A stretch of DNA of 64,000 nt. Source: Ensifer sesbaniae (lineage in GTDB: Bacteria > Pseudomonadota > Alphaproteobacteria > Rhizobiales > Rhizobiaceae). Made by a program: the position numbers and the translations under genes. The stretch covers positions 1,674,001 through 1,738,000 of the forward strand of contig NZ_JABEKU010000001.1 in assembly GCF_013283665.1 (NCBI RefSeq), in the 5' to 3' direction. This document shows, piece by piece, positions 1 through 64,000 of this stretch; position 1 is the first letter of the stretch, and each line of letters starts with the position of its first letter. The notes under the pieces were generated by a model. The model made no database searches and had not been told where the DNA came from. It saw nothing but the letters and a program-made list of their open reading frames with translations.

Positions 1-1266
1 AAGCAGACGGCAAACGCGGTCGTCAATGTCTACGCCGAACGGGTCGTCGAGCGCCGCTCGATCTTTTCCGGCGATCCCTTCTTCGAGGAATTCTTCGGCC
101 AGCGGATGCCGAACCGTTCGGAAAAGCAATCCTCGCTCGGCTCCGGCGTGATCGTCGGCAAGAATGGCATCGTCGTGACGAACAACCACGTCATCGAGGG
201 CGCCGACGACATCAAGGTGGCGCTGGCCGATGGCCGCGAGTTTCCCTGCAAGATCGTGCTCAAGGATGACCGGCTCGACCTGGCGGTGCTGAAGATCCAG
301 TCGGACGGCCCGTTCGAGATCGTCCCGCTCGGCGATTCCGATGCGGTCGAAGTCGGCGATCTCGTTCTCGCGATCGGCAATCCCTTCGGCGTCGGCCAGA
401 CGGTGACGAGCGGCATCGTCTCGGCGCTCGCGCGCAACCAGGTCTCGTCGGGCGATTTCGGCTTCTTCATCCAGACGGATGCGGCAATCAACCCGGGCAA
501 TTCCGGCGGGGGCCTCATCGATATGAATGGCCAGCTCATCGGCATCAACACCGCGATCTTCTCCAAGGGGGGCGGTTCGAACGGCGTCGGCTTCGCCATC
601 CCGGCCAATCTGGTGAAGGTCTTCGTCGCCTCCGCCGAAGGCGGTAACGGCACCTTCGTGCGTCCCTTCATCGGCGCAAGCTTCGAACCGGTGACCTCTG
701 AAGTCGCCGAAGCCCTCGGCCTCAACCGCGCCCGTGGCGCGCTGGTGACTGCTGTCGTGGCGGGTGGCCCGGCCGAACAGGCGGGCATCAAGCCGGGACA
801 GGTGATCACCGCCGTCAACGGCATCGACGTCGAACACCCGGATGCGCTCGGCTACCGCCTGACGACGGTGGGCATCGGTCACGAGGCGCATGTCACCGTG
901 TCGGAAAACGGCAAAACCCGTGACGTGACGCTGAAGCTCGATCGGGCGCCCGAGACGTCGCCGCGCGACGAACGGTTGATCGAAGGGCGCAATCCCTTCG
1001 CCGGCGCGGTCGTCGCCAACCTGTCGCCGCGGCTTGCCGACGAGTTGCGCATGTCGACCTCGCTGCAAGGAGTCGTCGTCATGGAGGTCAACCGCGGCTC
1101 GCCTGCGGCACGCATCGGCCTGGAGCCGAAGGACATCGTGCGCTCGGTCAACGGCACCGCGATCGACACGTCCAAGACATTGGAGCATGTGATGGCCGAC
1201 GATGCCTCCTTCTGGCGCGTCGAGATCGAGCGGGACGGGCAATTGATCCGTCAGTTCTTCCGATGA
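1..1266 (+). CDS. DegP/HtrA-family periplasmic serine protease (5'-truncated)
   Basis: The reading frame is open from base 1, so the N-terminus and any signal peptide lie outside the window; 421 residues are visible. The trypsin-like protease domain shows the catalytic triad: His63 (in NNHVIEG), Asp93 (DRLDLAVL) and Ser168 (NPGNSGGG), numbered from the first visible codon. Two PDZ domains follow, at about residues 219-305 and 331-420, which is the DegP/DegQ arrangement. The family degrades or refolds damaged envelope proteins in the periplasm. The stop codon overlaps the start of rarA in an ATGA junction, so the two are probably co-transcribed. Rhizobia carry several DegP paralogues, so I give no gene number. 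Confidence 0.93.
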   Translation, partial: KQTANAVVNVYAERVVERRSIFSGDPFFEEFFGQRMPNRSEKQSSLGSGVIVGKNGIVVTNNHVIEGADDIKVALADGREFPCKIVLKDDRLDLAVLKIQSDGPFEIVPLGDSDAVEVGDLVLAIGNPFGVGQTVTSGIVSALARNQVSSGDFGFFIQTDAAINPGNSGGGLIDMNGQLIGINTAIFSKGGGSNGVGFAIPANLVKVFVASAEGGNGTFVRPFIGASFEPVTSEVAEALGLNRARGALVTAVVAGGPAEQAGIKPGQVITAVNGIDVEHPDALGYRLTTVGIGHEAHVTVSENGKTRDVTLKLDRAPETSPRDERLIEGRNPFAGAVVANLSPRLADELRMSTSLQGVVVMEVNRGSPAARIGLEPKDIVRSVNGTAIDTSKTLEHVMADDASFWRVEIERDGQLIRQFFR

Positions 1267-2576
1267 GCGATCTCTTCTCCGCCTCCGAACCTCCTGAGAT
1301 GGCCTCGGCAAGACCGCTTGCCGACAGGCTTCGTCCGCGCACGCTTGCCGAAGTCACCGGTCAGGAACACCTGACCGGGGACGATGGCGTGCTGTCGCGC
1401 ATGATCGCGTCGGGATCTCTCGGATCGATGATCTTCTGGGGGCCGCCGGGTACCGGCAAGACGACCGTGGCGCGGTTGCTTTCGGGGGAGGCAGGGCTCG
1501 CCTTCGAGCAGATTTCGGCCATCTTCTCTGGCGTCGCCGATCTCAAGAAGGTGTTCGAAGCGGCGCGTGCGCGGCGCATGTCCGGCCGGCAGACCCTGCT
1601 CTTCGTCGACGAGATCCACCGCTTCAATCGCGCCCAGCAGGATAGCTTCCTGCCTGTCATGGAAGACGGCACCGTCATCCTCGTCGGTGCAACGACGGAA
1701 AACCCGTCCTTCGAGCTCAATGCCGCTCTGCTGTCTCGCGCCCGCGTATTGACGTTCAAGCCGCATGACGAAGACAGCATCCAGGAGCTGCTATCGCGAG
1801 CCGAGCAGGCGGAAGGCAAGACGCTGCCGCTTGATGCGGATGCGCGTGCCAGCTTGATCCGCATGGCCGATGGCGATGGCCGGGCGGCCCTGACATTGGC
1901 CGAGGAAGTCTGGCGGGCGGCCCGGCGCGACGAAATCTTCGATGCGGCAGCACTTCAAAACATCGTACAACGCCGGGCGCCGGTCTACGACAAGGGCCAG
2001 GACGGCCACTACAATCTGATTTCCGCATTGCATAAGTCGGTACGCGGCTCCGATCCGGATGCTGCCCTCTACTATCTCTGCCGCATGTTCGACGCTGGCG
2101 AGGATCCGCTTTATCTTGGGCGACGCCTGGTGCGCATGGCGGTCGAAGACATCGGCCTCGCCGACCCTCAGGCGCTGGTGATCTGCAACGCCGCCAAGGA
2201 CGCCTATGATTATCTCGGTTCGCCGGAGGGCGAGCTGGCGCTCGCCGAGGCCTGCGTCTATCTGGCGACCGCGCCGAAGTCGAATGGCGTTTACACTGCC
2301 TACAAGGCGGCGATGCGCGCTGCCAAGGAAAACGGCTCGCTGCTGCCGCCGAAACACATCCTCAACGCACCGACCAAGCTGATGAAAGGCGAAGGCTACG
2401 GCGACGGCTATCGTTACGATCATGACGAACCGGATGCTTTCTCTGGCCAGGATTATTTTCCGAAAAAGATGGGCCGCCAGACCTTCTACGACCCGCCGGA
2501 GCGCGGCTTCGAGCGCGAAATCCGCAAGCGGCTGGAATGGTGGGCGAAACTGCGCCGGGAGCGCACTGCTCCGTAG
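1263..2576 (+). CDS. rarA: Replication-associated recombination protein A (AAA+ ATPase)
   Basis: This 437-residue AAA+ ATPase belongs to the RarA/MgsA (Mgs1/WRNIP1) family, which acts at stalled replication forks and is related to clamp-loader subunits. Walker A is GPPGTGKT at residues 60-67 and Walker B is LLFVDEIH at about 112-119. The N-terminal RPRTLAEVTGQEHL motif and the C-terminal MgsA-type domain (ALYYLCRMFDAGEDPLYLGRRL region) match the family over normal length. The start codon overlaps the stop of the protease gene upstream by four bases, suggesting translational coupling. Confidence 0.95.
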   Translation: MSDLFSASEPPEMASARPLADRLRPRTLAEVTGQEHLTGDDGVLSRMIASGSLGSMIFWGPPGTGKTTVARLLSGEAGLAFEQISAIFSGVADLKKVFEAARARRMSGRQTLLFVDEIHRFNRAQQDSFLPVMEDGTVILVGATTENPSFELNAALLSRARVLTFKPHDEDSIQELLSRAEQAEGKTLPLDADARASLIRMADGDGRAALTLAEEVWRAARRDEIFDAAALQNIVQRRAPVYDKGQDGHYNLISALHKSVRGSDPDAALYYLCRMFDAGEDPLYLGRRLVRMAVEDIGLADPQALVICNAAKDAYDYLGSPEGELALAEACVYLATAPKSNGVYTAYKAAMRAAKENGSLLPPKHILNAPTKLMKGEGYGDGYRYDHDEPDAFSGQDYFPKKMGRQTFYDPPERGFEREIRKRLEWWAKLRRERTAP

Positions 2577-2747
2577 CGCCTATCCGGAAAAGCGTAAGAC
2601 CGCTTCCCTTTGCGAAATTCCTGGCTCGCAGGAACCCCACTTGTTTTCAAGCAATGCGTGAAACGATCTAGCTTTGCCACCGGTGCAAAGCTGATCTGTC
2701 CGTGGTTGCCTTGCTGTCGGCACCGGTGTGTGGGATAGAGCCTGCAT

Positions 2748-2805
2748 TGCAGACGGCTGCACGGTTCGCAAAGTCGATACCGAACATCCGCGGGGACGGC
2801 CTCGC
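2748..2805 (+). promoter_or_regulatory. Guanidine-II (mini-ykkC) riboswitch
   Basis: Two perfect hairpins, each closed by an ACGG tetraloop, lie just upstream of the SMR exporter gene. The first pairs TGCAG with CTGCA around loop 2753-2756. The second pairs GCGGGG with CCTCGC (one G-T wobble) around loop 2796-2799. The tandem ACGR-loop hairpins are the defining feature of the mini-ykkC motif, which binds free guanidinium and switches on sugE/gdx-type exporters. The second stem ends ten bases before the GGGAG ribosome binding site at 2815-2819, consistent with control of translation initiation. Confidence 0.88.
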
Positions 2806-2825
2806 TCCAACCTTGGGAGTTTGAC

Positions 2826-3140
2826 ATGGCCTGGTTCCTTCTTCTGCTTGCCGGTGTCCTCGAAATCGGCTGGGCAATCGGTCTCAAATACACGGATGGC
2901 TTTACGCGCGTCACGCCGACGATCCTGACCGTCGGGTCGATGATCCTCAGTGTCGTGCTGCTCGGTCTTGCCGTGCGCAGCCTGCCTCTTGGCACGGCCT
3001 ACGCGGTCTGGACCGGCATCGGCACCGTCGGCACCGTCATCCTCGGCATCTTCCTGTTCGCGGAGCCCGCGACCTTCATCCGTCTCGGCTGCATCGCGCT
3101 CATCGTCAGCGGCATTGCCGGACTGAAGCTCGCTGCCTAA
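2826..3140 (+). CDS. sugE: SMR-family guanidinium exporter (Gdx/SugE type)
   Basis: This 104-residue protein has four predicted transmembrane helices and the conserved glutamate in helix 1 ([13 protein letters not shown]) that binds substrate in the small multidrug resistance family. The [11 protein letters not shown] and [14 protein letters not shown] segments are those of the SugE/Gdx branch, which exports guanidinium in exchange for protons, rather than the EmrE polydrug branch. Start choice is supported by GGGAG at 2815-2819. The guanidine-II riboswitch immediately upstream independently supports guanidinium as the physiological substrate. The gene appears to be a single-gene unit, ending before a bidirectional terminator at 3203-3236. 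Confidence 0.93.
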
Positions 3141-3202
3141 CGCTGCGTACTGCATTGCCGTAGCGTCAGGCTCTCGAAGCGGCGGCCATAGTTACAAATG
3201 AA

Positions 3203-3236
3203 GCGGGCTGCGCGTCATGAAGGACGCGCAGCCCGC
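3203..3236. terminator. Bidirectional hairpin between convergent genes
   Basis: A perfect 14-bp inverted repeat with a six-base loop lies between the convergent ends of sugE and the ATP12 gene. Short T-rich runs follow it on the minus strand and AT-rich sequence on the plus strand. Confidence 0.7.
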
Positions 3237-3265
3237 AATCGTATTCAGCGATGTGGCGTTCTCGT

Positions 3266-4051
3266 TTAGCGCAGGGCGTCGAGCACCGCCGCGGTCGCCT
3301 GCATTTCCTGCCAGCGGTTCTCCCGCCGGCGGAAGGCCTCGTCGTCGGTTCCCCAATGCTCGATCTGCCAGTCCTCGTCCACATGCGCGGCCGTCCAAGC
3401 CTCTTCGGCGGAGAGCCTGCCCGAGGCGAAGGCGAGCGCCAAGAGGGCCGAGCCCGTCAGGCTCGTCACCGTGTGGACGCAGGTGAGGCCGAGCGGCGTC
3501 GCGAAGGCACGCAAGCCTTCCGCATAGGCAGCGAGTGCTTCTTCCGGCTGTTCCTGATGGATCACGCCTTCGGCAAGGATGAAGCGGGCGCCGAGCGTTT
3601 GTTGTGCCCAATCGAGCACTGGATTCCAGATTTCGTTCTGGCGCGCGACGAGACCTTCCGGACTGTCGGCGCGGTAGCAGAGCATATCGGTTCCGGCGAA
3701 GCGCAGGATGTCATCGAAGACCGAGCGCTGGTCCTTGGCGACGCCGTCGAGTGCCGTGTTGACGATGCGGGTGACCGGCATCTGGCCGGGGTCGATGACC
3801 GCGGTCTGTGCCTCCCATTCGGCGGCGAGAATCTCCGCGAGCTTGCGCGTCGGCACGGCAAGCGGCTGTTTTGCCGGCGTGCGCACCGTCCGGCCATCGA
3901 GCAGCACGCTGTGCGTATCGCCGTCGACCGCAGCGACACTGACCTCTTTGTAGAAGCGCTTCGGCAGCGGTTTCAGCATCTGGATCTGTGCGCGGCGGAC
4001 CGGATCCTCGTGGCTCATCGCACCGGTGAGTTCGTCGCGAATATCAGGCAT
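3266..4051 (-). CDS. ATP12-family F1-ATPase assembly chaperone
   Basis: This 261-residue protein matches the ATP12 family, which in mitochondria binds the F1 alpha subunit during ATP synthase assembly and is widely present in alphaproteobacteria. Recognisable segments are KRFYKEV near the N-terminus, LLDGRTVRTPAKQPL, AAEWEAQ, DPGQMPVTRIVNTALD, the TDMLCYRA block and the C-terminal DEDWQIEHWG. The frame is open upstream to 4231, but ATG at 4049-4051 gives the family-like N-terminus and overlaps the end of the HAD gene by 8 bases. It is the last gene of the minus-strand run rluC - HAD - ATP12. Confidence 0.9.
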   Translation of the reverse strand: MPDIRDELTGAMSHEDPVRRAQIQMLKPLPKRFYKEVSVAAVDGDTHSVLLDGRTVRTPAKQPLAVPTRKLAEILAAEWEAQTAVIDPGQMPVTRIVNTALDGVAKDQRSVFDDILRFAGTDMLCYRADSPEGLVARQNEIWNPVLDWAQQTLGARFILAEGVIHQEQPEEALAAYAEGLRAFATPLGLTCVHTVTSLTGSALLALAFASGRLSAEEAWTAAHVDEDWQIEHWGTDDEAFRRRENRWQEMQATAAVLDALR

Positions 4052-4709
4052 GATTGTGTTCCATCCATTCAATGATGTCAGCCGGCGTCTGGGCAACGAA
4101 ATCCGCGCCTGCCTCGATGAGGTCAGGGACGGATGCATAACCCCAGGCGACGCCGATGGCGGCGGCACCGGCTGCCTTGGCCATCTGCATGTCGTAGATC
4201 GCGTCGCCGATGACGACCGTATCCTTCGCATCGATGCCGGCTTCCGAGCAGCACTCCGTCACCATTGCCGGATGCGGCTTGGAGGGGCAATCGTCGGCCG
4301 TACGGGAAACGAAGAAGATGCTGTCGAAGCCGTGAGTTGCCGCGATATGGGTCAGGCCGCGCCGCGACTTTCCGGTGACGGCACCGATCAGCAGTTCATG
4401 GCGCGACGAGAGCGTCTGCATCATGTCGGCGATGCCCGGAAACAACAGCTCCTGGAAGCCGGCTTCGCCGCGCACGCCTGCGAAAATCGCCTTATAGTGT
4501 GCCGTCATCGCCAGCGCCAGGTCGTCCACGTGCTCGCGGCCGAGCAGGCGGGCAATGGCGATGTCCAGGGTCAGGCCGATGATGCCCTTGGTCGCCGAAA
4601 GGGGCGGGCGCTCGCGGTCGAAGGCCTGGAAGGTGCGCGCCATCACTTCATGGATCAGGCCACCGCTGTCGACCAGTGTCCCGTCACAGTCGAAGAGAGC
4701 CAGTTTCAT
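4044..4709 (-). CDS. HAD-superfamily hydrolase, phosphoglycolate phosphatase-like
   Basis: This 221-residue haloacid dehalogenase-type phosphatase has motif I DCDGTLVDSGG (nucleophile Asp7, acid/base Asp9), motif II at GAVTGKS, motif III with the conserved lysine in SKPHPAM, and motif IV VVIGDAIYDMQMA. The cap lies between motifs I and II, as in Gph/PGP-type phosphatases. The true substrate cannot be read from sequence. ATG at 4709 was chosen over an in-frame TTG one codon upstream; it overlaps the rluC stop by one base (TGATG). Both flanking junctions overlap, so the gene is translationally coupled to rluC and ATP12. Confidence 0.9.
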   Translation of the reverse strand: MKLALFDCDGTLVDSGGLIHEVMARTFQAFDRERPPLSATKGIIGLTLDIAIARLLGREHVDDLALAMTAHYKAIFAGVRGEAGFQELLFPGIADMMQTLSSRHELLIGAVTGKSRRGLTHIAATHGFDSIFFVSRTADDCPSKPHPAMVTECCSEAGIDAKDTVVIGDAIYDMQMAKAAGAAAIGVAWGYASVPDLIEAGADFVAQTPADIIEWMEHNHA

Positions 4710-5701
4710 CAATCTTCCTCGTTCGCAGCATTCTCGTCGAAACCGAGCAGGTTCCAGCTCTGCACCATGTGCGGCGGCAGCGGTGCGGTCACCTGCAGGC
4801 GACCGCCGTTCGGATGCGGGATGTCGATGTGCCGGGCATGCAGGTGCAACCGGTTCTGAATACCGCCCGGGAACGACCAGTTGATGTCGGCCTCGAAATA
4901 TTTGGGATCGCCGATGATCGGATGACCGATATGGGCTGCGTGCACGCGCAGCTGATGGGTGCGGCCGGTATAGGGCTCCATCTCCAGCCAGGCGAGGTTC
5001 TGGCCGGCCTGTTCGACGATCCGGTAGTAGGAGATCGCGTGATCGGCGCCCTCGTCGCCATGCTTGGCAATACGCATGCGGTCGCCATCCGGCGTCTGTT
5101 CCTTGACGAGCCAGGTGGAGATCCGGTCTTCACGCTTTCGCGGCACACCTTTCACCAGGGCCCAATAGGTCTTCTTGGTGTCACGCTCGCGGAAGGCGGC
5201 CGTCAGTTGCTGGGCAGCACCGCGGGTGCGGGCGATCACCAGCACGCCCGAGGTGTCGCGGTCGAGCCGGTGCACCAGGCGCGGTTTTTCACCCTTCTGG
5301 TTGGTCCAGGCCTCGAGCATCTTGTCGATATGACGGCTGACGCCGGAGCCGCCCTGGACGGCAAGGCCGGCCGGCTTGTTCAGCACGATGACCTTTGCAT
5401 CCTCATGCAGCACCATGCGCGACAGAAGCTCGCCATCCGGAGAATGCCTGAGATCACGGCCACCGATCGGGCCGGTCTTGGTCTCCTTCGGGTCGACGCC
5501 GAGCGGCGGAATGCGGATCGTCTGGCCGGGCTGGACGCGGGTGTCGGATTTGGCGCGCGCGCCATCGACGCGAATCTGGCCGGAGCGCAGGAGTTTCTGC
5601 AGCGGACCGAAGCCCAACCCGGGAAAGTGCACCTTGAACCAGCGGTCGAGACGCATGCCGGCCTCGTCACCATCCACTTGTCTGTGTTCTATACCTGCCA
5701 T
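4709..5701 (-). CDS. rluC: RluA/RluC-family 23S rRNA pseudouridine synthase
   Basis: This 330-residue protein has an N-terminal S4 RNA-binding domain (MRLDRWFKVHFPGL through IRVDGARAKSDTRVQPGQ) followed by the RluA-type catalytic domain. The catalytic aspartate lies in HRLDRDTSG, and the family segments VLNKPAGLAVQGG, YTGRTHQLRVHA and GHPIIGDPKY are intact. The family isomerises specific uridines in 23S rRNA; RluC versus another RluA paralogue is inferred from architecture. The open frame runs upstream to 6340, but ATG at 5699-5701 gives a normal N-terminus and the upstream part lies over crcB in another frame. Confidence 0.9.
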   Translation of the reverse strand: MAGIEHRQVDGDEAGMRLDRWFKVHFPGLGFGPLQKLLRSGQIRVDGARAKSDTRVQPGQTIRIPPLGVDPKETKTGPIGGRDLRHSPDGELLSRMVLHEDAKVIVLNKPAGLAVQGGSGVSRHIDKMLEAWTNQKGEKPRLVHRLDRDTSGVLVIARTRGAAQQLTAAFRERDTKKTYWALVKGVPRKREDRISTWLVKEQTPDGDRMRIAKHGDEGADHAISYYRIVEQAGQNLAWLEMEPYTGRTHQLRVHAAHIGHPIIGDPKYFEADINWSFPGGIQNRLHLHARHIDIPHPNGGRLQVTAPLPPHMVQSWNLLGFDENAANEED

Positions 5702-5817
5702 TTGAGCGAACCTGCCTTCCGTTTCCGCAGCGTCGCGCGTCAGTCCGAAGCTCCTGCGGCTGGGATGGACGCAAGAAAACGCTTCAGGCGCGCAAAGGCT
5801 GCCGCAATCCTTTAGCC

Positions 5818-5866
5818 GCTGCATGATAATGCCCTCGAAACGATGACGGTCGAGGACCAATGCAGC
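5818..5866. repeat. Degenerate palindromic intergenic element
   Basis: In the 212-bp gap between rluC and crcB, a roughly 47-49 base imperfect palindrome begins GCTGCAT and ends ATGCAGC, with an inner CCTCG/CGAGG stem. Its length and CTGCAT/ATGCAG ends resemble the 48-base elements at 10246, 20632 and 33760, so it may be a degenerate member. Nothing else is recognisable in the gap. Confidence 0.45.
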
Positions 5867-5913
5867 ACGCGCCGCGTTTCTCTCTGGAGACGCAGCGCCT
5901 GTAGGAGCAGCCT

Positions 5914-6291
5914 TTAGACTATTGCGCGCACCAGAGCCAGCCCGCTGAAGACCGCCAAGATCGAAAGCGCGACGCTGGCGATTACATAGATGACGGAAAG
6001 CACGACATCGCCGCGCTCGGCCAGCGTGATTGCATCCAGCGAGAAGGCGGAGAAGGTCGTGTACCCACCGAGGACGCCGGTGATGAGGAACACGCGCATT
6101 TCCGGCGACGCGCCGAACTTGCGCATGATCATCTCCACCAGCAGGCCGATCAGGAACGAGCCTGTGACGTTGACGCCGAGGGTGCCCCACGGGAAGCTGG
6201 GCCCGAAGCGGTGGATAGCCCAGAGCCCGGCGAGGTAGCGCAAGATCGAGCCGATCGCGCCGCCGGCGCCGACGAGAAAGAGGTGGGTCAT
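5914..6291 (-). CDS. crcB: CrcB/Fluc fluoride ion channel
   Basis: This 125-residue four-helix membrane protein matches CrcB/Fluc, a dual-topology dimeric channel that exports fluoride. The family motifs are present: GGAIGSILRYL, PWGTLGVNVTGSFLIG (with the channel-lining Asn) and the GVLGGYTTFSAFS phenylalanine-box segment. ATG at 6291 gives the standard length; an in-frame TTG at 6309 would add six residues. The start is 24 bases after the fghA stop on the same strand, so it is probably in that operon. I see no fluoride riboswitch upstream of the operon. Confidence 0.94.
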   Translation of the reverse strand: MTHLFLVGAGGAIGSILRYLAGLWAIHRFGPSFPWGTLGVNVTGSFLIGLLVEMIMRKFGASPEMRVFLITGVLGGYTTFSAFSLDAITLAERGDVVLSVIYVIASVALSILAVFSGLALVRAIV

Positions 6292-6315
6292 CAGTCGCTC
6301 CGCGGTCAAATCGGC

Positions 6316-7149
6316 TCAGGCCAGCCTGTCGGCATGCCACTTCAGATGATCGTCCATGAAGGTCGAGATGAAGTAATAGGAGTGGTCGTAGCGCTCATGC
6401 ATCCGCAGCGTCAGACCGATGCCCGTGCCCTTCACGGCGTCTTCGAACAGCCAGGGGCGCAGTCCGCTTTCGAGGAAGCTGTCTGCCTTGCCCTGGTCGA
6501 CCAGGAATTCGGGGAAGCGTGCGCCATCCTGGACGAGGGCGCAGGCATCGTATTGCCGCCAGGCTGCGCGATCGGTTCCAAGGTACTTCTCGAAGGCGCC
6601 GATCGACCAATCAGCGGTCGACGGCTCGACGATCGGCGCGAAAGCCGAGCAGCTCCTGAAGCGGTCCGGCTGCTTGAGCGCGATCGTCATCGCGCCGTGA
6701 CCGCCCATTGAATGTCCGAAGATCCCCTGGCGGCTCATGTCCATGCGGAAGTGCTGGCTGACGAAGGCGGGCAGCTCTTCGGTAATGTAGGTGTACATCT
6801 GATAGTGCTCGGCCCAGGGCTTCTCGGTGGCGTCGAGATAGAACCCGGCGCCTTTGCCCATCTGCCAATTCGTCAACTCGTCGGGGACGTCGGTGCCGCG
6901 CGGGCTGGTATCCGGGCAGACGATGATGAGGCCGAGCTCGGACGCCATGCGCCGGTACTCGCCCTTCTCCATGACGTTCGCGTGCGTGCAGGTGAGGCCG
7001 GACAGGTACCAGACGACCGGCCTCGGTTCCTTGATAGCCTGTGGCGGTACGAAGACGGCGAAAGTCATCTCGCCCTTGCAGGCCTCGGATTCGTGCGAAA
7101 AGACGCCCTGCATGCCGCCGAAGGCGGTGTTTTGCGAAAGGACTTTCAT
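6316..7149 (-). CDS. fghA: S-formylglutathione hydrolase
   Basis: This 277-residue esterase-D-family alpha/beta hydrolase cleaves S-formylglutathione to formate and glutathione, the second step of glutathione-dependent formaldehyde oxidation. The nucleophile is Ser147 in GHSMGG. Other typical segments are VWYLSGLTCTHANVMEKGE, CPDTSPRGTDVP and the C-terminal YDHSYYFISTFMDDH, which carries the catalytic His. ATG at 7147-7149 is preceded by AAGGAG on the minus strand. The pathway partner frmA is 1.3 kb away on the same strand, separated by DUF1345 and UPF0178 genes. Confidence 0.95.
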   Translation of the reverse strand: MKVLSQNTAFGGMQGVFSHESEACKGEMTFAVFVPPQAIKEPRPVVWYLSGLTCTHANVMEKGEYRRMASELGLIIVCPDTSPRGTDVPDELTNWQMGKGAGFYLDATEKPWAEHYQMYTYITEELPAFVSQHFRMDMSRQGIFGHSMGGHGAMTIALKQPDRFRSCSAFAPIVEPSTADWSIGAFEKYLGTDRAAWRQYDACALVQDGARFPEFLVDQGKADSFLESGLRPWLFEDAVKGTGIGLTLRMHERYDHSYYFISTFMDDHLKWHADRLA

Positions 7150-7173
7150 GGGATGCTCCTTGGATAATTATGC

Positions 7174-7821
7174 TCAGCCGGCAAGCTGCACGGCCGCGTT
7201 CACGGCGGCGGCGACGAGCACGGTGTTGAAGAAGAACGAGACGATGGCGTGCATCAGGTTGATGCGCCGCATGGTCGTCGTCGTGATGGCGACATCAGAT
7301 GTTTGCGCCGTCATGCCGATGACGAAGGAAAAATAGAGGAAATCATAGCCGCCAGGATCAGGGGTCCCGGGAAAATCGAGGCCGCGCGCCGGCTCCGCTG
7401 CCTGCTTGGTCTGGTCAGCCACCCAATAGACATGGGCATAGTGCATGGCGGCCATCATGTGGATGGTCGCCCAGCCGAGCACGACGGAGGCAAAGGCGAG
7501 GGCGAGCGCCAGGGCGGATGCGGTCTGCTGGGCATTGAGCGCAAAGAACAGCGAGACGAGCGCGGTTGTGGCGGCGCCGAATGTTACAAGGAAGATGACG
7601 GCTTCCGGCTCGTCGGTGTTGCGGGCATGCGTTTTCAGGTGTCTGCCCGTCATCATTCGCAGGCGCCGCCAGCTCATGAAGAGATAGACGCAGAAAAAGG
7701 TGATGGCCGCGGCCACGAGGACAAAGGGGCGCGCAACGAACCAGAGGGCTGGTACGGTCAGAGCTCCGCAGAAGAGGGCGGTGTAGAAGGGCCAGTGCCT
7801 GAGCTTTGTCGTCGCTTTCAT
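7174..7821 (-). CDS. DUF1345 integral membrane protein
   Basis: This 215-residue protein has about five hydrophobic helices and matches the DUF1345 family by its YDFLYFSFVIGMTAQTSDV and RRINLMHAIVSFFFNT segments near the C-terminus. No biochemical function is established. The frame is open to 8157, but ATG at 7819-7821 begins a typical basic N-terminus followed by the first helix. It lies 24 bases upstream of fghA on the same strand and is likely co-transcribed with fghA and crcB. Confidence 0.85.
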   Translation of the reverse strand: MKATTKLRHWPFYTALFCGALTVPALWFVARPFVLVAAAITFFCVYLFMSWRRLRMMTGRHLKTHARNTDEPEAVIFLVTFGAATTALVSLFFALNAQQTASALALALAFASVVLGWATIHMMAAMHYAHVYWVADQTKQAAEPARGLDFPGTPDPGGYDFLYFSFVIGMTAQTSDVAITTTTMRRINLMHAIVSFFFNTVLVAAAVNAAVQLAG

Positions 7822-7870
7822 TGAAATGCCCTTGCGATTGCGGTTGCCCGCAGGATTGCTCGTCGCGCTG

Positions 7871-8311
7871 TCATTTTTTCGACTGGCGTGCGAGTCGGTC
7901 AAGTGTTTCAAGAAAGGCAGAGCGATCCCGTGGGGTGAAGGCGGCGTTGTAGCCCTTGCTCTCGCCGGTTTCGCGCAGGTGTTGGCCAAGATCACGCATG
8001 GCGGATGCCATGCCGATATTGCTCTTGTCGAAGAGGCGGCCCGATGGACCGGTGACCAGTGCGCCGGCGGCAACGCAGCGCGCGGCCAGCGGCACGTCGG
8101 CGGTGACGACGATATCGCCTTCATGCGCCCGTTCCGCGATCCAATCGTCCGCCGCATCGAAGCCCGCCGAGACGATGACGTTGTGCACCATCGGGTCGCG
8201 CGAGGGACGCAGGCCGGAATTGGCGACGAAAGTCACCTCTATTCCATGGCGCTCGGCCACCTTCAGGATTTCCGCCTTCACCGGGCAGGCATCGGCATCG
8301 ACATAGATCAT
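7871..8311 (-). CDS. UPF0178 (DUF188, YaiI/YqxD) protein
   Basis: This 146-residue protein begins MIYVDADACPVKAEI and contains the DIVVTADVPLAARC and GRLFDKSNIG blocks of the YaiI/YqxD family. The fold resembles PIN/NYN-type nucleases, with conserved acidic residues near the start (DADACP) and in the ADVPLA block, but no activity is established. ATG is at 8309-8311. The frmA terminator at 8336-8368 lies just upstream on the same strand, so it probably has its own promoter. Confidence 0.9.
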   Translation of the reverse strand: MIYVDADACPVKAEILKVAERHGIEVTFVANSGLRPSRDPMVHNVIVSAGFDAADDWIAERAHEGDIVVTADVPLAARCVAAGALVTGPSGRLFDKSNIGMASAMRDLGQHLRETGESKGYNAAFTPRDRSAFLETLDRLARQSKK

Positions 8312-8335
8312 CTTGAATCAATTTCTCAACGGACT

Positions 8336-8368
8336 GAAAAAGCGCCGGAAATCAATCGACTCCGGCGC
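8336..8368 (-). terminator. Rho-independent terminator of frmA
   Basis: Read on the minus strand, GCGCCGGA pairs perfectly with TCCGGCGC around an 11-base loop and is followed by a run of five T. It lies downstream of frmA and upstream of the UPF0178 gene. Confidence 0.8.
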
Positions 8369-8388
8369 CGTTCTGAATCGGATTGTGA

Positions 8389-8483
8389 GCAATTCCAGGA
8401 AAAGTGCGAAGCGGTTTTCCGTCCGGAATTGCGTCATTCAGGTTGTGAAGCAATTCCGGGCATAGTTTGAAGCCCGGAACTGC
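8389..8483. repeat. Two adjacent REP-like palindromes
   Basis: Positions 8389-8432 form an imperfect palindrome with ends GCAATTCC and GGAATTGC and an inner GAAAA/GTTTTC stem. Positions 8450-8483 form a second one, GCAATTCCGGGC pairing with GCCCGGAACTGC. The shared GCAATTCC arm and the position between genes point to a rhizobial REP-type element lying 3' of frmA. Confidence 0.65.
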
Positions 8484-8495
8484 GCCACCTGGCGC

Positions 8496-9623
<1,128 letters not shown>

Positions 9624-9691
9624 TTAATTTCTCCCTTGAGCAAAAATGGTTTCGGGCCACCAGGACGGCGGCCCGTTGGAATCGGTAATAG

Positions 9692-10090
9692 CTAACGAAT
9701 GTTCTGTTGAACGCGATTGAGTTCCATCTCAAGAGCCGCGATGGCCTTGCCGGTCTGCTCATGCAGCTTCTTGACCAGTGCAAGCTGCTCGCGAAGACCG
9801 TCGCGCTCGTCGTCGCACGCGTCTGAATCCGGGGCCTTGCCGAGGCCGGCAATCAGCCAGGCGGGCGTAACGCCCAACACGCCGGCCAGCAGGAACAGCC
9901 GGTTCGTCCGGGGTTCGGCGCGATCGCGCTCCCAGGCCGAGACCGTTTCAGCGCGGACCCCAAGCTGGTCTGCAAGATCCTTGGTGCTGAGGTTGGCGGC
10001 ATCGCGCGCCCTCCAGATGCGTCCACCCAGCGTGTCACCGTCGCTGGTGTCTCGCAGGCGGGCAATCATCGTTTCGGTGGACAAGCGCAT
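9692..10090 (-). CDS. XRE-family helix-turn-helix regulator
   Basis: This 132-residue protein has a Cro/C1-type helix-turn-helix at about residues 20-80 (NLSTKDLADQLGVRAETVSAWERDR) followed by a probable coiled coil (LREQLALVKKLHEQTGKAIAALEMEL) that may mediate dimerisation. ATG at 10088-10090 is preceded by AAAGGAGATA on the minus strand, which decides against an in-frame TTG 30 bases upstream. It is encoded 68 bases upstream of frmA on the same strand, so it may be transcribed with, or regulate, the formaldehyde gene; this is inference from position only. Confidence 0.88.
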   Translation of the reverse strand: MRLSTETMIARLRDTSDGDTLGGRIWRARDAANLSTKDLADQLGVRAETVSAWERDRAEPRTNRLFLLAGVLGVTPAWLIAGLGKAPDSDACDDERDGLREQLALVKKLHEQTGKAIAALEMELNRVQQNIR

Positions 10091-10245
10091 GGATATCTCC
10101 TTTGCCACGGTTACGTTCAAAGGTCCCGGACATCAGGCAGACCGCCGCTTTTGATGTCCGGGGCGGAAGATGGTCCTGAACTTATAGGCATTTGGTCGGC
10201 GAGGGACCACCCCGAAGCGCCAAAAACACCGTCAATTGCGGCTTA

Positions 10246-10337
10246 CTGCATGTCTCCTTAAGTCGACCTCGCTTTGAGGACGAAGACATGCAGAAAATCA
10301 AAGTGCCACAGCAACCTTTGCGCGTCTGATAAAACGC
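10246..10337. repeat. 48-base palindromic element with conserved 3' tail
   Basis: Positions 10246-10293 form a 48-base imperfect palindrome (ends CTGCATGTC and GACATGCAG, with an inner TCCTTAAGTCG/GCTTTGAGGA stem). A 44-base tail reads on towards ...CCTTTGCGCGTCTGAT. The tail recurs with few changes after the palindrome at 33760. The element fills part of the 306-bp gap between the divergent XRE and EamA genes; no promoter stands out there. Confidence 0.75.
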
Positions 10338-10396
10338 CCGACCGTTGAAAACCACAGCGTTGCCACTAATCTGCCGCGGCCAACCGGAGCTTGCCC

Positions 10397-11335
10397 ATGA
10401 CCGACGCCCGAACCGCGGCTGCCGAGCCTGCCAATACCGTCATGCAAGGCGTCGCCATCATGCTCTTTGCGATGGTCATTCTGCCCGGCATGGATGTGAT
10501 TGCAAAATATATGGCCGTTTATGAAGGCATGTCGCCCGGCCAGGTAACCTTCTATCGCTTCTTCTTCCAGTTGGTGGCTACGTTGCCCATGCTTCTCGGC
10601 GCCGGTGGCCTGCGGGCGCTGAAGCCGAAGCGTCCCTGGGCCAATCTGCTGCGCGGCGTGCTGCTGGCGACCGCGGCCTTGTTCTTTTTCATTTCCGTGA
10701 AGTACATGCCTTTGGCCGACACCTTTGCCATCTACTTCGTCGAGCCCTTCATCCTGACTTGCCTTTCGGCCGTGTTTCTCAAGGAGAAGGTCGGCTGGCG
10801 GCGTTGGCTGGCGATCGTCGTCGGCTTCGGTGGGGCGATGATCGTCATCCAGCCGAGCTTCGCGGTCTTCGGCGTGACGGCGTTGCTGCCGGTTGCCTGC
10901 GCCTTCGTGTTTGCCTGCTATCTGCTTCTCAATCGCGCGGTCGGTACCGGCGACTCGCCGCTGACGATGCAGACCATCGCCGGTATCGGCGGCACATTGA
11001 TGATGGCGCTGGTGATCCTGATCGGTAACGGCATGGGGAGTGCGGACTTCGTGCCGTCCTTACCCAAATCGGCACTTGGGTGGACGCTGGTGGTCGTGCT
11101 CGGCACGCTCTCCGGCTACGGCCACCTGCTCGTCGTCAAGGCCTTCAGAGCGGCGCCTGTTTCCTTGTTGGCGCCATTCCACTATTTCGAGATCGTCACG
11201 GCGACAGCGCTTGGCTACCTCATCTTCGGAGACTTTCCATCGCTCTCCAAATGGCTCGGCATCGCCATCATCGTCGGCTCTGGCCTCTTCATCATCTGGC
11301 GCGAGCGGCAGGCGGGGCGACGGGCCGCAAACTAG
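10397..11335 (+). CDS. EamA/RhaT-family (DMT) transporter
   Basis: This 312-residue protein has about ten hydrophobic helices in two tandem EamA repeats, the drug/metabolite transporter architecture. Recognisable features are the PGQVTFYRFFFQL segment in the first repeat and the LAPFHYFEIVTATALGYLIFGDFPS segment near the end of the second. ATG at 10397 was preferred to an in-frame TTG two codons earlier, given CCGGAG at 10384-10389. The substrate is unknown; members export metabolites or amino acids. Confidence 0.88.
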   Translation: MTDARTAAAEPANTVMQGVAIMLFAMVILPGMDVIAKYMAVYEGMSPGQVTFYRFFFQLVATLPMLLGAGGLRALKPKRPWANLLRGVLLATAALFFFISVKYMPLADTFAIYFVEPFILTCLSAVFLKEKVGWRRWLAIVVGFGGAMIVIQPSFAVFGVTALLPVACAFVFACYLLLNRAVGTGDSPLTMQTIAGIGGTLMMALVILIGNGMGSADFVPSLPKSALGWTLVVVLGTLSGYGHLLVVKAFRAAPVSLLAPFHYFEIVTATALGYLIFGDFPSLSKWLGIAIIVGSGLFIIWRERQAGRRAAN

Positions 11336-11341
11336 GCGGAA

Positions 11342-12061
11342 TTAGGCTCCGTCGGTTGTCGTCGGGCCGAACACGCTCTCGAAGGCTTCGCGCAGACGAA
11401 TGTCCACGTCCGGCATCATGACCGGCAGACCAAGGTCGACGAGACTCGTGACACCATAACCGCGGATACCGCAGGGCACGATGCCGCCGAAATGGTCGAG
11501 GTCGGGATCGACGTTCAGAGCGAAGCCGTGGAAGCTCACCCATTTGCGCAGGCGGATCCCGATTGCGGCAATCTTGTCTTCTGCCATGGAGCCATCCGGC
11601 AGGGCTGGCTTTTCCGGGCGGCGAACCCAGACGCCGACCCGATCTTCGCGGCGCTCGCCTCTGACATTCATGGAATCGAGCGTGGAAATGACGACGCTCT
11701 CCAGCGCGGCGACGAAGGCGCGCACGTCCTGTTTCCGGCGCTTGAGGTCGAGCATGACGTAAACGACGCGCTGTCCCGGACCATGATAGGTGTATTCGCC
11801 GCCGCGACCTGTCGCGAAAACCGGAAAGCGGTCTGGCATCACCAGGTCGGCAGCATCGGCGCTGGTTCCGGCCGTATAAAGCGGTGGATGCTCGACCAGC
11901 CAGACGAGTTCGTCCGCCGTTCCGGCCGCGATCGCGGCGGCTTCCTGCTCCATCAACTCGACGGCCTGTGGATAATCGACCAGTTCGGAGGCGATCCGCC
12001 AGCGAACCGGCGGTGATTCCGGAGGGGCGAACATGTCCTGGCTCAGATTCTCACGCTGCAT
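11342..12061 (-). CDS. lipB: Octanoyl-[acyl-carrier-protein]:protein N-octanoyltransferase
   Basis: This 239-residue LipB homologue transfers octanoate from ACP to lipoyl domains of 2-oxoacid dehydrogenases and the glycine cleavage H protein. The family signature is present: [17 protein letters not shown], with the conserved His and Gly residues. The catalytic cysteine lies in [11 protein letters not shown] and the lysine in [18 protein letters not shown]. The frame is open upstream to 12163, but ATG at 12059-12061 ([11 protein letters not shown]) is preceded by AGGAA and gives normal length. It converges on the EamA gene, only six bases from its stop. Confidence 0.93.
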
Positions 12062-12190
12062 TCGCTCGGTATTCCTGTTTTTCAGAGCTTGTACATGGGA
12101 CGGCGTGAGACAAGAGTCCAGCGTTTCCACGGCTTCCCGAGCGGGCTGTTGAAATAGTTTCATTTCCCGTCAAATTTCTGTCGTCATCCT

Positions 12191-12219
12191 CTTGTGCCCC
12201 CCAGGGGCTTTTGCTACAT
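12191..12219 (+). promoter_or_regulatory. Promoter of tRNA-Leu copy 1
   Basis: CTTGTG at 12191-12196 and CTACAT at 12214-12219 are separated by 17 bases, closely matching the rhizobial housekeeping consensus CTTGAC-N17-CTATAT. The tRNA begins 37 bases downstream. Confidence 0.75.
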
Positions 12220-12255
12220 GCAGCCGCGTCGGCGCAAGTCGGCATCTACCACGAT

Positions 12256-12340
12256 GCGGTCGTGGCGGAATTGGTAGACGCGCAGCGTTGAGGTCGCTGT
12301 GGGGCAACCCGTGGAAGTTCGAGTCTTCTCGACCGCACCA
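12256..12340 (+). tRNA. tRNA-Leu (anticodon GAG), copy 1
   Basis: The 85-base cloverleaf has acceptor stem GCGGTCG/CGACCGC with encoded CCA. It has a D-arm GGCGGAATTGGTAGACGC, an anticodon stem CAGCG/CGCTG with loop TTGAGGT (anticodon GAG, reading CUC/CUU), a long class II variable arm and a TTCGAGT T-loop. The variable arm and A73 support leucine identity. It is identical to the copy at 12727. Confidence 0.96.
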
Positions 12341-12344
12341 AAAG

Positions 12345-12377
12345 AACCCGGCTTCGGCCGGGTTTTTTGTTTTTTTC
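12345..12377 (+). terminator. Rho-independent terminator of tRNA-Leu copy 1
   Basis: AACCCGGC pairs with GCCGGGTT around a TTCG tetraloop, followed by a T-rich run interrupted by one G. Confidence 0.9.
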
Positions 12378-12661
12378 CTCAGCTCAGCGAGATGGCGTTT
12401 AGCCTGGGATCGGGTCTTTGACCGATATATTCGCTGCACGTTTCCGCTCAAGAACAGGCGTCCAACATGGCGGAAGCTCGTTCGTCTTGCTCGCGATTGG
12501 TAGGGGCCTGCCGCGATCCAAACGGCCGGTCTCGGCGCTATGGCTGATAACGTGCGTGCGCACTTGGTCTGCGAGAGGCGGCCGGGCACGGCTTCTTCAC
12601 ACCGAAAAATGCGAAGGCTGCTGCGTTCCGTCGCGATCATTCGAATTGTGCACAGCCGTCC

Positions 12662-12690
12662 CTTGTGCACCCCGGGGGCTTTTGCTAAAT
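12662..12690 (+). promoter_or_regulatory. Promoter of tRNA-Leu copy 2
   Basis: CTTGTG at 12662-12667 and CTAAAT at 12685-12690 are separated by 17 bases, at the same distance from the tRNA as in copy 1. The -10 differs from copy 1 by one base. Confidence 0.72.
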
Positions 12691-12726
12691 GCAGCCCCGC
12701 TGGCGCGAGTCGGCAGCTACCACGAT

Positions 12727-12811
12727 GCGGTCGTGGCGGAATTGGTAGACGCGCAGCGTTGAGGTCGCTGTGGGGCAACCCGTGGAAGTTCGAGTCTTCT
12801 CGACCGCACCA
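12727..12811 (+). tRNA. tRNA-Leu (anticodon GAG), copy 2
   Basis: This is an 85-base copy, identical to the tRNA at 12256 including the anticodon loop TTGAGGT and encoded CCA. It has its own promoter and terminator. Confidence 0.96.
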
Positions 12812-12814
12812 AAT

Positions 12815-12842
12815 ACCCGGCTTCGGCCGGGTTTTTTGTTTG
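12815..12842 (+). terminator. Rho-independent terminator of tRNA-Leu copy 2
   Basis: ACCCGGC pairs with GCCGGGT around TTCG, followed by TTTTTGTTTG. Confidence 0.88.
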
Positions 12843-12958
12843 TAGATCCAACAGTAAGCGTTGAACGCGCGTGGACGGACCTGTGCCGGCCCGTTGCGTT
12901 CGTCTGCACCGTCGATCGCAACGGGCCTTTCAGGTCGAGCGCGACTCCACGGCCCTCG

Positions 12959-13228
12959 TCAGCCGTTGCCGGCGGGCCCACTTTGGTCCACGCGGCGCCG
13001 GACGAGCTTGTAGCTGTGATCGGGCTGAACCTCGTAGGTTTCGTAGACCATCTGCCCTTCATACATGAAGCGGTTCTGGACCATCGTGCCGGGAGCGGCC
13101 TGCGTCTTTCTCTTGCTCGCATTCTCGCCGTAGGTCAGGCTTTCGGGCAGGGGTTCAAGGCTCTGTTGGGCGCTGTTGCAACCGGCAAGAGCCAGGAGGC
13201 CGATGACTGCAAGATATGTTGGCTTCAT
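12959..13228 (-). CDS. Small outer-membrane-type lipoprotein
   Basis: This 89-residue protein begins with a lipoprotein signal peptide: basic start, hydrophobic stretch and lipobox LALAGC, with Cys17 as the acylation site. The mature part is short and polar, including MVYETYEVQPDHSYKLVRRR near the end. AAGGA precedes ATG at 13226-13228 on the minus strand. I do not recognise a characterised family. It lies just downstream of the peptide-deformylase-like gene on the same strand. Confidence 0.75.
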   Translation of the reverse strand: MKPTYLAVIGLLALAGCNSAQQSLEPLPESLTYGENASKRKTQAAPGTMVQNRFMYEGQMVYETYEVQPDHSYKLVRRRVDQSGPAGNG

Positions 13229-13276
13229 TGTCAGATCCTTGGTGAAGTCACTTGATACTGTCTGCGGGGCACGGCT

Positions 13277-13786
13277 CTAGCCGCGTGTCTGTTCCCTTGT
13301 CAGTTTTTCGAATTTCTTGATCGCCCGATCGCGTTTCAGGCGCGAGAGGCGTTGGGTCCAGAATATGCCGTCCAGCTGATCGATCTCGTGCTGCAGGCAA
13401 ATCGCCATCAGCCCTTCGGCCTCTTCTTCCATTGTTTCACCGGAGAGCGCCTGAAAGCGAACTCGCACCGCTTGCGGACGTTCGACGTCTTCCGTGACCC
13501 CTGGCATCGAAACGCTGCCTTCCGCATGTTTCATGAGCTGGGTAGAGTGCCAGACGATCTCCGGGTTGACGTAGATCCTAACGCCGCTCTCCTGGTCGAG
13601 TTCGATCACGGTCACCCGCTGAAGGACACCAATATGCGGGGCGGTGATGCCGATACCCGGTGCCGCTCGCATCGTGTCGAGAAGATCGGCCGCAAGGGCC
13701 TCGAGCGTCGCGTCAAAGCGGGTGACGCTGTCCGCCTTGCGGCTCAACATTTGGTTTGGAAAGCGGACAATGGGACGGATCGCCAT
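13277..13786 (-). CDS. Peptide deformylase-like protein with altered metal site
   Basis: This 169-residue protein is clearly homologous to peptide deformylase along its length, but the three catalytic motifs are changed. Motif 1 (usually GxGxAAPQ) is GIGITAPH at residues 44-51. Motif 2 (EGCLS) is EGSVS at 89-93, replacing the metal-binding Cys with Ser91. Motif 3 (HExDH) is HEIDQ at 133-137, replacing one metal-binding His with Gln137. It is therefore unlikely to be a normal deformylase. Related PDF-like proteins are known in rhizobia. ATG at 13786 is preceded by GAGGAA; the open frame extends to 13945. Confidence 0.88.
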   Translation of the reverse strand: MAIRPIVRFPNQMLSRKADSVTRFDATLEALAADLLDTMRAAPGIGITAPHIGVLQRVTVIELDQESGVRIYVNPEIVWHSTQLMKHAEGSVSMPGVTEDVERPQAVRVRFQALSGETMEEEAEGLMAICLQHEIDQLDGIFWTQRLSRLKRDRAIKKFEKLTREQTRG

Positions 13787-14174
13787 CAGATATTCCTCGG
13801 CTGCAGCGGTCTTGGGCGTTCGTCCCGTTGAGGAACGCAGGAGACGCCGTAAACCTTGAGCTGCTGTTTCGCTCGCTGAAATCGATTCCGGCTTCAGGGA
13901 ACGAAGAAAAGTGCTAACCGATCGTGCGGTCGATGTCGACTGCATCGAGATACCGCCGGTTTCTCATGTATTTGCAACAGCTTGAATAAATCTGTTGTCG
14001 CCACGCGCGGGGTGGTAACTGTGCTGTGGACCTCGGCGGGGCTTTGCGGTAGCAGGCTCTAGAGCCCGACTCCGGACCACGGCGGCGGAAGAAGGCCAGC
14101 CAACCGTCAGTGACGCATTCTTTCCGGTCTGCAAAGATGGCCACCGGAAAGCAGCAATCGTTTCGAGGGCGCCC
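13787..14174. other. 388-bp intergenic region upstream of mgtE
   Basis: This gap separates the divergent PDF-like gene and mgtE. It must hold both promoters, but no match to the rhizobial consensus stands out. I looked for an M-box-like magnesium leader and found none. Several GC-rich inverted repeats are present between 14010 and 14090 without a clear terminator. Confidence 0.5.
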
Positions 14175-15596
14175 ATGAGCAATATCGGCGACGACGACAG
14201 CGGTCTCGAAGACGTCAAGACCTTTGACGGTTCGGACATCTATGCCGACGACGGTTCGGTCCGTTCCGATTTCCTCATGCATGTCGGCGCGGCGATTGCC
14301 GATCGCGACACGATCTATCTGCGCCAGCACGTTGCCGGCCTGCATTCCTCGGAACTCGGCGACCTGCTCGAGGCGATCCAGCCGGAGCAGCGTCTGGCGC
14401 TGGTCTCGCTGCTCGGCAAGGAGTTCGACCTTTCGGCGCTGACCGAGGTCGACGAGGCGATCCGTCTCGATATCGTCGATCATCTGCCGAACGAGCAGAT
14501 CGCCGAGGCTATCGGCGAGATGGATTCCGACGACGCCGTCTACATTCTCGAGGACCTCGACCAGGAAGACCAGGACGAAATCCTGGCGAAGCTTCCCTTC
14601 ACGGAACGGGTTCGTCTGCGCCGCTCGCTCGACTATCCCGAGAGCACGGCCGGCCGGCGCATGCAGACCGAGTTCGTGGCGGTGCCGCCGTTCTGGACCG
14701 TCGGCCAGACGATCGACTACATGCGCGAGGACGAGGACCTGCCCGAGAGCTTCACGCAGATCTTCGTCATCGATCCCACCTTCAAGCTGCTCGGCGCCGT
14801 GGACCTCGATCGCGTGCTGCGTACCAAACGCTCGGTCAAGGTCGATGCAATCATGCACGACACGAGCCACGCCATTCCTGCCGAAATGGACCAGGAAGAG
14901 GCAGCTCAGCTCTTCGAGCAGTACGACCTGCTCTCCGCGGCGGTGGTTGACGACAACGGTCGGTTGGTCGGCGTTCTCACCATCGACGACGTCGTCGACG
15001 TCATCCAGGAAGAAGCCGAGGAAGACTTGCTGCGCCTGAGCGGTGTCGGCGACGAAGAGCTGTCGGACTCGGTGGCGGAAGCATCGCGCTCGCGCGTGCC
15101 CTGGCTGTTCATCAATTCCATGACGGCCTGCATTTCCGCTTCGGTCATCGGCCTATTCGATGCGACCATTCAGCAGATCGTGGCGCTTGCTATCCTGATG
15201 CCGATCGTCGCCGGCATGGGCGGCAATGCCGGTTCGCAGACGATGACGGTCACCGTGCGTGCGCTCGCGACCCGCGGTCTCGATATTCACAACGCTCCGC
15301 GCATCATCCGGCGCGAAGCCGGGGTGGGGCTCCTCAACGGCATGATCTTCGGCGCGCTGATCGGTTTGGTGGCCGGTCTCTGGTTTCAGGATCCGAACAT
15401 CGGCGGCATCATCGCTACTGCGATGCTGATCAACATGATGGCCGCAGCGCTTGCCGGCATCCTCGTTCCGCTGTGTCTGGACCGCTTCGGCGCGGATCCG
15501 GCCGTCTCTTCCGCCGTCTTCGTGACCGCCATTACGGATATCACTGGCTTCTTCAGTTTTCTCGGCATTGCCACCTGGTGGTTCCACGTCACGTAA
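14175..15596 (+). CDS. mgtE: MgtE-family magnesium transporter
   Basis: This 473-residue protein has the three MgtE parts. First is an N-terminal superhelical domain (AGLHSSELGDLLEAIQPEQR through MDSDDAVYILEDLDQED). A CBS pair follows, from about residue 150 to 285 (GRLVGVLTIDDVVDVIQEE). Last is a C-terminal domain of five transmembrane helices from about residue 310, with the pore signature PIVAGMGGNAGSQT. The protein is a Mg2+-gated channel for magnesium uptake. The acidic N and CBS domains act as the magnesium sensor. It lies divergent to the PDF-like gene after a long leader. Confidence 0.95.
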   Translation: MSNIGDDDSGLEDVKTFDGSDIYADDGSVRSDFLMHVGAAIADRDTIYLRQHVAGLHSSELGDLLEAIQPEQRLALVSLLGKEFDLSALTEVDEAIRLDIVDHLPNEQIAEAIGEMDSDDAVYILEDLDQEDQDEILAKLPFTERVRLRRSLDYPESTAGRRMQTEFVAVPPFWTVGQTIDYMREDEDLPESFTQIFVIDPTFKLLGAVDLDRVLRTKRSVKVDAIMHDTSHAIPAEMDQEEAAQLFEQYDLLSAAVVDDNGRLVGVLTIDDVVDVIQEEAEEDLLRLSGVGDEELSDSVAEASRSRVPWLFINSMTACISASVIGLFDATIQQIVALAILMPIVAGMGGNAGSQTMTVTVRALATRGLDIHNAPRIIRREAGVGLLNGMIFGALIGLVAGLWFQDPNIGGIIATAMLINMMAAALAGILVPLCLDRFGADPAVSSAVFVTAITDITGFFSFLGIATWWFHVT

Positions 15597-15664
15597 GCGC
15601 CGTTGTTTGACTTTTACGTCAAGGTCAACGATAGTGGATTTGCGAAAAATCATGGAATGGCAGC

Positions 15665-16051
15665 GTGAATAAATATTATAGCATCACCGAATTGACGCGG
15701 GAATTCGGCATTTCCACCCGAACGCTGCGGTTCTATGAGGACGAGGGCCTCATTCATCCCGAGCGCCGCGGCCGTACGCGGCTGTTCCGACCCGCGGATC
15801 GGCGGCTGATCCAGGAAATTCTGCGTGGCCGGCGGATCGGCTTTACGATTGCCGAGATCCGCGAAATCATCCAGGTCTACAAGGACCCGCCCGGCGAGAT
15901 GGGCCAGCTTCGCCTGTTGATGAGCCGCGTCGAGGAGAAGCGCGAGGAACTTCGCCAGAAGCGCAAGGATATCGAAGATACCCTGGCAGAGCTCGACAAT
16001 GTCGAAGAGGCGTGCCTCACGCGTCTGGCGGAGATTGGCGTCGGCACCTGA
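15665..16051 (+). CDS. MerR-family transcriptional regulator
   Basis: This 128-residue regulator has an N-terminal MerR helix-turn-helix with wing (YSITELTREFGISTRTLRFYEDEGLIHPERRGRTR, within residues 4-40). A dimerisation coiled coil follows (LLMSRVEEKREELRQKRKDIEDTLAEL). Metal-binding cysteine pairs are absent, so it is not a typical metal sensor; the only cysteine is near the C-terminus. The start is GTG at 15665, because ATG codons just upstream are out of frame. A good terminator follows at 16080. The target genes are not evident; the nearest same-strand gene upstream is mgtE. Confidence 0.88.
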   Translation: MNKYYSITELTREFGISTRTLRFYEDEGLIHPERRGRTRLFRPADRRLIQEILRGRRIGFTIAEIREIIQVYKDPPGEMGQLRLLMSRVEEKREELRQKRKDIEDTLAELDNVEEACLTRLAEIGVGT

Positions 16052-16079
16052 TCCGCCAATGCATTTGAGGAATTTGAAG

Positions 16080-16103
16080 GGTGGCGTCTGCGCCGCCTTT
16101 TTT
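16080..16103 (+). terminator. Rho-independent terminator of the MerR gene
   Basis: GGTGGCG pairs with CGCCGCC (one G-T wobble) around TCTG, followed by six T. Confidence 0.88.
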
Positions 16104-16127
16104 GTTTGGCCATTCCGGCCTGCCGGC

Positions 16128-16601
16128 TCAGATCCAGCGGCTGGTGTGCCGGCAATAGCGCTCGAACTCGAAGCCGAAGCGCGACAGCAAGTGCCGCTCT
16201 TCATTGCGAATGGCAAAGAGCGTCGTCAGCATCACCGCTGCGATCGCCGTGATGAAGAACCACGGATTGAGCGTCGCTAGGCCAAAGCCGACCATCATCA
16301 AAGTATAGCCGAGATAGATCGGATTGCGCGTGAAGCGGAAGGGGCCGTAGGTGACAAGGCAGGTCGCCGAGCGGTAAGGCATGACGGCCGTGTGGCGGTC
16401 GAGCAACGTCTTGACCGCCCAGAGGTCCAGCCAGATGGCCGCAACGATCAGTATGCCGCCGATGATCCAGGGAAACCAGCTATGTCCATGTGCCACCGGG
16501 ATGGGGGAATATCGCCCCAGAACAAGGGCCGCGAGCGTGGCGACGCCGTAGAGCAGGGCGGGCCACGGGAAGGTCAGCGGCTTGGCACGATAGGCATTCA
16601 T
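16128..16601 (-). CDS. Isoprenylcysteine/phospholipid methyltransferase-like membrane protein
   Basis: This 157-residue protein has about four hydrophobic helices and the family signature RFTRNPIYLGYTLMMVGFGL followed by RNEERHLLSRFGFEFERYC. This is the SAM-binding region of the ICMT/PEMT superfamily of integral membrane methyltransferases. The substrate is not predictable; bacterial members are mostly uncharacterised. ATG is at 16599-16601. It is encoded directly downstream of the DUF1624 gene (stop at 16605, so the two are almost adjacent) and is probably co-transcribed with it. Confidence 0.85.
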   Translation of the reverse strand: MNAYRAKPLTFPWPALLYGVATLAALVLGRYSPIPVAHGHSWFPWIIGGILIVAAIWLDLWAVKTLLDRHTAVMPYRSATCLVTYGPFRFTRNPIYLGYTLMMVGFGLATLNPWFFITAIAAVMLTTLFAIRNEERHLLSRFGFEFERYCRHTSRWI

Positions 16602-16604
16602 GTC

Positions 16605-17621
16605 CTAGTCCCCTGATTGCACGTCCATTGTGCACTGTCGCGCGATTCGCGCAATGCGTTCATCGGTGCTGACGTTGATCTCTCCCCTGTTCAGATCGTC
16701 GAACAGGTTCTGCTGTACCAGAAGGTCTAACGTACAGCCGCAGAAGGTCTCGCACGGCACGGCTGGGTTGCCCTGGTTGCAGGCCGCGACGCAATTGCTG
16801 CGGTACGCCTGTTTGGGATCCGGCAATGTCGGCGGTGAGATCAGCGAGAAGAGATAGACCAGTCCGATGAGCACGGGCTGGTGAATGAGGTATATGGCCA
16901 GACTGTGACGGCCGCCGAAGACGAAGGGCTTCATCCACAGCTTGCCCTTGTCGCCTGTGGATGGGCGGATTGCCAGGGCCGCAACGAGCCGCGCGTGGAA
17001 GAGCTTGGCTGCGGCAAGGCCGAGCAGGAATGGCCCGAGCCACGGCAGCAGCGGCACGTAGTCGTTGGAGCGCGGCAGCGTTTCGGACAGTCCGACCCAC
17101 CAGAGCCAGGGTGCGTCGAAGGCCGCCGAGCGCAGATAGAAGGGGGCTGCGATGGCTGCTGCAGCCGCAACGAGGGAGACGACGGCGGGAAGCCGCAGGA
17201 AAACGAGGCCGATCACGCTTGCGGCGGCGATAGCATGCAGGATGCCGAAGAAGATGAACGTGTCCGGGAACGCGAAATAGGTCGCGATGGTAATCAGCGC
17301 CGCGGCACCGGCGATCTTGGCGAAGCGGCGCATGAACGCGTCGAAGCGCAGATTCGGCCATTGTCCGAGCACCAGGCTGTAACCGGCGAGGAACAGGAAG
17401 CTGCTGGCGATCAGCCGGGCGAAGATCTTCCAGCCGCCGGTGCCGGCGGTTCCCGCGGCAACATAGCCGAAGAACTCGAGATCCCAGACGAAGTGATAGG
17501 TTGCCATGGCGAGCAGCGCCACGCCGCGCGCGAAATCGATGAAAGCGAGCCTTCCCCGTGCGGCGGGTTGAGCCGGTATCTGTGTTGCCGGTGAAGTCAT
17601 GTTGCTGTCGGACATGGGCAT
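16605..17621 (-). CDS. DUF1624 (heparan-alpha-glucosaminide N-acetyltransferase-like) membrane protein
   Basis: This 338-residue multi-pass protein begins with the acyltransferase-like signature RLAFIDFARGVALLAMATYHFVWDLEFFG and ends its membrane region with GRHSLAIYLIHQPVLIGLVY, as in DUF1624. The family is related to transmembrane acyltransferases that move acyl groups across membranes; its substrate here is unknown. A hydrophilic tail of about 70 residues follows, with five cysteines (NCVAACNQGNPAVPC and ETFCGC). ATG at 17621 has AGGA seven bases upstream; a second ATG lies two codons in. Confidence 0.85.
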   Translation of the reverse strand: MPMSDSNMTSPATQIPAQPAARGRLAFIDFARGVALLAMATYHFVWDLEFFGYVAAGTAGTGGWKIFARLIASSFLFLAGYSLVLGQWPNLRFDAFMRRFAKIAGAAALITIATYFAFPDTFIFFGILHAIAAASVIGLVFLRLPAVVSLVAAAAAIAAPFYLRSAAFDAPWLWWVGLSETLPRSNDYVPLLPWLGPFLLGLAAAKLFHARLVAALAIRPSTGDKGKLWMKPFVFGGRHSLAIYLIHQPVLIGLVYLFSLISPPTLPDPKQAYRSNCVAACNQGNPAVPCETFCGCTLDLLVQQNLFDDLNRGEINVSTDERIARIARQCTMDVQSGD

Positions 17622-17745
17622 TCGCCATCCTGTGGGCGTGAGGAAGAGTGACAGGCTTGGCTTGCGCCAAACACGCGTCGCTGGTTGATGGTGGAACTGA
17701 GTAGGCCTGACTTGTTTCTGTTCGGCGCGAAAGGCGTGCGTGCCG

Positions 17746-18438
17746 TCAGGGCGCTGCGTCCTGCAGCAGCGCCGCGCGTGCCTGCGAGTAGAACTGCCGG
17801 CGGGTCAGCACGAAGATGACGAAGACGGTAAGCCCGACGAAGACATAGGGGCTGACGAACCAGCCGAGATAACCGATCGACAGGAAAATCGCCCTGAGGC
17901 CGGCGTTGAAGTGCTTGGCGGCCAGCACGTTCATACGGATCGCCCGTTCGGCCGCTCTCTCGGCCGCCCGCGGATCTCGCTGCATGTCGGCGGTCATCGG
18001 AATGCCGCCCATCAGGATCGAGCAATAGTTGAACAGCCGATAGGACCAGCCGAACTTGAAGAAGGAGTAGCCGAAGAGGCAGGTGAGGCCGCCAACCTTG
18101 AGCTCGAATGCGGTGCGCCCGCCATGGAAGACATAGGGCATGTCCGCGAAGATCATCTGCGCCTGTTCGGTCGCCCCCAGCAACGCGAAGCAGCCGCCGA
18201 GCGCGAAAATCGTCGTCGAGGCAAAGAAGGCGGTGCCGGCCTGAAGCCCTGCAATGATCTGCGTGTCGATCATCTTCAGGTCGCGGTTCAGCGAATTGCG
18301 GATCCAGCGGCCGCGATGCTCGTTCATGAGGCGGGTGAGACTCACACGCTTGAAGCCGCGCGAGCCGTCGGTCGCCCAACTGAAGCCTGCCCAAAGCAGG
18401 ATGAACACGACAAGCGCTATGTAATCTTCGAAGGTCAT
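17746..18438 (-). CDS. DUF599 membrane protein
   Basis: This 230-residue protein has about four to five hydrophobic helices. It matches DUF599 by the N-terminal block RLMNEHRGRWIRNSLNRDL, the middle FGYSFFKFGWSYRLFNYCSIL and the C-terminal FNAGLRAIFLSIGYLGWF. No function is established. The open frame extends to 18510, but ATG at 18436-18438 gives the family-like MTFEDYIALVVFILLWAGF start. Confidence 0.82.
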   Translation of the reverse strand: MTFEDYIALVVFILLWAGFSWATDGSRGFKRVSLTRLMNEHRGRWIRNSLNRDLKMIDTQIIAGLQAGTAFFASTTIFALGGCFALLGATEQAQMIFADMPYVFHGGRTAFELKVGGLTCLFGYSFFKFGWSYRLFNYCSILMGGIPMTADMQRDPRAAERAAERAIRMNVLAAKHFNAGLRAIFLSIGYLGWFVSPYVFVGLTVFVIFVLTRRQFYSQARAALLQDAAP

Positions 18439-18722
18439 ACACGTGTTTTTGGCATGGCTTTTGGAAATTGCAAGGTGGCCGCGGCGGCGTGGGAATCGGC
18501 GGCGCGTCAACTACTGTGATGAAATTGCGGCGGAATTTCTCTCCGTCGCCGCCGGTCGACTGCGCGGTTTTCACCAGTTTGGCGTTTGGTGCGACAAGGC
18601 CAGGACACCTTTTCGCCACATTTCCCCATTGCGGATTTACGTTTTCTTCAATATGCATGGCCCCAGACGCGGGGCGCGCCATATGTGCTGCCCGCGGCCG
18701 TTGAGAGTATTTCGGAGACATC

Positions 18723-18824
18723 ATGGACAATACAATTCAGAAGTCTTGCTGGGGTGTGACTGCTCGCGCCGTAGCTGGTTTCGCTGGCGTTCTTGTTCTT
18801 GCTTATCTTTTCGGCGGCCTTTGA
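18723..18824 (+). CDS. 33-residue single-pass membrane peptide
   Basis: This short gene reads MDNTIQKSCWGVTARAVAGF and then a hydrophobic run ending in YLFGGL. The result is a hydrophilic N-terminus of about 12 residues and one transmembrane helix. GGAG at 18714-18717 is five bases from ATG, a well-placed ribosome binding site, and a strong terminator follows 31 bases after the stop. The 284 bp before it contain no other recognisable gene. I do not recognise a family. The start, binding site and terminator together make a real small gene likely. Confidence 0.65.
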   Translation: MDNTIQKSCWGVTARAVAGFAGVLVLAYLFGGL

Positions 18825-18855
18825 TATCTAGTATCTAGAAAAGTCCACTGATTGT

Positions 18856-18886
18856 CGGCGCGGCTTCCCAGGAGCCGCGCCGTTTT
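18856..18886 (+). terminator. Rho-independent terminator after the 33-residue gene
   Basis: CGGCGCGGCT pairs perfectly with AGCCGCGCCG around a seven-base loop, followed by TTTT. Confidence 0.88.
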
Positions 18887-19171
18887 GATTCCAGATGGCC
18901 AGAGCGCCTGCGCACGGCAATGTCGCACGGATGGGATCGAATGTCGGTTGATCGCCTGACCGTTCGCTATGGGATCGCATAGGCTTCGTTCCTATATTTG
19001 GTGCGGATTTCCTTAAATCGGGACCGATCTGAGGATAAAATCGTCCAGCAAATATGAGGATAGCGCGCCGGTTCGCACGGACCGTGAAGCGTGATATCGA
19101 GGCAATCGTGAATGCGGCGTTCAGGCGGTCATGCCGGTGCGCTGCGGGTCAGTCTCCGGGGCAGGCAGCTT

Positions 19172-20572
19172 ATGTTTCTTTCCGTCTTCGACGTGTTCAA
19201 GATTGGTATCGGGCCTTCGAGCTCGCACACGATGGGGCCGATGTCGGCCGCCAACCGCTTTCTCGATCTCATCTTGTCTGATGACTGGCCGCGCCCGTCC
19301 CATGCTGCCGTTGCGGCGATCAAGGTCAGCCTGCATGGTTCGCTTGCCCATACCGGCATCGGCCATGGAACGGGCAGGGCGGTGATCCTTGGCCTCGTCG
19401 GCGAACGCCCCGATCTGGTCGACCCCGATCGCATGGACGCGTTGATCGACGAGGTCGAGCGCAGCGGACGCATTGCGCCGCCCGGACATCCATCCTACGA
19501 ATTCCAGCCGAAGACGGACCTGATCTTCGACAAGAAGGTGCCGCTGCCGGGCCACGCCAATGGCATGTCCTTCTCCGCCTTCGATCGGGATGGCAGGCTG
19601 CTTCTGAAGCGGATCTATTACTCGATCGGCGGCGGTTTCGTCGTGACCGATACGGAACTCGAGGCCATGCGTGCCTCGAAGAACAAGGCGGCTGGCGTCA
19701 AGGTGCCTTTCCCGTTCTCGACAGCCCAGGAGATGCTGGACATGGCGGCCCGCTCGGGCCTGACGATCGCCCAGATGAAGCGGGCGAACGAAGAAGCGAC
19801 CATGTCGCCGGACGAGCTCAATGCCGGGCTCGACCGCATCTGGGGCGCGATGAGCAACTGTATCGACCGAGGGCTGAGCCAGGAGGGCATCATGCCCGGC
19901 GGCCTGAAGGTCCGCCGCCGTGCCCGCTCGATCCACGACAAGCTGCAGGAAGAATGGCGCTCCAACAAGACCAATCCGCTGCTCGCCAACGACTGGCTGA
20001 GCGTCTACGCCATGGCGGTCAATGAAGAGAATGCCGCGGGCGGCCGCGTCGTCACGTCGCCCACCAACGGTGCCGCCGGCGTCGTTCCGGCGACGATCCG
20101 CTACTACATGCACTTCCATGATGATGCCGATCAGGAGGGCATTCGCGACTATCTGCTGACGGCTGCCGCGATCGGTGGCATCATCAAGCACAACGCCTCG
20201 ATTTCGGGCGCAGAAGTCGGCTGTCAGGGCGAAGTCGGTTCAGCGTCCGCCATGGCGGCTGCGGGGCTTGCTGCCGTCATGGGCGGTACGCCCGAGCAGA
20301 TCGAAAATGCCGCTGAGATCGCACTCGAGCATCACCTCGGCATGACTTGCGATCCGGTGGCCGGCCTGGTTCAGGTGCCGTGCATCGAACGCAACGCGCT
20401 CGGCGCGGTCAAGGCGGTGACGGCGGCGTCGCTGGCGCTCAAGGGCGACGGCAAGCATTTCGTACCGCTCGATGCCTGCATCGAGACGATGCGCCAGACC
20501 GGCGTCGACATGAACGAGAAGTACAAGGAAACATCGACCGGCGGTCTCGCGGTCAACGTCGTCGAATGTTGA
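19172..20572 (+). CDS. sdaA: L-serine dehydratase (iron-sulfur type, single chain)
   Basis: This 466-residue enzyme deaminates L-serine to pyruvate and ammonia using a [4Fe-4S] cluster. The beta-like N-terminal domain starts [20 protein letters not shown], and the alpha-like domain carries [18 protein letters not shown] and [14 protein letters not shown], which supply the cluster cysteines. It is the fused single-chain form. ATG at 19172 gives the usual MFLSVFD start; the frame is open from 19112. The 285 bp between the preceding terminator and this start must contain the promoter, but no consensus match is convincing. Confidence 0.94.
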
Positions 20573-20631
20573 GCCATACAGCGCCGCGCGCCTCTTAGGG
20601 CGCGCCAAGATCGCTGTATCACTTTGAAGCG

Positions 20632-20679
20632 CTGCATAATTTTGTCCCTAAATCGATCCCGGTTTAAGGAATTATGCAG
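20632..20679. repeat. 48-base palindromic element
   Basis: A 48-base palindrome with ends CTGCATAATT and AATTATGCAG and an inner TAAATCG/CGGTTTA stem lies between sdaA and the DUF1489 gene. Its length and layout equal the elements at 10246 and 33760, but the conserved 3' tail is missing. Confidence 0.75.
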
Positions 20680-20749
20680 TGGCGGTGATTGTGGATGAAC
20701 AGCGTCTGGCCGCTTGACCGCAACGGCCGGACGGGTGTTCAAAACAGCT

Positions 20750-21187
20750 ATGTCTCTGCATCTCATAAAGCTCTGCGTCGGGGCGGAATCGATCGATGAC
20801 CTGCGCGAATGGGTTTCGCGCAAGGCGATGGCCGCCATGGCCGCCGGCCTTGAGCCCCATTCGTTTCACACGACCCGCATGGTGCCCAAGCGCATGGAGG
20901 AACTGCTGGACGGCGGTTCGCTCTACTGGGTCATCAAGGGGACGGTGCAGGCGCGGCAGCCCTTGATCGGTATCGAGACCTTCACGGATGGCGAGGGTAT
21001 CGGCCGCTGCAATCTGCTGCTCGGGCCGGAAGTGGTTGAGACGGAGCTGCAGCCGCGGCGCGCCTTCCAGGGCTGGCGCTATCTCACCGACAAGGACGCG
21101 CCCCGCGACCTGGCGTCGCTTTCCGGCGGTGGCGCCGATATGCCGCTCGAACTGCGCCGCGAACTGGCGGAGCTCGGACTTCTCTAG
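20750..21187 (+). CDS. DUF1489 family protein
   Basis: This 145-residue protein matches DUF1489, an alphaproteobacterial family of unknown function, through the N-terminal LHLIKLCVG segment, the MVPKRMEELLDGGSLYWVIKG block and the RRAFQGWRYL segment near the C-terminus. ATG at 20750 begins the family-typical MSLHLIKL; the open frame starts at 20714. It follows sdaA on the same strand after a repeat-containing gap. Confidence 0.88.
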   Translation: MSLHLIKLCVGAESIDDLREWVSRKAMAAMAAGLEPHSFHTTRMVPKRMEELLDGGSLYWVIKGTVQARQPLIGIETFTDGEGIGRCNLLLGPEVVETELQPRRAFQGWRYLTDKDAPRDLASLSGGGADMPLELRRELAELGLL

Positions 21188-21318
21188 CGCCCCGTGCGTC
21201 CGGATGACGCTCTACGGTTGCTCTAGCTTTCAACTTTGAGGGTGCGGCGAACCGCCAGCCGGATGGCTGGTTGGGGGTATTCTACGACGCATCGTCGCAG
21301 CGACACTGCTGAAAGCAC

Positions 21319-21340
21319 AAAGGCGGCATAGGCCGCCCTT
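21319..21340 (-). terminator. Hairpin downstream of the 89-residue hypothetical gene
   Basis: On the minus strand, AAGGGCGGC and GCCGCCTTT form a short stem around CTAT, followed by TGTGCTTT. It lies 17 bases beyond the stop of the gene at 21357. Confidence 0.5.
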
Positions 21341-21356
21341 GCAACTTCGCGAACTT

Positions 21357-21626
21357 TCAAGAGATCCGCATCTTCAAGGGATGGCGGCGGTTCGGCCCCG
21401 TCACGTGAAGATGAATGCCGGCGCGCGGCTGCGTCGATCGCCAGGCGCGGGCTCCGTGCGTCAGGAGCATCCCGACCAGATCGCGCGTCTTCGCCTTCGA
21501 TCTGTTGAGCCCGAGATCGGCAATGCGCATGGCCGCCTCGTGCAGGGGATGCAGGTTGATACGCGACGGCTTAGCGCGCCGTCCCGGCAGCGGGGTAACA
21601 CCCGGAACGTTTTCGTTTATCGCCAT
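21357..21626 (-). CDS. Hypothetical protein, 89 residues
   Basis: The protein is hydrophilic and basic, begins MAINENVPGVTPLPGRRAKP and contains a probable amphipathic helix (LHEAAMRIADLGLNRSKAKTRDLV). There is no signal peptide or membrane segment. I do not recognise the family. The bounded position between a terminator-like hairpin downstream (21319) and the dac terminator upstream (21661) supports an independent gene. Confidence 0.6.
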   Translation of the reverse strand: MAINENVPGVTPLPGRRAKPSRINLHPLHEAAMRIADLGLNRSKAKTRDLVGMLLTHGARAWRSTQPRAGIHLHVTGPNRRHPLKMRIS

Positions 21627-21660
21627 GATTAACCTCGTTACGCTGTACAAATCCGAGGAA

Positions 21661-21691
21661 GGCGGCCGGAAAACAAACACATCCGGCCGCC
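21661..21691 (-). terminator. Terminator-like hairpin 3' of dac
   Basis: GGCGGCCGG pairs perfectly with CCGGCCGCC around a 13-base loop, 13 bases beyond the dac stop codon on the minus strand. The following T run is short. Confidence 0.65.
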
Positions 21692-21703
21692 AAAACTTTT
21701 ACC

Positions 21704-23239
21704 TTACTGCTGGCTCGCCCAGCAGGAGATGCCTTTCTTCTTCAATGCCTTGCAGGCGTTGACGGCTGCATCCTGGTCGTCGAAGCCGCCGAAGCGCGCG
21801 CGGTAGACCTGGCCGAAGGCAACCGTGAAGGGCTTTGCGTTCTGCAGAGCCTTGCCGCCCTTGTCCTTGGCATTGCCGAGAAGGGTCATGGCCTGATCCT
21901 TGTCCGGCGTCGCGCCGATCTGGATCACCCAGCCTTGCGGCTGGGCCGGCATCGGCTCGGCCTTTGCGACCTCGACCGGCTCTGCCTTTGCGCTGGCTTC
22001 GGCCTTCTTCGGCACGGAGTTGGTGACCTGGGTGTCGATCATGCCGGCGGCGACCGGCTGACGAAGCTTCAGGCTCTGCGCATCGAGCGTGTTGGGAACG
22101 ATCTTCGGCGAAAGGACAGGGTTGTCGGATGCGCGCGCGCTGCCGGCATAGGCCATCTGCACGCTGCCCGCGCTCTCGCCGTTGTAGCGGAAGTCCGGAA
22201 CCGGGCCGGTGTTGGGCAGGTCATGGCCGCTGGCGGTCGCGGCAACAACGGGCGTCTCGGCAACCGGCGCTGCCGAAGCGACCTCAGTTTCTTCGGCCGG
22301 AACCGGAGCCGACTTGGTTTCGGCAATCAGGTTGCCGTCGCCGCGACGGGACGCTGCGGGCATGTACTTGGCGACCAGTCGGCGCATCTGCGCGTCGCGG
22401 CTGCCGCCGGAGGTGCCGCCCATGACGACAGCGACGATGCTGCGGCCTTCGAGCTGAGCCGATGTCACCAGGTTGAAGCCGGATGCGCGGGTATAGCCGG
22501 TCTTGATGCCGTCGACGCCGCGTACATTGCCGAGCAGGCGGTTGTGGTTGCCGATTGTCTGCCGGCCAAACTGGAAGCTGCGGGTGGAGAAGTAGTCGTA
22601 ATATTGCGGAAAGTGCTGGCGAAGCGCGAGGCCGAGGCGGGCCTGGTCGCGCGCCGTCGTGCGCTGTTCCGGGTTGGGCAAGCCGTTTGCGTTGCGATAG
22701 GTCGTGCGCGTCATGCCGAGCGCGCGGGCCTTGTTCGTCATCATGCGGGCAAAACGCTGCTCGGAACCGCCGAGATATTCACCAAGCGCCGTCGCCGCAT
22801 CGTTGGCCGAGCGGGTGACGAGCGAAAGGATCGCCTGCTCGACGGTGATCGACTGTCCGGCGCGGACGCCAAGCTTGGACGGCGGCTCGGAGGAAGCGTT
22901 CTTCGAGAAGGGAATGGGCGTCGATTTCGTGATCCGGCCGGCTTCGAGCGCTTCGAAGGTCAGATAGAGCGTCATCATCTTGGTGAGCGACGCCGGATAG
23001 CGCAGTTCGTCGGCGTCCTCGCCATAGAGGATCTTGCCCGTCTTCGCATCGATGACGATGCCCGAATATTTCGGATTGGCGTAGTTCGAGGAGGCCGCGA
23101 AAGCCGGTGCGGCAAGCGTGACCGAGGCAATGGCGCCCGCAAGGACGACCCGTCCTACCATCTTTGAAAGAGCACCGAACGGGCGCTTCGCGAGATCAAA
23201 AAAACCGGATTGGGACACTACGCTACTCTTTATTCTCAT
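21704..23239 (-). CDS. dac: D-alanyl-D-alanine carboxypeptidase with C-terminal SPOR domain
   Basis: This 511-residue low-molecular-weight penicillin-binding protein removes the terminal D-Ala from peptidoglycan stem peptides in the periplasm. A signal peptide ends near AAPAFA (residues 43-48). Active-site motifs are SLTK (Ser84, Lys87), SAN (144-146) and KTG (246-248). A proline/alanine-rich linker leads to a C-terminal SPOR domain (about 434-511, GWVIQIGATPDKDQA to the end) that binds denuded septal glycan. ATG at 23239 (MRIKSSVVSQ) was chosen; an in-frame ATG at 23299 is possible. Confidence 0.92.
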   Translation of the reverse strand: MRIKSSVVSQSGFFDLAKRPFGALSKMVGRVVLAGAIASVTLAAPAFAASSNYANPKYSGIVIDAKTGKILYGEDADELRYPASLTKMMTLYLTFEALEAGRITKSTPIPFSKNASSEPPSKLGVRAGQSITVEQAILSLVTRSANDAATALGEYLGGSEQRFARMMTNKARALGMTRTTYRNANGLPNPEQRTTARDQARLGLALRQHFPQYYDYFSTRSFQFGRQTIGNHNRLLGNVRGVDGIKTGYTRASGFNLVTSAQLEGRSIVAVVMGGTSGGSRDAQMRRLVAKYMPAASRRGDGNLIAETKSAPVPAEETEVASAAPVAETPVVAATASGHDLPNTGPVPDFRYNGESAGSVQMAYAGSARASDNPVLSPKIVPNTLDAQSLKLRQPVAAGMIDTQVTNSVPKKAEASAKAEPVEVAKAEPMPAQPQGWVIQIGATPDKDQAMTLLGNAKDKGGKALQNAKPFTVAFGQVYRARFGGFDDQDAAVNACKALKKKGISCWASQQ

Positions 23240-23421
23240 GTCATGGGGTTGTCCGGACGCCGCCTCCGGGAACGACCGTTCTCGAGACAGTATCGGCATA
23301 GCGTTACCAATCGGTTTATGATGAATGATTGGTTTCCGGAATCGAACGCATTTGTACAAGGGCGATGCCGGTGTTGCGCAATGGCGCGGCGGGCTGCCTG
23401 CACCACGCCAGTTAGTCGAAA

Positions 23422-24156
23422 TCAGGGCACGAGGCGGCTTTTGACGAAGGTCGCGATCGCTTGGTCGATTTCGCGCCACTGCGGCAGCAGCCTGTTCGAG
23501 AATCGGTAGAGCACGACGAGATCCTTTCCGGCGTGAATGTCGCGCTGGCAGTCGGCGCTGGTCGAGATGGCTTGTAGGCCGGGCTTGAGACAGCGCACCA
23601 CATAGGGGGACTGCGCAGGCGTCTCAGCGGTCAAGAAGACTTCGCCCGCATAGCTGGATGTCGCTTTGACTGCGTGCTCCGTCAGGCCCGCAGGGCCAGC
23701 CGTGGGCGCGCCGTCGAAGACCTGCGCGTAAATCGGCTCGAGTCGCCCGGACATGTCGCGAGACATCGTGCTTTGCGAAATCTGCAGGAAGATGAGCTTT
23801 TCGGGTGCGTCGACATTGTTGAAGAGTTCCCGGCTCCGATCGCTGTAGCCTTCGAGCCCCGGCCAGGTCAGGTAAAGATCGACGCGCTCGGCGATCGAGG
23901 TGGCGCGCTGAGCTTCGAAGCGGATCATGTTTGCGGGAAGGCGCAGGTGATCCTGGCCGATGAAGATGTCGAAAACCTCATTGCTCGCGGTGTGGCCGGC
24001 AAGGGCGAGATTTTCCCCGAACCAGCGCCCCGCAAGCGAGATGGCGGCCGTCAGCGTCGCGAGCACCATGACGACTGCCGTCACCCGGTAAACGAAGCCG
24101 GACGACAGCAGCGGTTGGAGGTCCGGTTCGTGAGTATCATTTGAAGTGCTGCTCAT
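23422..24156 (-). CDS. Conserved hypothetical membrane-anchored protein
   Basis: This 244-residue protein has one N-terminal transmembrane segment (VYRVTAVVMVLATLTAAISLAG, residues 22-43) and a large soluble part, presumably periplasmic, with two cysteines near the end (VVRCLKPG, SADCQRD). No known domain is recognised. ATG at 24154-24156 begins MSSTSNDTHEPDL. It is encoded upstream of dac on the same strand with a 182-bp gap. The 373 bp between this start and the next gene hold a repeat (24299) and a terminator (24404). Confidence 0.75.
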   Translation of the reverse strand: MSSTSNDTHEPDLQPLLSSGFVYRVTAVVMVLATLTAAISLAGRWFGENLALAGHTASNEVFDIFIGQDHLRLPANMIRFEAQRATSIAERVDLYLTWPGLEGYSDRSRELFNNVDAPEKLIFLQISQSTMSRDMSGRLEPIYAQVFDGAPTAGPAGLTEHAVKATSSYAGEVFLTAETPAQSPYVVRCLKPGLQAISTSADCQRDIHAGKDLVVLYRFSNRLLPQWREIDQAIATFVKSRLVP

Positions 24157-24298
24157 CGTTGGACTGTCCCGTAGCGCCGAACCTGGCGGTCCAGTGATCG
24201 GCTTACGCTTTCCTGCACATCGAAGGATGGACGATGTCGCTTGCCCGACGCTGGTCGAGGATGGTTAATTTTCGATGAAGGCGTCTTCCGACTGCCAG

Positions 24299-24360
24299 GG
24301 CATGTCGCGCAAACGCGCGCAGCGGTTTGCGATCAAAAAACTAAAGTGCAAGCGCGAAGC
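24299..24360. repeat. Intergenic repeat, GGCATGTCGCGCAAA family, copy 1
   Basis: The segment begins GGCATGTCGCGCAAA, continues GCGCGCAGCGGTTTGCGAT and has a tail containing AAACTAAAGTGC. The same order of blocks occurs at 25648. The CGCAAA and TTTGCG arms make an imperfect palindrome. Confidence 0.6.
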
Positions 24361-24403
24361 TGAAAGATCGCGATGCGCTTTGGCGCACCAAGGATGTCGC
24401 TGA

Positions 24404-24437
24404 CAAAAATGCCGGTTCCGAGGGACGCGGAACCGGC
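24404..24437 (-). terminator. Rho-independent terminator of the transglutaminase-like peptidase gene
   Basis: On the minus strand, GCCGGTTCC pairs with GGAACCGGC around a nine-base loop and is followed by ATTTTTG. It lies 93 bases beyond the stop of the gene at 24530. Confidence 0.82.
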
Positions 24438-24529
24438 CGAGGCCCGGTCTGGACGGGGATAGTATGACCGGAGCCCTGTAATGACGGAGGCTGCTGCGGC
24501 AGGCGCGCCGCCTCCCAAGTCTTCCAAGA

Positions 24530-25138
24530 TTACTGCGTCCGTACACTGCCGACGGCGACGGTGCGGCCGTCCTGGAGTTTGACCCAGCGACCGGAGTGTT
24601 CGGTCGACTGGCGCTTGAGGTAGGTGTATTCGGTGTCCGACCACAGCAGAACCTTGTTGCGCATGTTGTCGAGAATGAAGTCGCCGCGGTCGGTGCGCAC
24701 GGTCAGGACGGCATGGCCGTCGCCATTCGGCTGCAGCACGACGGTGATCAACAGATCCGACGGGGAGAAGCCATCCTCGATCAGCTTGCGGCGCTTCAGC
24801 AGAACGTAATCTTCGCAGTCGCCAACCGTCTCCGGGTAGGACCACTTTTCTTCGACACCGTGAATCTCCATGTCGGTCATGGGCGTGATCGCCTGATTGA
24901 CGTCGTAGTTAACCTCGAGAATCTTTTGCCAGCCTTCGCGCGTCAGCACCATCGGGCCGCCGTCCTTGCCGTTGGAGGCGCACTCCGACGGATAGATCTT
25001 GCAGAACTCGTAGTGACCGATCGGCGGGTTGGTGGCGCCGGTGACGACCATGTTGGCCGGAAGCGCCTGCGCCGTTTCGATCAGGCCGGCGGTGAAAAGA
25101 ACCGCAACCGCGATCATCTTGGTGATTGTCTTGAGCAT
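24530..25138 (-). CDS. Transglutaminase-like cysteine peptidase (BTLCP family)
   Basis: This 202-residue exported protein matches the bacterial transglutaminase-like cysteine peptidases (C93, related to LapG). A signal peptide ends near ETAQA (about residue 25). The catalytic triad is visible as Cys in VGDCEDYVLLKRRKL, His in GDGHAVLTVRTD and Asp in DFILDN. LapG relatives cleave surface adhesins under c-di-GMP control, but no LapD or adhesin gene is nearby and the substrate is unknown. ATG at 25138 is preceded by GGGGAGAC on the minus strand; an in-frame start 45 bases upstream is less likely. Confidence 0.88.
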   Translation of the reverse strand: MLKTITKMIAVAVLFTAGLIETAQALPANMVVTGATNPPIGHYEFCKIYPSECASNGKDGGPMVLTREGWQKILEVNYDVNQAITPMTDMEIHGVEEKWSYPETVGDCEDYVLLKRRKLIEDGFSPSDLLITVVLQPNGDGHAVLTVRTDRGDFILDNMRNKVLLWSDTEYTYLKRQSTEHSGRWVKLQDGRTVAVGSVRTQ

Positions 25139-25818
25139 GATTGTCTCCCCGTTGTGGTTCGACAATGGCACATACGTTTTCATCGATCGCGAACTTGCGA
25201 ACTAAAAACAAGTACAAATGAAAGTCGTATAAGAATAAAATAAGAATAGATTTTGATCTTTATTTAAATCGAATTTGACTCAAATTTTATTGATTTTCCA
25301 GCGGAATGACCGTCCGTTAATGTTTCCTTGACCATGTAAGTGATTGTAATCAATCGACCCATGCCGAGCCGCGGGCCGACCGGCGCAGCGGCTACGGGAG
25401 AATGGCGGGCGCGATGTGTGGCGCGCGAGGCGAAATCCGACGATTGTGTCGACGTTTTTCGACTTGGAATATGCGTCGCGCCTTGAATTTGTTCGAGAAA
25501 ATATTTGCGACTGCCGGAAGCCGCGGTCGGGTCGTGATGTTCCGAAATGAGGCAGACTCGGCCTCGAAACGATTTCGATCGGCTGAGCTTCAACGGCAGC
25601 TTCGTTGCGGCCTATTGGGCAGATCTACTGTGAAGGCCGAGAATCAAGGCATGTCGCGCAAAGATGCGCGGCTTTGCGATGCCGACACGCGAAATATCAA
25701 AGACTTTGAGGGCAGGAAGCGAAACCGGTAGTTCGCGAGGCGCCCTCGTTTCGTGCGGCAGGATCGGGCCAGCGAACTTGATCTTGGAGTAGGGCAGGCG
25801 CGATGGCGCGGGCGGGCC
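25139..25818. other. 680-bp intergenic region
   Basis: This is the longest gene-poor stretch in the window. Positions 25195-25290 are unusually AT-rich for this genome and probably include the promoter of the peptidase gene. A repeat of the GGCATGTCGCGCAAA family sits at 25648-25712. Open frames across it (for example 25402-25731) lack a ribosome binding site and protein-like composition. I see no confident gene. Confidence 0.6.
25648..25712. repeat. Intergenic repeat, GGCATGTCGCGCAAA family, copy 2
   Basis: The segment begins GGCATGTCGCGCAAAG, continues ATGCGCGGCTTTGCGATGCC and ends with an ATCAAAGACTT tail. It matches the order of blocks in the copy at 24299, so the two copies flank the transglutaminase-like peptidase gene. 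Confidence 0.6.
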
Positions 25819-26427
25819 TCAGAGGAATTCTGTCAGCGCTTCGCGGGACTGCACGCCCGAGAACTCGATGGCGCAGCCTTCCTGGAAATGGCGAACGATC
25901 TTGCCCTTCATGTTGCCGAGCATGACCGGGGTTCCGATCGGCGGGCGGTTCTCGATGTCCACGGCAGCGCCGGAGAGTGAGAGGTCGATGATGCGGCAAG
26001 GGAATTTTTCGCCGGTGTCGAGCGTCAGCTCCGTAGACGTCTTGCGCGGTGCAAGGCGATCGTGGCGCCGGTCCTCCGGTAGTCCGAGTTCATGTTTGTT
26101 GGCGATCCAGGTGAGTTGCGCGGCCAGCTTCTCGCGCTTGCGCTCGGTGGCGTTGAGCTGAATCACAAAGGCATCGTCGGCAACGCGCGACACCGTGCCC
26201 TCGAGGCGACCGACATGGTCGATATAGGCGATGATACGCTCACCCGCCCGCGGCCGTGCCGGTGAGGAAAACAGGACGTCGCCGGGCGACATGTCGACGG
26301 CGGTGCAGTCATATTCGTCGTGATTGGCGAGCATCAGCCGTCCAGCAAGATTCACCGAAACGCGCTGGAACGCACCTTCGTGATGCGGCTTCGGAGCGGT
26401 ATTCTGAGTGTGCTGGAACGAGAACAT
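25819..26427 (-). CDS. Tandem PilZ-domain protein
   Basis: This 202-residue protein appears to hold two PilZ-like domains. The first (about residues 18-110) has the beta-barrel pattern and DMSPGDVLF, but no clear RxxxR. The second (about 118-202) has RRHDRLAPR followed by IIDLSLSGAAVDI, the RxxxR and D/NxSxxG elements that bind c-di-GMP. The protein is likely a c-di-GMP receptor, with the second domain as the binding site. ATG is at 26425-26427. No transmembrane segment is seen. In rhizobia such proteins often affect motility or exopolysaccharide, but the output here is unknown. Confidence 0.85.
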   Translation of the reverse strand: MFSFQHTQNTAPKPHHEGAFQRVSVNLAGRLMLANHDEYDCTAVDMSPGDVLFSSPARPRAGERIIAYIDHVGRLEGTVSRVADDAFVIQLNATERKREKLAAQLTWIANKHELGLPEDRRHDRLAPRKTSTELTLDTGEKFPCRIIDLSLSGAAVDIENRPPIGTPVMLGNMKGKIVRHFQEGCAIEFSGVQSREALTEFL

Positions 26428-26535
26428 GGTGACTCTGCATGACGTATTTCGGCAGGCAGAGTTTAGGACGTTCGGGTTAATAGAAGGTTCGTCCTCCGGT
26501 TGGTCCAGGTGGTCAGCCCGGGACAGCGGCGGCGA

Positions 26536-27177
26536 TCAGCCGCGACGCCCGCCCTCCAGGATGCGGAGATGTCGGACCCGACGGAACTCGCCGAAAACTC
26601 CTTCGCCGCCCTGTGAATCTGCGCGGGGCGGGACATATTCCGTCGCCTGTTCTTCGCGAAACACGGCTGTGCGATCGGGATCGAGGATTTTCATGCCGGT
26701 GACGTCAAGGCCTTCCACCGACGTCGCATGCAACCAGTACGGGCGGGAAAGCGGCGAGAGTGCACCCAGGATTCGGTCGCTTGCACCTTCGGTCGAGGCG
26801 AGCGGCAGCAACAGCGCTTCGACCTCGATCTCGCGCGCATCGGCGGTACGGCCCCTGGCGGACAGCATCACCGGCACCCGGTGTGTCATCACCTGGCCGG
26901 CCATGCGCTGCGCCTTGGCCGCCTGCGCGTTCAGCCAGAGCAAGCCGAATTGCCGCCCGCGCAACTCAAGGCCGAAGAGGGCGCAGACATGGGTTCCCGC
27001 CAGACGAAACGAGATGCCGGCGTTGCGGTCACGCTCGAGAATGAACAGGTTGGGGAGCAGCGTGCGGATGTCCCCCGGCTCGAGTTCGTCCCGACGGGGA
27101 AGGTCGCGCTTGCCGCGAATGGTGTTCCAGTATCGGAAAAGCTCCGTGCTCGTATTGCTGCGCATCTTTGCGTTCAT
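26536..27177 (-). CDS. PAS-domain (PAS_5 family) protein
   Basis: This 213-residue protein matches the alphaproteobacterial PAS_5 family: STELFRYWNTIRGKRDLPRRDELEPGDIRTLLPNLFILE, then FRLAGTHVCALFGLELRGRQF and a C-terminal region with HATSVEGLDVTGMKIL. No output domain follows, so it is a stand-alone sensory domain. The start is uncertain: ATG at 27177 (MNAKMRSN) gives the family-like N-terminus, while ATG at 27228 would add 17 residues. It follows the PilZ gene's direction and lies 108 bases upstream of it. Confidence 0.82.
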   Translation of the reverse strand: MNAKMRSNTSTELFRYWNTIRGKRDLPRRDELEPGDIRTLLPNLFILERDRNAGISFRLAGTHVCALFGLELRGRQFGLLWLNAQAAKAQRMAGQVMTHRVPVMLSARGRTADAREIEVEALLLPLASTEGASDRILGALSPLSRPYWLHATSVEGLDVTGMKILDPDRTAVFREEQATEYVPPRADSQGGEGVFGEFRRVRHLRILEGGRRG

Positions 27178-27338
27178 TCCATTTCTGCGAGCCGTCTGTG
27201 CCGGTCTGGCACATGTTTGGCCGTTCATCGCGGTATTGAGATCAATGGAGCGAAAACCATGCCAGCTCGAAATTAAGGTTAACGAACGGTTTCGATTGCA
27301 CGCGGGCGCCGCGACTGGCACTGGAAGACATGACTTCA

Positions 27339-27420
27339 CGAAGCGTTGGCTTCGGCACTTGAACTGGAGCTCGGATTTGAGCTTGGCGACCGTTCAGTTT
27401 TTACTGGACGGTCTTTTTTT
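27339..27420 (+). ncRNA. Candidate trans-encoded small RNA with intrinsic terminator
   Basis: Three consecutive hairpins lie in the gap between the divergent PAS and rhomboid genes. They are CGAAGC/GCTTCG (27339-27354), AGCTC/GAGCT (27368-27383), and a 10-bp terminator stem GACCGTTCAG/CTGGACGGTC (27388-27413) followed by seven T. No plus-strand protein gene ends upstream of this terminator; the PAS gene lies on the opposite strand. The transcript must therefore start within or upstream of 27200-27335. I could not find a clear promoter, so the 5' end is unknown and the given start marks the first hairpin only. Confidence 0.6.
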
Positions 27421-27510
27421 GTTTGCTTATGGCTGGGCGCCCCCAGTCCGGTCCGAATCCGGCGATGTCATGCCATCGCCTCTATCGAATTCGATCGAAC
27501 GGACCAATCG

Positions 27511-28260
27511 ATGGAGAAAGCAGCAGCCATGGAACGAGATCAGACGGCAACGCCGCCGGAGACGGACCGGGACAGCGCCGCCGGTCCTTCGCGTGAGCCT
27601 GCCTTCAATCTGCCGGCCGGACTGACCGGCATCCTGCTGTTTCTGATCGCCATTCACGCCTTGCGCACCTATGTCCTGACGCCTGCGATCGATCAGGAGA
27701 TCATCTTCAACTTCGCCTTTTTGCCGGCGCGCTACGATCACCCCTTGGCCGAGCAGGGGCTCGCCTGGCTGTGGAGCCCCATTACCTATTCGTTCCTGCA
27801 CGGGAGCTGGGAGCACCTGATCTTCAATATCTTCTGGATGGTCGCCTTCGGTGCTCCGGTCGTACGCCGCATCGGCATGGGGCGGCTGGCGGTGTTCTGG
27901 TGCCTTTCGGCTGCGGCCGCCGTTGCGCTGCACACGGCATTTCATTGGGGTGAGATGATCGTGGTCGTCGGCGCTTCGGGTGTCGTTTCCGGTTTCATGG
28001 GCGCGGCGGCGCGCTTCGTCTTCTCGCCAAGTGGACGGATCAGCCGGCAATTTGCCCATCTCAACCGACGGCTGCCTGTCAGCGAATCATTGGCAAATCG
28101 CTCTGTTCTGATCTTCACCGGGATCTGGTTCCTCACCAACTTCCTGATCGGGCTTGGCATGTTCACGCCTGGCGGCGCGGGCAGCATCGCCTGGGAGGCC
28201 CATATCGGCGGTTTCCTTTTCGGCTTTCTTCTCTTCGGCCTTTTCGACCCGCGCGACTGA
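27511..28260 (+). CDS. Rhomboid-family intramembrane serine protease
   Basis: This 249-residue protein has six predicted helices after a hydrophilic N-terminus of about 30 residues. The rhomboid features are present: the WSPITYSFLHGSWEHLIFNIFWM segment (HxxxN type), the nucleophile serine in VVGASGVVSGFMG and the catalytic His in WEAHIGGFLFGFLLFG. It cleaves transmembrane substrates in the inner membrane; the substrate is unknown. ATG at 27511 is used; a second ATG at 27529 with GGAG upstream at 27513-27516 is also plausible. The preceding terminator (27388-27420) shows it is not part of the upstream transcript. Confidence 0.9.
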   Translation: MEKAAAMERDQTATPPETDRDSAAGPSREPAFNLPAGLTGILLFLIAIHALRTYVLTPAIDQEIIFNFAFLPARYDHPLAEQGLAWLWSPITYSFLHGSWEHLIFNIFWMVAFGAPVVRRIGMGRLAVFWCLSAAAAVALHTAFHWGEMIVVVGASGVVSGFMGAAARFVFSPSGRISRQFAHLNRRLPVSESLANRSVLIFTGIWFLTNFLIGLGMFTPGGAGSIAWEAHIGGFLFGFLLFGLFDPRD

Positions 28261-28522
28261 CGGCCGGGGAAAGATCGGCGCACGGCGCTGCTGAGCGCTT
28301 GATTTCCCAAGGGTGCTGGCGCACCATTTGCTGCGGTCGCCGATTGTCGAGAGGCAGGCGGCCTGTGAAGGCCGGGTATCGAAAGCCCATTCGCGTCTGA
28401 GGAGCACGCGGGCAGGCGATCGTAAGCGGCCAGGGTGCAGGTTCCATCGCCCGACCGTACCGCACGAGAGACGGCTGGACCTTCCCTGCCGACCCGGTGT
28501 TGTCGCAACGGGAGATGTGCGC

Positions 28523-28951
28523 ATGTCAGTAAAAGCAATACTCGATGAGAAGGGCCGCAATGTCGTAACGGTCGGCCCGCAGATGCCAGTCCAACAGGCT
28601 GCCATTCTCTTGCGTGACAATCATATCGGTGCGGTCATCATCGTCGATGCGGACGATCAGATCGCAGGCATCCTCACCGAGCGCGACATCGTCGCAGCGA
28701 TCGCCAAGCAGGGAGCCACCTGTCTCGAAAGGCCGGTCGCGGCCGTCATGTGGCAGAACGTCTATAGCTGCACCGAGGAAATGTCCGTCCAGGCCCTGAT
28801 GGAAATGATGAGCAAGCTCAGGGCCCGTCATCTGCCGGTCGAAAGAGATGGCCGCCTCGCCGGCATCGTTTCGATCGGAGACGTGATCAAGCACCACATC
28901 CGTGCGATCGAGCACGAGACCGAACAGATCAAAGCCTATATCGCTGGCTAA
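28523..28951 (+). CDS. Tandem CBS-domain protein
   Basis: This 142-residue soluble protein consists of two CBS domains. The first, at about residues 10-65, contains the GAVIIVDADDQIAGILTERDI pattern. The second, at about 75-135, contains the RARHLPVERDGRLAGIVSIGDV pattern. CBS pairs bind adenosyl ligands such as AMP, ATP or SAM and usually act as sensors; no catalytic domain is attached. ATG at 28523 is preceded by GGGAGATG. A GC-rich hairpin just after the stop may end transcription. Confidence 0.9.
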   Translation: MSVKAILDEKGRNVVTVGPQMPVQQAAILLRDNHIGAVIIVDADDQIAGILTERDIVAAIAKQGATCLERPVAAVMWQNVYSCTEEMSVQALMEMMSKLRARHLPVERDGRLAGIVSIGDVIKHHIRAIEHETEQIKAYIAG

Positions 28952-28956
28952 CGGGT

Positions 28957-28976
28957 AGGGCGGCCCACGCCGCCCT
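28957..28976 (+). terminator. Hairpin after the CBS gene
   Basis: AGGGCGG pairs with CCGCCCT around a six-base loop, five bases after the stop codon. Only CTTA follows, so termination efficiency is doubtful. Confidence 0.45.
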
Positions 28977-29117
28977 CTTATCCGCCTCGGATACGTCGTC
29001 CTGCTTGTAGCGACGACGCGCGAAGCGGTTCTTCGGCTTCGCGAAGGGGTTCCTTCAAATGAGCAATGCCCCGCGCCATCACCGCGGGGCCAACGCAGAA
29101 GATTGATGGGATGCGCG

Positions 29118-30077
29118 TCAGCGCACGAGCGCGTCCTGCATTCTGCGGATTTCCATGAGCTTGGCCTTCGCTTCGTGGTAGCCGCGGTCGATCGCCTCAC
29201 CTGCACGATGAAACTCCGACAGGCCGATATCGTTGAGCTTGGGGTGCAACGCCAGATCCGGCGGATCACCGGCAAGGCGGGCCCGCGAAATACGATCCTG
29301 GATGATATTGAAGGCCTGAACCATCACGCCAGTCATGCCGAGGCGGGAGTGATGGGTCGCTTCCTTCTCATGTGCATCAGGCGTTTCCATCCCAGCGCTG
29401 TGCTTGACGACGGCGGAGCGGCCATAGAGGTCGTAGTTCAGGTTGACGGCGACGACGAGTTGCTGCTCGTGAGCGCGGCAGACCGAGACCGGGACTGGAT
29501 TGACGAGCGCGCCGTCAATGAGCGTGCGCCCGTTCGCCTTGATCGGTTCGAAGATGCCGGGCAGCGCGTAGGAGGCGCGGATCGCGGTGATGAGCGATCC
29601 CTTTTCGAGCCAAACCTCGTGACCGCTATGCACTTCGGTCGCAACGGCGATGAACGGTCGGTCGAGACCTTCGATGCTGAGACCTTCCAGGTGCTCCTGC
29701 ATGCGTTTGGTCAGGCGGAGACCGCCGAAGAGACCGCCGCCGCCAATGGCGAAGTCGAGCAGGCCAGCGATCCGCCGAACGGTGAGGGAGCGGGCGAAGG
29801 CCTCGAGTTCGTCGAGTTTGCCGGCAAGGTAGCAGCCGCCGACGAGCGCGCCGATCGACGTGCCGGCAATCATGCCGACTTCGATGCCTTCCTCGTCGAG
29901 GGCGCGCAGCACGCCGATATGCGCCCAACCGCGGGCGGCGCCGCCCCCAAGGGCAATGGCGATCTTCGGTTTTTGCGGGGGTGTCGCAGGTTCTGGCGGC
30001 GTTGTTGAAATCGATGTTCCGTCCAAGTCGGACGGATCTGTAATTTGGTTGCTACGCGTAAAAGTCCAGTTCAACAT
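29118..30077 (-). CDS. Patatin-like phospholipase (RssA family)
   Basis: This 319-residue protein has the patatin catalytic elements. These are the oxyanion-hole motif GGGAARGWAHIGVL, the nucleophile serine in GTSIGALVGG and the catalytic Asp in DGALVNPVPV. It is a predicted serine hydrolase of the Ser-Asp dyad type acting on lipid esters; members of the RssA group are cytoplasmic or membrane-associated. There is no signal peptide. ATG is at 30075-30077. A GC-rich inverted repeat at 29068-29090, downstream, may act as a weak terminator. Confidence 0.9.
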   Translation of the reverse strand: MLNWTFTRSNQITDPSDLDGTSISTTPPEPATPPQKPKIAIALGGGAARGWAHIGVLRALDEEGIEVGMIAGTSIGALVGGCYLAGKLDELEAFARSLTVRRIAGLLDFAIGGGGLFGGLRLTKRMQEHLEGLSIEGLDRPFIAVATEVHSGHEVWLEKGSLITAIRASYALPGIFEPIKANGRTLIDGALVNPVPVSVCRAHEQQLVVAVNLNYDLYGRSAVVKHSAGMETPDAHEKEATHHSRLGMTGVMVQAFNIIQDRISRARLAGDPPDLALHPKLNDIGLSEFHRAGEAIDRGYHEAKAKLMEIRRMQDALVR

Positions 30078-30476
30078 CCGGCACCTCCAACACCGCCGAA
30101 TACTCCGCAGCGCGACACGTCGATGAGAATGCGCGAAGATCGCTGTGGCAATTCATCATTGACTTAACTTCCCAGGACCGAATTCGATCCTGGAGAGAGG
30201 CATATTGATGCGCGCGTCTTGGGAGGCTTCGCCAAGCCGGCGCAGGTGCCGGCCTCGTCCTATTCCATTGCTGAAAGACTGGCACCGTACTTAGGTATAT
30301 CACCGATCCCGTCGCCGATTGCGGCATGACCGATAAATATTGGATACAGTTTGCAATACAATCGGGAACGTTGCCGCTCCCCCCGTCGCGCCGCATCCTT
30401 GCTTGAGGATTAGGCGCTCGCTTGGTTTCCAAATGATAAATATAGCATGTGGCCGCATCAAAAAGATGCGCGATTC
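30078..30476. other. 399-bp intergenic region
   Basis: This gap lies between the start of the patatin gene and the stop of hisI, both on the minus strand. It must contain the patatin-gene promoter. A minus-strand open frame at 30052-30432 overlaps the patatin start and does not look protein-like. I see no gene, repeat or strong terminator. Confidence 0.5.
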
Positions 30477-30929
30477 CTAATTTTTATCGTAGATTTCGGC
30501 AGGGTCGAAGTGCCTGTGGTCGTCGGTGATTGTGACGATGGCCTGGCCGCTCTCGACGCCGACCGTGCGATAAAAACAGGACCGGCGACCGGTGTGGCAG
30601 GTGGCGTCGTGACCGCCCACCGAGACCTTCAGCCAGATCGCATCCTGGTCGCAATCGGTGCGGATCTCCTTGACGGTCTGGAGGTTGCCGGAGCTTTCGC
30701 CCTTCTTCCAGAGGCTCTTGCGCGAGCGGCTGTAATAGTGCGCGATACCCGTCTCGATCGTCAGCGCCAGGGCCTCGGCGTTCATATGGGCAACCATCAA
30801 GAGTTCGCCGTCCCGCACGTCCGTGACGACAGCGGTGATCAGGCCCTTTTCGTCGAAACGGGGCGTGAAGGCCGGTCCGGATTCCAGCTCGGCCTTGTTG
30901 GAAGAGGGGGCGTCGAAGATGAGCGTCAT
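30477..30929 (-). CDS. hisI: Phosphoribosyl-AMP cyclohydrolase
   Basis: This 150-residue enzyme opens the adenine ring of phosphoribosyl-AMP in the third step of histidine synthesis. The family motifs are complete: [12 protein letters not shown], the [16 protein letters not shown] block, the [11 protein letters not shown] metal site and the Zn-binding cysteines in [14 protein letters not shown]. It is the single-domain form without HisE. ATG at 30927-30929 begins MTLIFDAP. It lies 24 bases downstream of folE on the same strand, probably in one operon. Confidence 0.95.
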
Positions 30930-30952
30930 GGAAGGCTCCGTCTGTCGGAGCC

Positions 30953-31570
<618 letters not shown>

Positions 31571-31910
31571 AATGGCCTCTTTGAGCAATACGGGATTGCT
31601 TGACGTTTTATCTTTCGGACAACTCGCCACTGGCCATTCGCCTAACCCTGCAGGCTTGGGTTCCGTTGGCGGGCTCCGGGGCTTTCGGGTCCTGGCTTAG
31701 CAGTGCACTGGACCTTCCGGCACGGTTTCCCAAACAACAGGCGACATAGTTCCTCTTGCGGAACTGTCGCCCCAACACGACATAGCATATAGTATGGTGC
31801 CACAGAGATGAAAGAGGCGGAGCGTGTCGCGTCGTGCTTTTTTCCTGCCTACCGGAGAAAATCATGTGTCGATCACTCAAAACCGCGAAAAATCAGTCGG
31901 ATCGCGTCAA
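31571..31910. other. 340-bp divergent intergenic region
   Basis: This gap separates folE (minus) and the IscU-like gene (plus). The frame of the latter is open from 31824 with a GTG start, so its 5' part could encode 29 extra residues. I see no repeat or terminator and no convincing promoter match. Confidence 0.45.
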
Positions 31911-32357
31911 ATGATGGATGACATCTACAACAGCCGAATTCTCGAATTTGCCGGCAACATTCCGCGCATCGGAACGCTCTCGGACGCCGACGCGGACGCG
32001 ACCGCGCATTCGAAGCTCTGCGGTTCGAAGGTGCATATCTGGCTGAAGATGGACGGCGACGTGGTCACCGATTTTGCCCATGACGTGAGGGCCTGCGCGC
32101 TGGGTCAGGCATCTTCCTCGATCATGGCGCGCCATGTCGTCGGCGCCGGTGCGGAGGAAATCCGCCAGGCACGTGCGGACATGCTTGCCATGTTGAAGGC
32201 GGACGGCGAGGGGCCGTCCGGGCGCTTCGAGGACATGCGCTTTCTGCGCCCCGTCAAGGACTACAAGGCGCGCCACGCATCGACGATGCTGACTTTTGAT
32301 GCCGTGGTCGACGCCATCGAGCAGATCGAAGCCAAGCGGCTGCTCGCGGCCGTCTGA
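31911..32357 (+). CDS. IscU/NifU-like iron-sulfur scaffold protein, variant
   Basis: This 148-residue protein aligns with the IscU/NifU N-terminal scaffold fold. Two of the three cluster cysteines are kept: Cys37 in KLCGSKV and Cys62 in RACALGQASSS. The third position, normally Cys, is His122 in KARHASTML. The usual Asp after the first Cys is also absent. It may still bind a cluster or serve as a carrier. ATG at 31911 (or the next codon) gives the family-like DDIYNSRILEFAGN start. It heads a likely operon with yidD, DUF2267 and DUF1697 genes. Confidence 0.85.
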   Translation: MMDDIYNSRILEFAGNIPRIGTLSDADADATAHSKLCGSKVHIWLKMDGDVVTDFAHDVRACALGQASSSIMARHVVGAGAEEIRQARADMLAMLKADGEGPSGRFEDMRFLRPVKDYKARHASTMLTFDAVVDAIEQIEAKRLLAAV

Positions 32358-32358
32358 C

Positions 32359-32733
32359 ATGTGCGGCGAACCGAATTGTCGGCATTCGCCGCACAGCGGT
32401 GCGGAGCCGGCGGCGCATGGTCGAAACTGGAATGGCCCGTTTCGCAAGACTCCGGGGCGGCTGATCGGGATGGCGCTGATCCGCGCCTACCAGCTTACGC
32501 TTTCGAGCTTCATCGGCAATTCGTGCCGGCACCTGCCGACCTGTTCGGAATACGGCTATGAGGCAATCGCGCGTCATGGCCTCTGGGCCGGAGGTTGGAT
32601 GACGCTGTTTCGCGTCGCCCGCTGCGGGCCAGGCGGGACGCACGGTTTTGATCCGGTGCCGGAACGGCTCGAGTCTCGCCTCGTGTGGTATGCGCCGTGG
32701 CGCTACTGGCGACCGCGGCCGAAGGTTGGTTGA
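32359..32733 (+). CDS. yidD: Membrane protein insertion efficiency factor YidD
   Basis: This 124-residue protein contains the YidD signature: RAYQLTLSSFIGNSCRHLPTCSEYGYEAI followed by RVARCGPGGTHGFDPVP, with the conserved cysteines. YidD assists insertion of inner-membrane proteins, working with YidC. It has an N-terminal extension of about 35 residues compared with the short enterobacterial form. ATG at 32359 begins one base after the stop of the IscU-like gene, so it is tightly coupled to it. It is not next to rnpA or yidC here. Confidence 0.9.
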   Translation: MCGEPNCRHSPHSGAEPAAHGRNWNGPFRKTPGRLIGMALIRAYQLTLSSFIGNSCRHLPTCSEYGYEAIARHGLWAGGWMTLFRVARCGPGGTHGFDPVPERLESRLVWYAPWRYWRPRPKVG

Positions 32734-32738
32734 TCACG

Positions 32739-33158
32739 ATGCCCATGCCGATGGAATACCGCCAGGCCTCGGTCGACTTCGACCGGTTCATCCTCGACGT
32801 GCGCGAGCTGGCCGGGCTGCAGACGACGAACCAGGCCTATACGATGGTTCAGGCGGTGTTCCAGACTTTCCGGCGGCGATTGGATCTTGAGGAGGCCATC
32901 CTGTTCGCAGATGTCTTGCCGCCGGTGCTGCGCGCGATTTTCGTCGCCGAATGGGACCTCGAAGAACCGAAGAGCCCGTTTTCGGGCCGTATCGCCATGA
33001 CCCGCGAGGTGCAGGCGTTCCGGCCCGATCACAATCTTTCGCCGGACAGCGCGATCGTCGATGTGGCTGCCGCCCTGCGTCGCAACATCGACGAGGCAAA
33101 GCTCGATCGGGTTCTCGCCCGCCTGCCGGCGGGCGCCGCGGATTTCTGGCGTGCATGA
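32739..33158 (+). CDS. DUF2267 domain protein
   Basis: This 139-residue protein matches DUF2267 through YRQASVDFDRFILDVRELAGLQTTNQAYTMVQAVFQTFRRRL and the FADVLPPVLRAIFV segment. It is mostly helical and soluble, with no known function. The start is one of three closely spaced in-frame ATGs (32739, 32745, 32751), and the first is used here. It starts five bases after yidD and its stop overlaps an in-frame ATG of the next gene. Confidence 0.85.
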   Translation: MPMPMEYRQASVDFDRFILDVRELAGLQTTNQAYTMVQAVFQTFRRRLDLEEAILFADVLPPVLRAIFVAEWDLEEPKSPFSGRIAMTREVQAFRPDHNLSPDSAIVDVAAALRRNIDEAKLDRVLARLPAGAADFWRA

Positions 33159-33169
33159 ACGGAGAAGAG

Positions 33170-33709
33170 ATGAACAGCTACGTTGCCTTGCTCTACAGCA
33201 TCGTTCTTGGTGCCGGGCGACGGGTCGTGATGGCCGATCTCAGAGAGATGGCTGAAGGCCTCGGCTACCGTTCGCCGCGAACGTTGGTTGCGACAGGCAA
33301 TCTTGTGTTTGAGGCCGGACAAATGTCCACTAGAGACCTCGAATCGCCGCTTGAGACGGCTTTCGCGAAGACATTTGGCCGGCATGTCGACATAATTGTC
33401 CGGTCCGGCGCCGGCTGGCGGAAGCTCGCGGCATCAAATCCGTTTCGCGATGAGGGCGAAGAAGACGCGACGCGTGTCCATGTGCGGGTGATGCGCGATC
33501 CGCTGACGGACGCCGCGCTCGCAGGTCTCGAGCGTTACTGTGTCGCCGGCGAACGGCTGGCAATCGTCGACGGCGATCTGTGGGTCCATTTCACCGGCAA
33601 GGCGAGCGAATCGAAACTCCTGGGTGCGATGACGACCAAGCGTCTCGGTGTCGGAACGTTCCGCAACTGGAATACGGTGAAGGGGCTTGCCGAGATGCTG
33701 CGCCGCTAG
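33170..33709 (+). CDS. DUF1697 family protein
   Basis: This 179-residue protein matches DUF1697: YVALLYSIVLGAGRRVVMADLREMAEGLGY at the start, the LVATGNLVFEAG block and the C-terminal KRLGVGTFRNWNTVKGLAEML. The function is unknown. ATG at 33170 is preceded by GGAGAAGAG and gives the family-typical N-terminus. An ATG at 33155, overlapping the DUF2267 stop in an ATGA junction, would add five residues. Confidence 0.88.
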   Translation: MNSYVALLYSIVLGAGRRVVMADLREMAEGLGYRSPRTLVATGNLVFEAGQMSTRDLESPLETAFAKTFGRHVDIIVRSGAGWRKLAASNPFRDEGEEDATRVHVRVMRDPLTDAALAGLERYCVAGERLAIVDGDLWVHFTGKASESKLLGAMTTKRLGVGTFRNWNTVKGLAEMLRR

Positions 33710-33759
33710 GCTCCATCGCTGCCTTCACCTTTACTCACTTTCGAAAACCCTTTATCAGG

Positions 33760-33855
33760 CTACGCGTGTTTCCCCGGGTCGCCTCCGGCCTGGGGCAAAA
33801 CATGCAGCAATCCAAAGCACTACAGCGATCTATGCGCGTCCGACGGATGCGACGC
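33760..33855. repeat. 48-base palindromic element with conserved 3' tail
   Basis: Positions 33760-33807 form a 48-base imperfect palindrome with CCCC/GGGG and TGTTT/AAAACA arms, ending ACATGCAG. The following 48 bases (AATCCAAAGCACTACAGCG, then ATCTATGCGCGTC) closely match the tail after the element at 10246. It sits in the 222-bp gap upstream of thrS. Confidence 0.72.
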
Positions 33856-33931
33856 TGTATCGTCATTCACCGGTCGTTGCCGGTCAACCATACCACCCGC
33901 ATTCGTTGGCGGGACTGGATAGGAGATCATT

Positions 33932-35914
33932 ATGTCGAATTCCGTTTCCCTTACATTTCCCGATGGCTCGGTGCGCGAATATCCCTTCGGCACGACCGGC
34001 CGTGACGTAGCAGAATCGATTTCGAAGTCGCTCGCCAAAAAAGCCGTGGCGATTGCGCTCGACGACGAACTGCGCGACCTGTCCGATCCCGTGACCGATG
34101 GCAGGATCGAGATCGTCGTGCGCGACGACAAGCGCGCGCTGGAACTCATCCGTCACGATGCCGCGCACGTGATGGCCGAGGCTGTGCAGGAATTGTGGCC
34201 GGGAACGCAAGTGACCATCGGCCCGGTCATCGACAATGGCTTCTACTATGATTTCGCCCGCAACGAGCCCTTCACTCCGGACGATCTTCCGCTCATCGAA
34301 AAGCGGATGAAGGAGATCATCGCACGCAACAAGCCTTTCACCAAGGAAGTCTGGTCGCGCGAGAAGGCTCGCCGGGTCTTTGCTGAAAAGGGCGAGAGCT
34401 ACAAGGTCGAACTCGTCGACGCGATCCCCGAGGGACAAGATCTCAAGATCTATTATCAGGGCGACTGGTTCGACCTTTGCCGCGGCCCGCACATGGCGTC
34501 GACCGGTCAGATCGGCACGGCCTTCAAGCTGATGAAGGTGGCCGGCGCCTATTGGCGCGGCGACAGCAACAACGCGATGCTGACCCGCATCTACGGTACC
34601 GCCTGGCACACCCAGGAAGAGCTCGACCAGTATCTGCACGTGCTCGCCGAAGCCGAAAAGCGCGATCATCGTCGCCTCGGCCGCGAAATGGACCTGTTCC
34701 ATTTCCAGGAAGAGGGCCCGGGCGTCGTCTTCTGGCACGGCAAGGGCTGGCGTATGTTCCAGACGCTGGTGGCCTACATGCGCCGCCGGCTCGCAAACAC
34801 CTACCAGGAAGTCAACGCGCCGCAGGTGCTCGACAAGTCGCTCTGGGAAACCTCGGGTCACTGGGGCTGGTACCGTGACAACATGTTCAAGGTGACGGTC
34901 GCCGGTGATGAGACCGACGACGACCGCGTCTTCGCGCTGAAGCCGATGAACTGCCCCGGCCATATCCAGATCTTCAAGCATGGCCTGAAGTCCTATCGCG
35001 AACTTCCGGTTCGCCTGGCCGAGTTCGGCAACGTCCACCGCTACGAGCCCTCGGGCGCGCTCCACGGTCTGATGCGCGTGCGCGGCTTCACGCAGGACGA
35101 TGCCCACGTCTTCTGCACCGACGAGCAGATGGCGGCGGAATGCCTGCGCATCAACGACCTCATCCTCTCGGTTTACGAGGACTTCGGCTTCAAGGAAGTG
35201 GTGGTCAAGCTCTCCACTCGCCCGGACAAGCGCGTCGGCTCCGACGAGCTCTGGGATCGCGCCGAGAGCGTGATGATGGACGTGCTGAAGACGATCGAGG
35301 CGCAGTCGGAAGGCCGCATCAAGACCGGCATCCTGCCGGGCGAGGGTGCCTTCTACGGGCCGAAGTTCGAGTATACGCTGAAAGACGCAATCGGCCGCGA
35401 ATGGCAGTGCGGCACCACCCAGGTCGACTTCAACCTGCCGGAGCGTTTCGGCGCATTCTACATCGACAAGGAATCGGAAAAGCGCCAACCGGTCATGATC
35501 CATCGCGCCATCTGCGGTTCGATGGAGCGCTTCCTCGGCATTCTGATCGAGAACTTCGCCGGCCATATGCCGCTCTGGGTTTCGCCGCTGCAGGTCGTCG
35601 TCGCGACGATTACCTCGGAAGCCGACGACTACGGTCGCGAGGTTGCCGAGCTCCTGCGTGATGCGGGCTTGACCGTCGAGACCGACTTCCGCAACGAGAA
35701 GATCAACTACAAGGTCCGCGAACATTCGGTGACCAAGGTTCCGGTCATCGTCGTCTGCGGCAAGCGCGAGGCCGAAGAACGTTCGGTCAACATCCGCCGT
35801 CTGGGTTCCCAGGCGCAGACCGCGATGTCGCTCGACGAGGCGATTGCATCGCTCGCGTCGGAAGCCATGGCGCCGGACCTCAAGCGCAAGGCCGAAAAGA
35901 AAGCCCGGGGTTGA
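33932..35914 (+). CDS. thrS: Threonyl-tRNA synthetase
   Basis: This 660-residue class II synthetase charges tRNA-Thr. The order is: TGS domain (1-65, [19 protein letters not shown]); second additional (editing-type) domain with the [12 protein letters not shown] metal motif; catalytic core with [14 protein letters not shown] and the [14 protein letters not shown] motif 2; and an anticodon-binding domain from about 560. Length is normal. ATG at 33932 is preceded by AGGAGA. A 685-residue open frame on the opposite strand is a shadow. The stop codon lies in the loop of a GC-rich hairpin. Confidence 0.97.
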
Positions 35915-35924
35915 GACCCCGGGC
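35903..35924 (+). terminator. Terminator-like hairpin spanning the thrS stop
   Basis: GCCCGGGGT pairs perfectly with ACCCCGGGC around TGAG, the loop containing the stop codon. Only ACTTGCTTT follows, so this is probably a moderate terminator. Confidence 0.6.
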
Positions 35925-35993
35925 ACTTGCTTTGTCAGCAAACTGTCATATTAGCGGAATATCCGGATACGAGATGATCCATCGGAGAATTCC

Positions 35994-36833
35994 GTGCAGT
36001 TCAAAGAGCTGTCCTACGCCAACGCAAACGACCGGCGTCTGAAGCGCTGGTTCATCCGCTCCATCGAAGGCCTGTCGGGCCGCAACCGTTACGCAAAGCT
36101 CTACACGCGCTGGCGGTCCGACATCGTCGGCAAGAGCGATCGGGTCTTCGGCGAGATGCTGCAGCTCATCGATGTGAAGCTGCGCACCCAGGGCGAGTGG
36201 CCGCCGCGGCATTTGCCCGACACGCCGATCGTCATCGTCGCCAATCACCCGTTCGGCATCGGTGACGGCATCGCCGTATTGGCTCTCGCCGAACAGCTTG
36301 GCCGACCGTTCCGCGTCCTCATCAACAACGAACTGCTGAAGGTGCCGGAAATGGCGCCGTACTCCCTGCCGGTGTCGTTCGAGGAGACGAAGGAGGCGCT
36401 GGCCGTCAACATGGCGACGCGCCATGAGGCGTTGCGGCTGCTGAAGGAGGGCGTGACCATCGTGATCTTTCCCGCCGGCGGCGTCGCGACCGCGCCCAAG
36501 GGGTTTGGCCGTGCCGAGGACCTGCCCTGGAAGATCTTCCCGGCGAAACTGATCCAGGCGGCGCGCGCGAGTGTCATCCCGATCTACTTCGAGGGGCAGA
36601 ACGGTCCCATCTTCCATCTGGCGAGCAAGATTTCACTGACGCTGAGGCTGTCGCTACTGATCCGCGAGTTCCGCCGTCTGTCCGGCACGACGATCGCGGC
36701 GCGCATCGGCCGGGTTCTGACGCCCGAGGACCTCGGCGTCTGTAGTGATCGCAAGGATCTGCTGGCCCGCATCTATGACGCGGTCTTCTCCATGGCGCCG
36801 CCGCGCCGGCGGTTCATGCGGCGAGCCGGCTGA
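35994..36833 (+). CDS. PlsC-superfamily acyltransferase, HPFGIGD variant
   Basis: This 279-residue protein belongs to the lysophospholipid acyltransferase superfamily. The catalytic block is NHPFGIGDG (His85, Asp91). This is an HX5D spacing rather than the usual HX4D. The phosphate-binding block is VIFPAGGVAT instead of FPEGTRS, followed by VIPIYFEGQNGP. The pattern resembles the hemolysin-like or OlsF-type acyltransferase branch. The donor and acceptor are unknown. It starts with GTG at 35994, preceded by CGGAGAA. Confidence 0.82.
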   Translation: MQFKELSYANANDRRLKRWFIRSIEGLSGRNRYAKLYTRWRSDIVGKSDRVFGEMLQLIDVKLRTQGEWPPRHLPDTPIVIVANHPFGIGDGIAVLALAEQLGRPFRVLINNELLKVPEMAPYSLPVSFEETKEALAVNMATRHEALRLLKEGVTIVIFPAGGVATAPKGFGRAEDLPWKIFPAKLIQAARASVIPIYFEGQNGPIFHLASKISLTLRLSLLIREFRRLSGTTIAARIGRVLTPEDLGVCSDRKDLLARIYDAVFSMAPPRRRFMRRAG

Positions 36834-36865
36834 CGTAGCGTCAATCGCTTACCGTTACGCTGGGG

Positions 36866-37876
36866 TTAGTCCTGTGCTTCAGAGACGGCGCCCGGATTGG
36901 TGTTCGCGTCGTTGCCGCCGCTGCTGAGCAGCACTTCGACGTCCGTGTTGACGCCGGCCTTCACGGTGAAGTCCCGTTCGTAGATCTTGTCCTTGTAGCG
37001 CGCGACGGCGGAGTAGCTGCCTTCGAGCAGAACCAGCGTCGGGAAGGCGCCGTTTTCTTCATCCACCGTGTCGCCTGCCGACGTCAGGATCGTCCAGGCG
37101 GTGTTGGCAATGGCTTCGCCGCCCGGTTCCGACACCAGCTTGAGCGTCAGCTTGGCAGCGCGGTGCTGAATGGTCGCTTCCGTCAGCTTGCCGGCCTCGA
37201 CCTGGATGTCGGCGGCTGTCGAAGCGTTGGTCGCACCGTAGCTCGAGGTCACGTGATAGGTTCCGGCGCCGAGCCGGATCACCGTATTCGGCTTCACATC
37301 CGACATGATGAGCGCCCGCTCGCCGTCGCTTTTGGTATCTGCGGAATAAACGGAGAAGCTGAGTTCTGCCGGCGGTATGCGGACATCGCTGCCGGAGACG
37401 GCGTTCAGCTTGATGCCGCCTGCATCCAAGACCAGAGTCTGCTTTTCGAGCGTGCCTTCCTCGGGCACGCGGATCTTGCGCGTTGCTGAGGCGCGTCCGA
37501 AGGAAACGTTGACGAAGTAATCACCCGGTGCGACGTTGAATGCCGTCGAGCCGCCCTCCGACGTCGCCAGCAGCGGCAGCTTGCCGTCGCTTCCCGGGAT
37601 CGGGCTGAACACGCGCCAGGTCAGGCCGGCTTCGACGGGCGCGCCCTTCTCCGTGAGCAAGGCTTCGAGCTTGACATCCTTCAAGGTGCCTTCCGCGATC
37701 GGATCGGTCGTCATCGGGCTGAAGCCCGTAAGCTTCGGCATCTTGCGCGGGCCGGCGATCGAGGGAAAACTCTCGAAGGCCTGGGTCGCATCCTCGGCAC
37801 GCACACTTTCCGCGGCAGCGCCGGCGACAAGGATCGCGAGCCCGGTTCCGAGGAAAATACGAGAGCATGCACGCAT
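36866..37876 (-). CDS. Secreted beta-rich protein of unknown function
   Basis: This 336-residue protein has a signal peptide (MRACSRIFLGTGLAILVAGA, cleaved near SVRA-ED). The mature part is predicted to consist of repeated Ig-like or carboxypeptidase-regulatory-type beta domains. Recurrent patterns such as GDYFVNVSFGRASATRKI, GTYHVTSSYG and GSYSAVARYKDKIYERDFTVKAG resemble each other and suggest three repeats. There are no catalytic motifs. ATG is at 37874-37876. Homologous proteins seem common in Rhizobiales, but I know of no assigned function. Confidence 0.78.
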   Translation of the reverse strand: MRACSRIFLGTGLAILVAGAAAESVRAEDATQAFESFPSIAGPRKMPKLTGFSPMTTDPIAEGTLKDVKLEALLTEKGAPVEAGLTWRVFSPIPGSDGKLPLLATSEGGSTAFNVAPGDYFVNVSFGRASATRKIRVPEEGTLEKQTLVLDAGGIKLNAVSGSDVRIPPAELSFSVYSADTKSDGERALIMSDVKPNTVIRLGAGTYHVTSSYGATNASTAADIQVEAGKLTEATIQHRAAKLTLKLVSEPGGEAIANTAWTILTSAGDTVDEENGAFPTLVLLEGSYSAVARYKDKIYERDFTVKAGVNTDVEVLLSSGGNDANTNPGAVSEAQD

Positions 37877-37976
37877 GAGAGCAGTTGACTTCCTGACTGA
37901 GTGACTCCACTTGGGACGCCGATATGGCATTTTCGTGGCTTCCGATGCTGCGGCAAATTAGTGGAATTCATCCGAC

Positions 37977-38561
37977 ATGAAAACCGAAATTAAGCTTGTT
38001 GACTACCTTGCGTCCCGCCGCTCGATCCCCGCTTTCCAGATGGGCGAACCCGGCCCCAGCAGGGCCGAGGTCGAGGAGATGCTGAAGCTCGCCTCCCGTG
38101 TGCCGGATCACGGCAAGCTCGCTCCCTGGCGCTTCATCGTCTATCGCGGCGAGGAAAGGGCGCGCATCAGCGCCGAATTGAAGGCGCTGGCGCTGGCGGT
38201 AAAACCGGATCTTTCGGAGGAAATGATCAAGGTCGAGGAAACGCGGCTGACGCGGGCGCCGGTCGTCGTTGCCGTGGTCAGCAAGGCTGCGCCGCATTTC
38301 AAGATCCCGGAATGGGAGCAGTTGATGTCTGCCGGCGCCGTGTGTCTCAATCTGCTGATGGCCGCAAACGCACTCGGCTACGCCTCCAACTGGTTGACCG
38401 AATGGTTCGCCTTCGACGAACGCGCCTATCCCTTGCTGGGTGTCAATCCGGGTGAGAAACTTGCCGGCTTCATCCACATCGGTACCGCGATGGTGCCGCC
38501 GACGGAACGGCCGCGGCCGGAACTCGCCGAGATCGTCACCTGGGTCGGAGAGGACGCCTGA
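37977..38561 (+). CDS. Nitroreductase-family FMN oxidoreductase
   Basis: This 194-residue protein matches the nitroreductase family: the [13 protein letters not shown] start with the FMN-phosphate arginines, the [17 protein letters not shown] block, and the [24 protein letters not shown] helix. It is the YdjA-like short form. It reduces nitro or quinone-type compounds with NAD(P)H in vitro; the cellular role is unknown. Its stop overlaps the start of the next gene by one base (TGATG), so the pair is translationally coupled. Confidence 0.9.
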
Positions 38562-39163
38562 TGTTCTACGATACGGCCTCGAATCGTCACGGCCTGCCGC
38601 ATGACCCCTTCAAGGCCATCGTCTCGCCACGGCCGATCGGCTGGATCGGCACGCGCGGGGCCGACGACACGCTTAACCTCGCGCCCTATTCTTTCTTCAA
38701 CGCCATCAGTGATCGGCCAAAGCTCGTGATGTTCTCGTCCAGCGGCCACAAGGATACGGTCCGCAACATCGAGGCGACGGGTGAGTTCACGGCGAGCTTC
38801 GCCAGCCGCAATCTTGCCGAGGCTGTCAACAAGACGTCTGTTCCCGCACCGCATGGCGAGAGCGAATTCGAGATCGCCGGGCTTACTCCGGTCGATGGCA
38901 CCTTGGTGAATGCGCCGTACGTCGCCGAGGCTTTTGCTGCGCTCGAGTGCCGGATGACCGAGATGTTTCAACCAAAAAGCCTGGAAGGCGCGGTGACCGA
39001 CAACTATGTCGTCATCGGCCAGGTCGTCGGCATTCATATCCGAGAAGAAGCAATCCGCGACGGCCGCTTCGACATGGCGACGGTCAAGCCGCTCGCCCGT
39101 CTTGGTTACATGGATTATTGCGACGGTGGTGATGTCTTTCAGATGACCCGCCCGACGCGTTGA
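38561..39163 (+). CDS. Flavin reductase-like FMN-binding protein
   Basis: This 200-residue protein belongs to the flavin reductase-like split-barrel family. Typical segments are KAIVSPRPIGWIGTRGADDTLNLAPYSFFNAISDRPKLVMF and TGEFTASFASRNLAEAVNKTS. It binds FMN and can be an NAD(P)H:flavin reductase or a flavoredoxin. Coupling to the nitroreductase gene upstream suggests that the two flavoproteins work together. Confidence 0.9.
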   Translation: MFYDTASNRHGLPHDPFKAIVSPRPIGWIGTRGADDTLNLAPYSFFNAISDRPKLVMFSSSGHKDTVRNIEATGEFTASFASRNLAEAVNKTSVPAPHGESEFEIAGLTPVDGTLVNAPYVAEAFAALECRMTEMFQPKSLEGAVTDNYVVIGQVVGIHIREEAIRDGRFDMATVKPLARLGYMDYCDGGDVFQMTRPTR

Positions 39164-39190
39164 GACCCGAGACTTTGGCCGCGTGATGGG

Positions 39191-39889
39191 TCACGCGTTG
39201 CTTAGAATGGCTGCCTGTTCGACCGAGTTGCAGACGACCGAGGCAAAACCGTTGTCACGGCTCTGCGATCGCACCCACCGTGCCGCGGCTTCGTCAGGGG
39301 TGGCAGGCAATACTTCATAGGCGGGCACGCCGGCTTCGAACGCCCTCAGGACCACATTCGCGCGTCCGGTGAGGATCGGCGCTGCGACGCGCTGATGGCG
39401 AGCGCTGGTCGGCTCCTGACAACCTACGGACTTTGCCAGCGCTAAGCCATTGAAGATCAGAGCCTTCAGGCGGGGCGACGAGTCCGTCAGCGGATGGGGC
39501 GACAAGAATCCCTCCGGCGAACCGCCGTATTCTCCATAGATCCGGATAGGATTGGGCGCGGTGCCGTTGGCGGCTTCCGCAACCCGCAGCATCACATCGA
39601 GCTGCTGTATATCGGCACGCCCACGACATCCGGAAAGCACGATGCCGTCGGCACCGCTATCGAGCAGCTGTTGCAACGCGTCTTCGCTCAGCCGCTCCAG
39701 CGGTCCGACGCGCGCGAGAAGCGCGAAGGTGCGGCCTGCCAAACCTGCCATTCCGGCAAGCGTATCGGTGTCGGAACCAATATCCACGATGATACCGGCG
39801 AGCGCATTGAGTGCAACGATGTCCATGGCCGGGAGGGCGCTTTTGACGATCAGCAGCGGCTTCATGGTTTGGGAGCGGTTAACAGACAT
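39191..39889 (-). CDS. CitE/HpcH-like aldolase-fold protein, reduced
   Basis: This 232-residue protein looks like a shortened member of the HpcH/HpaI aldolase and citrate lyase beta family. Supporting segments are ALNALAGIIVDIGSD, ALLARVGPLERLSEDALQQLLDSGADGIVLSGC and a C-terminal SARHQRVAAPILTGRANVVLRAF resembling the family end. Several canonical residues, such as the paired Arg and metal-binding Glu/Asp of CitE, are not evident, so activity is doubtful. ATG at 39889 is used; ATG at 39865 (MKPLLIVKS) may be the real start. Confidence 0.65.
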   Translation of the reverse strand: MSVNRSQTMKPLLIVKSALPAMDIVALNALAGIIVDIGSDTDTLAGMAGLAGRTFALLARVGPLERLSEDALQQLLDSGADGIVLSGCRGRADIQQLDVMLRVAEAANGTAPNPIRIYGEYGGSPEGFLSPHPLTDSSPRLKALIFNGLALAKSVGCQEPTSARHQRVAAPILTGRANVVLRAFEAGVPAYEVLPATPDEAAARWVRSQSRDNGFASVVCNSVEQAAILSNA

Positions 39890-39963
39890 GGTGAACCAAT
39901 CTTAAACCTTTGCCCGCTAGGGTTTGAACATCGGTGGCATTGGCGTGGTCTAGTGGGGCGTAG

Positions 39964-41100
39964 GTGATCATACAAGCATTTCTTCGCTGGGTGGAAACGG
40001 CGAGAACGGGTGAGCGCACCCGCGCCGCCAGTGCGCTTGGTCGCGCCTATGTCGATGCGCAGATGAATGGCCTGGATCGCCGCGCCGCGGAGATGGCGAT
40101 GACCTTCCTGCTCGATGACCCGTCGCCAAAGGTTCGGCACGCACTTGCCGATGCGCTTTGCGGCTGCTCGTCCGTTCCGCGCGCCATTATTCTCGGCCTC
40201 GCCGAGGACCAGCCTGAAATTGCCTATGTCGTCATATCCCGCTCGCCGGTCTTGACGGATGAGGACCTCGTCGACCTTGCGGCCAGAGGAACGCTCGAAA
40301 CACGGGCTCTGATCGCCGCGCGCAGCTTCGTCTCCCGTGCCGTATCGGCCGCGATCGCCGAAATCGGCGGCGAGGAAGAAATTCTGATCCTCCTGGAAAA
40401 CGCGGGCGCCAACCTGTCGCGCCGGTCGTTGAAACGCATCGCCGAGCGACTTGGCTGTTCCGCGGCCGTGCGTGACCTGTTGCTTGCACGGCCGGACCTG
40501 CCGAGCGACGCCCGCCACGCGCTGGTGGAAGAGGTGGGCGCGGCACTGGCCGCCTTCGGCCTGGTGCAGACGGCGATCGGAGAAGCCCGGGGCCGGCGGA
40601 TCACCCGGGAAGCCTGCGACATCGCTGCCGTCGGCATGGCCGGCACGCTGGCGGTGGAGGAATTGCCTGGCCTCGTGGCACATCTGCGCGAGACCGGGCG
40701 CCTGACCCCAGCCTTCCTGCTCCATGCGCTCGTTACCGGCCGCGCGGAATTTTTCTCGGCGGCAATCGTCGATCTCTCCGGCGTTTGCGAAAAGCGCGTG
40801 CGCTCCATCCTCTCCGGCGGCCGCATTCATTCGATCCGCGCCCTGTTCGAAAGCGCCGGCCTCGGCCATGATGTCAGCGAAACCTTCGCTGCGGCCGTGC
40901 TTCTCTGGCGCCAGGATGCTTCAGCCGGAAACGACAGTGTCGCTTCCGTTTCCGCAGCACTGCTTGCACGCCTTCGGAATGCGCGGACATCGTCGCCGGT
41001 CAATTCTGCGATGATCGACCTGCTCGAGCGCCTGGCATTTGCCGAGGAGCGGCAGTCGGCCCGCGACTACGCGGAACTCGCGGCGCGACAGGCCGCGTGA
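39964..41100 (+). CDS. DUF2336 domain protein
   Basis: This 378-residue, mostly alpha-helical protein matches DUF2336, a family of HEAT-like helical repeats found in alphaproteobacteria. Typical segments are AEMAMTFLLDDPSPKVRHALADAL, PVLTDEDLVDLAARG and RRSLKRIAERLG. It starts with GTG at 39964, which is the only suitable start near the beginning of the frame. Function is unknown; some relatives are annotated near two-component or cell-cycle genes. Confidence 0.85.
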   Translation: MIIQAFLRWVETARTGERTRAASALGRAYVDAQMNGLDRRAAEMAMTFLLDDPSPKVRHALADALCGCSSVPRAIILGLAEDQPEIAYVVISRSPVLTDEDLVDLAARGTLETRALIAARSFVSRAVSAAIAEIGGEEEILILLENAGANLSRRSLKRIAERLGCSAAVRDLLLARPDLPSDARHALVEEVGAALAAFGLVQTAIGEARGRRITREACDIAAVGMAGTLAVEELPGLVAHLRETGRLTPAFLLHALVTGRAEFFSAAIVDLSGVCEKRVRSILSGGRIHSIRALFESAGLGHDVSETFAAAVLLWRQDASAGNDSVASVSAALLARLRNARTSSPVNSAMIDLLERLAFAEERQSARDYAELAARQAA

Positions 41101-41268
41101 CTTTGGTTGCGGTCGATTGCGTCCCGCAGCGTCTCCATCTACTTCTCCGCAGGCGCTCCGGCGACCGGCGCACCTCCGGTAGTACGAAGGCCGCCGCAAC
41201 CGTCGCTGTGACCGGTATAGGAAATCGCCGTTTCCGGCGCGACTGCCCGCGGACAACCTGCTGAAAGC

Positions 41269-41688
41269 TCATTTCTCGTTGGTGAACCGGCGGGCGACCC
41301 AGGAATAACCGTCTTCGATGTAGTGCACCGGCTTTGTGACGATGGCCTTGAGCTTTTCCCGATCCGGGATGGCACCCGACAGGAAGGCCAGTGTCCGTTT
41401 CGGCAAGGTTGGTTCAGGCTCCGGCTCCGCCACCTGCGAGGGCGGCATCCGGCTCTGCTGGGAGCCGGCCGGTGGCGGCGTCAAGTCGGCGAGGGTCGGG
41501 CTGGAGCTTTCGCAAACGGCGACGACGACCGGATAGTTTGCGTTCGAGAACTTTGGCAATTGCGCCTGCGAGTCCGTGTCGCATTGGGCGATAGACGGCC
41601 ATGTGCCGTTGACCGTCGAGATGTACTGGCATTGGCTGACATCGTGGTCGCAGCCGAGAATGGTCATGACAATCAGCGCCGCTTGCAT
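41269..41688 (-). CDS. Hypothetical exported protein, 139 residues
   Basis: The protein starts with a short hydrophobic segment (MQAALIVMTILGC) that could be a signal or lipoprotein-like sequence. A cysteine-containing region follows (CDHDVSQCQYIS, QCDTDSQ, VAVCESS), then a proline-rich linker and a basic C-terminus. I do not recognise the family. ATG is at 41686-41688. The 168 bases between it and the DUF2336 stop show no confident gene. Confidence 0.6.
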   Translation of the reverse strand: MQAALIVMTILGCDHDVSQCQYISTVNGTWPSIAQCDTDSQAQLPKFSNANYPVVVAVCESSSPTLADLTPPPAGSQQSRMPPSQVAEPEPEPTLPKRTLAFLSGAIPDREKLKAIVTKPVHYIEDGYSWVARRFTNEK

Positions 41689-41913
41689 GGTGTTCCTGTC
41701 GTTGGTCCCTGGAGCTTGTGAGGGATCAACCTATGCCTGTGCGATTCTCTCCGAATTGCGGCGGAGCAGCGGGTGGCGCGGAACAAATTGTTTCGGCCCG
41801 TTAGCCGGATTGATAAGGCGGGACCGGCGTCTGCGTCATTTGACGTATTGGCTGGCGGAAAAGCTGACACTAACGTCCGGCAGAAATAGCTGAGATCGAG
41901 AAGGACGAAACAA

Positions 41914-42384
41914 GTGCCTGCCGTAACCATAGCCCTGGAGTCGCCGCGCCAAGCTCAGGTCGTGCGTCTATTGGAACTCTCCGACGCCTATGCCGCTTCG
42001 CTCTATCCCGCCGAGAGCAATCATATGATCGACTTGTCGAGCCTGGAGCAGCCTGGAGTTTCCTTCTATGTGGCACGGCGTGACGGCGACATCGTCGGTT
42101 GCTGTGCCCTGGTGAAAGCCGACGACGGCACGGCAGAGATCAAGCGCATGTTCGTCGATCCGGGGGCGAGGGGGCTGAAGATCGGCAAGCTGTTGCTGCA
42201 GGCGCTGGAGGCACGCGCGGGTGAACTCGGATATACGGCAATTCGCCTCGAAACCGGCATCTACCAGCCCGAGGCGATCGGGCTTTACAAGGCGGCCGCC
42301 TATGTCGAGCGTCCGCCCTTTGGTGGCTACCAGCCGGATCCGCTGAGTCTGTTCATGGAAAAGCCCGTTCGCCGGGCGGTATGA
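41914..42384 (+). CDS. GNAT-family N-acetyltransferase
   Basis: This 156-residue acetyltransferase shows the GNAT order: a beta hairpin with DIVGCCALVKADDGTAEIKRMFVDP, the acetyl-CoA pyrophosphate loop ARGLKIGKLLLQALE, and a C-terminal ETGIYQPEAIGLYKAAAYVERPPFGGY motif. Substrate is unknown. It starts with GTG at 41914, preceded by GAGAAGGAC. It converges on parE, with a terminator between them. Confidence 0.9.
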   Translation: MPAVTIALESPRQAQVVRLLELSDAYAASLYPAESNHMIDLSSLEQPGVSFYVARRDGDIVGCCALVKADDGTAEIKRMFVDPGARGLKIGKLLLQALEARAGELGYTAIRLETGIYQPEAIGLYKAAAYVERPPFGGYQPDPLSLFMEKPVRRAV

Positions 42385-42411
42385 TCTCGGCTCGCCGAAC
42401 CGCGATGCGCT

Positions 42412-42444
42412 GAAAACCAAAACGGCAGCACTCGTGCCGCCGTT
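42412..42444 (-). terminator. Terminator between parE and the GNAT gene
   Basis: AACGGCAGCAC and GTGCCGCCGTT form an 11-bp stem with one mismatch. On the minus strand it is followed by TTTTGGTTTT, fitting termination of parE 72 bases after its stop. Confidence 0.75.
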
Positions 42445-42515
42445 CTCGATCTCGATCGCTGAGCGGTGGAGTGCGACGCGCAAGAACGTCACGCGTCTTC
42501 GCGTCCATCCCGCGA

Positions 42516-44576
42516 TCAGATGTCCAGGTTCTCGGCGAACACGGCGCGCTCCTGGATGAAGCGGAAGCGGGCGTCGGCCTTCGTGCCCATGAGATTGTCC
42601 ACCGCCTCGCGCGTGCCCTCGAAGTCGATCTCGTCGATCTCGACCTTCAGCAGCGTGCGATGGGCCGGGTCCATCGTCGTTTCCTTGAGCTGCGCGGGCA
42701 GCATTTCGCCAAGACCCTTGAAGCGACCGATCTCGACCTTGCCGCGGCCGGCAAATTCGGTGCGCATCAGCTCTTCGCGATGCGCGTCGTCGCGGGCATA
42801 GAGCGTCTTCGAGCCCTGGCTGATGCGGTAGAGCGGCGGTACGGCGAGATAGAGGTGGCCGCCGCGGATCAGCTCCGGCATCTCCTGGTAGAAGAAGGTG
42901 ATCAGCAGCGAGGCGATATGCGCGCCGTCGACGTCGGCGTCGGTCATGATGATGACGCGCTCGTAGCGGAGATCCTCGCCGCGATACTTGGTTCTCGTGC
43001 CGCAGCCGAGGGCCTGGACGAGATCGGCGATCTGCTGGTTGGCGCTGAGCTTTTCGCGGCCCGCACTCGCGACGTTGAGGATCTTGCCGCGCAGCGGCAG
43101 GATCGCCTGGTTGGAGCGGTTGCGCGCCTGCTTTGCCGATCCGCCTGCCGAATCCCCTTCGACGATGAAGAGTTCGGCGCCTTCTGCGGTGTTCTGCGAG
43201 CAGTCCGCCAGCTTGCCGGGTAGGCGGAGCTTACGCACCGCCGTCTTGCGGTTGACTTCCTTCTCCTTGCGCCGGCGCACGCGCTCTTCGGCGCGCTCGA
43301 TCACCCAGTCGAGCAGCTTGGCGGCTTCTCCCGGATTGTCGGCCAGATAGTGATCGAAGGGGTCACGAAGCGCGTTTTCGACGATGCGCTGCGCCTCGAC
43401 CGTCGCAAGCTTGTCCTTCGTCTGGCCGACGAACTCCGGTTCGCGGATGAAGACCGACAGCATGCCAGCCGCCGAGATCATCACGTCGTCGGTGGTGATG
43501 ATCGCCGCCCGCTTGTTCTGCGTCAGTTCGGCATAGCTCTTCAGGCCCTTGGTCAGCGCGATGCGGAAACCCGCCTCATGCGTGCCGCCCTCGGGCGTCG
43601 GGATGGTGTTGCAGTAGGAATGCACCTGCTGGTCGCCGCCGTACCAGGTGACGGCCCATTCGAGCGAGCCGTGCCCGTTCGCTTTCTCCGACTTGCCGGC
43701 GAAGATCTCGCGGGTGACGGTGAACTCCTTGCCGAGCGTCGCGGCGAGGTAGTCCTTCAGGCCGCCCGGGAAGTGGAAGACGGCCTTGTCCGGGATTTCG
43801 GAGCCTTCTTGCAGGAGCGACGGATCGCAGGACCAGCGGATCTCGACGCCGCCGAAGAGATAGGCCTTCGAGCGCGCCATGCGGAACAGCCGCCCGGGCT
43901 CGAAATGTGCGTGCGGCCCGAAGATATCCGGGTCCGGATGGAAGCGAACGCGGGTGCCGCGGCGGTTGTGCACGTCGCCGAGTTCTTCGAGCCCGCCCTG
44001 CGGAATGCCGCGGGAGAAGCGCTGGCGATAGAGCTTGCGGTTGCGGGCGACCTCGACTTCGAGCGCATCGGACAGCGCGTTGACGACGGAAACGCCCACG
44101 CCGTGAAGACCGCCCGAGGTTTCGTAGGCCTTGCCATCGAACTTGCCGCCGGCATGCAGCACCGTCATGACGACTTCGAGCGTCGACTTGCCCGGGAATT
44201 TCGGATGGTTCTCGACCGGGATACCGCGGCCGTTATCGGTCACGGTCAGGAAGCCGTCGGCATCGAGGTTGACTTCGATGAAGTTCGCGTGGCCGGCGAC
44301 CGCTTCGTCCATCGAGTTGTCGATGACTTCGGCGAAGAGGTGGTGCAGCGCCTTCTCGTCGGTGCCGCCGATATACATGCCCGGACGACGACGAACCGGC
44401 TCCAGACCCTCGAGCACCTCGATCGCCGAAGCGTCATAGTCGCTGCCATCACTGCCTTTCGGCGCAGGGCGCGGCTCTTCGCGCGCGACTGGTGCCGCTG
44501 GCACCGCCGGCTTGGCGCTCGGCTGTGCAGGCTTCGGTTGCTCGGGCATTGAAAAGAGGTCGCTGTTGTCGTCCAT
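42516..44576 (-). CDS. parE: DNA topoisomerase IV subunit B
   Basis: This 686-residue type IIA topoisomerase B subunit supplies the ATPase and TOPRIM domains for chromosome decatenation. The GHKL ATPase region shows EVIDNSMDEAVAGHA, VTDNGRGIPVENHPK and GGLHGVGVSVVNALS. The transducer follows, then TOPRIM (ELFIVEGDSAGGSAKQARNR and IIMTDADVDGAHIASLL) and the C-terminal GRFKGLGEMLPAQLKETTMDP. ParE rather than GyrB is inferred from length and the absence of a TOPRIM insert. An N-terminal Pro/Ala-rich tail of about 45 residues precedes the ATPase. ATG is at 44574-44576. Confidence 0.93.
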   Translation of the reverse strand: MDDNSDLFSMPEQPKPAQPSAKPAVPAAPVAREEPRPAPKGSDGSDYDASAIEVLEGLEPVRRRPGMYIGGTDEKALHHLFAEVIDNSMDEAVAGHANFIEVNLDADGFLTVTDNGRGIPVENHPKFPGKSTLEVVMTVLHAGGKFDGKAYETSGGLHGVGVSVVNALSDALEVEVARNRKLYRQRFSRGIPQGGLEELGDVHNRRGTRVRFHPDPDIFGPHAHFEPGRLFRMARSKAYLFGGVEIRWSCDPSLLQEGSEIPDKAVFHFPGGLKDYLAATLGKEFTVTREIFAGKSEKANGHGSLEWAVTWYGGDQQVHSYCNTIPTPEGGTHEAGFRIALTKGLKSYAELTQNKRAAIITTDDVMISAAGMLSVFIREPEFVGQTKDKLATVEAQRIVENALRDPFDHYLADNPGEAAKLLDWVIERAEERVRRRKEKEVNRKTAVRKLRLPGKLADCSQNTAEGAELFIVEGDSAGGSAKQARNRSNQAILPLRGKILNVASAGREKLSANQQIADLVQALGCGTRTKYRGEDLRYERVIIMTDADVDGAHIASLLITFFYQEMPELIRGGHLYLAVPPLYRISQGSKTLYARDDAHREELMRTEFAGRGKVEIGRFKGLGEMLPAQLKETTMDPAHRTLLKVEIDEIDFEGTREAVDNLMGTKADARFRFIQERAVFAENLDI

Positions 44577-44827
44577 GGGGCCGTTCGGGTCGTTCCTGTC
44601 GTCTGGGGATGCCGGAGGCCATAGCAAGACCTCGGCTTTGCCGCCATCCCCCGGCGGTCGAATCACCTGAATTCTGCCAGACTCTCACGGGATACGCGAA
44701 CAAAAGGAGAATTCAGGCGTCGGCCGGGGCGAAATCCCGCCTTCATGGCCATGTCACGGAGCAAGTGTTGCTTTGGCGTCCGGGCGATGGCAAGTCTTTC
44801 GGCGAACGAGGGAGCCCGTCATTGGCC

Positions 44828-45706
44828 GTGTCCACAATTGTTTTTCCGTTTCGTCGGCTTTTGCTGGCCGTTGCCTTGTTTTCCGCGGCTTCCGTCGCCC
44901 AGGCGCAGGCTGTGAAGCCCTTCAAGGACGAACTCTTCTCCTATGGCAAGGTGCTGCAGCAGAATGATGACGGCGACGACCTGACCGTCGATTACCAGGA
45001 ACTGCGCGACATCAACGAACGGGACGAGATCCCGGAGCGCCGGGTGAAACGTGCCTATGTTTCGCTTGGCGTGAAGAGCGAGCAGGTCAACGAGACGCTG
45101 GACATTGGCGGCCATTCGCTCGATGTGACCCGCGTCGGTCCCGACCGTGGCGCTGCCTTCACGGTGATCTTCGTCCACGGCCGCGGCGGCGATCGCCGGC
45201 TCGGCACCAACGATTTTTCCTTCGGCGGCAACTTCAACCGGCTGAAGAACCTCGCTGTCGCCAATGGCGGCACCTACTACGCGCCAAGCGTCCGTTCCTT
45301 CGACACATCAGGCGCTGCAGATATTGCCGGCCTGGTGAAGCAGGCTTCCGAGCGGTCCGGCGGTCGCCCCGTGGTGCTCGCCTGCGCCTCGATGGGAAGC
45401 TTCATCTGCTGGGGCGTTTCGCGCGATGCCTCTGCCGTGGCGGCTCTCGGCGGCATGATGGTGATGGGGGGCGTGAGCGACCCCGATTTCACCAAGAGCG
45501 CTGCCTACAAGGCGAAGCTGCCGATGTTCTTCAGCCACGGCAGCCGCGACAGCGTCTATCCGGCCGAAAGCCAGAGGGCGCTCTACCGTGCGCTCAAGTC
45601 CAAGGGCTACCCGACACGCTTCGTTCTCTTCGAAACCGGCTCGCACGGCACCCCGCTGCGCATGACCGATTGGCGCGATGCGTTGAACTGGATCGGTCGC
45701 CACTGA
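44828..45706 (+). CDS. Exported alpha/beta-hydrolase
   Basis: This 292-residue protein begins with a signal peptide (FRRLLLAVALFSAASVAQAQA) and has an alpha/beta-hydrolase core. Visible elements are VIFVHGRGGDRRLGTND after the oxyanion strand, a nucleophile-elbow-like ACASMGSF in which the usual first glycine is replaced, SHGSRDSVYP carrying the acidic residue, and TGSHGTPLR with the catalytic His. It starts with GTG at 44828; TTG at 44822 is an alternative. It diverges from parE across a 251-bp gap. Substrate is unknown. Confidence 0.75.
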   Translation: MSTIVFPFRRLLLAVALFSAASVAQAQAVKPFKDELFSYGKVLQQNDDGDDLTVDYQELRDINERDEIPERRVKRAYVSLGVKSEQVNETLDIGGHSLDVTRVGPDRGAAFTVIFVHGRGGDRRLGTNDFSFGGNFNRLKNLAVANGGTYYAPSVRSFDTSGAADIAGLVKQASERSGGRPVVLACASMGSFICWGVSRDASAVAALGGMMVMGGVSDPDFTKSAAYKAKLPMFFSHGSRDSVYPAESQRALYRALKSKGYPTRFVLFETGSHGTPLRMTDWRDALNWIGRH

Positions 45707-45833
45707 CCTTTGTCGGCGCCGCTGACATTTGTTAACCAGCCCGACAGTTTCCGGGCGAGATTGTGGGCCGTGTTTCCACTCTGGAAAGTTGAAGACGTCA
45801 TCATGCCCGGCAATTATGGCTGGGGTGGAAATC

Positions 45834-47276
45834 ATGGACGCGCGCACCGAAACACGGCACGTTCCCCTGTGTGTGGATCTCGACGGTACTTTGTTGGCCG
45901 CCGATACGCTGTGGGAAGGTGCGGCGATCATCCTCTTGCGCAATCCCCTGATGCTCATTCCCATGCTGTTCTGGCTGGCGAAGGGCAAGGCGCGGCTGAA
46001 GCATGAGGTGGCCTTGCGTTCCGGCCGCCAGGCTCAGGACTGGCCTTACCGCCAGGCCGTCATCGATCGGCTGGCGGAGGAGAGAAAATCCGGGCGCGAA
46101 CTGGTGCTCGTCACCGGAGCGGCGCCATCCGTCGCCAGAGACGTTGCCGATCATGTCGGGCTCTTCTCCTCGGTCATGCATTCGACCGACGCGCTCAATC
46201 TGACGAGCAGCCGCAAGCGCCAGGCTTTGGTCGACCGCTACGGCGACGGTGCCTTCGACTATATGGGCAACAGCCGAGACGACATCGCCGTCTTCGAGGC
46301 GGCGCGGTGCGCGATCGTGGTTGCTCCGGACGCGGCCGCCGAAAAGTGGCGCCGCAATCATGATGCCGAGCGCCTGGATACCGGCCAGGTGAGCATGCTC
46401 GCGCCGCTGAAATCCATTCGGGTGCATCAATGGGCGAAAAACGTGCTCATCGTTGTGCCTATGATCCTCAATCACGAGGTCCTGCATCTCGACGCGATCG
46501 CCAGCGTCATCATTGCCTTCTTCGCGTTCAGTTTCCTCGCCTCGGCGGTCTACGTCATCAACGACCTTTCGGACCTTTCGAATGACCGTCGCCACGCGAA
46601 GAAGCGTCATCGGCCGCTCGCAAGCGGCCAGATGTCGGTGCCGACGGCGCTCATTCTTGCCGCCTGCCTCGTCCTGGCGTCGCTGTCGCTGACGCTTCTG
46701 CTGCCGTGGAAATTCGCCGGTGTGCTGGCGTTCTATGCCTGCGCGACGACGGCCTATACCTTCGTGCTGAAGCGCAAGCTGCTGGTCGACGTCTTCACGC
46801 TTGCCGGCCTCTACACCACGCGCATTGTTGCCGGTGCTGCGGCCACGGGCACGGAACTCTCCTTCTGGCTGGTTTCCTTCGCGATCTTCTTCTTTCTCAG
46901 CCTGGCGCTGGTGAAGCGCTACGTCGAGTTGCACGAGTTTGACGACAAGGACGGCGGCAACGTTCCGGGCCGCGGCTATCTTGCTGTCGATTTCGAGATG
47001 GTGGGGCAGGCCGGCGTCGCTTCCGCCTTCACCTCGGCCCTGGTCCTTGCGCTCTACGTGCACAGCAAGGAACTCCAGGAAATGTACACCACGCCCTGGG
47101 CGCTGTGGCCGCTTTGCCCGCTGGTGCTCTATATGTTGTTGCGCATCTGGATGCTTGCGCGTCGCGGCATGCTGCATGAAGACCCCGTTGTCTTCATCAT
47201 GCGTGACTGGCGCAGCCAATTGACCATGCTGGTCGGCGCGCTGTTGATCCTGTTTGGAGCCATCGGGCCGCAATGA
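45834..47276 (+). CDS. HAD phosphatase - UbiA prenyltransferase fusion (DPPR synthase-like)
   Basis: This 480-residue protein joins two enzymes. Residues 1 to about 200 are a HAD phosphatase: motif I DLDGTLL (Asp15, Asp17), VLVTGAAPS, and GNSRDDIAVF. The rest is a UbiA-type transmembrane prenyltransferase. Its first Asp motif is NDLSDLSNDRRHAKKRHRPL (Asn243-Asp251) and its second spans LKRKLLVDVFTLAGLYTTRI (Asp319). Both match 5-phosphoribosyl-polyprenyl-phosphate synthases such as mycobacterial Rv3806c. I infer transfer of phosphoribosyl to polyprenyl phosphate and 5'-dephosphorylation by one chain. ATG at 45834 is used; ATG at 45816 is possible. Its stop overlaps the next start. Confidence 0.9.
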   Translation: MDARTETRHVPLCVDLDGTLLAADTLWEGAAIILLRNPLMLIPMLFWLAKGKARLKHEVALRSGRQAQDWPYRQAVIDRLAEERKSGRELVLVTGAAPSVARDVADHVGLFSSVMHSTDALNLTSSRKRQALVDRYGDGAFDYMGNSRDDIAVFEAARCAIVVAPDAAAEKWRRNHDAERLDTGQVSMLAPLKSIRVHQWAKNVLIVVPMILNHEVLHLDAIASVIIAFFAFSFLASAVYVINDLSDLSNDRRHAKKRHRPLASGQMSVPTALILAACLVLASLSLTLLLPWKFAGVLAFYACATTAYTFVLKRKLLVDVFTLAGLYTTRIVAGAAATGTELSFWLVSFAIFFFLSLALVKRYVELHEFDDKDGGNVPGRGYLAVDFEMVGQAGVASAFTSALVLALYVHSKELQEMYTTPWALWPLCPLVLYMLLRIWMLARRGMLHEDPVVFIMRDWRSQLTMLVGALLILFGAIGPQ

Positions 47277-48595
47277 GTTTGCTGGATCATGAAAGCTGGG
47301 GTCGGCTCGACAATCGCGCGCGGCCGGCCATCTCGCCCGACGACTATGAGGACCGTCTCGGCAGCCTGGAGGCCGGTGGCTACTTGCCCTTCGGCAACGG
47401 CCGCAGCTATGGCGACAGTTGCCACAATGACCGGGGCACGCTGATCGAAAGCCGCCGACATGGCCGGATCATCGCCTTCGATCCCGGCACCGGGAAGATG
47501 ACCTGCGAGGCCGGCGTGACCTTGCGTCAGGTGCTCGAACGCGCGATCGAACATCGCTTCTTCCTGCCGGTCACCCCTGGTACGGCTTTCGTCACCGTCG
47601 GCGGCGCCCTTGCCAACGACGTCCACGGCAAGAACCACCATGCGCGCGGCACCTTCGGCAATCACGTGACGGGTTTCACGCTCCTGCGTTCGAACGGGGA
47701 TCGGCTGACCTGTTCGCCGGAAGAGAACTCTGAACTCTACGCCGCGACCATCGGCGGCATGGGCCTGACGGGCTTGATCCTGACCGTGGATCTGCGGCTG
47801 ATGAAGGTGCCGTCGCCGCATGTCCAGCAACATGCGATCCGCTTCGACAACCTCGACCAATACTTCGCCCTCGTCGATCGCGTCGACCAGGAGCACGAAT
47901 ACTCCGTTGCCTGGATCGATCAGCTCGCAACCGGTTCCCGCGCGGGCAGGGGTGTATTGCTGGCCGGCGACCACGCCGATGGCTCCTGCGAGTTGCCCGA
48001 CATCCCAAAGGGACTGAAGCTGTCGGTGCCCTTCGCGCCGCCTTTCAACCTTCTGAACCGGGCAACGCTCAAGGCTTTCAACGAATATTACTTCCGCAAG
48101 GAAAAGCCGGGTGAAACCGTGACGACGGTTCCCTGGACATCCTATTTCTATCCGCTGGATGCGATCGGTGCCTGGAACAGGCTTTACGGTCCGCGCGGTC
48201 TCTACCAGCACCAGAGCGTCTATCCGACGGACCGTGCACCGGAGATCACGGCGAAGCTGATGGAGACCGCTCGGCTTGCCGGCCACGCGTCGTTCCTCAC
48301 GGTTCTGAAGCGTTTCGGCGACATCGGCTCGCGCGGTCTTCTTTCCTTCCCGCGACCCGGTTTTACTTTGACATTGGACTTCGCCAATCAAGGTGAACGG
48401 ACAGTAAAGCTCCTGGATGCGCTCGATCGCATCGTGATCGAGGCCGGCGGTGCGATCAATCCGTACAAGGATGCCCGCATGAGCCCGCAAGTCTTTGAAA
48501 AATCGTTCCCTTCCTGGAAAAAGCTCGAGGCGCTGCGCGATCCTGCGCTCGTTTCCAACTTCTGGAAGCGCACGGCTCTGGCTTTGCCAGAATGA
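47273..48595 (+). CDS. DprE1-like FAD-dependent polyprenyl-phosphoribose 2-oxidase
   Basis: This 440-residue protein is a VAO-type FAD oxidoreductase. PLPFGNGRSYGDSCHND-like sequence and PGTAFVTVGGALANDVHGKN followed by HHARGTFGNHV closely match DprE1, which oxidises decaprenyl-phosphoribose to the 2-keto intermediate of the arabinose route. The catalytic lysine is kept (Lys399 in PYKDARM). The position of mycobacterial Cys387, target of benzothiazinones, is Thr367 in FTLTLDF. The start overlaps the stop of the HAD-UbiA gene by four bases. No separate DprE2-type short SDR is adjacent. Confidence 0.9.
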   Translation: MSLLDHESWGRLDNRARPAISPDDYEDRLGSLEAGGYLPFGNGRSYGDSCHNDRGTLIESRRHGRIIAFDPGTGKMTCEAGVTLRQVLERAIEHRFFLPVTPGTAFVTVGGALANDVHGKNHHARGTFGNHVTGFTLLRSNGDRLTCSPEENSELYAATIGGMGLTGLILTVDLRLMKVPSPHVQQHAIRFDNLDQYFALVDRVDQEHEYSVAWIDQLATGSRAGRGVLLAGDHADGSCELPDIPKGLKLSVPFAPPFNLLNRATLKAFNEYYFRKEKPGETVTTVPWTSYFYPLDAIGAWNRLYGPRGLYQHQSVYPTDRAPEITAKLMETARLAGHASFLTVLKRFGDIGSRGLLSFPRPGFTLTLDFANQGERTVKLLDALDRIVIEAGGAINPYKDARMSPQVFEKSFPSWKKLEALRDPALVSNFWKRTALALPE

Positions 48596-48688
48596 GAATG
48601 CAGACAATTTTATTCAATTAAACTTTCAAACTTCACGGAAAATCCGCCTCTTGCCCGTAAGTACATTTGCGGGACTGGGAGTAAAACA

Positions 48689-49129
48689 ATGAAATATATT
48701 TCATTCATTCTCTTTACGGTGCTTACCAACGCTGCCGCTCAGCTCATGCTGAAGCAGGGAATGATGACGCTCGGACCGATATCGATGACCGCCGAAACGG
48801 CGATCGTCCGGCTGTTCCAGATCGTCTTCAACCCCTGGGTCTTTGCCGGCCTCGCGACCTTCGTCATTTCGATGGCGTCGCATCTCTATGTGCTGTCGAA
48901 GGTCGAGCTTTCCTTTGCCTATCCTTTCCTGAGCCTCGCTTACGTTGCCGTCGCGGTCTTCGCCTATTTCGTTTTCCGCGAGGACCTCAATGCCTGGCGC
49001 ATCGCCGGTATCGCGCTGATCTGTGCAGGAACCGTTCTCATCGCCCAGTCGGGCATCTCATCCCATGCCGATGACAAGTCGGCTGAAGCCGCCGGGGTGG
49101 GCACCGCAGAATTCGGGAGCAAGTCATGA
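48689..49129 (+). CDS. Small EamA/DMT-family transporter (four helices)
   Basis: This 146-residue protein has four transmembrane helices: an AAAQLMLKQGM start, a VFAGLATFVISMASHLYVLS helix, SFAYPFLSLAYVAVAVFAYF and a final GIALICAGTVLIAQSG. A hydrophilic tail of about 25 residues follows. It is a half-size member of the EamA superfamily, like the ArnE/ArnF pair that flips undecaprenyl-phosphate-aminoarabinose; such proteins act as dimers. It lies 93 bases after the DprE1-like gene and overlaps the next gene by four bases. I infer that it flips the lipid-linked sugar made by the cluster. Confidence 0.85.
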   Translation: MKYISFILFTVLTNAAAQLMLKQGMMTLGPISMTAETAIVRLFQIVFNPWVFAGLATFVISMASHLYVLSKVELSFAYPFLSLAYVAVAVFAYFVFREDLNAWRIAGIALICAGTVLIAQSGISSHADDKSAEAAGVGTAEFGSKS

Positions 49130-50136
49130 AACACATCATCTTTGGTGGCGACGGCTTCGTTGGCCGTCACCTGGCGGAGCGCCTAGTCAAGGACGGCGAG
49201 GAAGTCGTGATCGCCGATATCGTCAAGTCCGACCTGCCGCATTACGGCCGCGCCCGCTTCGTCCATTGCGACGTCACCGATCTGGAATCTGTTCAAAAGG
49301 TCGGGATCGGCGCGGACGATATGGTCTACAACATGGCGGCGAAGATGCTGTCGCCGCTGCAGATCCGCTCGAAACGATGGGAATTCTTCTGGCCCGTCAA
49401 CTATTACGGCGCCGAAAACATCATGAAGGCCATGGATGCCGCCGGCGCGTCGCGTCTGGTGCAGTTCACCACCGACATGATCTACGGCCATACGGTCCAG
49501 TCGCCGCAGACGGAGGATCACCCGGCAAAGCCGCTCGGTGAGTACGGTAAGTCGAAGTGGGCGACGGAACAGCTCGCGGTGCAATGGCGCAAGCAGGGCA
49601 TGAACATTGCGATCTTCCGCCCGCGCCTCATCATTGGCCCCGGCCGTCTCGGCATTCTCGAGAAATTGTTCAAGCTGATCGACCTGAACCTGCCGGTGCC
49701 GATGATCGGCTCGGGCAAGGTGCCCTACCAGTTCATTTCGGTCTTCGATTGCGCCGAAGCCGCGCGCCTTGCCTGGAAGGGCGGCGTGCCGAACGAAGCC
49801 TATAATCTCGGCTCCGACAATCCGCCTTCCGTGCGCGACCTGCTCGGCAATCTGATCAGGCACGCGGGTTCCAAGTCCTTCCTGCTGCCGACGCCCGCCT
49901 TCGCGGTCAAGCAGACACTGGCCTTCTTCGACCTGATCAACAGGCCGATCATGGATCCGGAGCAGTATCTGATCGCCGACGAGATGTGCGTGCGCGAAAC
50001 CGGCAAGCTGAAGCGTGAGCTCGGCTGGCGTGCCGAATACAATGACGGCGACATGCTAATCGCCGCCTACGACGAATATCGGGCGAAGAAGACGGGCGCC
50101 GTTTCCACCGCTGCCGTCGCCGTGCCGGCCGAATGA
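49126..50136 (+). CDS. Extended SDR, NAD-dependent epimerase/dehydratase
   Basis: This 336-residue extended short-chain dehydrogenase starts with the dinucleotide-binding motif HIIFGGDGFVGRHLAERL and has the active site Thr/Tyr/Lys in FTTDMIYGH and GEYGKSKWATE (YxxxK). The IFRPRLIIGPGRLG and VFDCAEAARLAWKGG segments are typical of nucleotide-sugar epimerases and reductases. The product is not predictable. In context it might reduce or epimerise the keto-sugar intermediate. Start and stop both overlap neighbouring genes by four bases, so it is firmly part of the cluster. Confidence 0.88.
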   Translation: MKHIIFGGDGFVGRHLAERLVKDGEEVVIADIVKSDLPHYGRARFVHCDVTDLESVQKVGIGADDMVYNMAAKMLSPLQIRSKRWEFFWPVNYYGAENIMKAMDAAGASRLVQFTTDMIYGHTVQSPQTEDHPAKPLGEYGKSKWATEQLAVQWRKQGMNIAIFRPRLIIGPGRLGILEKLFKLIDLNLPVPMIGSGKVPYQFISVFDCAEAARLAWKGGVPNEAYNLGSDNPPSVRDLLGNLIRHAGSKSFLLPTPAFAVKQTLAFFDLINRPIMDPEQYLIADEMCVRETGKLKRELGWRAEYNDGDMLIAAYDEYRAKKTGAVSTAAVAVPAE

Positions 50137-51599
50137 GGGGAGACACCATGCTGGACATACCGAACCGTATCGCCGTTGCCGCCCCCTCGCTTGACGGTGG
50201 CGTGACCAAGCCCGACCTCATCACCGTCGAACAGGCGAAAGCCATGTCGATCGGCGACATCACCACGGCTTTCAAGGAGCACCTGAACCCAGGACAGCTC
50301 CACTTCATGAAGCTTCTCGGCTTCCACAAGGTGAAGATCGAGAGCGCCGAGGGCATGTTCTACACCGACCAGAACGGCCGAAAGATCCTCGATTTCTTCG
50401 GCGGCTTCGGCTCGCTCGCCTTCGGCCACAATCATCCGCGCATCCTCGATGCGCGCCAGAAGTTCCAGGACGAAAAGCGCCACGAGATCGCGATCGCCTT
50501 CATGTCGCAATATGCGGCGGCTCTGGCGAAGAACATCGCTGCCTGCTCGCCCGGCGATCTCAACATGGTCTTTCTCGGATCGTCCGGTTCGGAAGCGATG
50601 GAGGCGGCGGTCAAGCTCGCCGAGCGCGCCGCCGGTCCGAAGCGGCCGAAGGTCGTCCATGCCGAGAATTCCTTCCACGGCAAGACCAAAGGCGTGCTCG
50701 CCATCACCGATGGCCAGCTTTACCGCGCCGACTTCAAGGTCACCGACAATACGGTCCGCGTGCCCTTTGCCGATATCGACGCCGTGGAGAACGCCTTCAA
50801 GTCCGATCCGGAAATCGGCGTCATCGTGCTCGAAACCATCCAGGGCGGCGGCGGCATCATCCAGGCGCCGGCCGAATACTGGCAGAAGCTGCGCGCGCTC
50901 TGCGACAAATACGGCGTGCTCTGGGTCGCCGACGAGGTGCAGTGCGGCTATGGCCGCTCCGGTCGCTTCTATGCCTTTGAGCATTATGGCGTCGTGCCCG
51001 ATGTGACCGCGCTTGCCAAGTCGCTCGGCGCCGGCAAGGCTGCCGTTGGTGCGATGATCGCGCGCCGTGAAGTCTACATGAAGGCCTATGGCACGCCGAA
51101 GACCGCGATGATCCACGCCATGGCAACCTTCGGCGGCATGGGCGAGGCCTGTGTGACGGCGATCGAGGGCATCAACGTGCTCTACGACGAACACCTGATC
51201 GATCGCGCCGCCGACAGCGGCGAATATCTGCTCGAGCGCCTGCAGGCGCTGAAGGGGAAGTATCCGAAGATCATCAAGGACGTGCGCGGCAAGGGGCTGA
51301 TGGTCGGCCTCGAGTTCCAGGACTTCAGCCAGACGCTGCCGATGGTTCTGCGCCCTGTCGTCTCGATGCTCGACGACAAGCTCAAGGGCTCGCTCTCGGG
51401 CTTCATTGGCGCGCTGCTGCTGCGCGACTACGACGTGCTCGTCGCCTTCACTGAATACAATCGCAATGTCATCCGGCTCGAGCCGCCGCTGATTTGCGAG
51501 CGCGCCCACGTCGACCAGTTCATCGCTGCGTTGGACGACCTGCTCGGCCGCGGCATCGTACGCATCGTCAAGGATTTCGTCGGCAGCCAGATCGGCTGA
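50133..51599 (+). CDS. Class III PLP-dependent aminotransferase
   Basis: This 488-residue protein matches class III aminotransferases. DFFGGFGSLAFGHNHPRI is near the start, and FLGSSGSEAMEAAVKLAERA binds the cofactor phosphate. LWVADEVQCGYGRSGRFYAFEH holds the Asp that contacts the pyridine nitrogen. TALAKSLGAGKAAVGAM holds the Schiff-base lysine. The acceptor cannot be read from sequence. Its start overlaps the SDR gene by four bases and it ends the cluster at a bidirectional hairpin. I infer a ketosugar as a possible substrate because the cluster makes one. Confidence 0.9.
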   Translation: MRGDTMLDIPNRIAVAAPSLDGGVTKPDLITVEQAKAMSIGDITTAFKEHLNPGQLHFMKLLGFHKVKIESAEGMFYTDQNGRKILDFFGGFGSLAFGHNHPRILDARQKFQDEKRHEIAIAFMSQYAAALAKNIAACSPGDLNMVFLGSSGSEAMEAAVKLAERAAGPKRPKVVHAENSFHGKTKGVLAITDGQLYRADFKVTDNTVRVPFADIDAVENAFKSDPEIGVIVLETIQGGGGIIQAPAEYWQKLRALCDKYGVLWVADEVQCGYGRSGRFYAFEHYGVVPDVTALAKSLGAGKAAVGAMIARREVYMKAYGTPKTAMIHAMATFGGMGEACVTAIEGINVLYDEHLIDRAADSGEYLLERLQALKGKYPKIIKDVRGKGLMVGLEFQDFSQTLPMVLRPVVSMLDDKLKGSLSGFIGALLLRDYDVLVAFTEYNRNVIRLEPPLICERAHVDQFIAALDDLLGRGIVRIVKDFVGSQIG

Positions 51600-51620
51600 A
51601 CGACGAGCCTATCCTTCGCC

Positions 51621-51651
51621 AAGGGCAGGGGCGTTCAGCGCCTCTGCCCTT
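51621..51651. terminator. Bidirectional hairpin between the aminotransferase and yceI
   Basis: AAGGGCAGGGGC pairs with GCCTCTGCCCTT (12 bp, one wobble) around a seven-base loop between convergent genes. The stem overlaps the last codons of the YceI gene. Confidence 0.7.
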
Positions 51652-52234
51652 TGATGTTCATGTCGAATTCGACGACGTTGGAATAGATCGGCGTGCCGAC
51701 ATCCATGCCGTAGGGCGAGCGGTGGATATTGCCGCGGATGTTGAAGGCGATCGAACCGCGATTCCAGTCAAGCAGCGTGACGGAGAAGCGCTCCTTGCGG
51801 GAGGTGCCGCGGGCCGTCAATGTTCCCTCGACCGCCGCCGTATCGGGGCCGGTCTGCTTCACGTTCGTCGAGCGGAAGGTGACGGTGCTGTAGTTGGCAG
51901 TATCGAAGACGGCGCTCGATTTCAGGAAATCCTCGACACGCTTCTCTCCCGTTTTCACACTCGCCGGATAAAGCGTGAACTCGACCGTTGAGCGGCCGAC
52001 ATCATTTCGGTCGATGCGGAAACTTCCGGAAAATTTGCCGAAGTCACCGGCAATTCCTCCGCCGCCACCGGTTTGTGCCACCGTGAAATGGATGCGGGAG
52101 GCAGAGGTGATGCCATAGTTGCCGGCGGCGTCGGCAAGGTCAGGCGCGGCGGCGAATGTGAGTGACGCACCGGGCATGACCGCCAGAAAGGCGAGTGCAA
52201 TTGCCCTGGGTGGTGGTTGCAGGCGCAGTGTCAT
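51635..52234 (-). CDS. YceI-family periplasmic protein
   Basis: This 199-residue protein has a signal peptide (MTLRLQPPPRAIALAFLAVM, cleaved near FAAAPD) and a YceI lipocalin-like barrel. It contains GNYGITSASRIHFTVAQTG, GKFSGSFRIDRND, FDTANYSTVTFRST and GTLTARGTSRKERFSV. YceI proteins bind isoprenoids or amphiphiles; the role is unsettled. ATG at 52232-52234 overlaps the stop of the cytochrome b561 gene by four bases, a common pairing. It converges on the polyprenyl cluster. Confidence 0.92.
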   Translation of the reverse strand: MTLRLQPPPRAIALAFLAVMPGASLTFAAAPDLADAAGNYGITSASRIHFTVAQTGGGGGIAGDFGKFSGSFRIDRNDVGRSTVEFTLYPASVKTGEKRVEDFLKSSAVFDTANYSTVTFRSTNVKQTGPDTAAVEGTLTARGTSRKERFSVTLLDWNRGSIAFNIRGNIHRSPYGMDVGTPIYSNVVEFDMNIKGQRR

Positions 52235-52851
52235 GGTTTCTTCCTTCCAGCGATCACCGGATCTGCGCTCGCCGCTTGGGAGCGTTTACGGCGGTGCGAT
52301 CCGGCCGACAGCATGCGAACGAGGACGTCGTCCCGGCGCGCAAAGTGGTGGTAGAGGGCGGCCAATGCGTGAAACGCGACAAAAGCGAGGAGCAGGTAGG
52401 CGAGCGTCATATGGACGAGCGTCCAGAAGTCCTCGGCCGGCGCCGATTTCGCCATCGGCAGATGCGGTATGATGAACCAGTTGAAATAGAAGCTGGGAAT
52501 ATTCAGCGTCGAGGTCGACGCGACGGCCCAGCCGGCGAGCGGGACCGCGAGAGCAAGCCCGATGAGCACGATATGGGTGACGCTGCCGGCACGCTGTTCA
52601 AGTGGGCTGAGGCCTGCTGGCGGTTGGGGGCGAAGCTCGATCACGTGCCAGAGGGCGCGGATTGCCGCCAGGCCAAGCGCGGTGAAACCCAGCGACTTGT
52701 GCCACTGGTAGAGCGAAAACTGCAGCGCTGGGTCGATCGGAACCCGGCGCATGATGAAGCCGAGGGCGAGCAAGGCGAGAATGATCACGGCAATCGTCCA
52801 GTGAAGAACGATGGTGACCCAGCCGAACCCGGCCCTGTCGTTGCGCAACAT
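52231..52851 (-). CDS. Cytochrome b561-family membrane protein
   Basis: This 206-residue protein has four transmembrane helices and the haem-ligand histidines expected of bacterial b561: VTIVLHWTIAVIILALL, LYQWHKSLGFTALGL, and LVHMTLAYLLLAFVAFHALAALYHHF. It transfers electrons in the inner membrane, often from quinol. ATG at 52851 is used; the frame is open to 53067. It overlaps yceI by four bases, so the two are translationally coupled. Confidence 0.92.
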   Translation of the reverse strand: MLRNDRAGFGWVTIVLHWTIAVIILALLALGFIMRRVPIDPALQFSLYQWHKSLGFTALGLAAIRALWHVIELRPQPPAGLSPLEQRAGSVTHIVLIGLALAVPLAGWAVASTSTLNIPSFYFNWFIIPHLPMAKSAPAEDFWTLVHMTLAYLLLAFVAFHALAALYHHFARRDDVLVRMLSAGSHRRKRSQAASADPVIAGRKKP

Positions 52852-53042
52852 GATCGTCTCCGTGTTCGCCAGCCCGGCCGCTACAATTCGGTTACGGCGG
52901 TGAGACCCATGAGCCCATGCTTTTATTCGCCGATAATACCGTAAAATTGCACTGCGATCTTGTTGAGGTCGGCAAGCTGTGGTCCACTTGCAGTGGAGGG
53001 GACACGGAGGAGTTGTTCCTGGGAGCAGTTGGGCTGGCATAC

Positions 53043-53522
53043 ATGGCGAAGAAAAAAACGACACCAATGAGTCCGCACGAGCGGCAGGCCTACGAGCATG
53101 CGTGCAGGGGCATCCGCTTTGGAACCGAAGCCAAATATGGCGAGGCGATCGACGCCTGGCGTCTGGCGTCCGACGTAGCCGACGCGCACCTCGCTTTCAC
53201 GGACATGTATTACTGGGTCAAGAGCGGCTACGGCGCGGCACTTTGCGATGCCGGCCAGTATCGGGAGAGCATTGCCGTCTCACTGCTGGCCCGAGAATGG
53301 ACCTTGGAGCGGCGCCAGCCGCTCTCGTCGCTTTCGATCGCGCGCTCCTACCTCGCTCTTGGCGAAGGCGAGGCGGCCGCCCCTTACCTCCGCGAGGTTC
53401 ACGGCTTGATCGGCGATACGATCTTCGAGCAATTCGACGAAGATCTGGAAGCGGACGTTCACGCGGCGATTGCCGGCTTGGAGAACGGCGGAACGCAGCC
53501 GACGGCAGGTCGACCAAAGTGA
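53043..53522 (+). CDS. TPR-like hypothetical protein
   Basis: This 159-residue helical protein shows TPR-like features. One is GTEAKYGEAIDAWRLASDVADAHLA. Another is SGYGAALCDAGQYRESIAVSLLAREW. A third is SLSIARSYLALGEGEAAAPYL. There is no signal peptide. ATG at 53043 (MAKKKTTPMSPHE) is used, although the frame is open from 52917. TPR proteins mediate protein contacts; no specific role can be given. Confidence 0.75.
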   Translation: MAKKKTTPMSPHERQAYEHACRGIRFGTEAKYGEAIDAWRLASDVADAHLAFTDMYYWVKSGYGAALCDAGQYRESIAVSLLAREWTLERRQPLSSLSIARSYLALGEGEAAAPYLREVHGLIGDTIFEQFDEDLEADVHAAIAGLENGGTQPTAGRPK

Positions 53523-53714
53523 CGTCGGGTTCCTAAACTGGAGCCACGACCCACTCGCGAACCGGATTTCACGGGCGTTCGCCAATGCGAACGGGCAGGC
53601 GTTTTCTCGCCATGATTTCATTATAGGCGCCAATTGCCCTTTTTGCGGGTGAATTGATGCCGACCGTCCCGGTCTCGGCTTTTTTACATTTTGATTTTTC
53701 TTAGGAGTTTCCCA

Positions 53715-54200
53715 ATGCGTGAGACCGTATTGACGTCTGATGCCGAGATTAGCCTCCGGCGAATTTCAGCCGCGACCGTCTGTGACGTCTGCGAGCTCAG
53801 CGAGACGCTGAGCGACGAACAGCGCGACATGGTAGCGGACAACGGCACCTCGATCGCCGAGGCCCATTTTTCCGAGAATGCCTGGTTCCGCGCGATCTAT
53901 GCTGAGGAGACGCTGGTCGGCTTCATCCTGCTGCATGAAGGTTCCGACTGGGACGACGGCATCGATTGCCCCGGCGTCTATCTCTGGCGCTTCATGATTG
54001 CCCGTCCGTTTCAGGGCAGGGGCTTTGGCAAGCAGGCGATTGCCCTTGTCGTGCGCGATCTGAGAGCCCGCGGTCTTCGCGAACTCTACACGAGCTACGG
54101 GCAGGGTCCCGGCAGCCCCGAAGGATTTTATCGTGGCCTCGGCTTTGAGCCGACGGGCGAGCACTATGATGACGAGCTTGAGGCCGTGCTGAGGTTTTAG
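53715..54200 (+). CDS. GNAT-family N-acetyltransferase
   Basis: This 161-residue acetyltransferase has the GNAT core: LVGFILLHEGSDWDD, then VYLWRFMIARPFQGRGFGKQAIALVVRDL with the acetyl-CoA loop QGRGFGK, and GSPEGFYRGLGFEPTGE at the C-terminus. It resembles spermine/spermidine acetyltransferases in this pattern, but the substrate is uncertain. ATG at 53715 is preceded by TAGGAG. It lies 49 bases upstream of the methyltransferase-GNAT fusion gene. Confidence 0.9.
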   Translation: MRETVLTSDAEISLRRISAATVCDVCELSETLSDEQRDMVADNGTSIAEAHFSENAWFRAIYAEETLVGFILLHEGSDWDDGIDCPGVYLWRFMIARPFQGRGFGKQAIALVVRDLRARGLRELYTSYGQGPGSPEGFYRGLGFEPTGEHYDDELEAVLRF

Positions 54201-54249
54201 GAACAGCGCGCACACGGGGCACCGGTCGCATGTCTGCCGACACGATTTT

Positions 54250-55578
54250 ATGAATAGGACTATGGGTAACGATCTTCACGAGGCCAATCGCCTCTCCTGG
54301 AACGCGGCGACGGTCGCGCATAACAGCCACAAGGGCGATCAGGCAGCGTTTTTTCGCGCGGGCGGTTCCACGCTCTATCCTGAAGAAATCGGCTTGCTCG
54401 GCGACGTCGCCGGGCTGGAGCTTCTCCATCTCCAATGCAACTCCGGTCAGGATAGCCTGAGTCTCGCCCGCCTCGGCGCCCGGGTCACTGGTGTCGATAT
54501 CTCGGACGAGGCGATCGCCTTTGCGACGCGGCTTTCCGAAGAAAGCGGGATTGCGGCCAGCTTCGAACGGTCCGACCTGTTCGAATGGTTCGAGCGTGCG
54601 GTGGCGGACGGACGGCGGTTCGATCGCGTCTTCGCGTCCTACGGCACCATCTGCTGGCTGTCGGATCTCGGCGTTTGGGCGCGCGGCATAGCCGACGTGC
54701 TGAGGCCGGGCGGGCGCTTCGCCTTCATCGAGTTCCATCCCTTCGCCATGGTCTTCGACCCGGGCTGGAAGCCACACTACGACTATGCTCCCAAGAAACC
54801 GGTCGCAGAAGCGGGCGTCGGCGACTATGTCGCCGATTCCGGCACAGGCCTTGCAATCGGCGGCTACCAAGAGGGTGTCGTGGGCTTTACCAATCCCCAC
54901 CCATCCTTCGAGTTCAACTGGGGTATCGCTGACGTGATCCAGGCGCTCATCGATTCCGGACTCCGGATCGAGCGTCTGACGGAATATCCCTACGCCAACG
55001 GCTGGGTCGGCTTCGAAGGCATGCGAGATCTCGGTGACCGGCGCATGGCGCCGCCTGCAACCATGCCAAGCCTGCCTTTGATGTACTCGATTGCGGCCGC
55101 AAAGCCGGAAGGCAAGCAGGGAGCCCGTGACGGTGCCGCGCCCATCGCCATTCGCCCCTGGCGTCCGGAGGAAGGCGAACGGTTGCTTGCAATCTGGCTC
55201 GCGGCGTCGCGTGTCGGCCATCCGTTTCTCGGTGAGGCGCGCCTTCTCGAACAGCAGCAGCTGGTGCGGGACACTTACCTGCCGATGGCAGACAATTGGG
55301 TCGCCGCGATCGACGGGCAGGTCGTGGGCTTCATCGGGCTGATCGAGAACTTCATTGGCGGTCTGTTCGTCGATCCGGATATCCACGGCGCCGGCATCGG
55401 TCGCGCCCTTGTCGAGGATGCTGCCGCGCGCCTCGGGCCGCTCGAAGTCAGTGTCTATGCGGACAATCAAGCCGCCGTCGACTTCTATCGTCGCCGCGGT
55501 TTCGTCGAAACCGCACGCAAGGAGACCGACGACGAAGGGCTGCCCTTCGCGGTAATCGAGATGACACGCAGCGCCTGA
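54250..55578 (+). CDS. Fused SAM-dependent methyltransferase - GNAT acetyltransferase
   Basis: The 442-residue protein has two catalytic domains. Residues 1 to about 280 are a class I SAM methyltransferase: [32 protein letters not shown] forms motif I and post-I, and [16 protein letters not shown] and [15 protein letters not shown] follow. Residues from about 295 to 442 are a GNAT domain ([62 protein letters not shown]). The joint is an Ala/Gly-rich linker near 280-292. Neither substrate is known. ATG at 54250 or 54262 may be the start. Confidence 0.9.
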
Positions 55579-55699
55579 CAACCGCTCGCGGCGGGGCAGG
55601 ACAACTTGTCCCGCCGCGGGAATAATCGCCGGCAGAGCTTTTATTTGCCGGGCGCATTTGCTAGGCCGCTTGCGGAGAAAAGTACCCGGAGGAAATTGC

Positions 55700-56470
55700 A
55701 TGACGCCCGATATCCGCCCGCTCGTCGCCGGCAATTGGAAGATGAACGGAACCCGCGCCTCGCTCGATCAGATCAAGGCGATGGCCGAAGGGGTCAAGGG
55801 CGAACTTTCCGCCAAGGTCGAAACCCTGATCTGCCCGCCGGCAACCCTGCTCTATGTGGCAACGGCGCTTTGCGATGACAGCCCGCTGATGATCGGCGCG
55901 CAGGATTGCCATCAGAAGCAGTCGGGTGCCCACACCGGCGACGTTTCCGCCGAAATGATCGCCGATTGCTTCGGCACCCATGTCATCGTCGGCCATTCCG
56001 AGCGTCGCACCGACCACGCCGAAAGCGATGCGCTGGTTCGCGCGAAGACGGAAGCGGCACACGCCGCCGAGCTCGTGGCGATCGTCTGCATCGGCGAGAC
56101 CGGCGATGAGCGCAAGTCCGGCAAGACGCTTGACGTTCTGAAGCGCCAGCTCGCCGAGAGCCTGCCGGATGCGGCGACAGCCGAAAACACCGTCATTGCG
56201 TACGAACCCGTCTGGGCGATCGGTACCGGCCTGACCCCGACGGCGGCCGATGTCGAGGAGGCGCATGCCTTCATGCGCGAGGAACTCGTTTCGCGCTTCG
56301 GCAACGCCGGTGCCAAGATGCGTATCCTCTACGGCGGCTCGGTCAAGCCGTCCAATGCCAAGGAGCTGATGGGCGTCGCCAATGTCGACGGCGCCCTGAT
56401 CGGCGGCGCGAGCTTGAAAGCGGAAGACTTCCTCGCCATCTACCGGGCTTATGAAGAATTGACGGCCTGA
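55700..56470 (+). CDS. tpiA: Triosephosphate isomerase
   Basis: This 256-residue glycolytic enzyme interconverts dihydroxyacetone phosphate and glyceraldehyde 3-phosphate. It has GNWKMNG with the catalytic Lys, VIVGHSERR with the electrophilic His, and [14 protein letters not shown] with the catalytic Glu. The phosphate-binding [15 protein letters not shown] follows. ATG at 55700 is preceded by GGAGGAAA; the open frame starts at 55658. The next gene on the same strand is secG. Confidence 0.97.
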
Positions 56471-56601
56471 TCGCCCGCATCGCCGGGCAGGGGCTTGGAA
56501 TGGCGCACGGCATGGTATAAAGAGGCGCGAAAATTGCGCCCGGCCATGCCGAGTTTGCGCATGGTTTGATTCGTGTGCCCAAAGGGCAGGACTGGAAGCT
56601 G

Positions 56602-57078
56602 ATGCAGACCGTACTACTCGTCATCTATCTCATGGTCGTCGTCGCCCTGATCGGCGTCGTTCTCATTCAGCGTTCCGAAGGCGGTGGTCTCGGCATCGGC
56701 GGCGGCTCGGGCTTCATGTCCGCGCGCGGTACGGCCAATGCGCTGACCCGCACGACGGCAATCCTCGCGGCCCTGTTCTTCGTTCTGGCGCTCGCCATGG
56801 GCATCCTCGCTCGCTATCAGCCGCAGGCGACCGACATCCTCGATCGTATCCCGGGCACCAGCTCGAACGGTGGCGGCGTTCTCAACTCGCTCGGCGGCGG
56901 CAACACCCAGGCTCCCGCCGGTGGCGCCACCCAGCAGCAGCCGGCAACTGCCCCGGCAACGAGCAACGGTGTTCCCTCGACGGTACCGGCAACGTCGGGC
57001 CAAGCTCCGGCAGGCGGCGCAACGACCGAGACGCCCGCCAACGACAATTCGGGATCGCAAGTTCCCAGCGGCCAATAA
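56602..57078 (+). CDS. secG: Preprotein translocase subunit SecG
   Basis: This 158-residue protein has the two SecG transmembrane segments (TVLLVIYLMVVVALIGVVLI and TTAILAALFFVLALAMGIL) around the conserved cytoplasmic loop QRSEGGGLGIGGGSGFMSARG. The C-terminal half is a Pro/Ala/Gly/Gln-rich low-complexity tail typical of alphaproteobacteria. SecG is an auxiliary subunit of SecYEG. ATG at 56602 (MQTVLLV) is used; the frame is open from 56566. A strong terminator follows. Confidence 0.93.
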   Translation: MQTVLLVIYLMVVVALIGVVLIQRSEGGGLGIGGGSGFMSARGTANALTRTTAILAALFFVLALAMGILARYQPQATDILDRIPGTSSNGGGVLNSLGGGNTQAPAGGATQQQPATAPATSNGVPSTVPATSGQAPAGGATTETPANDNSGSQVPSGQ

Positions 57079-57100
57079 GGCCGCAATTCCAAAGAACCCG

Positions 57101-57132
57101 CCGGCGGATGTTTCATCCGCCGGTTTTGTTTT
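57101..57132 (+). terminator. Rho-independent terminator of secG
   Basis: CCGGCGGAT pairs perfectly with ATCCGCCGG around a five-base loop, followed by TTTTGTTTTG. Confidence 0.9.
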
Positions 57133-57138
57133 GTGTGA

Positions 57139-58854
<1,716 letters not shown>

Positions 58855-58875
58855 GTCGGGATTGCATGAACCAAG

Positions 58876-58903
58876 AAAGGCCGGTCGCGAGATCGGCCTT
58901 TTT
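58876..58903 (+). terminator. Rho-independent terminator of pyrG
   Basis: AAAGGCCGGTC and GATCGGCCTTT form an 11-bp stem capped by a GCGA tetraloop, followed by TT. Confidence 0.88.
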
Positions 58904-58941
58904 CGTATGCACCGGCGTTCGGAGCTTCCGCCTGAGGGCGG

Positions 58942-60129
58942 TCAGCGCGCCTCGACCGGCTTGCGCCATTGCGGCGGCCGCCAGATGGTGATGAAGCGCA
59001 GGACCCATTCAAGCGGCCCATAGACAAAACGGGCCATCCACCAGCGGCTGATGAAAAGCTGGGCGGTGAAGATGCCGAGCGCAATCAACACCGTTGCCAA
59101 GGGCGAGACCTTGCCGATGAGGCCAAGGCCGTAGCCATGGAAGATCAGGGCTGCGAACAGGGACTGCATGAGGTAGTTGGAAAGCGCCATGCGGCCGGCG
59201 GGCGCCAGTAGGTTTCGCAGGCGTTCGCCGGCCTTGGACCCGAAGAACAGCATCATGCCGCCGACATAGGCGCCGGTCAGGAACGGTCCGGTGATCAGCC
59301 CGACCGAGAGCCCGATGATCGCGATCGGCGAATCGAGCATCTCGACGCTGGCATAGGCATAGATGACGGCGCCGGGCAGGCCGATCCATAGGCCGGCGCA
59401 AAGCAATCGCCGGAACAATGCCCGGTTTTCCCTCGGTCGCGCCAGCATCTTGTGACGCCCGGCGATCAGCCCGAGCAAGAACATTGCAAGCGCAGAGGGT
59501 GCCTGCAGCAGGCCAACGATCACCCAGATGGTCGAAAGCTCCATCAGGTGCTGGCCGATCACCGTCTGCCAATTACCCCGAAAGGCAAGTTCGGTTGCCT
59601 CTGCGGCGGCGAGGATCGCCGACCGGTCGAGCGGTATCGGTTCCAGCGTCGCGAGAATGCCGAGTGCGCCCCATGCGATGGCAACGAGAATGACCAGCCA
59701 TTTCGCCAGGCGGAAGAGGGCGTCGTCGCTGCGATTTCTGAGCATCAGCAGGACGACGCCGAGTACGGCATAGGTGGTGAGAATATCGCCATGGAAGAGC
59801 AGAACCGCGTGGGTGACACCGATCAACCAAAGGCCCGCCTGCCGGCGCAAGAGCCGCGGCACGAAGGCCTCGCCCGCTTTTTCCGCCGAGCGCATCTGCA
59901 AGGTGAAGCTGTAGCCGAACAGGAATGAGAAGAGCAGATAGAATTTCATCTCGAAGAACAGCGCGATTACCAGATGGACGGCGCGATCGAAAATGCTGCT
60001 GAAGGTGGGGTCCGCGAGTTCCAGGCCATAGAAGGCTGAGGCGAAGGCCATGATGTTGACGAGAAGGATGCCGAGCAGGGCAAAGCCGCGCAGTGCGTCG
60101 ACATCGTCGATGCGGTCCGGAGTGGTCAT
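58942..60129 (-). CDS. DUF418 membrane protein
   Basis: This 395-residue multi-pass protein has about nine to ten hydrophobic helices. It matches the DUF418 family and its N-terminal partner region: DDVDALRGFALLGILLVNIMAF at the start, the FEMKFYLLFSFLFGYSF segment, and AGRMALSNYLMQS followed by FVYGPLEWVLRFITIWR at the end. The family is related to acyltransferase-3-like membrane proteins; no substrate is established. ATG is at 60127-60129. The pyrG terminator lies between the convergent genes. Confidence 0.9.
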   Translation of the reverse strand: MTTPDRIDDVDALRGFALLGILLVNIMAFASAFYGLELADPTFSSIFDRAVHLVIALFFEMKFYLLFSFLFGYSFTLQMRSAEKAGEAFVPRLLRRQAGLWLIGVTHAVLLFHGDILTTYAVLGVVLLMLRNRSDDALFRLAKWLVILVAIAWGALGILATLEPIPLDRSAILAAAEATELAFRGNWQTVIGQHLMELSTIWVIVGLLQAPSALAMFLLGLIAGRHKMLARPRENRALFRRLLCAGLWIGLPGAVIYAYASVEMLDSPIAIIGLSVGLITGPFLTGAYVGGMMLFFGSKAGERLRNLLAPAGRMALSNYLMQSLFAALIFHGYGLGLIGKVSPLATVLIALGIFTAQLFISRWWMARFVYGPLEWVLRFITIWRPPQWRKPVEAR

Positions 60130-60344
60130 TCGTGTTCTCCGTTGCGGAAGGCGCGAGAGGAATGCGCCATAACCATTTGAAACAGAAGTCTTTTACAAAA
60201 GCGAACCTCTCGATCGTCGACAGGCACGGGCAAGGGTTCAAATAATAAAGCGACTAATCAATCTAGTAATGGAGATAACGAAACGTCAAGAGGCGCTCGC
60301 GGGTTTATCGCGCGGGCGTGTCAGTTGCAGCGGGAGGGGAACGA

Positions 60345-61001
60345 TCAGCCTTTGTGCGAAGTGTTCCGGCGTAGCCAGGCAATCTGGCGGCGTGCGCGCA
60401 AGAGAGTGGTCAGCGGTGCGCCGATCGAAATCACAAGCAGCGCGATCCAGAGGATTTCGCCGTCGCCGAGCCACAGGCCTTCAAAGGCCGATAGCGCAGC
60501 AGCCAGCGTCATTGCCGCCATGCGGTGCTGCTTGGCCATCGGCCCGGAGAAGTCGCTCGGAGCACCATTGGCGTGGCCGAGTTCGCGCACATAGGCCGTC
60601 AGCACGGCGAAGGCGGCCGCGGCAAAGCCGAGCGCAGGGAAGCCGATGCCATATCCGGCACCGACGAAAATGAAAATGTCCGCGATGCGATCGGGAAATT
60701 CGTTCCAAAACGGACCATCGGCCTCGCCCTTGCCGCCCTCGACGGCGACCATGCCGTCGAAGAGGTTGCAGAGCAGGCGCAACTGGCAGAAGAGGGCGGC
60801 GGCGACGAACAGCGCGACCCTCACCCCATCCTGCGTTTCGCCCGTCAGCCAGAAGGCAAGCCCGGCGAAGGCCGCGGCCAGCATGCTTGCCTGCGAGATC
60901 CGGTTGGGCGTGACATTCATCGACGCCAGGCGTCGCGCGATCGCCTGCGCCCAGCGGGTGTTGCGGCTTGCGAGCGGCCTGCGGTCACCGGTCTCGGTCA
61001 T
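60345..61001 (-). CDS. CDP-alcohol phosphatidyltransferase-family protein, variant active site
   Basis: This 218-residue membrane protein aligns with CDP-alcohol phosphatidyltransferases. The consensus is D1xxD2GxxAR(x8)GxxxD3xxxD4. Here it reads N79-LF-D82-G83-MV-A86-V87, then G96, N100 and D104. Thus D1, the Arg and D3 are replaced by Asn, Val and Asn, while D2, both Gly and catalytic-base D4 remain. It may be an unusual phosphotransferase or use a different metal site. ATG at 60999-61001 overlaps the upstream gene by 17 bases. It belongs with the cdsA and plsC genes. Confidence 0.85.
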   Translation of the reverse strand: MTETGDRRPLASRNTRWAQAIARRLASMNVTPNRISQASMLAAAFAGLAFWLTGETQDGVRVALFVAAALFCQLRLLCNLFDGMVAVEGGKGEADGPFWNEFPDRIADIFIFVGAGYGIGFPALGFAAAAFAVLTAYVRELGHANGAPSDFSGPMAKQHRMAAMTLAAALSAFEGLWLGDGEILWIALLVISIGAPLTTLLRARRQIAWLRRNTSHKG

Positions 61002-61389
61002 GCCCAGGCTCTCCTCGGCTGATGGAATAGTTGTAGATGGCGGCGTAGGTGGTCGACACCGCGAGCGGCAGGGCGATCGTCCTCAGGACCTCCGGCGTGC
61101 CGCTGGCCGTGTGAATCGCGGCGAGCATTGCCGACGAACCGAGGCAGGCGAGAAGTGGCGGCAGGAACAAACGTTTTGTTCCGCGAAACCGCCTGGAAAG
61201 CGCGTCGATCGCTGTCTTGAGGTAGAGGGTCAAAAGCGCCGAGAGCGTTCCTTGCACGATCGCGGCAAGAAGCGGTTTGGGCATCGGATGATGGCGATTG
61301 GCGAAAAGTGCCCAGCCGCCCATGGCAAAAAAAGCGAATGCCACGTGCACCATGCCGTTGCCCGCCAGGCCCCTCAGCTTCGCGGTCAT
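60985..61389 (-). CDS. Small four-helix membrane protein in cdsA cluster
   Basis: This 134-residue protein has about four hydrophobic helices (MVHVAFAFFAMGGWALFA, KPLLAAIVQGTLSALLTLYL, LFLPPLLACLGSSAMLAAIH, IALPLAVSTTYAAIYNYSIS) and a basic loop. It vaguely resembles GtrA-like flippases in size and helix number, but I see no defining motif. ATG at 61389 overlaps the cdsA stop in an ATGA junction. Coupling on both sides suggests a role in the same lipid pathway. Confidence 0.75.
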   Translation of the reverse strand: MTAKLRGLAGNGMVHVAFAFFAMGGWALFANRHHPMPKPLLAAIVQGTLSALLTLYLKTAIDALSRRFRGTKRLFLPPLLACLGSSAMLAAIHTASGTPEVLRTIALPLAVSTTYAAIYNYSISRGEPGHDRDR

Positions 61390-62336
61390 GTCAGTGACCA
61401 CCAGTAACGTGTCAAATGGAAGAAGATCGGTGCGGAGAAGACGACGGAATCCAGCCGGTCGATCAGCCCGCCATGGCCTTCGATCAGATGGCCCCAGTCC
61501 TTGACGCCGCGGTCACGCTTGATCGCCGACATGACGAGCCCGCCGAAGAAGCCCATCAGGGTGATGAGAAACGACATCAACGCGGCCTGGGACGGCGTGA
61601 ACGGCGTGATCCACCAGAGCGACGCGCCGATCAGGGTGGCGCTTGCGACCCCGCCGATAAAGCCCTCGACCGTCTTCGACGGCGAAAGGGTCGGTGCAAT
61701 CTTGGTCCGCCCGAAGAGCTTGCCCCAGACATATTGCAGCACGTCGCTGGATTGAACGACGATGACCAGGAAGGCAATGAGAAGGACGTTGCGCCCTTCG
61801 TAATCCGGGATCTGCAGCGTCAGGAGTGCCGGCACGTGCGAGGCACAGAAGACGCAGATCATCAGCGCCCATTGCACCTCCGCGATCCTCAGCAGGAAAT
61901 CGCGCGTGTCGCCGCGCATGACCGCGATGATTGGCATCAGCAGAAAGGCATAGACCGGCACGAAGATCGAATAGATGCCGTATTGCTCGGCCCAGAGCAG
62001 AACGTAATTGATCGGCAGAACGACGAAGAAAGCGGCAGCAATCGCCCAGTGGTCGCCGCGGCGGGTATTGATGAGCGTGATGAATTCGCGTAGCGCCGCG
62101 AAAGAGCAGAAGGCGAAAAGCAGGAGCACGCCGACCCGGCCGGCAACGAAGGCGATGGCAATCAGCACCACCATCGCCCACCATGCCTTGATGCGGGCGT
62201 TGAGGTTCTCGATTGCACCGTTCGACCCATCCGGCGAGAGCCTTTGCTTCAGGACGTAGCCGATGCTCGACGCCAGGACGAGAATGCCGCCGACACCCAG
62301 GAGCAGTTTGAGCATGTCCAAGGTTGCTGCGCTCAT
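61386..62336 (-). CDS. cdsA: Phosphatidate cytidylyltransferase
   Basis: This 316-residue protein is an integral membrane CdsA-type enzyme making CDP-diacylglycerol from phosphatidate and CTP. The C-terminal family signature is intact: SAIKRDRGVKDWGHLIEGH followed by GGLIDRLDS. Other blocks are VVQSSDVLQYVWGKLFGRTKIAPTLSPSKTVEGFIGG. It is longer than the minimal form because of extra N-terminal helices. Its start overlaps the plsC stop and its end overlaps the next gene. It is probably a second, cluster-specific CdsA paralogue, because the essential copy usually lies near frr/pyrH genes. Confidence 0.92.
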   Translation of the reverse strand: MSAATLDMLKLLLGVGGILVLASSIGYVLKQRLSPDGSNGAIENLNARIKAWWAMVVLIAIAFVAGRVGVLLLFAFCSFAALREFITLINTRRGDHWAIAAAFFVVLPINYVLLWAEQYGIYSIFVPVYAFLLMPIIAVMRGDTRDFLLRIAEVQWALMICVFCASHVPALLTLQIPDYEGRNVLLIAFLVIVVQSSDVLQYVWGKLFGRTKIAPTLSPSKTVEGFIGGVASATLIGASLWWITPFTPSQAALMSFLITLMGFFGGLVMSAIKRDRGVKDWGHLIEGHGGLIDRLDSVVFSAPIFFHLTRYWWSLT

Positions 62337-62980
62337 GCGTCGTCTTCCGTTGATGGAGGCGCGAGCGCGAGCATGGCAGCCTCGGCGCGGGCGATGAACT
62401 CGTCCTTCGTCTCCTGCGCTTTCAGATGCATCGGTTCGCCGAAAGTTACGGTACAGATGAGCGGGATCGGCACGAACTCCCCCTTCGGCATGACGCGGTT
62501 GAGATTGTTGATCCAGACAGGAACCAGTGCCACGTCCGGCCGCCTGCAGGCGAGGTGATAGAGCCCGCTCTTGAAGGGAAGCAGCCGTGCCTCGGTCTGA
62601 TTGCGCGTTCCCTCGGGAAAGAGAATCAGCGACGAGCCGTCGTTAAGAACAGCCGTCATTTGCTCGACGGGATCCTGGGTGCGGGCCGCCGGGTCGCGCT
62701 CGATCAACACCGCATCGAAGACGTCGCGGCCAATGAAGGCCGAGAGTTTCGATTTCAGCCAGTATTCCGCGCCGGCAACCGGCCGCGCGCGTTCCCGAAG
62801 CCAGGGCGGCAACACCGCCCAGATCAGCACAAAATCGCCGTGGCTGGAATGATTGGCGAAATAGATGCTCTGCTTTGGTGGCAGACCCGTCTCATGCCAG
62901 ATAGCGCGCGCCGCAGTCAGCGCGCGCGCAAACATCATGATGGCGATGGAGGCCAGCTTGGCCGTCAAATCGCGGATCAT
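62333..62980 (-). CDS. 1-acyl-sn-glycerol-3-phosphate acyltransferase (PlsC family)
   Basis: This 215-residue protein has one N-terminal hydrophobic helix and the PlsC motifs: NHSSHGD (HX4D), the RDPAARTQDPVEQM region, LFPEGTRNQTEARLLPFKSGLYHLA and PVWINNL. It acylates lysophosphatidate or a related acceptor. ATG at 62978-62980 begins MIRDLTAKLA. It is the first gene of the minus-strand group plsC - cdsA - small membrane protein - CDP-alcohol phosphotransferase, all overlapping. Confidence 0.92.
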   Translation of the reverse strand: MIRDLTAKLASIAIMMFARALTAARAIWHETGLPPKQSIYFANHSSHGDFVLIWAVLPPWLRERARPVAGAEYWLKSKLSAFIGRDVFDAVLIERDPAARTQDPVEQMTAVLNDGSSLILFPEGTRNQTEARLLPFKSGLYHLACRRPDVALVPVWINNLNRVMPKGEFVPIPLICTVTFGEPMHLKAQETKDEFIARAEAAMLALAPPSTEDDA

Positions 62981-63465
62981 GTCGATTCATATCCAAGCGG
63001 GAACCAGGTTGGCGTCCTGATGCGCCTTGCGCAGCCTATCGGCCGTGCCCGGATGCGTTTCATGCCTTGCAACAAAAAGATCAAGCGCTGCCCCTCAGCC
63101 TGCCGCCTGGCGTAGCTCCAGGCTGCATCGAACAACTTTACGCGATTGTGTCCGCTTCTCAAGCGGTTGAAATCACACGCCGCATGATAACGTGCCGGAC
63201 GCTTTGGGTATTCGCCATCAGCGGGCGGGGATGGATCGCAAAATGAGCGATGCCATGCACAGCAGTCGACCGCAGTGCGCGCCTTGTGGGTCGCACAGGA
63301 CGAACGGAGCGATCGCGGTGTCTGCGGTGACCCGCGGCTGCATTTCCGGGTAACGCTGCATGTGGATCATCGTCCCTTGTTACGTCGCGTTACTGTTACG
63401 TACTCGCCAAACCGTCAGTTTCGTTCTTTTCTGTTCGTCAGCTAAACTGGAAAGGGGCAATACGC
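62981..63465. other. 485-bp intergenic region
   Basis: This gap lies between the divergent plsC and small-lipoprotein genes. It must hold both promoters. Apart from a pair of TGTTACGT repeats at 63378-63401 I see no repeats, terminators or protein-like frames; a 61-residue minus-strand frame at 62977-63162 looks spurious. Confidence 0.5.
63378..63401 (+). promoter_or_regulatory. Direct repeat TGTTACGT, possible operator
   Basis: TGTTACGT occurs at 63378-63385 and again at 63394-63401, 16 bases apart start to start, about 65 bases upstream of the lipoprotein start codon. The spacing (about one and a half helical turns) and position fit a regulator-binding site, but the protein is unknown. Confidence 0.35.
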
Positions 63466-63633
63466 ATGCGCTTCATCACTTTGTTACTCGTGCCGCTGGC
63501 GATCGTGGCGGGGCTTGCGGGCTGTGCCTCCACGTCCTCCACCAATACGACCTATGCGCAGCCCCAAACCTTCGCCCCCGGTCTCGGGGCGGGAAATACC
63601 GCCAACTCCACGGCGGCTCCGGGCTACTACTGA
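63466..63633 (+). CDS. 55-residue lipoprotein
   Basis: The small gene encodes MRFITLLLVPLAIVAGLAGC followed by a Ser/Thr/Ala/Gly-rich mature part ending in APGYY. The lipobox GLAGC places Cys20 as the acylated residue, leaving only about 36 mature residues. GGAAAGGGG lies about ten bases before ATG. It is out of frame with a longer plus-strand open frame that overlaps it. Small lipoproteins of this type are frequent in rhizobia; function is unknown. Confidence 0.72.
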   Translation: MRFITLLLVPLAIVAGLAGCASTSSTNTTYAQPQTFAPGLGAGNTANSTAAPGYY

Positions 63634-63809
63634 GGCAGTCCGGCACTTGCTGGCAAAGGTAACTCTGCGGCGGGCGCGGCCCGGCGCGGAGCGTTTCTGT
63701 TTGCGGCCCGCGTTCGGCCGTCAGCGACCAATCGGCTCCATGGCCGCGACCCGGCTTGCATTCGCCGGCCAAAAGTTGCAAACAGCGGCGAACCATCAGG
63801 GAAAACGCC

Positions 63810-64000
63810 ATGAGCCTCTCCAAGCGCACCACCCGCCCGCTCGATCACCTCGTGCTGCCGGTGGATACGCTTACCCAGGCACGGCGTCGCCTGTCTGATC
63901 TCGGTTTTACGGTCGCCGAGGATGCCCGCCATCCTTTCGGTACCGAAAATGCCTGCGTGTTCTTTTCCGACGGCACCTACCTCGAGCCGCTGGCCGTTGC
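63810..64000 (+). CDS. VOC-superfamily (glyoxalase-like) protein, 3'-truncated
   Basis: The frame is cut by the window end after 63 codons. The visible part includes RPLDHLVLPVDTLTQARRRL, DLGFTVAEDARHPFG and ACVFFSDGTYLEPLAV, which is the first beta-alpha-beta-beta-beta module of the VOC fold as found in the glyoxalase-like family. The His in LDHLVLPV is the expected metal ligand. Substrate cannot be assessed. ATG at 63810 is used. Confidence 0.8.
   Translation, partial: MSLSKRTTRPLDHLVLPVDTLTQARRRLSDLGFTVAEDARHPFGTENACVFFSDGTYLEPLAV

Follow-up and report, generated by a model that had tools for sequence, protein, structure and literature searches.

The Arn pathway makes 4-amino-4-deoxy-L-arabinose and employs the ArnE/F flippase and the ArnT transferase; its aminotransferase, ArnB, is of the DegT/DnrJ type, and the amine is added on the nucleotide sugar before the lipid stage. 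For lipid-linked pentofuranoses, PMC11127046 describes a system in Citrobacter youngae O1/O2 that comprises a polyprenyl phosphoribose synthase (PPPRS; ORF15), an epimerase (ORF13), a MATE flippase (ORF14) and a GT136 transferase (ORF12). In the same text, Araf systems are tied to DprE1/E2, and other flippase types are named in related systems.

The window analysed here is a stretch of 64,000 nucleotides from Ensifer sesbaniae. Open reading frame (ORF) calls and profile searches placed five genes on the plus strand between positions 45834 and 51599 (Table 1), in agreement with the original prediction of a HAD-UbiA fusion, a DprE1-like oxidase, an EamA protein, a short-chain dehydrogenase/reductase (SDR) and a class III aminotransferase (AT) on one strand. 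The predicted overlaps were also borne out: four bases are shared at the UbiA/DprE1, EamA/SDR and SDR/AT junctions, and a gap of 93 bases lies between the DprE1-like and EamA genes. All five genes start with ATG and stop with TGA; the longest ORF of the fusion begins at a TTG (45729) in the same frame as the ATG listed. The cluster, which is conserved among root-nodule bacteria and related organisms, probably serves to assemble an amino sugar on a lipid of the membrane and to carry it out for decoration of the cell surface, with an aminotransferase at the step where the known arabinose pathway has a reductase.

Table 1. Genes of the cluster, with positions in the window and candidate roles
Gene product	Position	Strand	Candidate role
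HAD phosphatase-UbiA fusion	45834..47276	+	candidate polyprenyl-phosphate phosphoribosyltransferase and 5-phosphatase
DprE1-like FAD oxidase	47273..48595	+	candidate 2'-oxidase of polyprenyl-phosphate-ribose
Small EamA/ArnF-like membrane protein	48689..49129	+	candidate lipid-linked sugar flippase
Extended SDR (epimerase/dehydratase family)	49126..50136	+	candidate sugar epimerase or reductase
Class III PLP aminotransferase	50133..51599	+	candidate for amination of a 2-keto lipid-linked pentose

The neighbouring genes were not counted as pathway parts. The alpha/beta hydrolase gene upstream (44492-45706) was rejected because it is restricted to loci with the ParE flank (in L013 this flank is off the contig), including L014 and L021, which lack the pathway. 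The downstream YceI and cytochrome b genes were rejected as well.

The fusion protein matched Pfam UbiA with 94.1 bits (cut-off 34.2) and NCBIfam NF006088 with 579 bits (cut-off 351), together with a weak Pfam HAD match of 25.8 bits, just below the cut-off of 27. Its UbiA part aligned (E = 8.6e-26) with 8j8j, a solved structure of decaprenyl-phosphate phosphoribosyltransferase. In an alignment of the window with the loci of at least 80% coverage, the HAD Asp15 and the NDxxDxxxD motif (N243, D244, D247, D251) were kept in all 76 rows; in five Bosea-type loci, no match to the HAD part was detected on UbiA. The protein thus shows the features of a HAD-UbiA PPPRS, namely a HAD phosphatase fused to an Rv3806c-like UbiA, the catalytic Asp and NDxxDxxxD, and is a candidate maker of polyprenyl-phosphate-ribose from PRPP. 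The oxidase showed a FAD_binding_4 domain (67.3 bits), strong similarity to the solved DprE1 4aut (E = 3.6e-67) and the HGKNHH motif; H118, K120, H122 and K399 were found in 84 of 84 rows and H123 in 81. The conserved Lys is presumably catalytic. Thus the predicted entry route through UbiA, HAD and DprE1 was upheld by homology to 8j8j and 4aut and by intact catalytic residues. The EamA protein exceeded the Pfam EamA cut-off (31.5 against 28.2 bits), its best NCBIfam match being ArnF (54.9 bits, cut-off 99), with ArnE at 35.8 bits (cut-off 92), and the oxidase gave 335 bits with the DprE1 equivalog NF053785 (cut-off 500). Since neither protein reaches its equivalog cut-off, the labels "DprE1-like" and "ArnE/F-like" are appropriate.

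The SDR matched Pfam Epimerase with 118.8 bits and was placed near GalE-type extended SDRs, with GGxGxxG and YxxxK motifs whose residues (G7, G8, G10, G13; Y140, K144) were present in all 82 rows. The AT matched Aminotran_3 with 285.8 bits and belongs to class III, with the PLP Lys296 and Arg448 present in 85 of 85 rows; at 191 of its 488 positions, conservation is 97% or higher. Its nearest solved structures were 4ppm, labelled "Aminotransferase", which we take to be PigE, and the putrescine aminotransferase 4uox; neither is a sugar enzyme. Among 85 AT loci, from which L117 and L128 were left out as their oxidases are identical to those of L038 and L073, respectively, the EamA protein was found in 84 and the SDR in 83. 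Rows below the coverage limit were left out of the residue counts; the SDR of L070 and L081, the AT of L053 and the EamA protein of L089 and L094 were dropped from the ORF lists for an internal stop in the matched stretch, and frame breaks (e.g. L016, L053) were kept unrepaired. The best NCBIfam match of the SDR was HpnA, but amination of a hopanoid side chain was set aside because this match reached just 66.4 of 367.65 bits and the AT travels with UbiA and DprE1.

All five genes occurred together in 72 of the best 80 DprE1-nearest loci (best 80 of 569 relatives), a set chosen by DprE1 likeness in which the presence of DprE1 is built in; the unbiased test is a search driven by the AT. Such searches, in which, as in those for DprE2 and the transferase family A2 described below, part of the first-look candidates per genome was scored, found the AT in 10 of 199 genomes of the order and 7 of 398 of the phylum, amounting to 15 different genomes. 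In all 15, UbiA and DprE1 lay in the locus of the AT with gaps below 3.3 kb, through several gene orders, which confirms the predicted linkage outside the window's own genome; the lack of conservation that would have refuted the original prediction was looked for and not seen. A chance neighbourhood by descent of two unrelated operons, UbiA-DprE1 for a pentose and EamA-SDR-AT for something else, would be in keeping with Hoeflea, where the halves are on separate contigs (L122, L123), and with Bosea, where they are convergent. This is very improbable, however, since the halves stay close in 15 of 15 AT-driven genomes despite several rearrangements, Hoeflea retains both, and none of the 15 AT genomes holds AT-SDR-EamA without a DprE1-like gene. 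The distribution of DprE2 also argues against it: among the 30 genomes of the order with a DprE1-like gene, a total lack of DprE2 was seen only in those with the AT.

These 30 genomes comprised 10 with and 20 without the AT. Of the AT-less genomes, 19 have DprE2 no more than 200 bp away from DprE1, whereas DprE2 was absent (E<=1e-25) from nine of the 10 AT genomes; the remaining AT-less genome, G043, has an unlinked DprE2-like gene. The tenth AT genome is the window's own, whose single DprE2 at this threshold (G000:C4:227453-228172) sits beside a second DprE1-like gene in a nod-linked operon on another contig, so the predicted lack of an adjacent DprE2 was correct, and the DprE2-beside-DprE1 arrangement of the arabinose pathway does not occur at the window cluster. 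The exclusion of AT and DprE2 gave a Fisher value of 3.7e-7, with relatedness among the 30 genomes ignored. In an oxidase tree (51 of 115 rows plus the window; L121 excluded for an internal stop), the AT type formed almost a single group, which suggests that the exclusion reflects one or two evolutionary switches and not 30. The L086 oxidase grouped with DprE2-type oxidases, but the hypothesis of a single clade was not rejected (p = 0.188), and we make no claim that the AT supplanted DprE2 twice independently.

We favour, with modest confidence, the reading that the cluster is an undescribed branch of polyprenyl-phosphopentofuranose synthesis in which the AT aminates the 2-keto intermediate. 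By analogy with tested homologues, the UbiA part would load polyprenyl phosphate with phosphoribose taken from PRPP, after which the 5-phosphate would be stripped off by the HAD part; the DprE1-like enzyme, by homology, would then oxidise C2 to give a 2-keto lipid. The PLP-dependent AT would turn this keto group into an amine in place of the DprE2 reduction to arabinose, and the SDR, where present, would reset a further stereocentre or the redox state; both of these steps are suggested by the mutual exclusion and the linkage. The EamA protein may flip the lipid-linked aminopentose, and a GT-C enzyme, detected by presence and fold, may move it to an envelope acceptor. We infer the product, chemistry and acceptor from sequence and homology. 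Several observations weigh against this reading: the near-single grouping of the AT type on the oxidase tree, the five Bosea-type loci with no HAD match, the score of the oxidase below the DprE1 equivalog cut-off, nearest solved ATs that do not act on sugars, the presence of the SDR without the AT in G043, a possible stand-in for the SDR in G161, two Ensifer genomes with the oxidase and no UbiA, SDR or AT, and the patchy spread of the transferase family A2 described below.

Two other assignments of the SDR were weighed. It may act in its own right, since G043 keeps it without the AT, and it could perform the task of DprE2 or epimerise C3, giving a neutral lipid-linked pentose such as arabinose or xylose while the AT supplies a different amino compound, for instance a substituent on the same glycan. 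According to PMC11127046, Citrobacter ORF13 alone converts Ribf to Xylf side chains and is an SDR aligned with GalE, with TGxxGxxG and YxxxK motifs; the cluster SDR, as noted above, lies near GalE-type enzymes and has GGxGxxG and YxxxK motifs. We nevertheless regard this as rather unlikely, because the AT is the constant partner, being kept in G161 and G183 where neither the SDR (E<=1e-15) nor DprE2 was found, and because a C3 epimerase alone has no need of DprE1, yet DprE1 accompanies the AT in 15 of 15 genomes. A Gfo/Idh oxidoreductase near the G161 cluster could stand in for the SDR. Alternatively, the SDR could first move or create a carbonyl, e.g. at C3, where the AT would add the amine to give a 3-amino pentose. 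The two genes adjoin in the loci that hold both and stay together in L122 away from UbiA-DprE1; however, this route leaves the 2-keto group made by DprE1 unexplained and conflicts with the SDR-less G161 and G183, and it is decidedly unlikely.

A GT-C gene adjoins the cluster in many genomes. In the window's own genome, the candidate is a member of the ArnT-like family A2 (G000:C1:1920831-1922543), which is unlinked to the cluster there and in nine of nine other searched genomes without an adjacent GT-C. A2 was found in 12 of 14 genomes (its presence in L017 and G043 being known beforehand) and was missing only in two Ensifer genomes that keep the oxidase and lack UbiA, SDR and AT. Within the order, three of 199 genomes have it, and these three belong to the 11 genomes that hold a close DprE1 (Fisher 1.3e-4); it was not found in the other eight of these 11 cluster genomes, which carry other GT-C candidates (that of G183 unconfirmed). 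A co-occurring GT-C candidate, in support of the original prediction, was found, unlinked in the own genome. A2 has a GT-C fold, with ArnT at Z 12.7, where values below about 13 can arise by chance for helical bundles, a Foldseek E of 2.0e-5, and 43 VIA rows at Z of at least 5 that are again GT-C proteins or complexes. A second family, A1, has a GT-C fold by its 44 best VIA rows, which we take to be GT-C proteins or complexes holding one and whose Z values run from 16.8 down to 11.0 before a drop to 8.1 in the row that follows; its best Foldseek E was 7.9e-3. A1 was rejected as the GT-C of the own genome, as it was found in none of the 14 genomes, where A2 was found instead; this is a weak negative because the set includes no known A1 carrier.

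In summary, the predicted pathway stood in its linkage, entry route, absence of DprE2 with the AT and co-occurring GT-C, and we infer the amination step. The fullest version of this reading, evenly balanced in our judgement, is that the AT replaced DprE2 on polyprenyl-phospho-2-ketoribose across many Rhizobiales families, yielding the first lipid-linked amino-pentofuranose (2-amino-2-deoxy, possibly C3-epimerised), with EamA as flippase and with new GT-C families, including an ArnT-like one, carrying out the transfer outside the membrane. Among the open-access papers listed by literature searches, as judged by the openings of their abstracts, none describes this cluster or a lipid-linked aminopentofuranose, and "aminotransferase" does not occur in the main text of PMC11127046. 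If the reading is true, the pentofuranose donors ribose, xylose and arabinose are joined by an amino branch; an unrecognised, probably positively charged pentose would be borne by many envelopes of rhizobia and related bacteria; and a DprE1-type enzyme, a relative of a tuberculosis drug target, would have an added use. The gene set and a GT-C candidate can be named, and an assay could turn on a difference of one mass unit; the published assay (PMC11127046) detects farnesylP-Ribf at m/z 435.

Compared with the three-component system of Citrobacter, the cluster likewise has a HAD(PRP)-UbiA fusion for entry and a putative modifying enzyme for the lipid-linked pentose, flippase and GT-C, the PPPRS-like fusion and the EamA protein (putative flippase) lying in the cluster and A2 (putative transferase) elsewhere in the own genome. 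It differs in having a DprE1-like oxidase without DprE2, a class III AT, EamA instead of MATE and, in the own genome, an unlinked GT-C. The mycobacterial decaprenylphosphoryl-arabinose pathway (Rv3806c, DprE1, DprE2) shares homology in the UbiA phosphoribosyltransferase and DprE1, but has, as given in PMC11127046, a separate unrelated phosphatase, DprE2 and no aminotransferase. A stretch of the own genome (L088) shares 90.6% identity with plasmid NC_022536.1, which carries BN877 locus tags, and is taken to be the noeCNHOP operon for Nod factor arabinosylation; as described in PMC5080398, this operon also has UbiA, a DprE1-like oxidase, a small flippase-type protein and a membrane transferase, but it is nod-linked, contains DprE2 and GtrA, and lacks the AT, the cluster-type SDR and EamA. 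Finally, although the amine of the Arn pathway comes from another enzyme class and is placed on a nucleotide sugar, and the cluster EamA scores below the ArnE/F cut-offs, the two would be alike in outline, with a lipid-linked aminopentose, a small EamA-type flippase and an ArnT-like GT-C.

The five open reading frames of the original prediction were borne out, and their domain assignments (HAD-UbiA fusion, DprE1-like oxidase, small EamA protein, extended SDR and class III aminotransferase, AT) were confirmed with Pfam and NCBIfam. The DprE1-like protein showed 94% identity to its counterpart in Ensifer sp. Root278. Residues were counted, protein by protein, in the window and in whichever of the 85 AT loci cleared a coverage limit. 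The HAD Asp15 and the UbiA NDxxDxxxD motif were intact in 76/76 aligned rows, DprE1 H118, K120, H122 and K399 were kept in 84/84, the SDR motifs GGxGxxG and YxxxK were intact in 82/82, and AT Lys296 and Arg448 were present in 85/85. Positions with at least 97% conservation amounted to 191/488 in the AT, 135/336 in the SDR, 99/480 in UbiA and 96/440 in DprE1; constraint was strongest in the AT and SDR. The HAD match upstream of UbiA was not found in five Bosea-type loci (L066, L070, L080, L081 and L124), and the fusion is therefore not universal. The AT also contains a strongly conserved stretch, LDxKLKGSLxGF...AFTEYNRN, which aligned poorly to putrescine aminotransferase and is possibly a lipid-substrate feature; at this position 4ppm, which we take to be PigE, carries a still longer insert.

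All five genes were present in 72 of 80 loci, the best 80 of 569 DprE1-like relatives. Among the remaining eight, L078, L079, L082 and L084 carried DprE2 and lacked the AT, two Ensifer/Sinorhizobium loci (L014 and L021) had the oxidase alone, a Hoeflea locus (L022) had only UbiA and DprE1 at that place, and a contig end fell inside the AT of L027. Since selection of this sample rested on DprE1, a second test of linkage started from the AT, which was found in 10/199 order genomes and 7/398 phylum genomes (15 different genomes), every one within the window's order. The linkage expected under the original prediction of a polyprenyl-phosphate 2-ketopentose pathway was upheld, UbiA and DprE1 sharing the AT locus in 15/15 genomes, with gaps to the AT of 81 to 3250 bases in 14 of them; the fifteenth was the window's own locus. 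The commonest order was UbiA-DprE1-EamA-SDR-AT. The two cluster halves were convergent in Bosea and L124 and divergent in L089, while L094 and L121 had a relocated DprE1 (interrupted by an internal stop in L121) and an inserted GT-C gene. The orders of L086 and L087 were UbiA-DprE1-AT and UbiA-DprE1-EamA-AT, and Hoeflea kept the AT, SDR and EamA together on a contig other than that of UbiA-DprE1. The LPG_synthase_TM and second PMT_2 proteins of L086 may take the place of the flippase and supply an additional transferase.

DprE1-like genes were detected in 30/199 order genomes at E<=1e-40. DprE2 lay within 200 bp of the DprE1-like gene in 19 of the 20 genomes without the AT, and in the twentieth, G043, a DprE2-like gene sat on another contig. 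G043 was also the sole order-sample genome with the AT-cluster oxidase type but without the AT. With the AT present, DprE2 was not found at E<=1e-25 in 9/10 genomes; the tenth was the window's own, whose DprE2 adjoins a second DprE1-like gene. The AT and DprE2 are mutually exclusive among order-level DprE1-like loci (Fisher p 3.7e-7 for 30 genomes, relatedness ignored), and no locus with both was found in the DprE1-driven and AT-driven sets. Apart from L086, the AT-type oxidases were set off from all others by a single branch in both oxidase trees (SH-aLRT 98 in the first, 100/97 in the second). Because the AT type fell inside the DprE2 type in the midpoint-rooted tree (root for drawing only) and DprE2 also partners Chloroflexota and gammaproteobacterial oxidases (L082 and L084), DprE2 is probably the older partner, with one or two switches to the AT. 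The L086 oxidase grouped among DprE2-type oxidases; a single AT-type origin was not rejected (p 0.188).

In the AT genomes G161 and G183, neither the SDR (E<=1e-15) nor DprE2 (E<=1e-25) was found, which leaves the AT as the one cluster enzyme that could use the oxidase product, although a Gfo/Idh oxidoreductase lies near the G161 cluster. Since the SDR was absent from these two and present without the AT in one genome, its role in the pathway is the least certain. According to PMC11127046, a HAD-UbiA fusion makes polyprenyl-P-ribose, one SDR gene determines ribose versus xylose side chains (a choice assigned by its authors to the lipid stage), and Araf systems are tied to DprE1/E2; aminotransferases go unmentioned in its main text. 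By analogy with that system and with mycobacterial enzymes, the HAD-UbiA fusion would form polyprenyl-P-ribose, which the DprE1-like oxidase would convert to a 2-keto lipid-linked pentose. The AT/DprE2 exclusion and the linkage are most simply read as amination at C2 by the AT, with an aminated lipid-linked pentose as the predicted product.

Two membrane protein families, A1 (26 rows) and A2 (24 rows), recurred beside the AT. One member of each was scanned (L068 and L085, respectively), with no Pfam match at E<=0.01. The 44 best structural rows of the A1 model (pLDDT 90.2) were GT-C proteins or GT-C-holding complexes with Z 16.8 to 11.0, and the next row dropped to Z 8.1. No Foldseek match to the A1 model was obtained at E<=0.001. 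A GT-C-like gene occurred in the retained stretch of 60/85 AT loci (26 A1, 25 A2, 4 both and 5 other types, the last found using query proteins from four of those five loci) and was absent from the stretch in 25/85. A2 was searched for in 14 genomes. It was found, unlinked to the cluster, in 10/10 comprising the window's own and nine from the 25 loci, was already known beside the cluster in L017 and G043, and was missing only from L014 and L021, whose genomes also gave no UbiA at E<=1e-15 and no AT or SDR of cluster strength. Within the order, A2 occurred in 3/199 genomes (G000, the window's own, G043 and G119), all among the 11 with an oxidase above 430 bits (next 381; p 1.3e-4), a group including G161, which stands apart in the oxidase tree. 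A2 was not found in 8/11: G105, G064 and G095 had A1, G038, G158, G161 and G182 had either proteins matching PMT_2 (18.8 to 29.4 bits; cut-off 26.1) or a relative of such a protein at 60%, and G183 had a 516-residue, putative GT-C protein without a Pfam match. The co-occurring GT-C glycosyltransferase sought from the original prediction may be the unlinked A2 protein of the window genome, the A2 model (pLDDT 87.7) being nearest to ArnT (Foldseek 2.0e-5; Z 12.7).

Coordinates of features in the window, its genome and related loci
Feature	Location	Observation
Conserved AT stretch	window 50133-51599 (AT)	residues about 397-445
442-aa ORF	window 54250-55578	one ORF; by eye SAM methyltransferase then GNAT acetyltransferase
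A2 GT-C candidate	G000:C1:1920831-1922543	unlinked to cluster; genome search
GtrA-family gene	L088 10656-11120 (G000 C4)	between UbiA and DprE1
GtrA-family gene	L143 4102-4524 (NC_022536.1)	between UbiA and DprE1
Stand-alone DprE2-like gene	L129 5477-6229 (G043)	63% identity to nod-operon DprE2
Retained DprE1-like gene	L014 10001-11284	72% identical; same hydrolase and YceI neighbours on either side; UbiA, EamA, SDR, AT absent at the locus
Retained DprE1-like gene	L021 10001-11296	as L014
AT cluster without SDR, EamA	L086 9192-13133	flanked by two LPG_synthase_TM proteins and second PMT_2 protein

The second UbiA-DprE1 locus of the window genome, L088, carried GtrA, DprE2 and a membrane protein and adjoined NodA and NodS matches. 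It matched part of plasmid NC_022536.1 (locus tags begin BN877) at 90.6% identity and is regarded here as noeCNHOP, the arabinosylation operon that PMC5080398 reports from strain IRBG74. A DprE2-type pentose operon and an AT-type cluster therefore occur in one cell, which provides an internal control. In this operon type, UbiA and DprE1 are separated by a gene that matched Pfam GtrA (34.5 bits), is a 'GtrA family protein' in the PLSDB record, and would be noeN by gene order. For noeN, a possible phosphatase function is proposed in PMC5080398; a flippase role would fit a GtrA-family gene better. The Citrobacter system of PMC11127046 shares the HAD-UbiA fusion with the window cluster, which also has an aminotransferase. 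Compared with the noeCNHOP-type locus, which has GtrA and DprE2, the window cluster has the AT and no DprE2.
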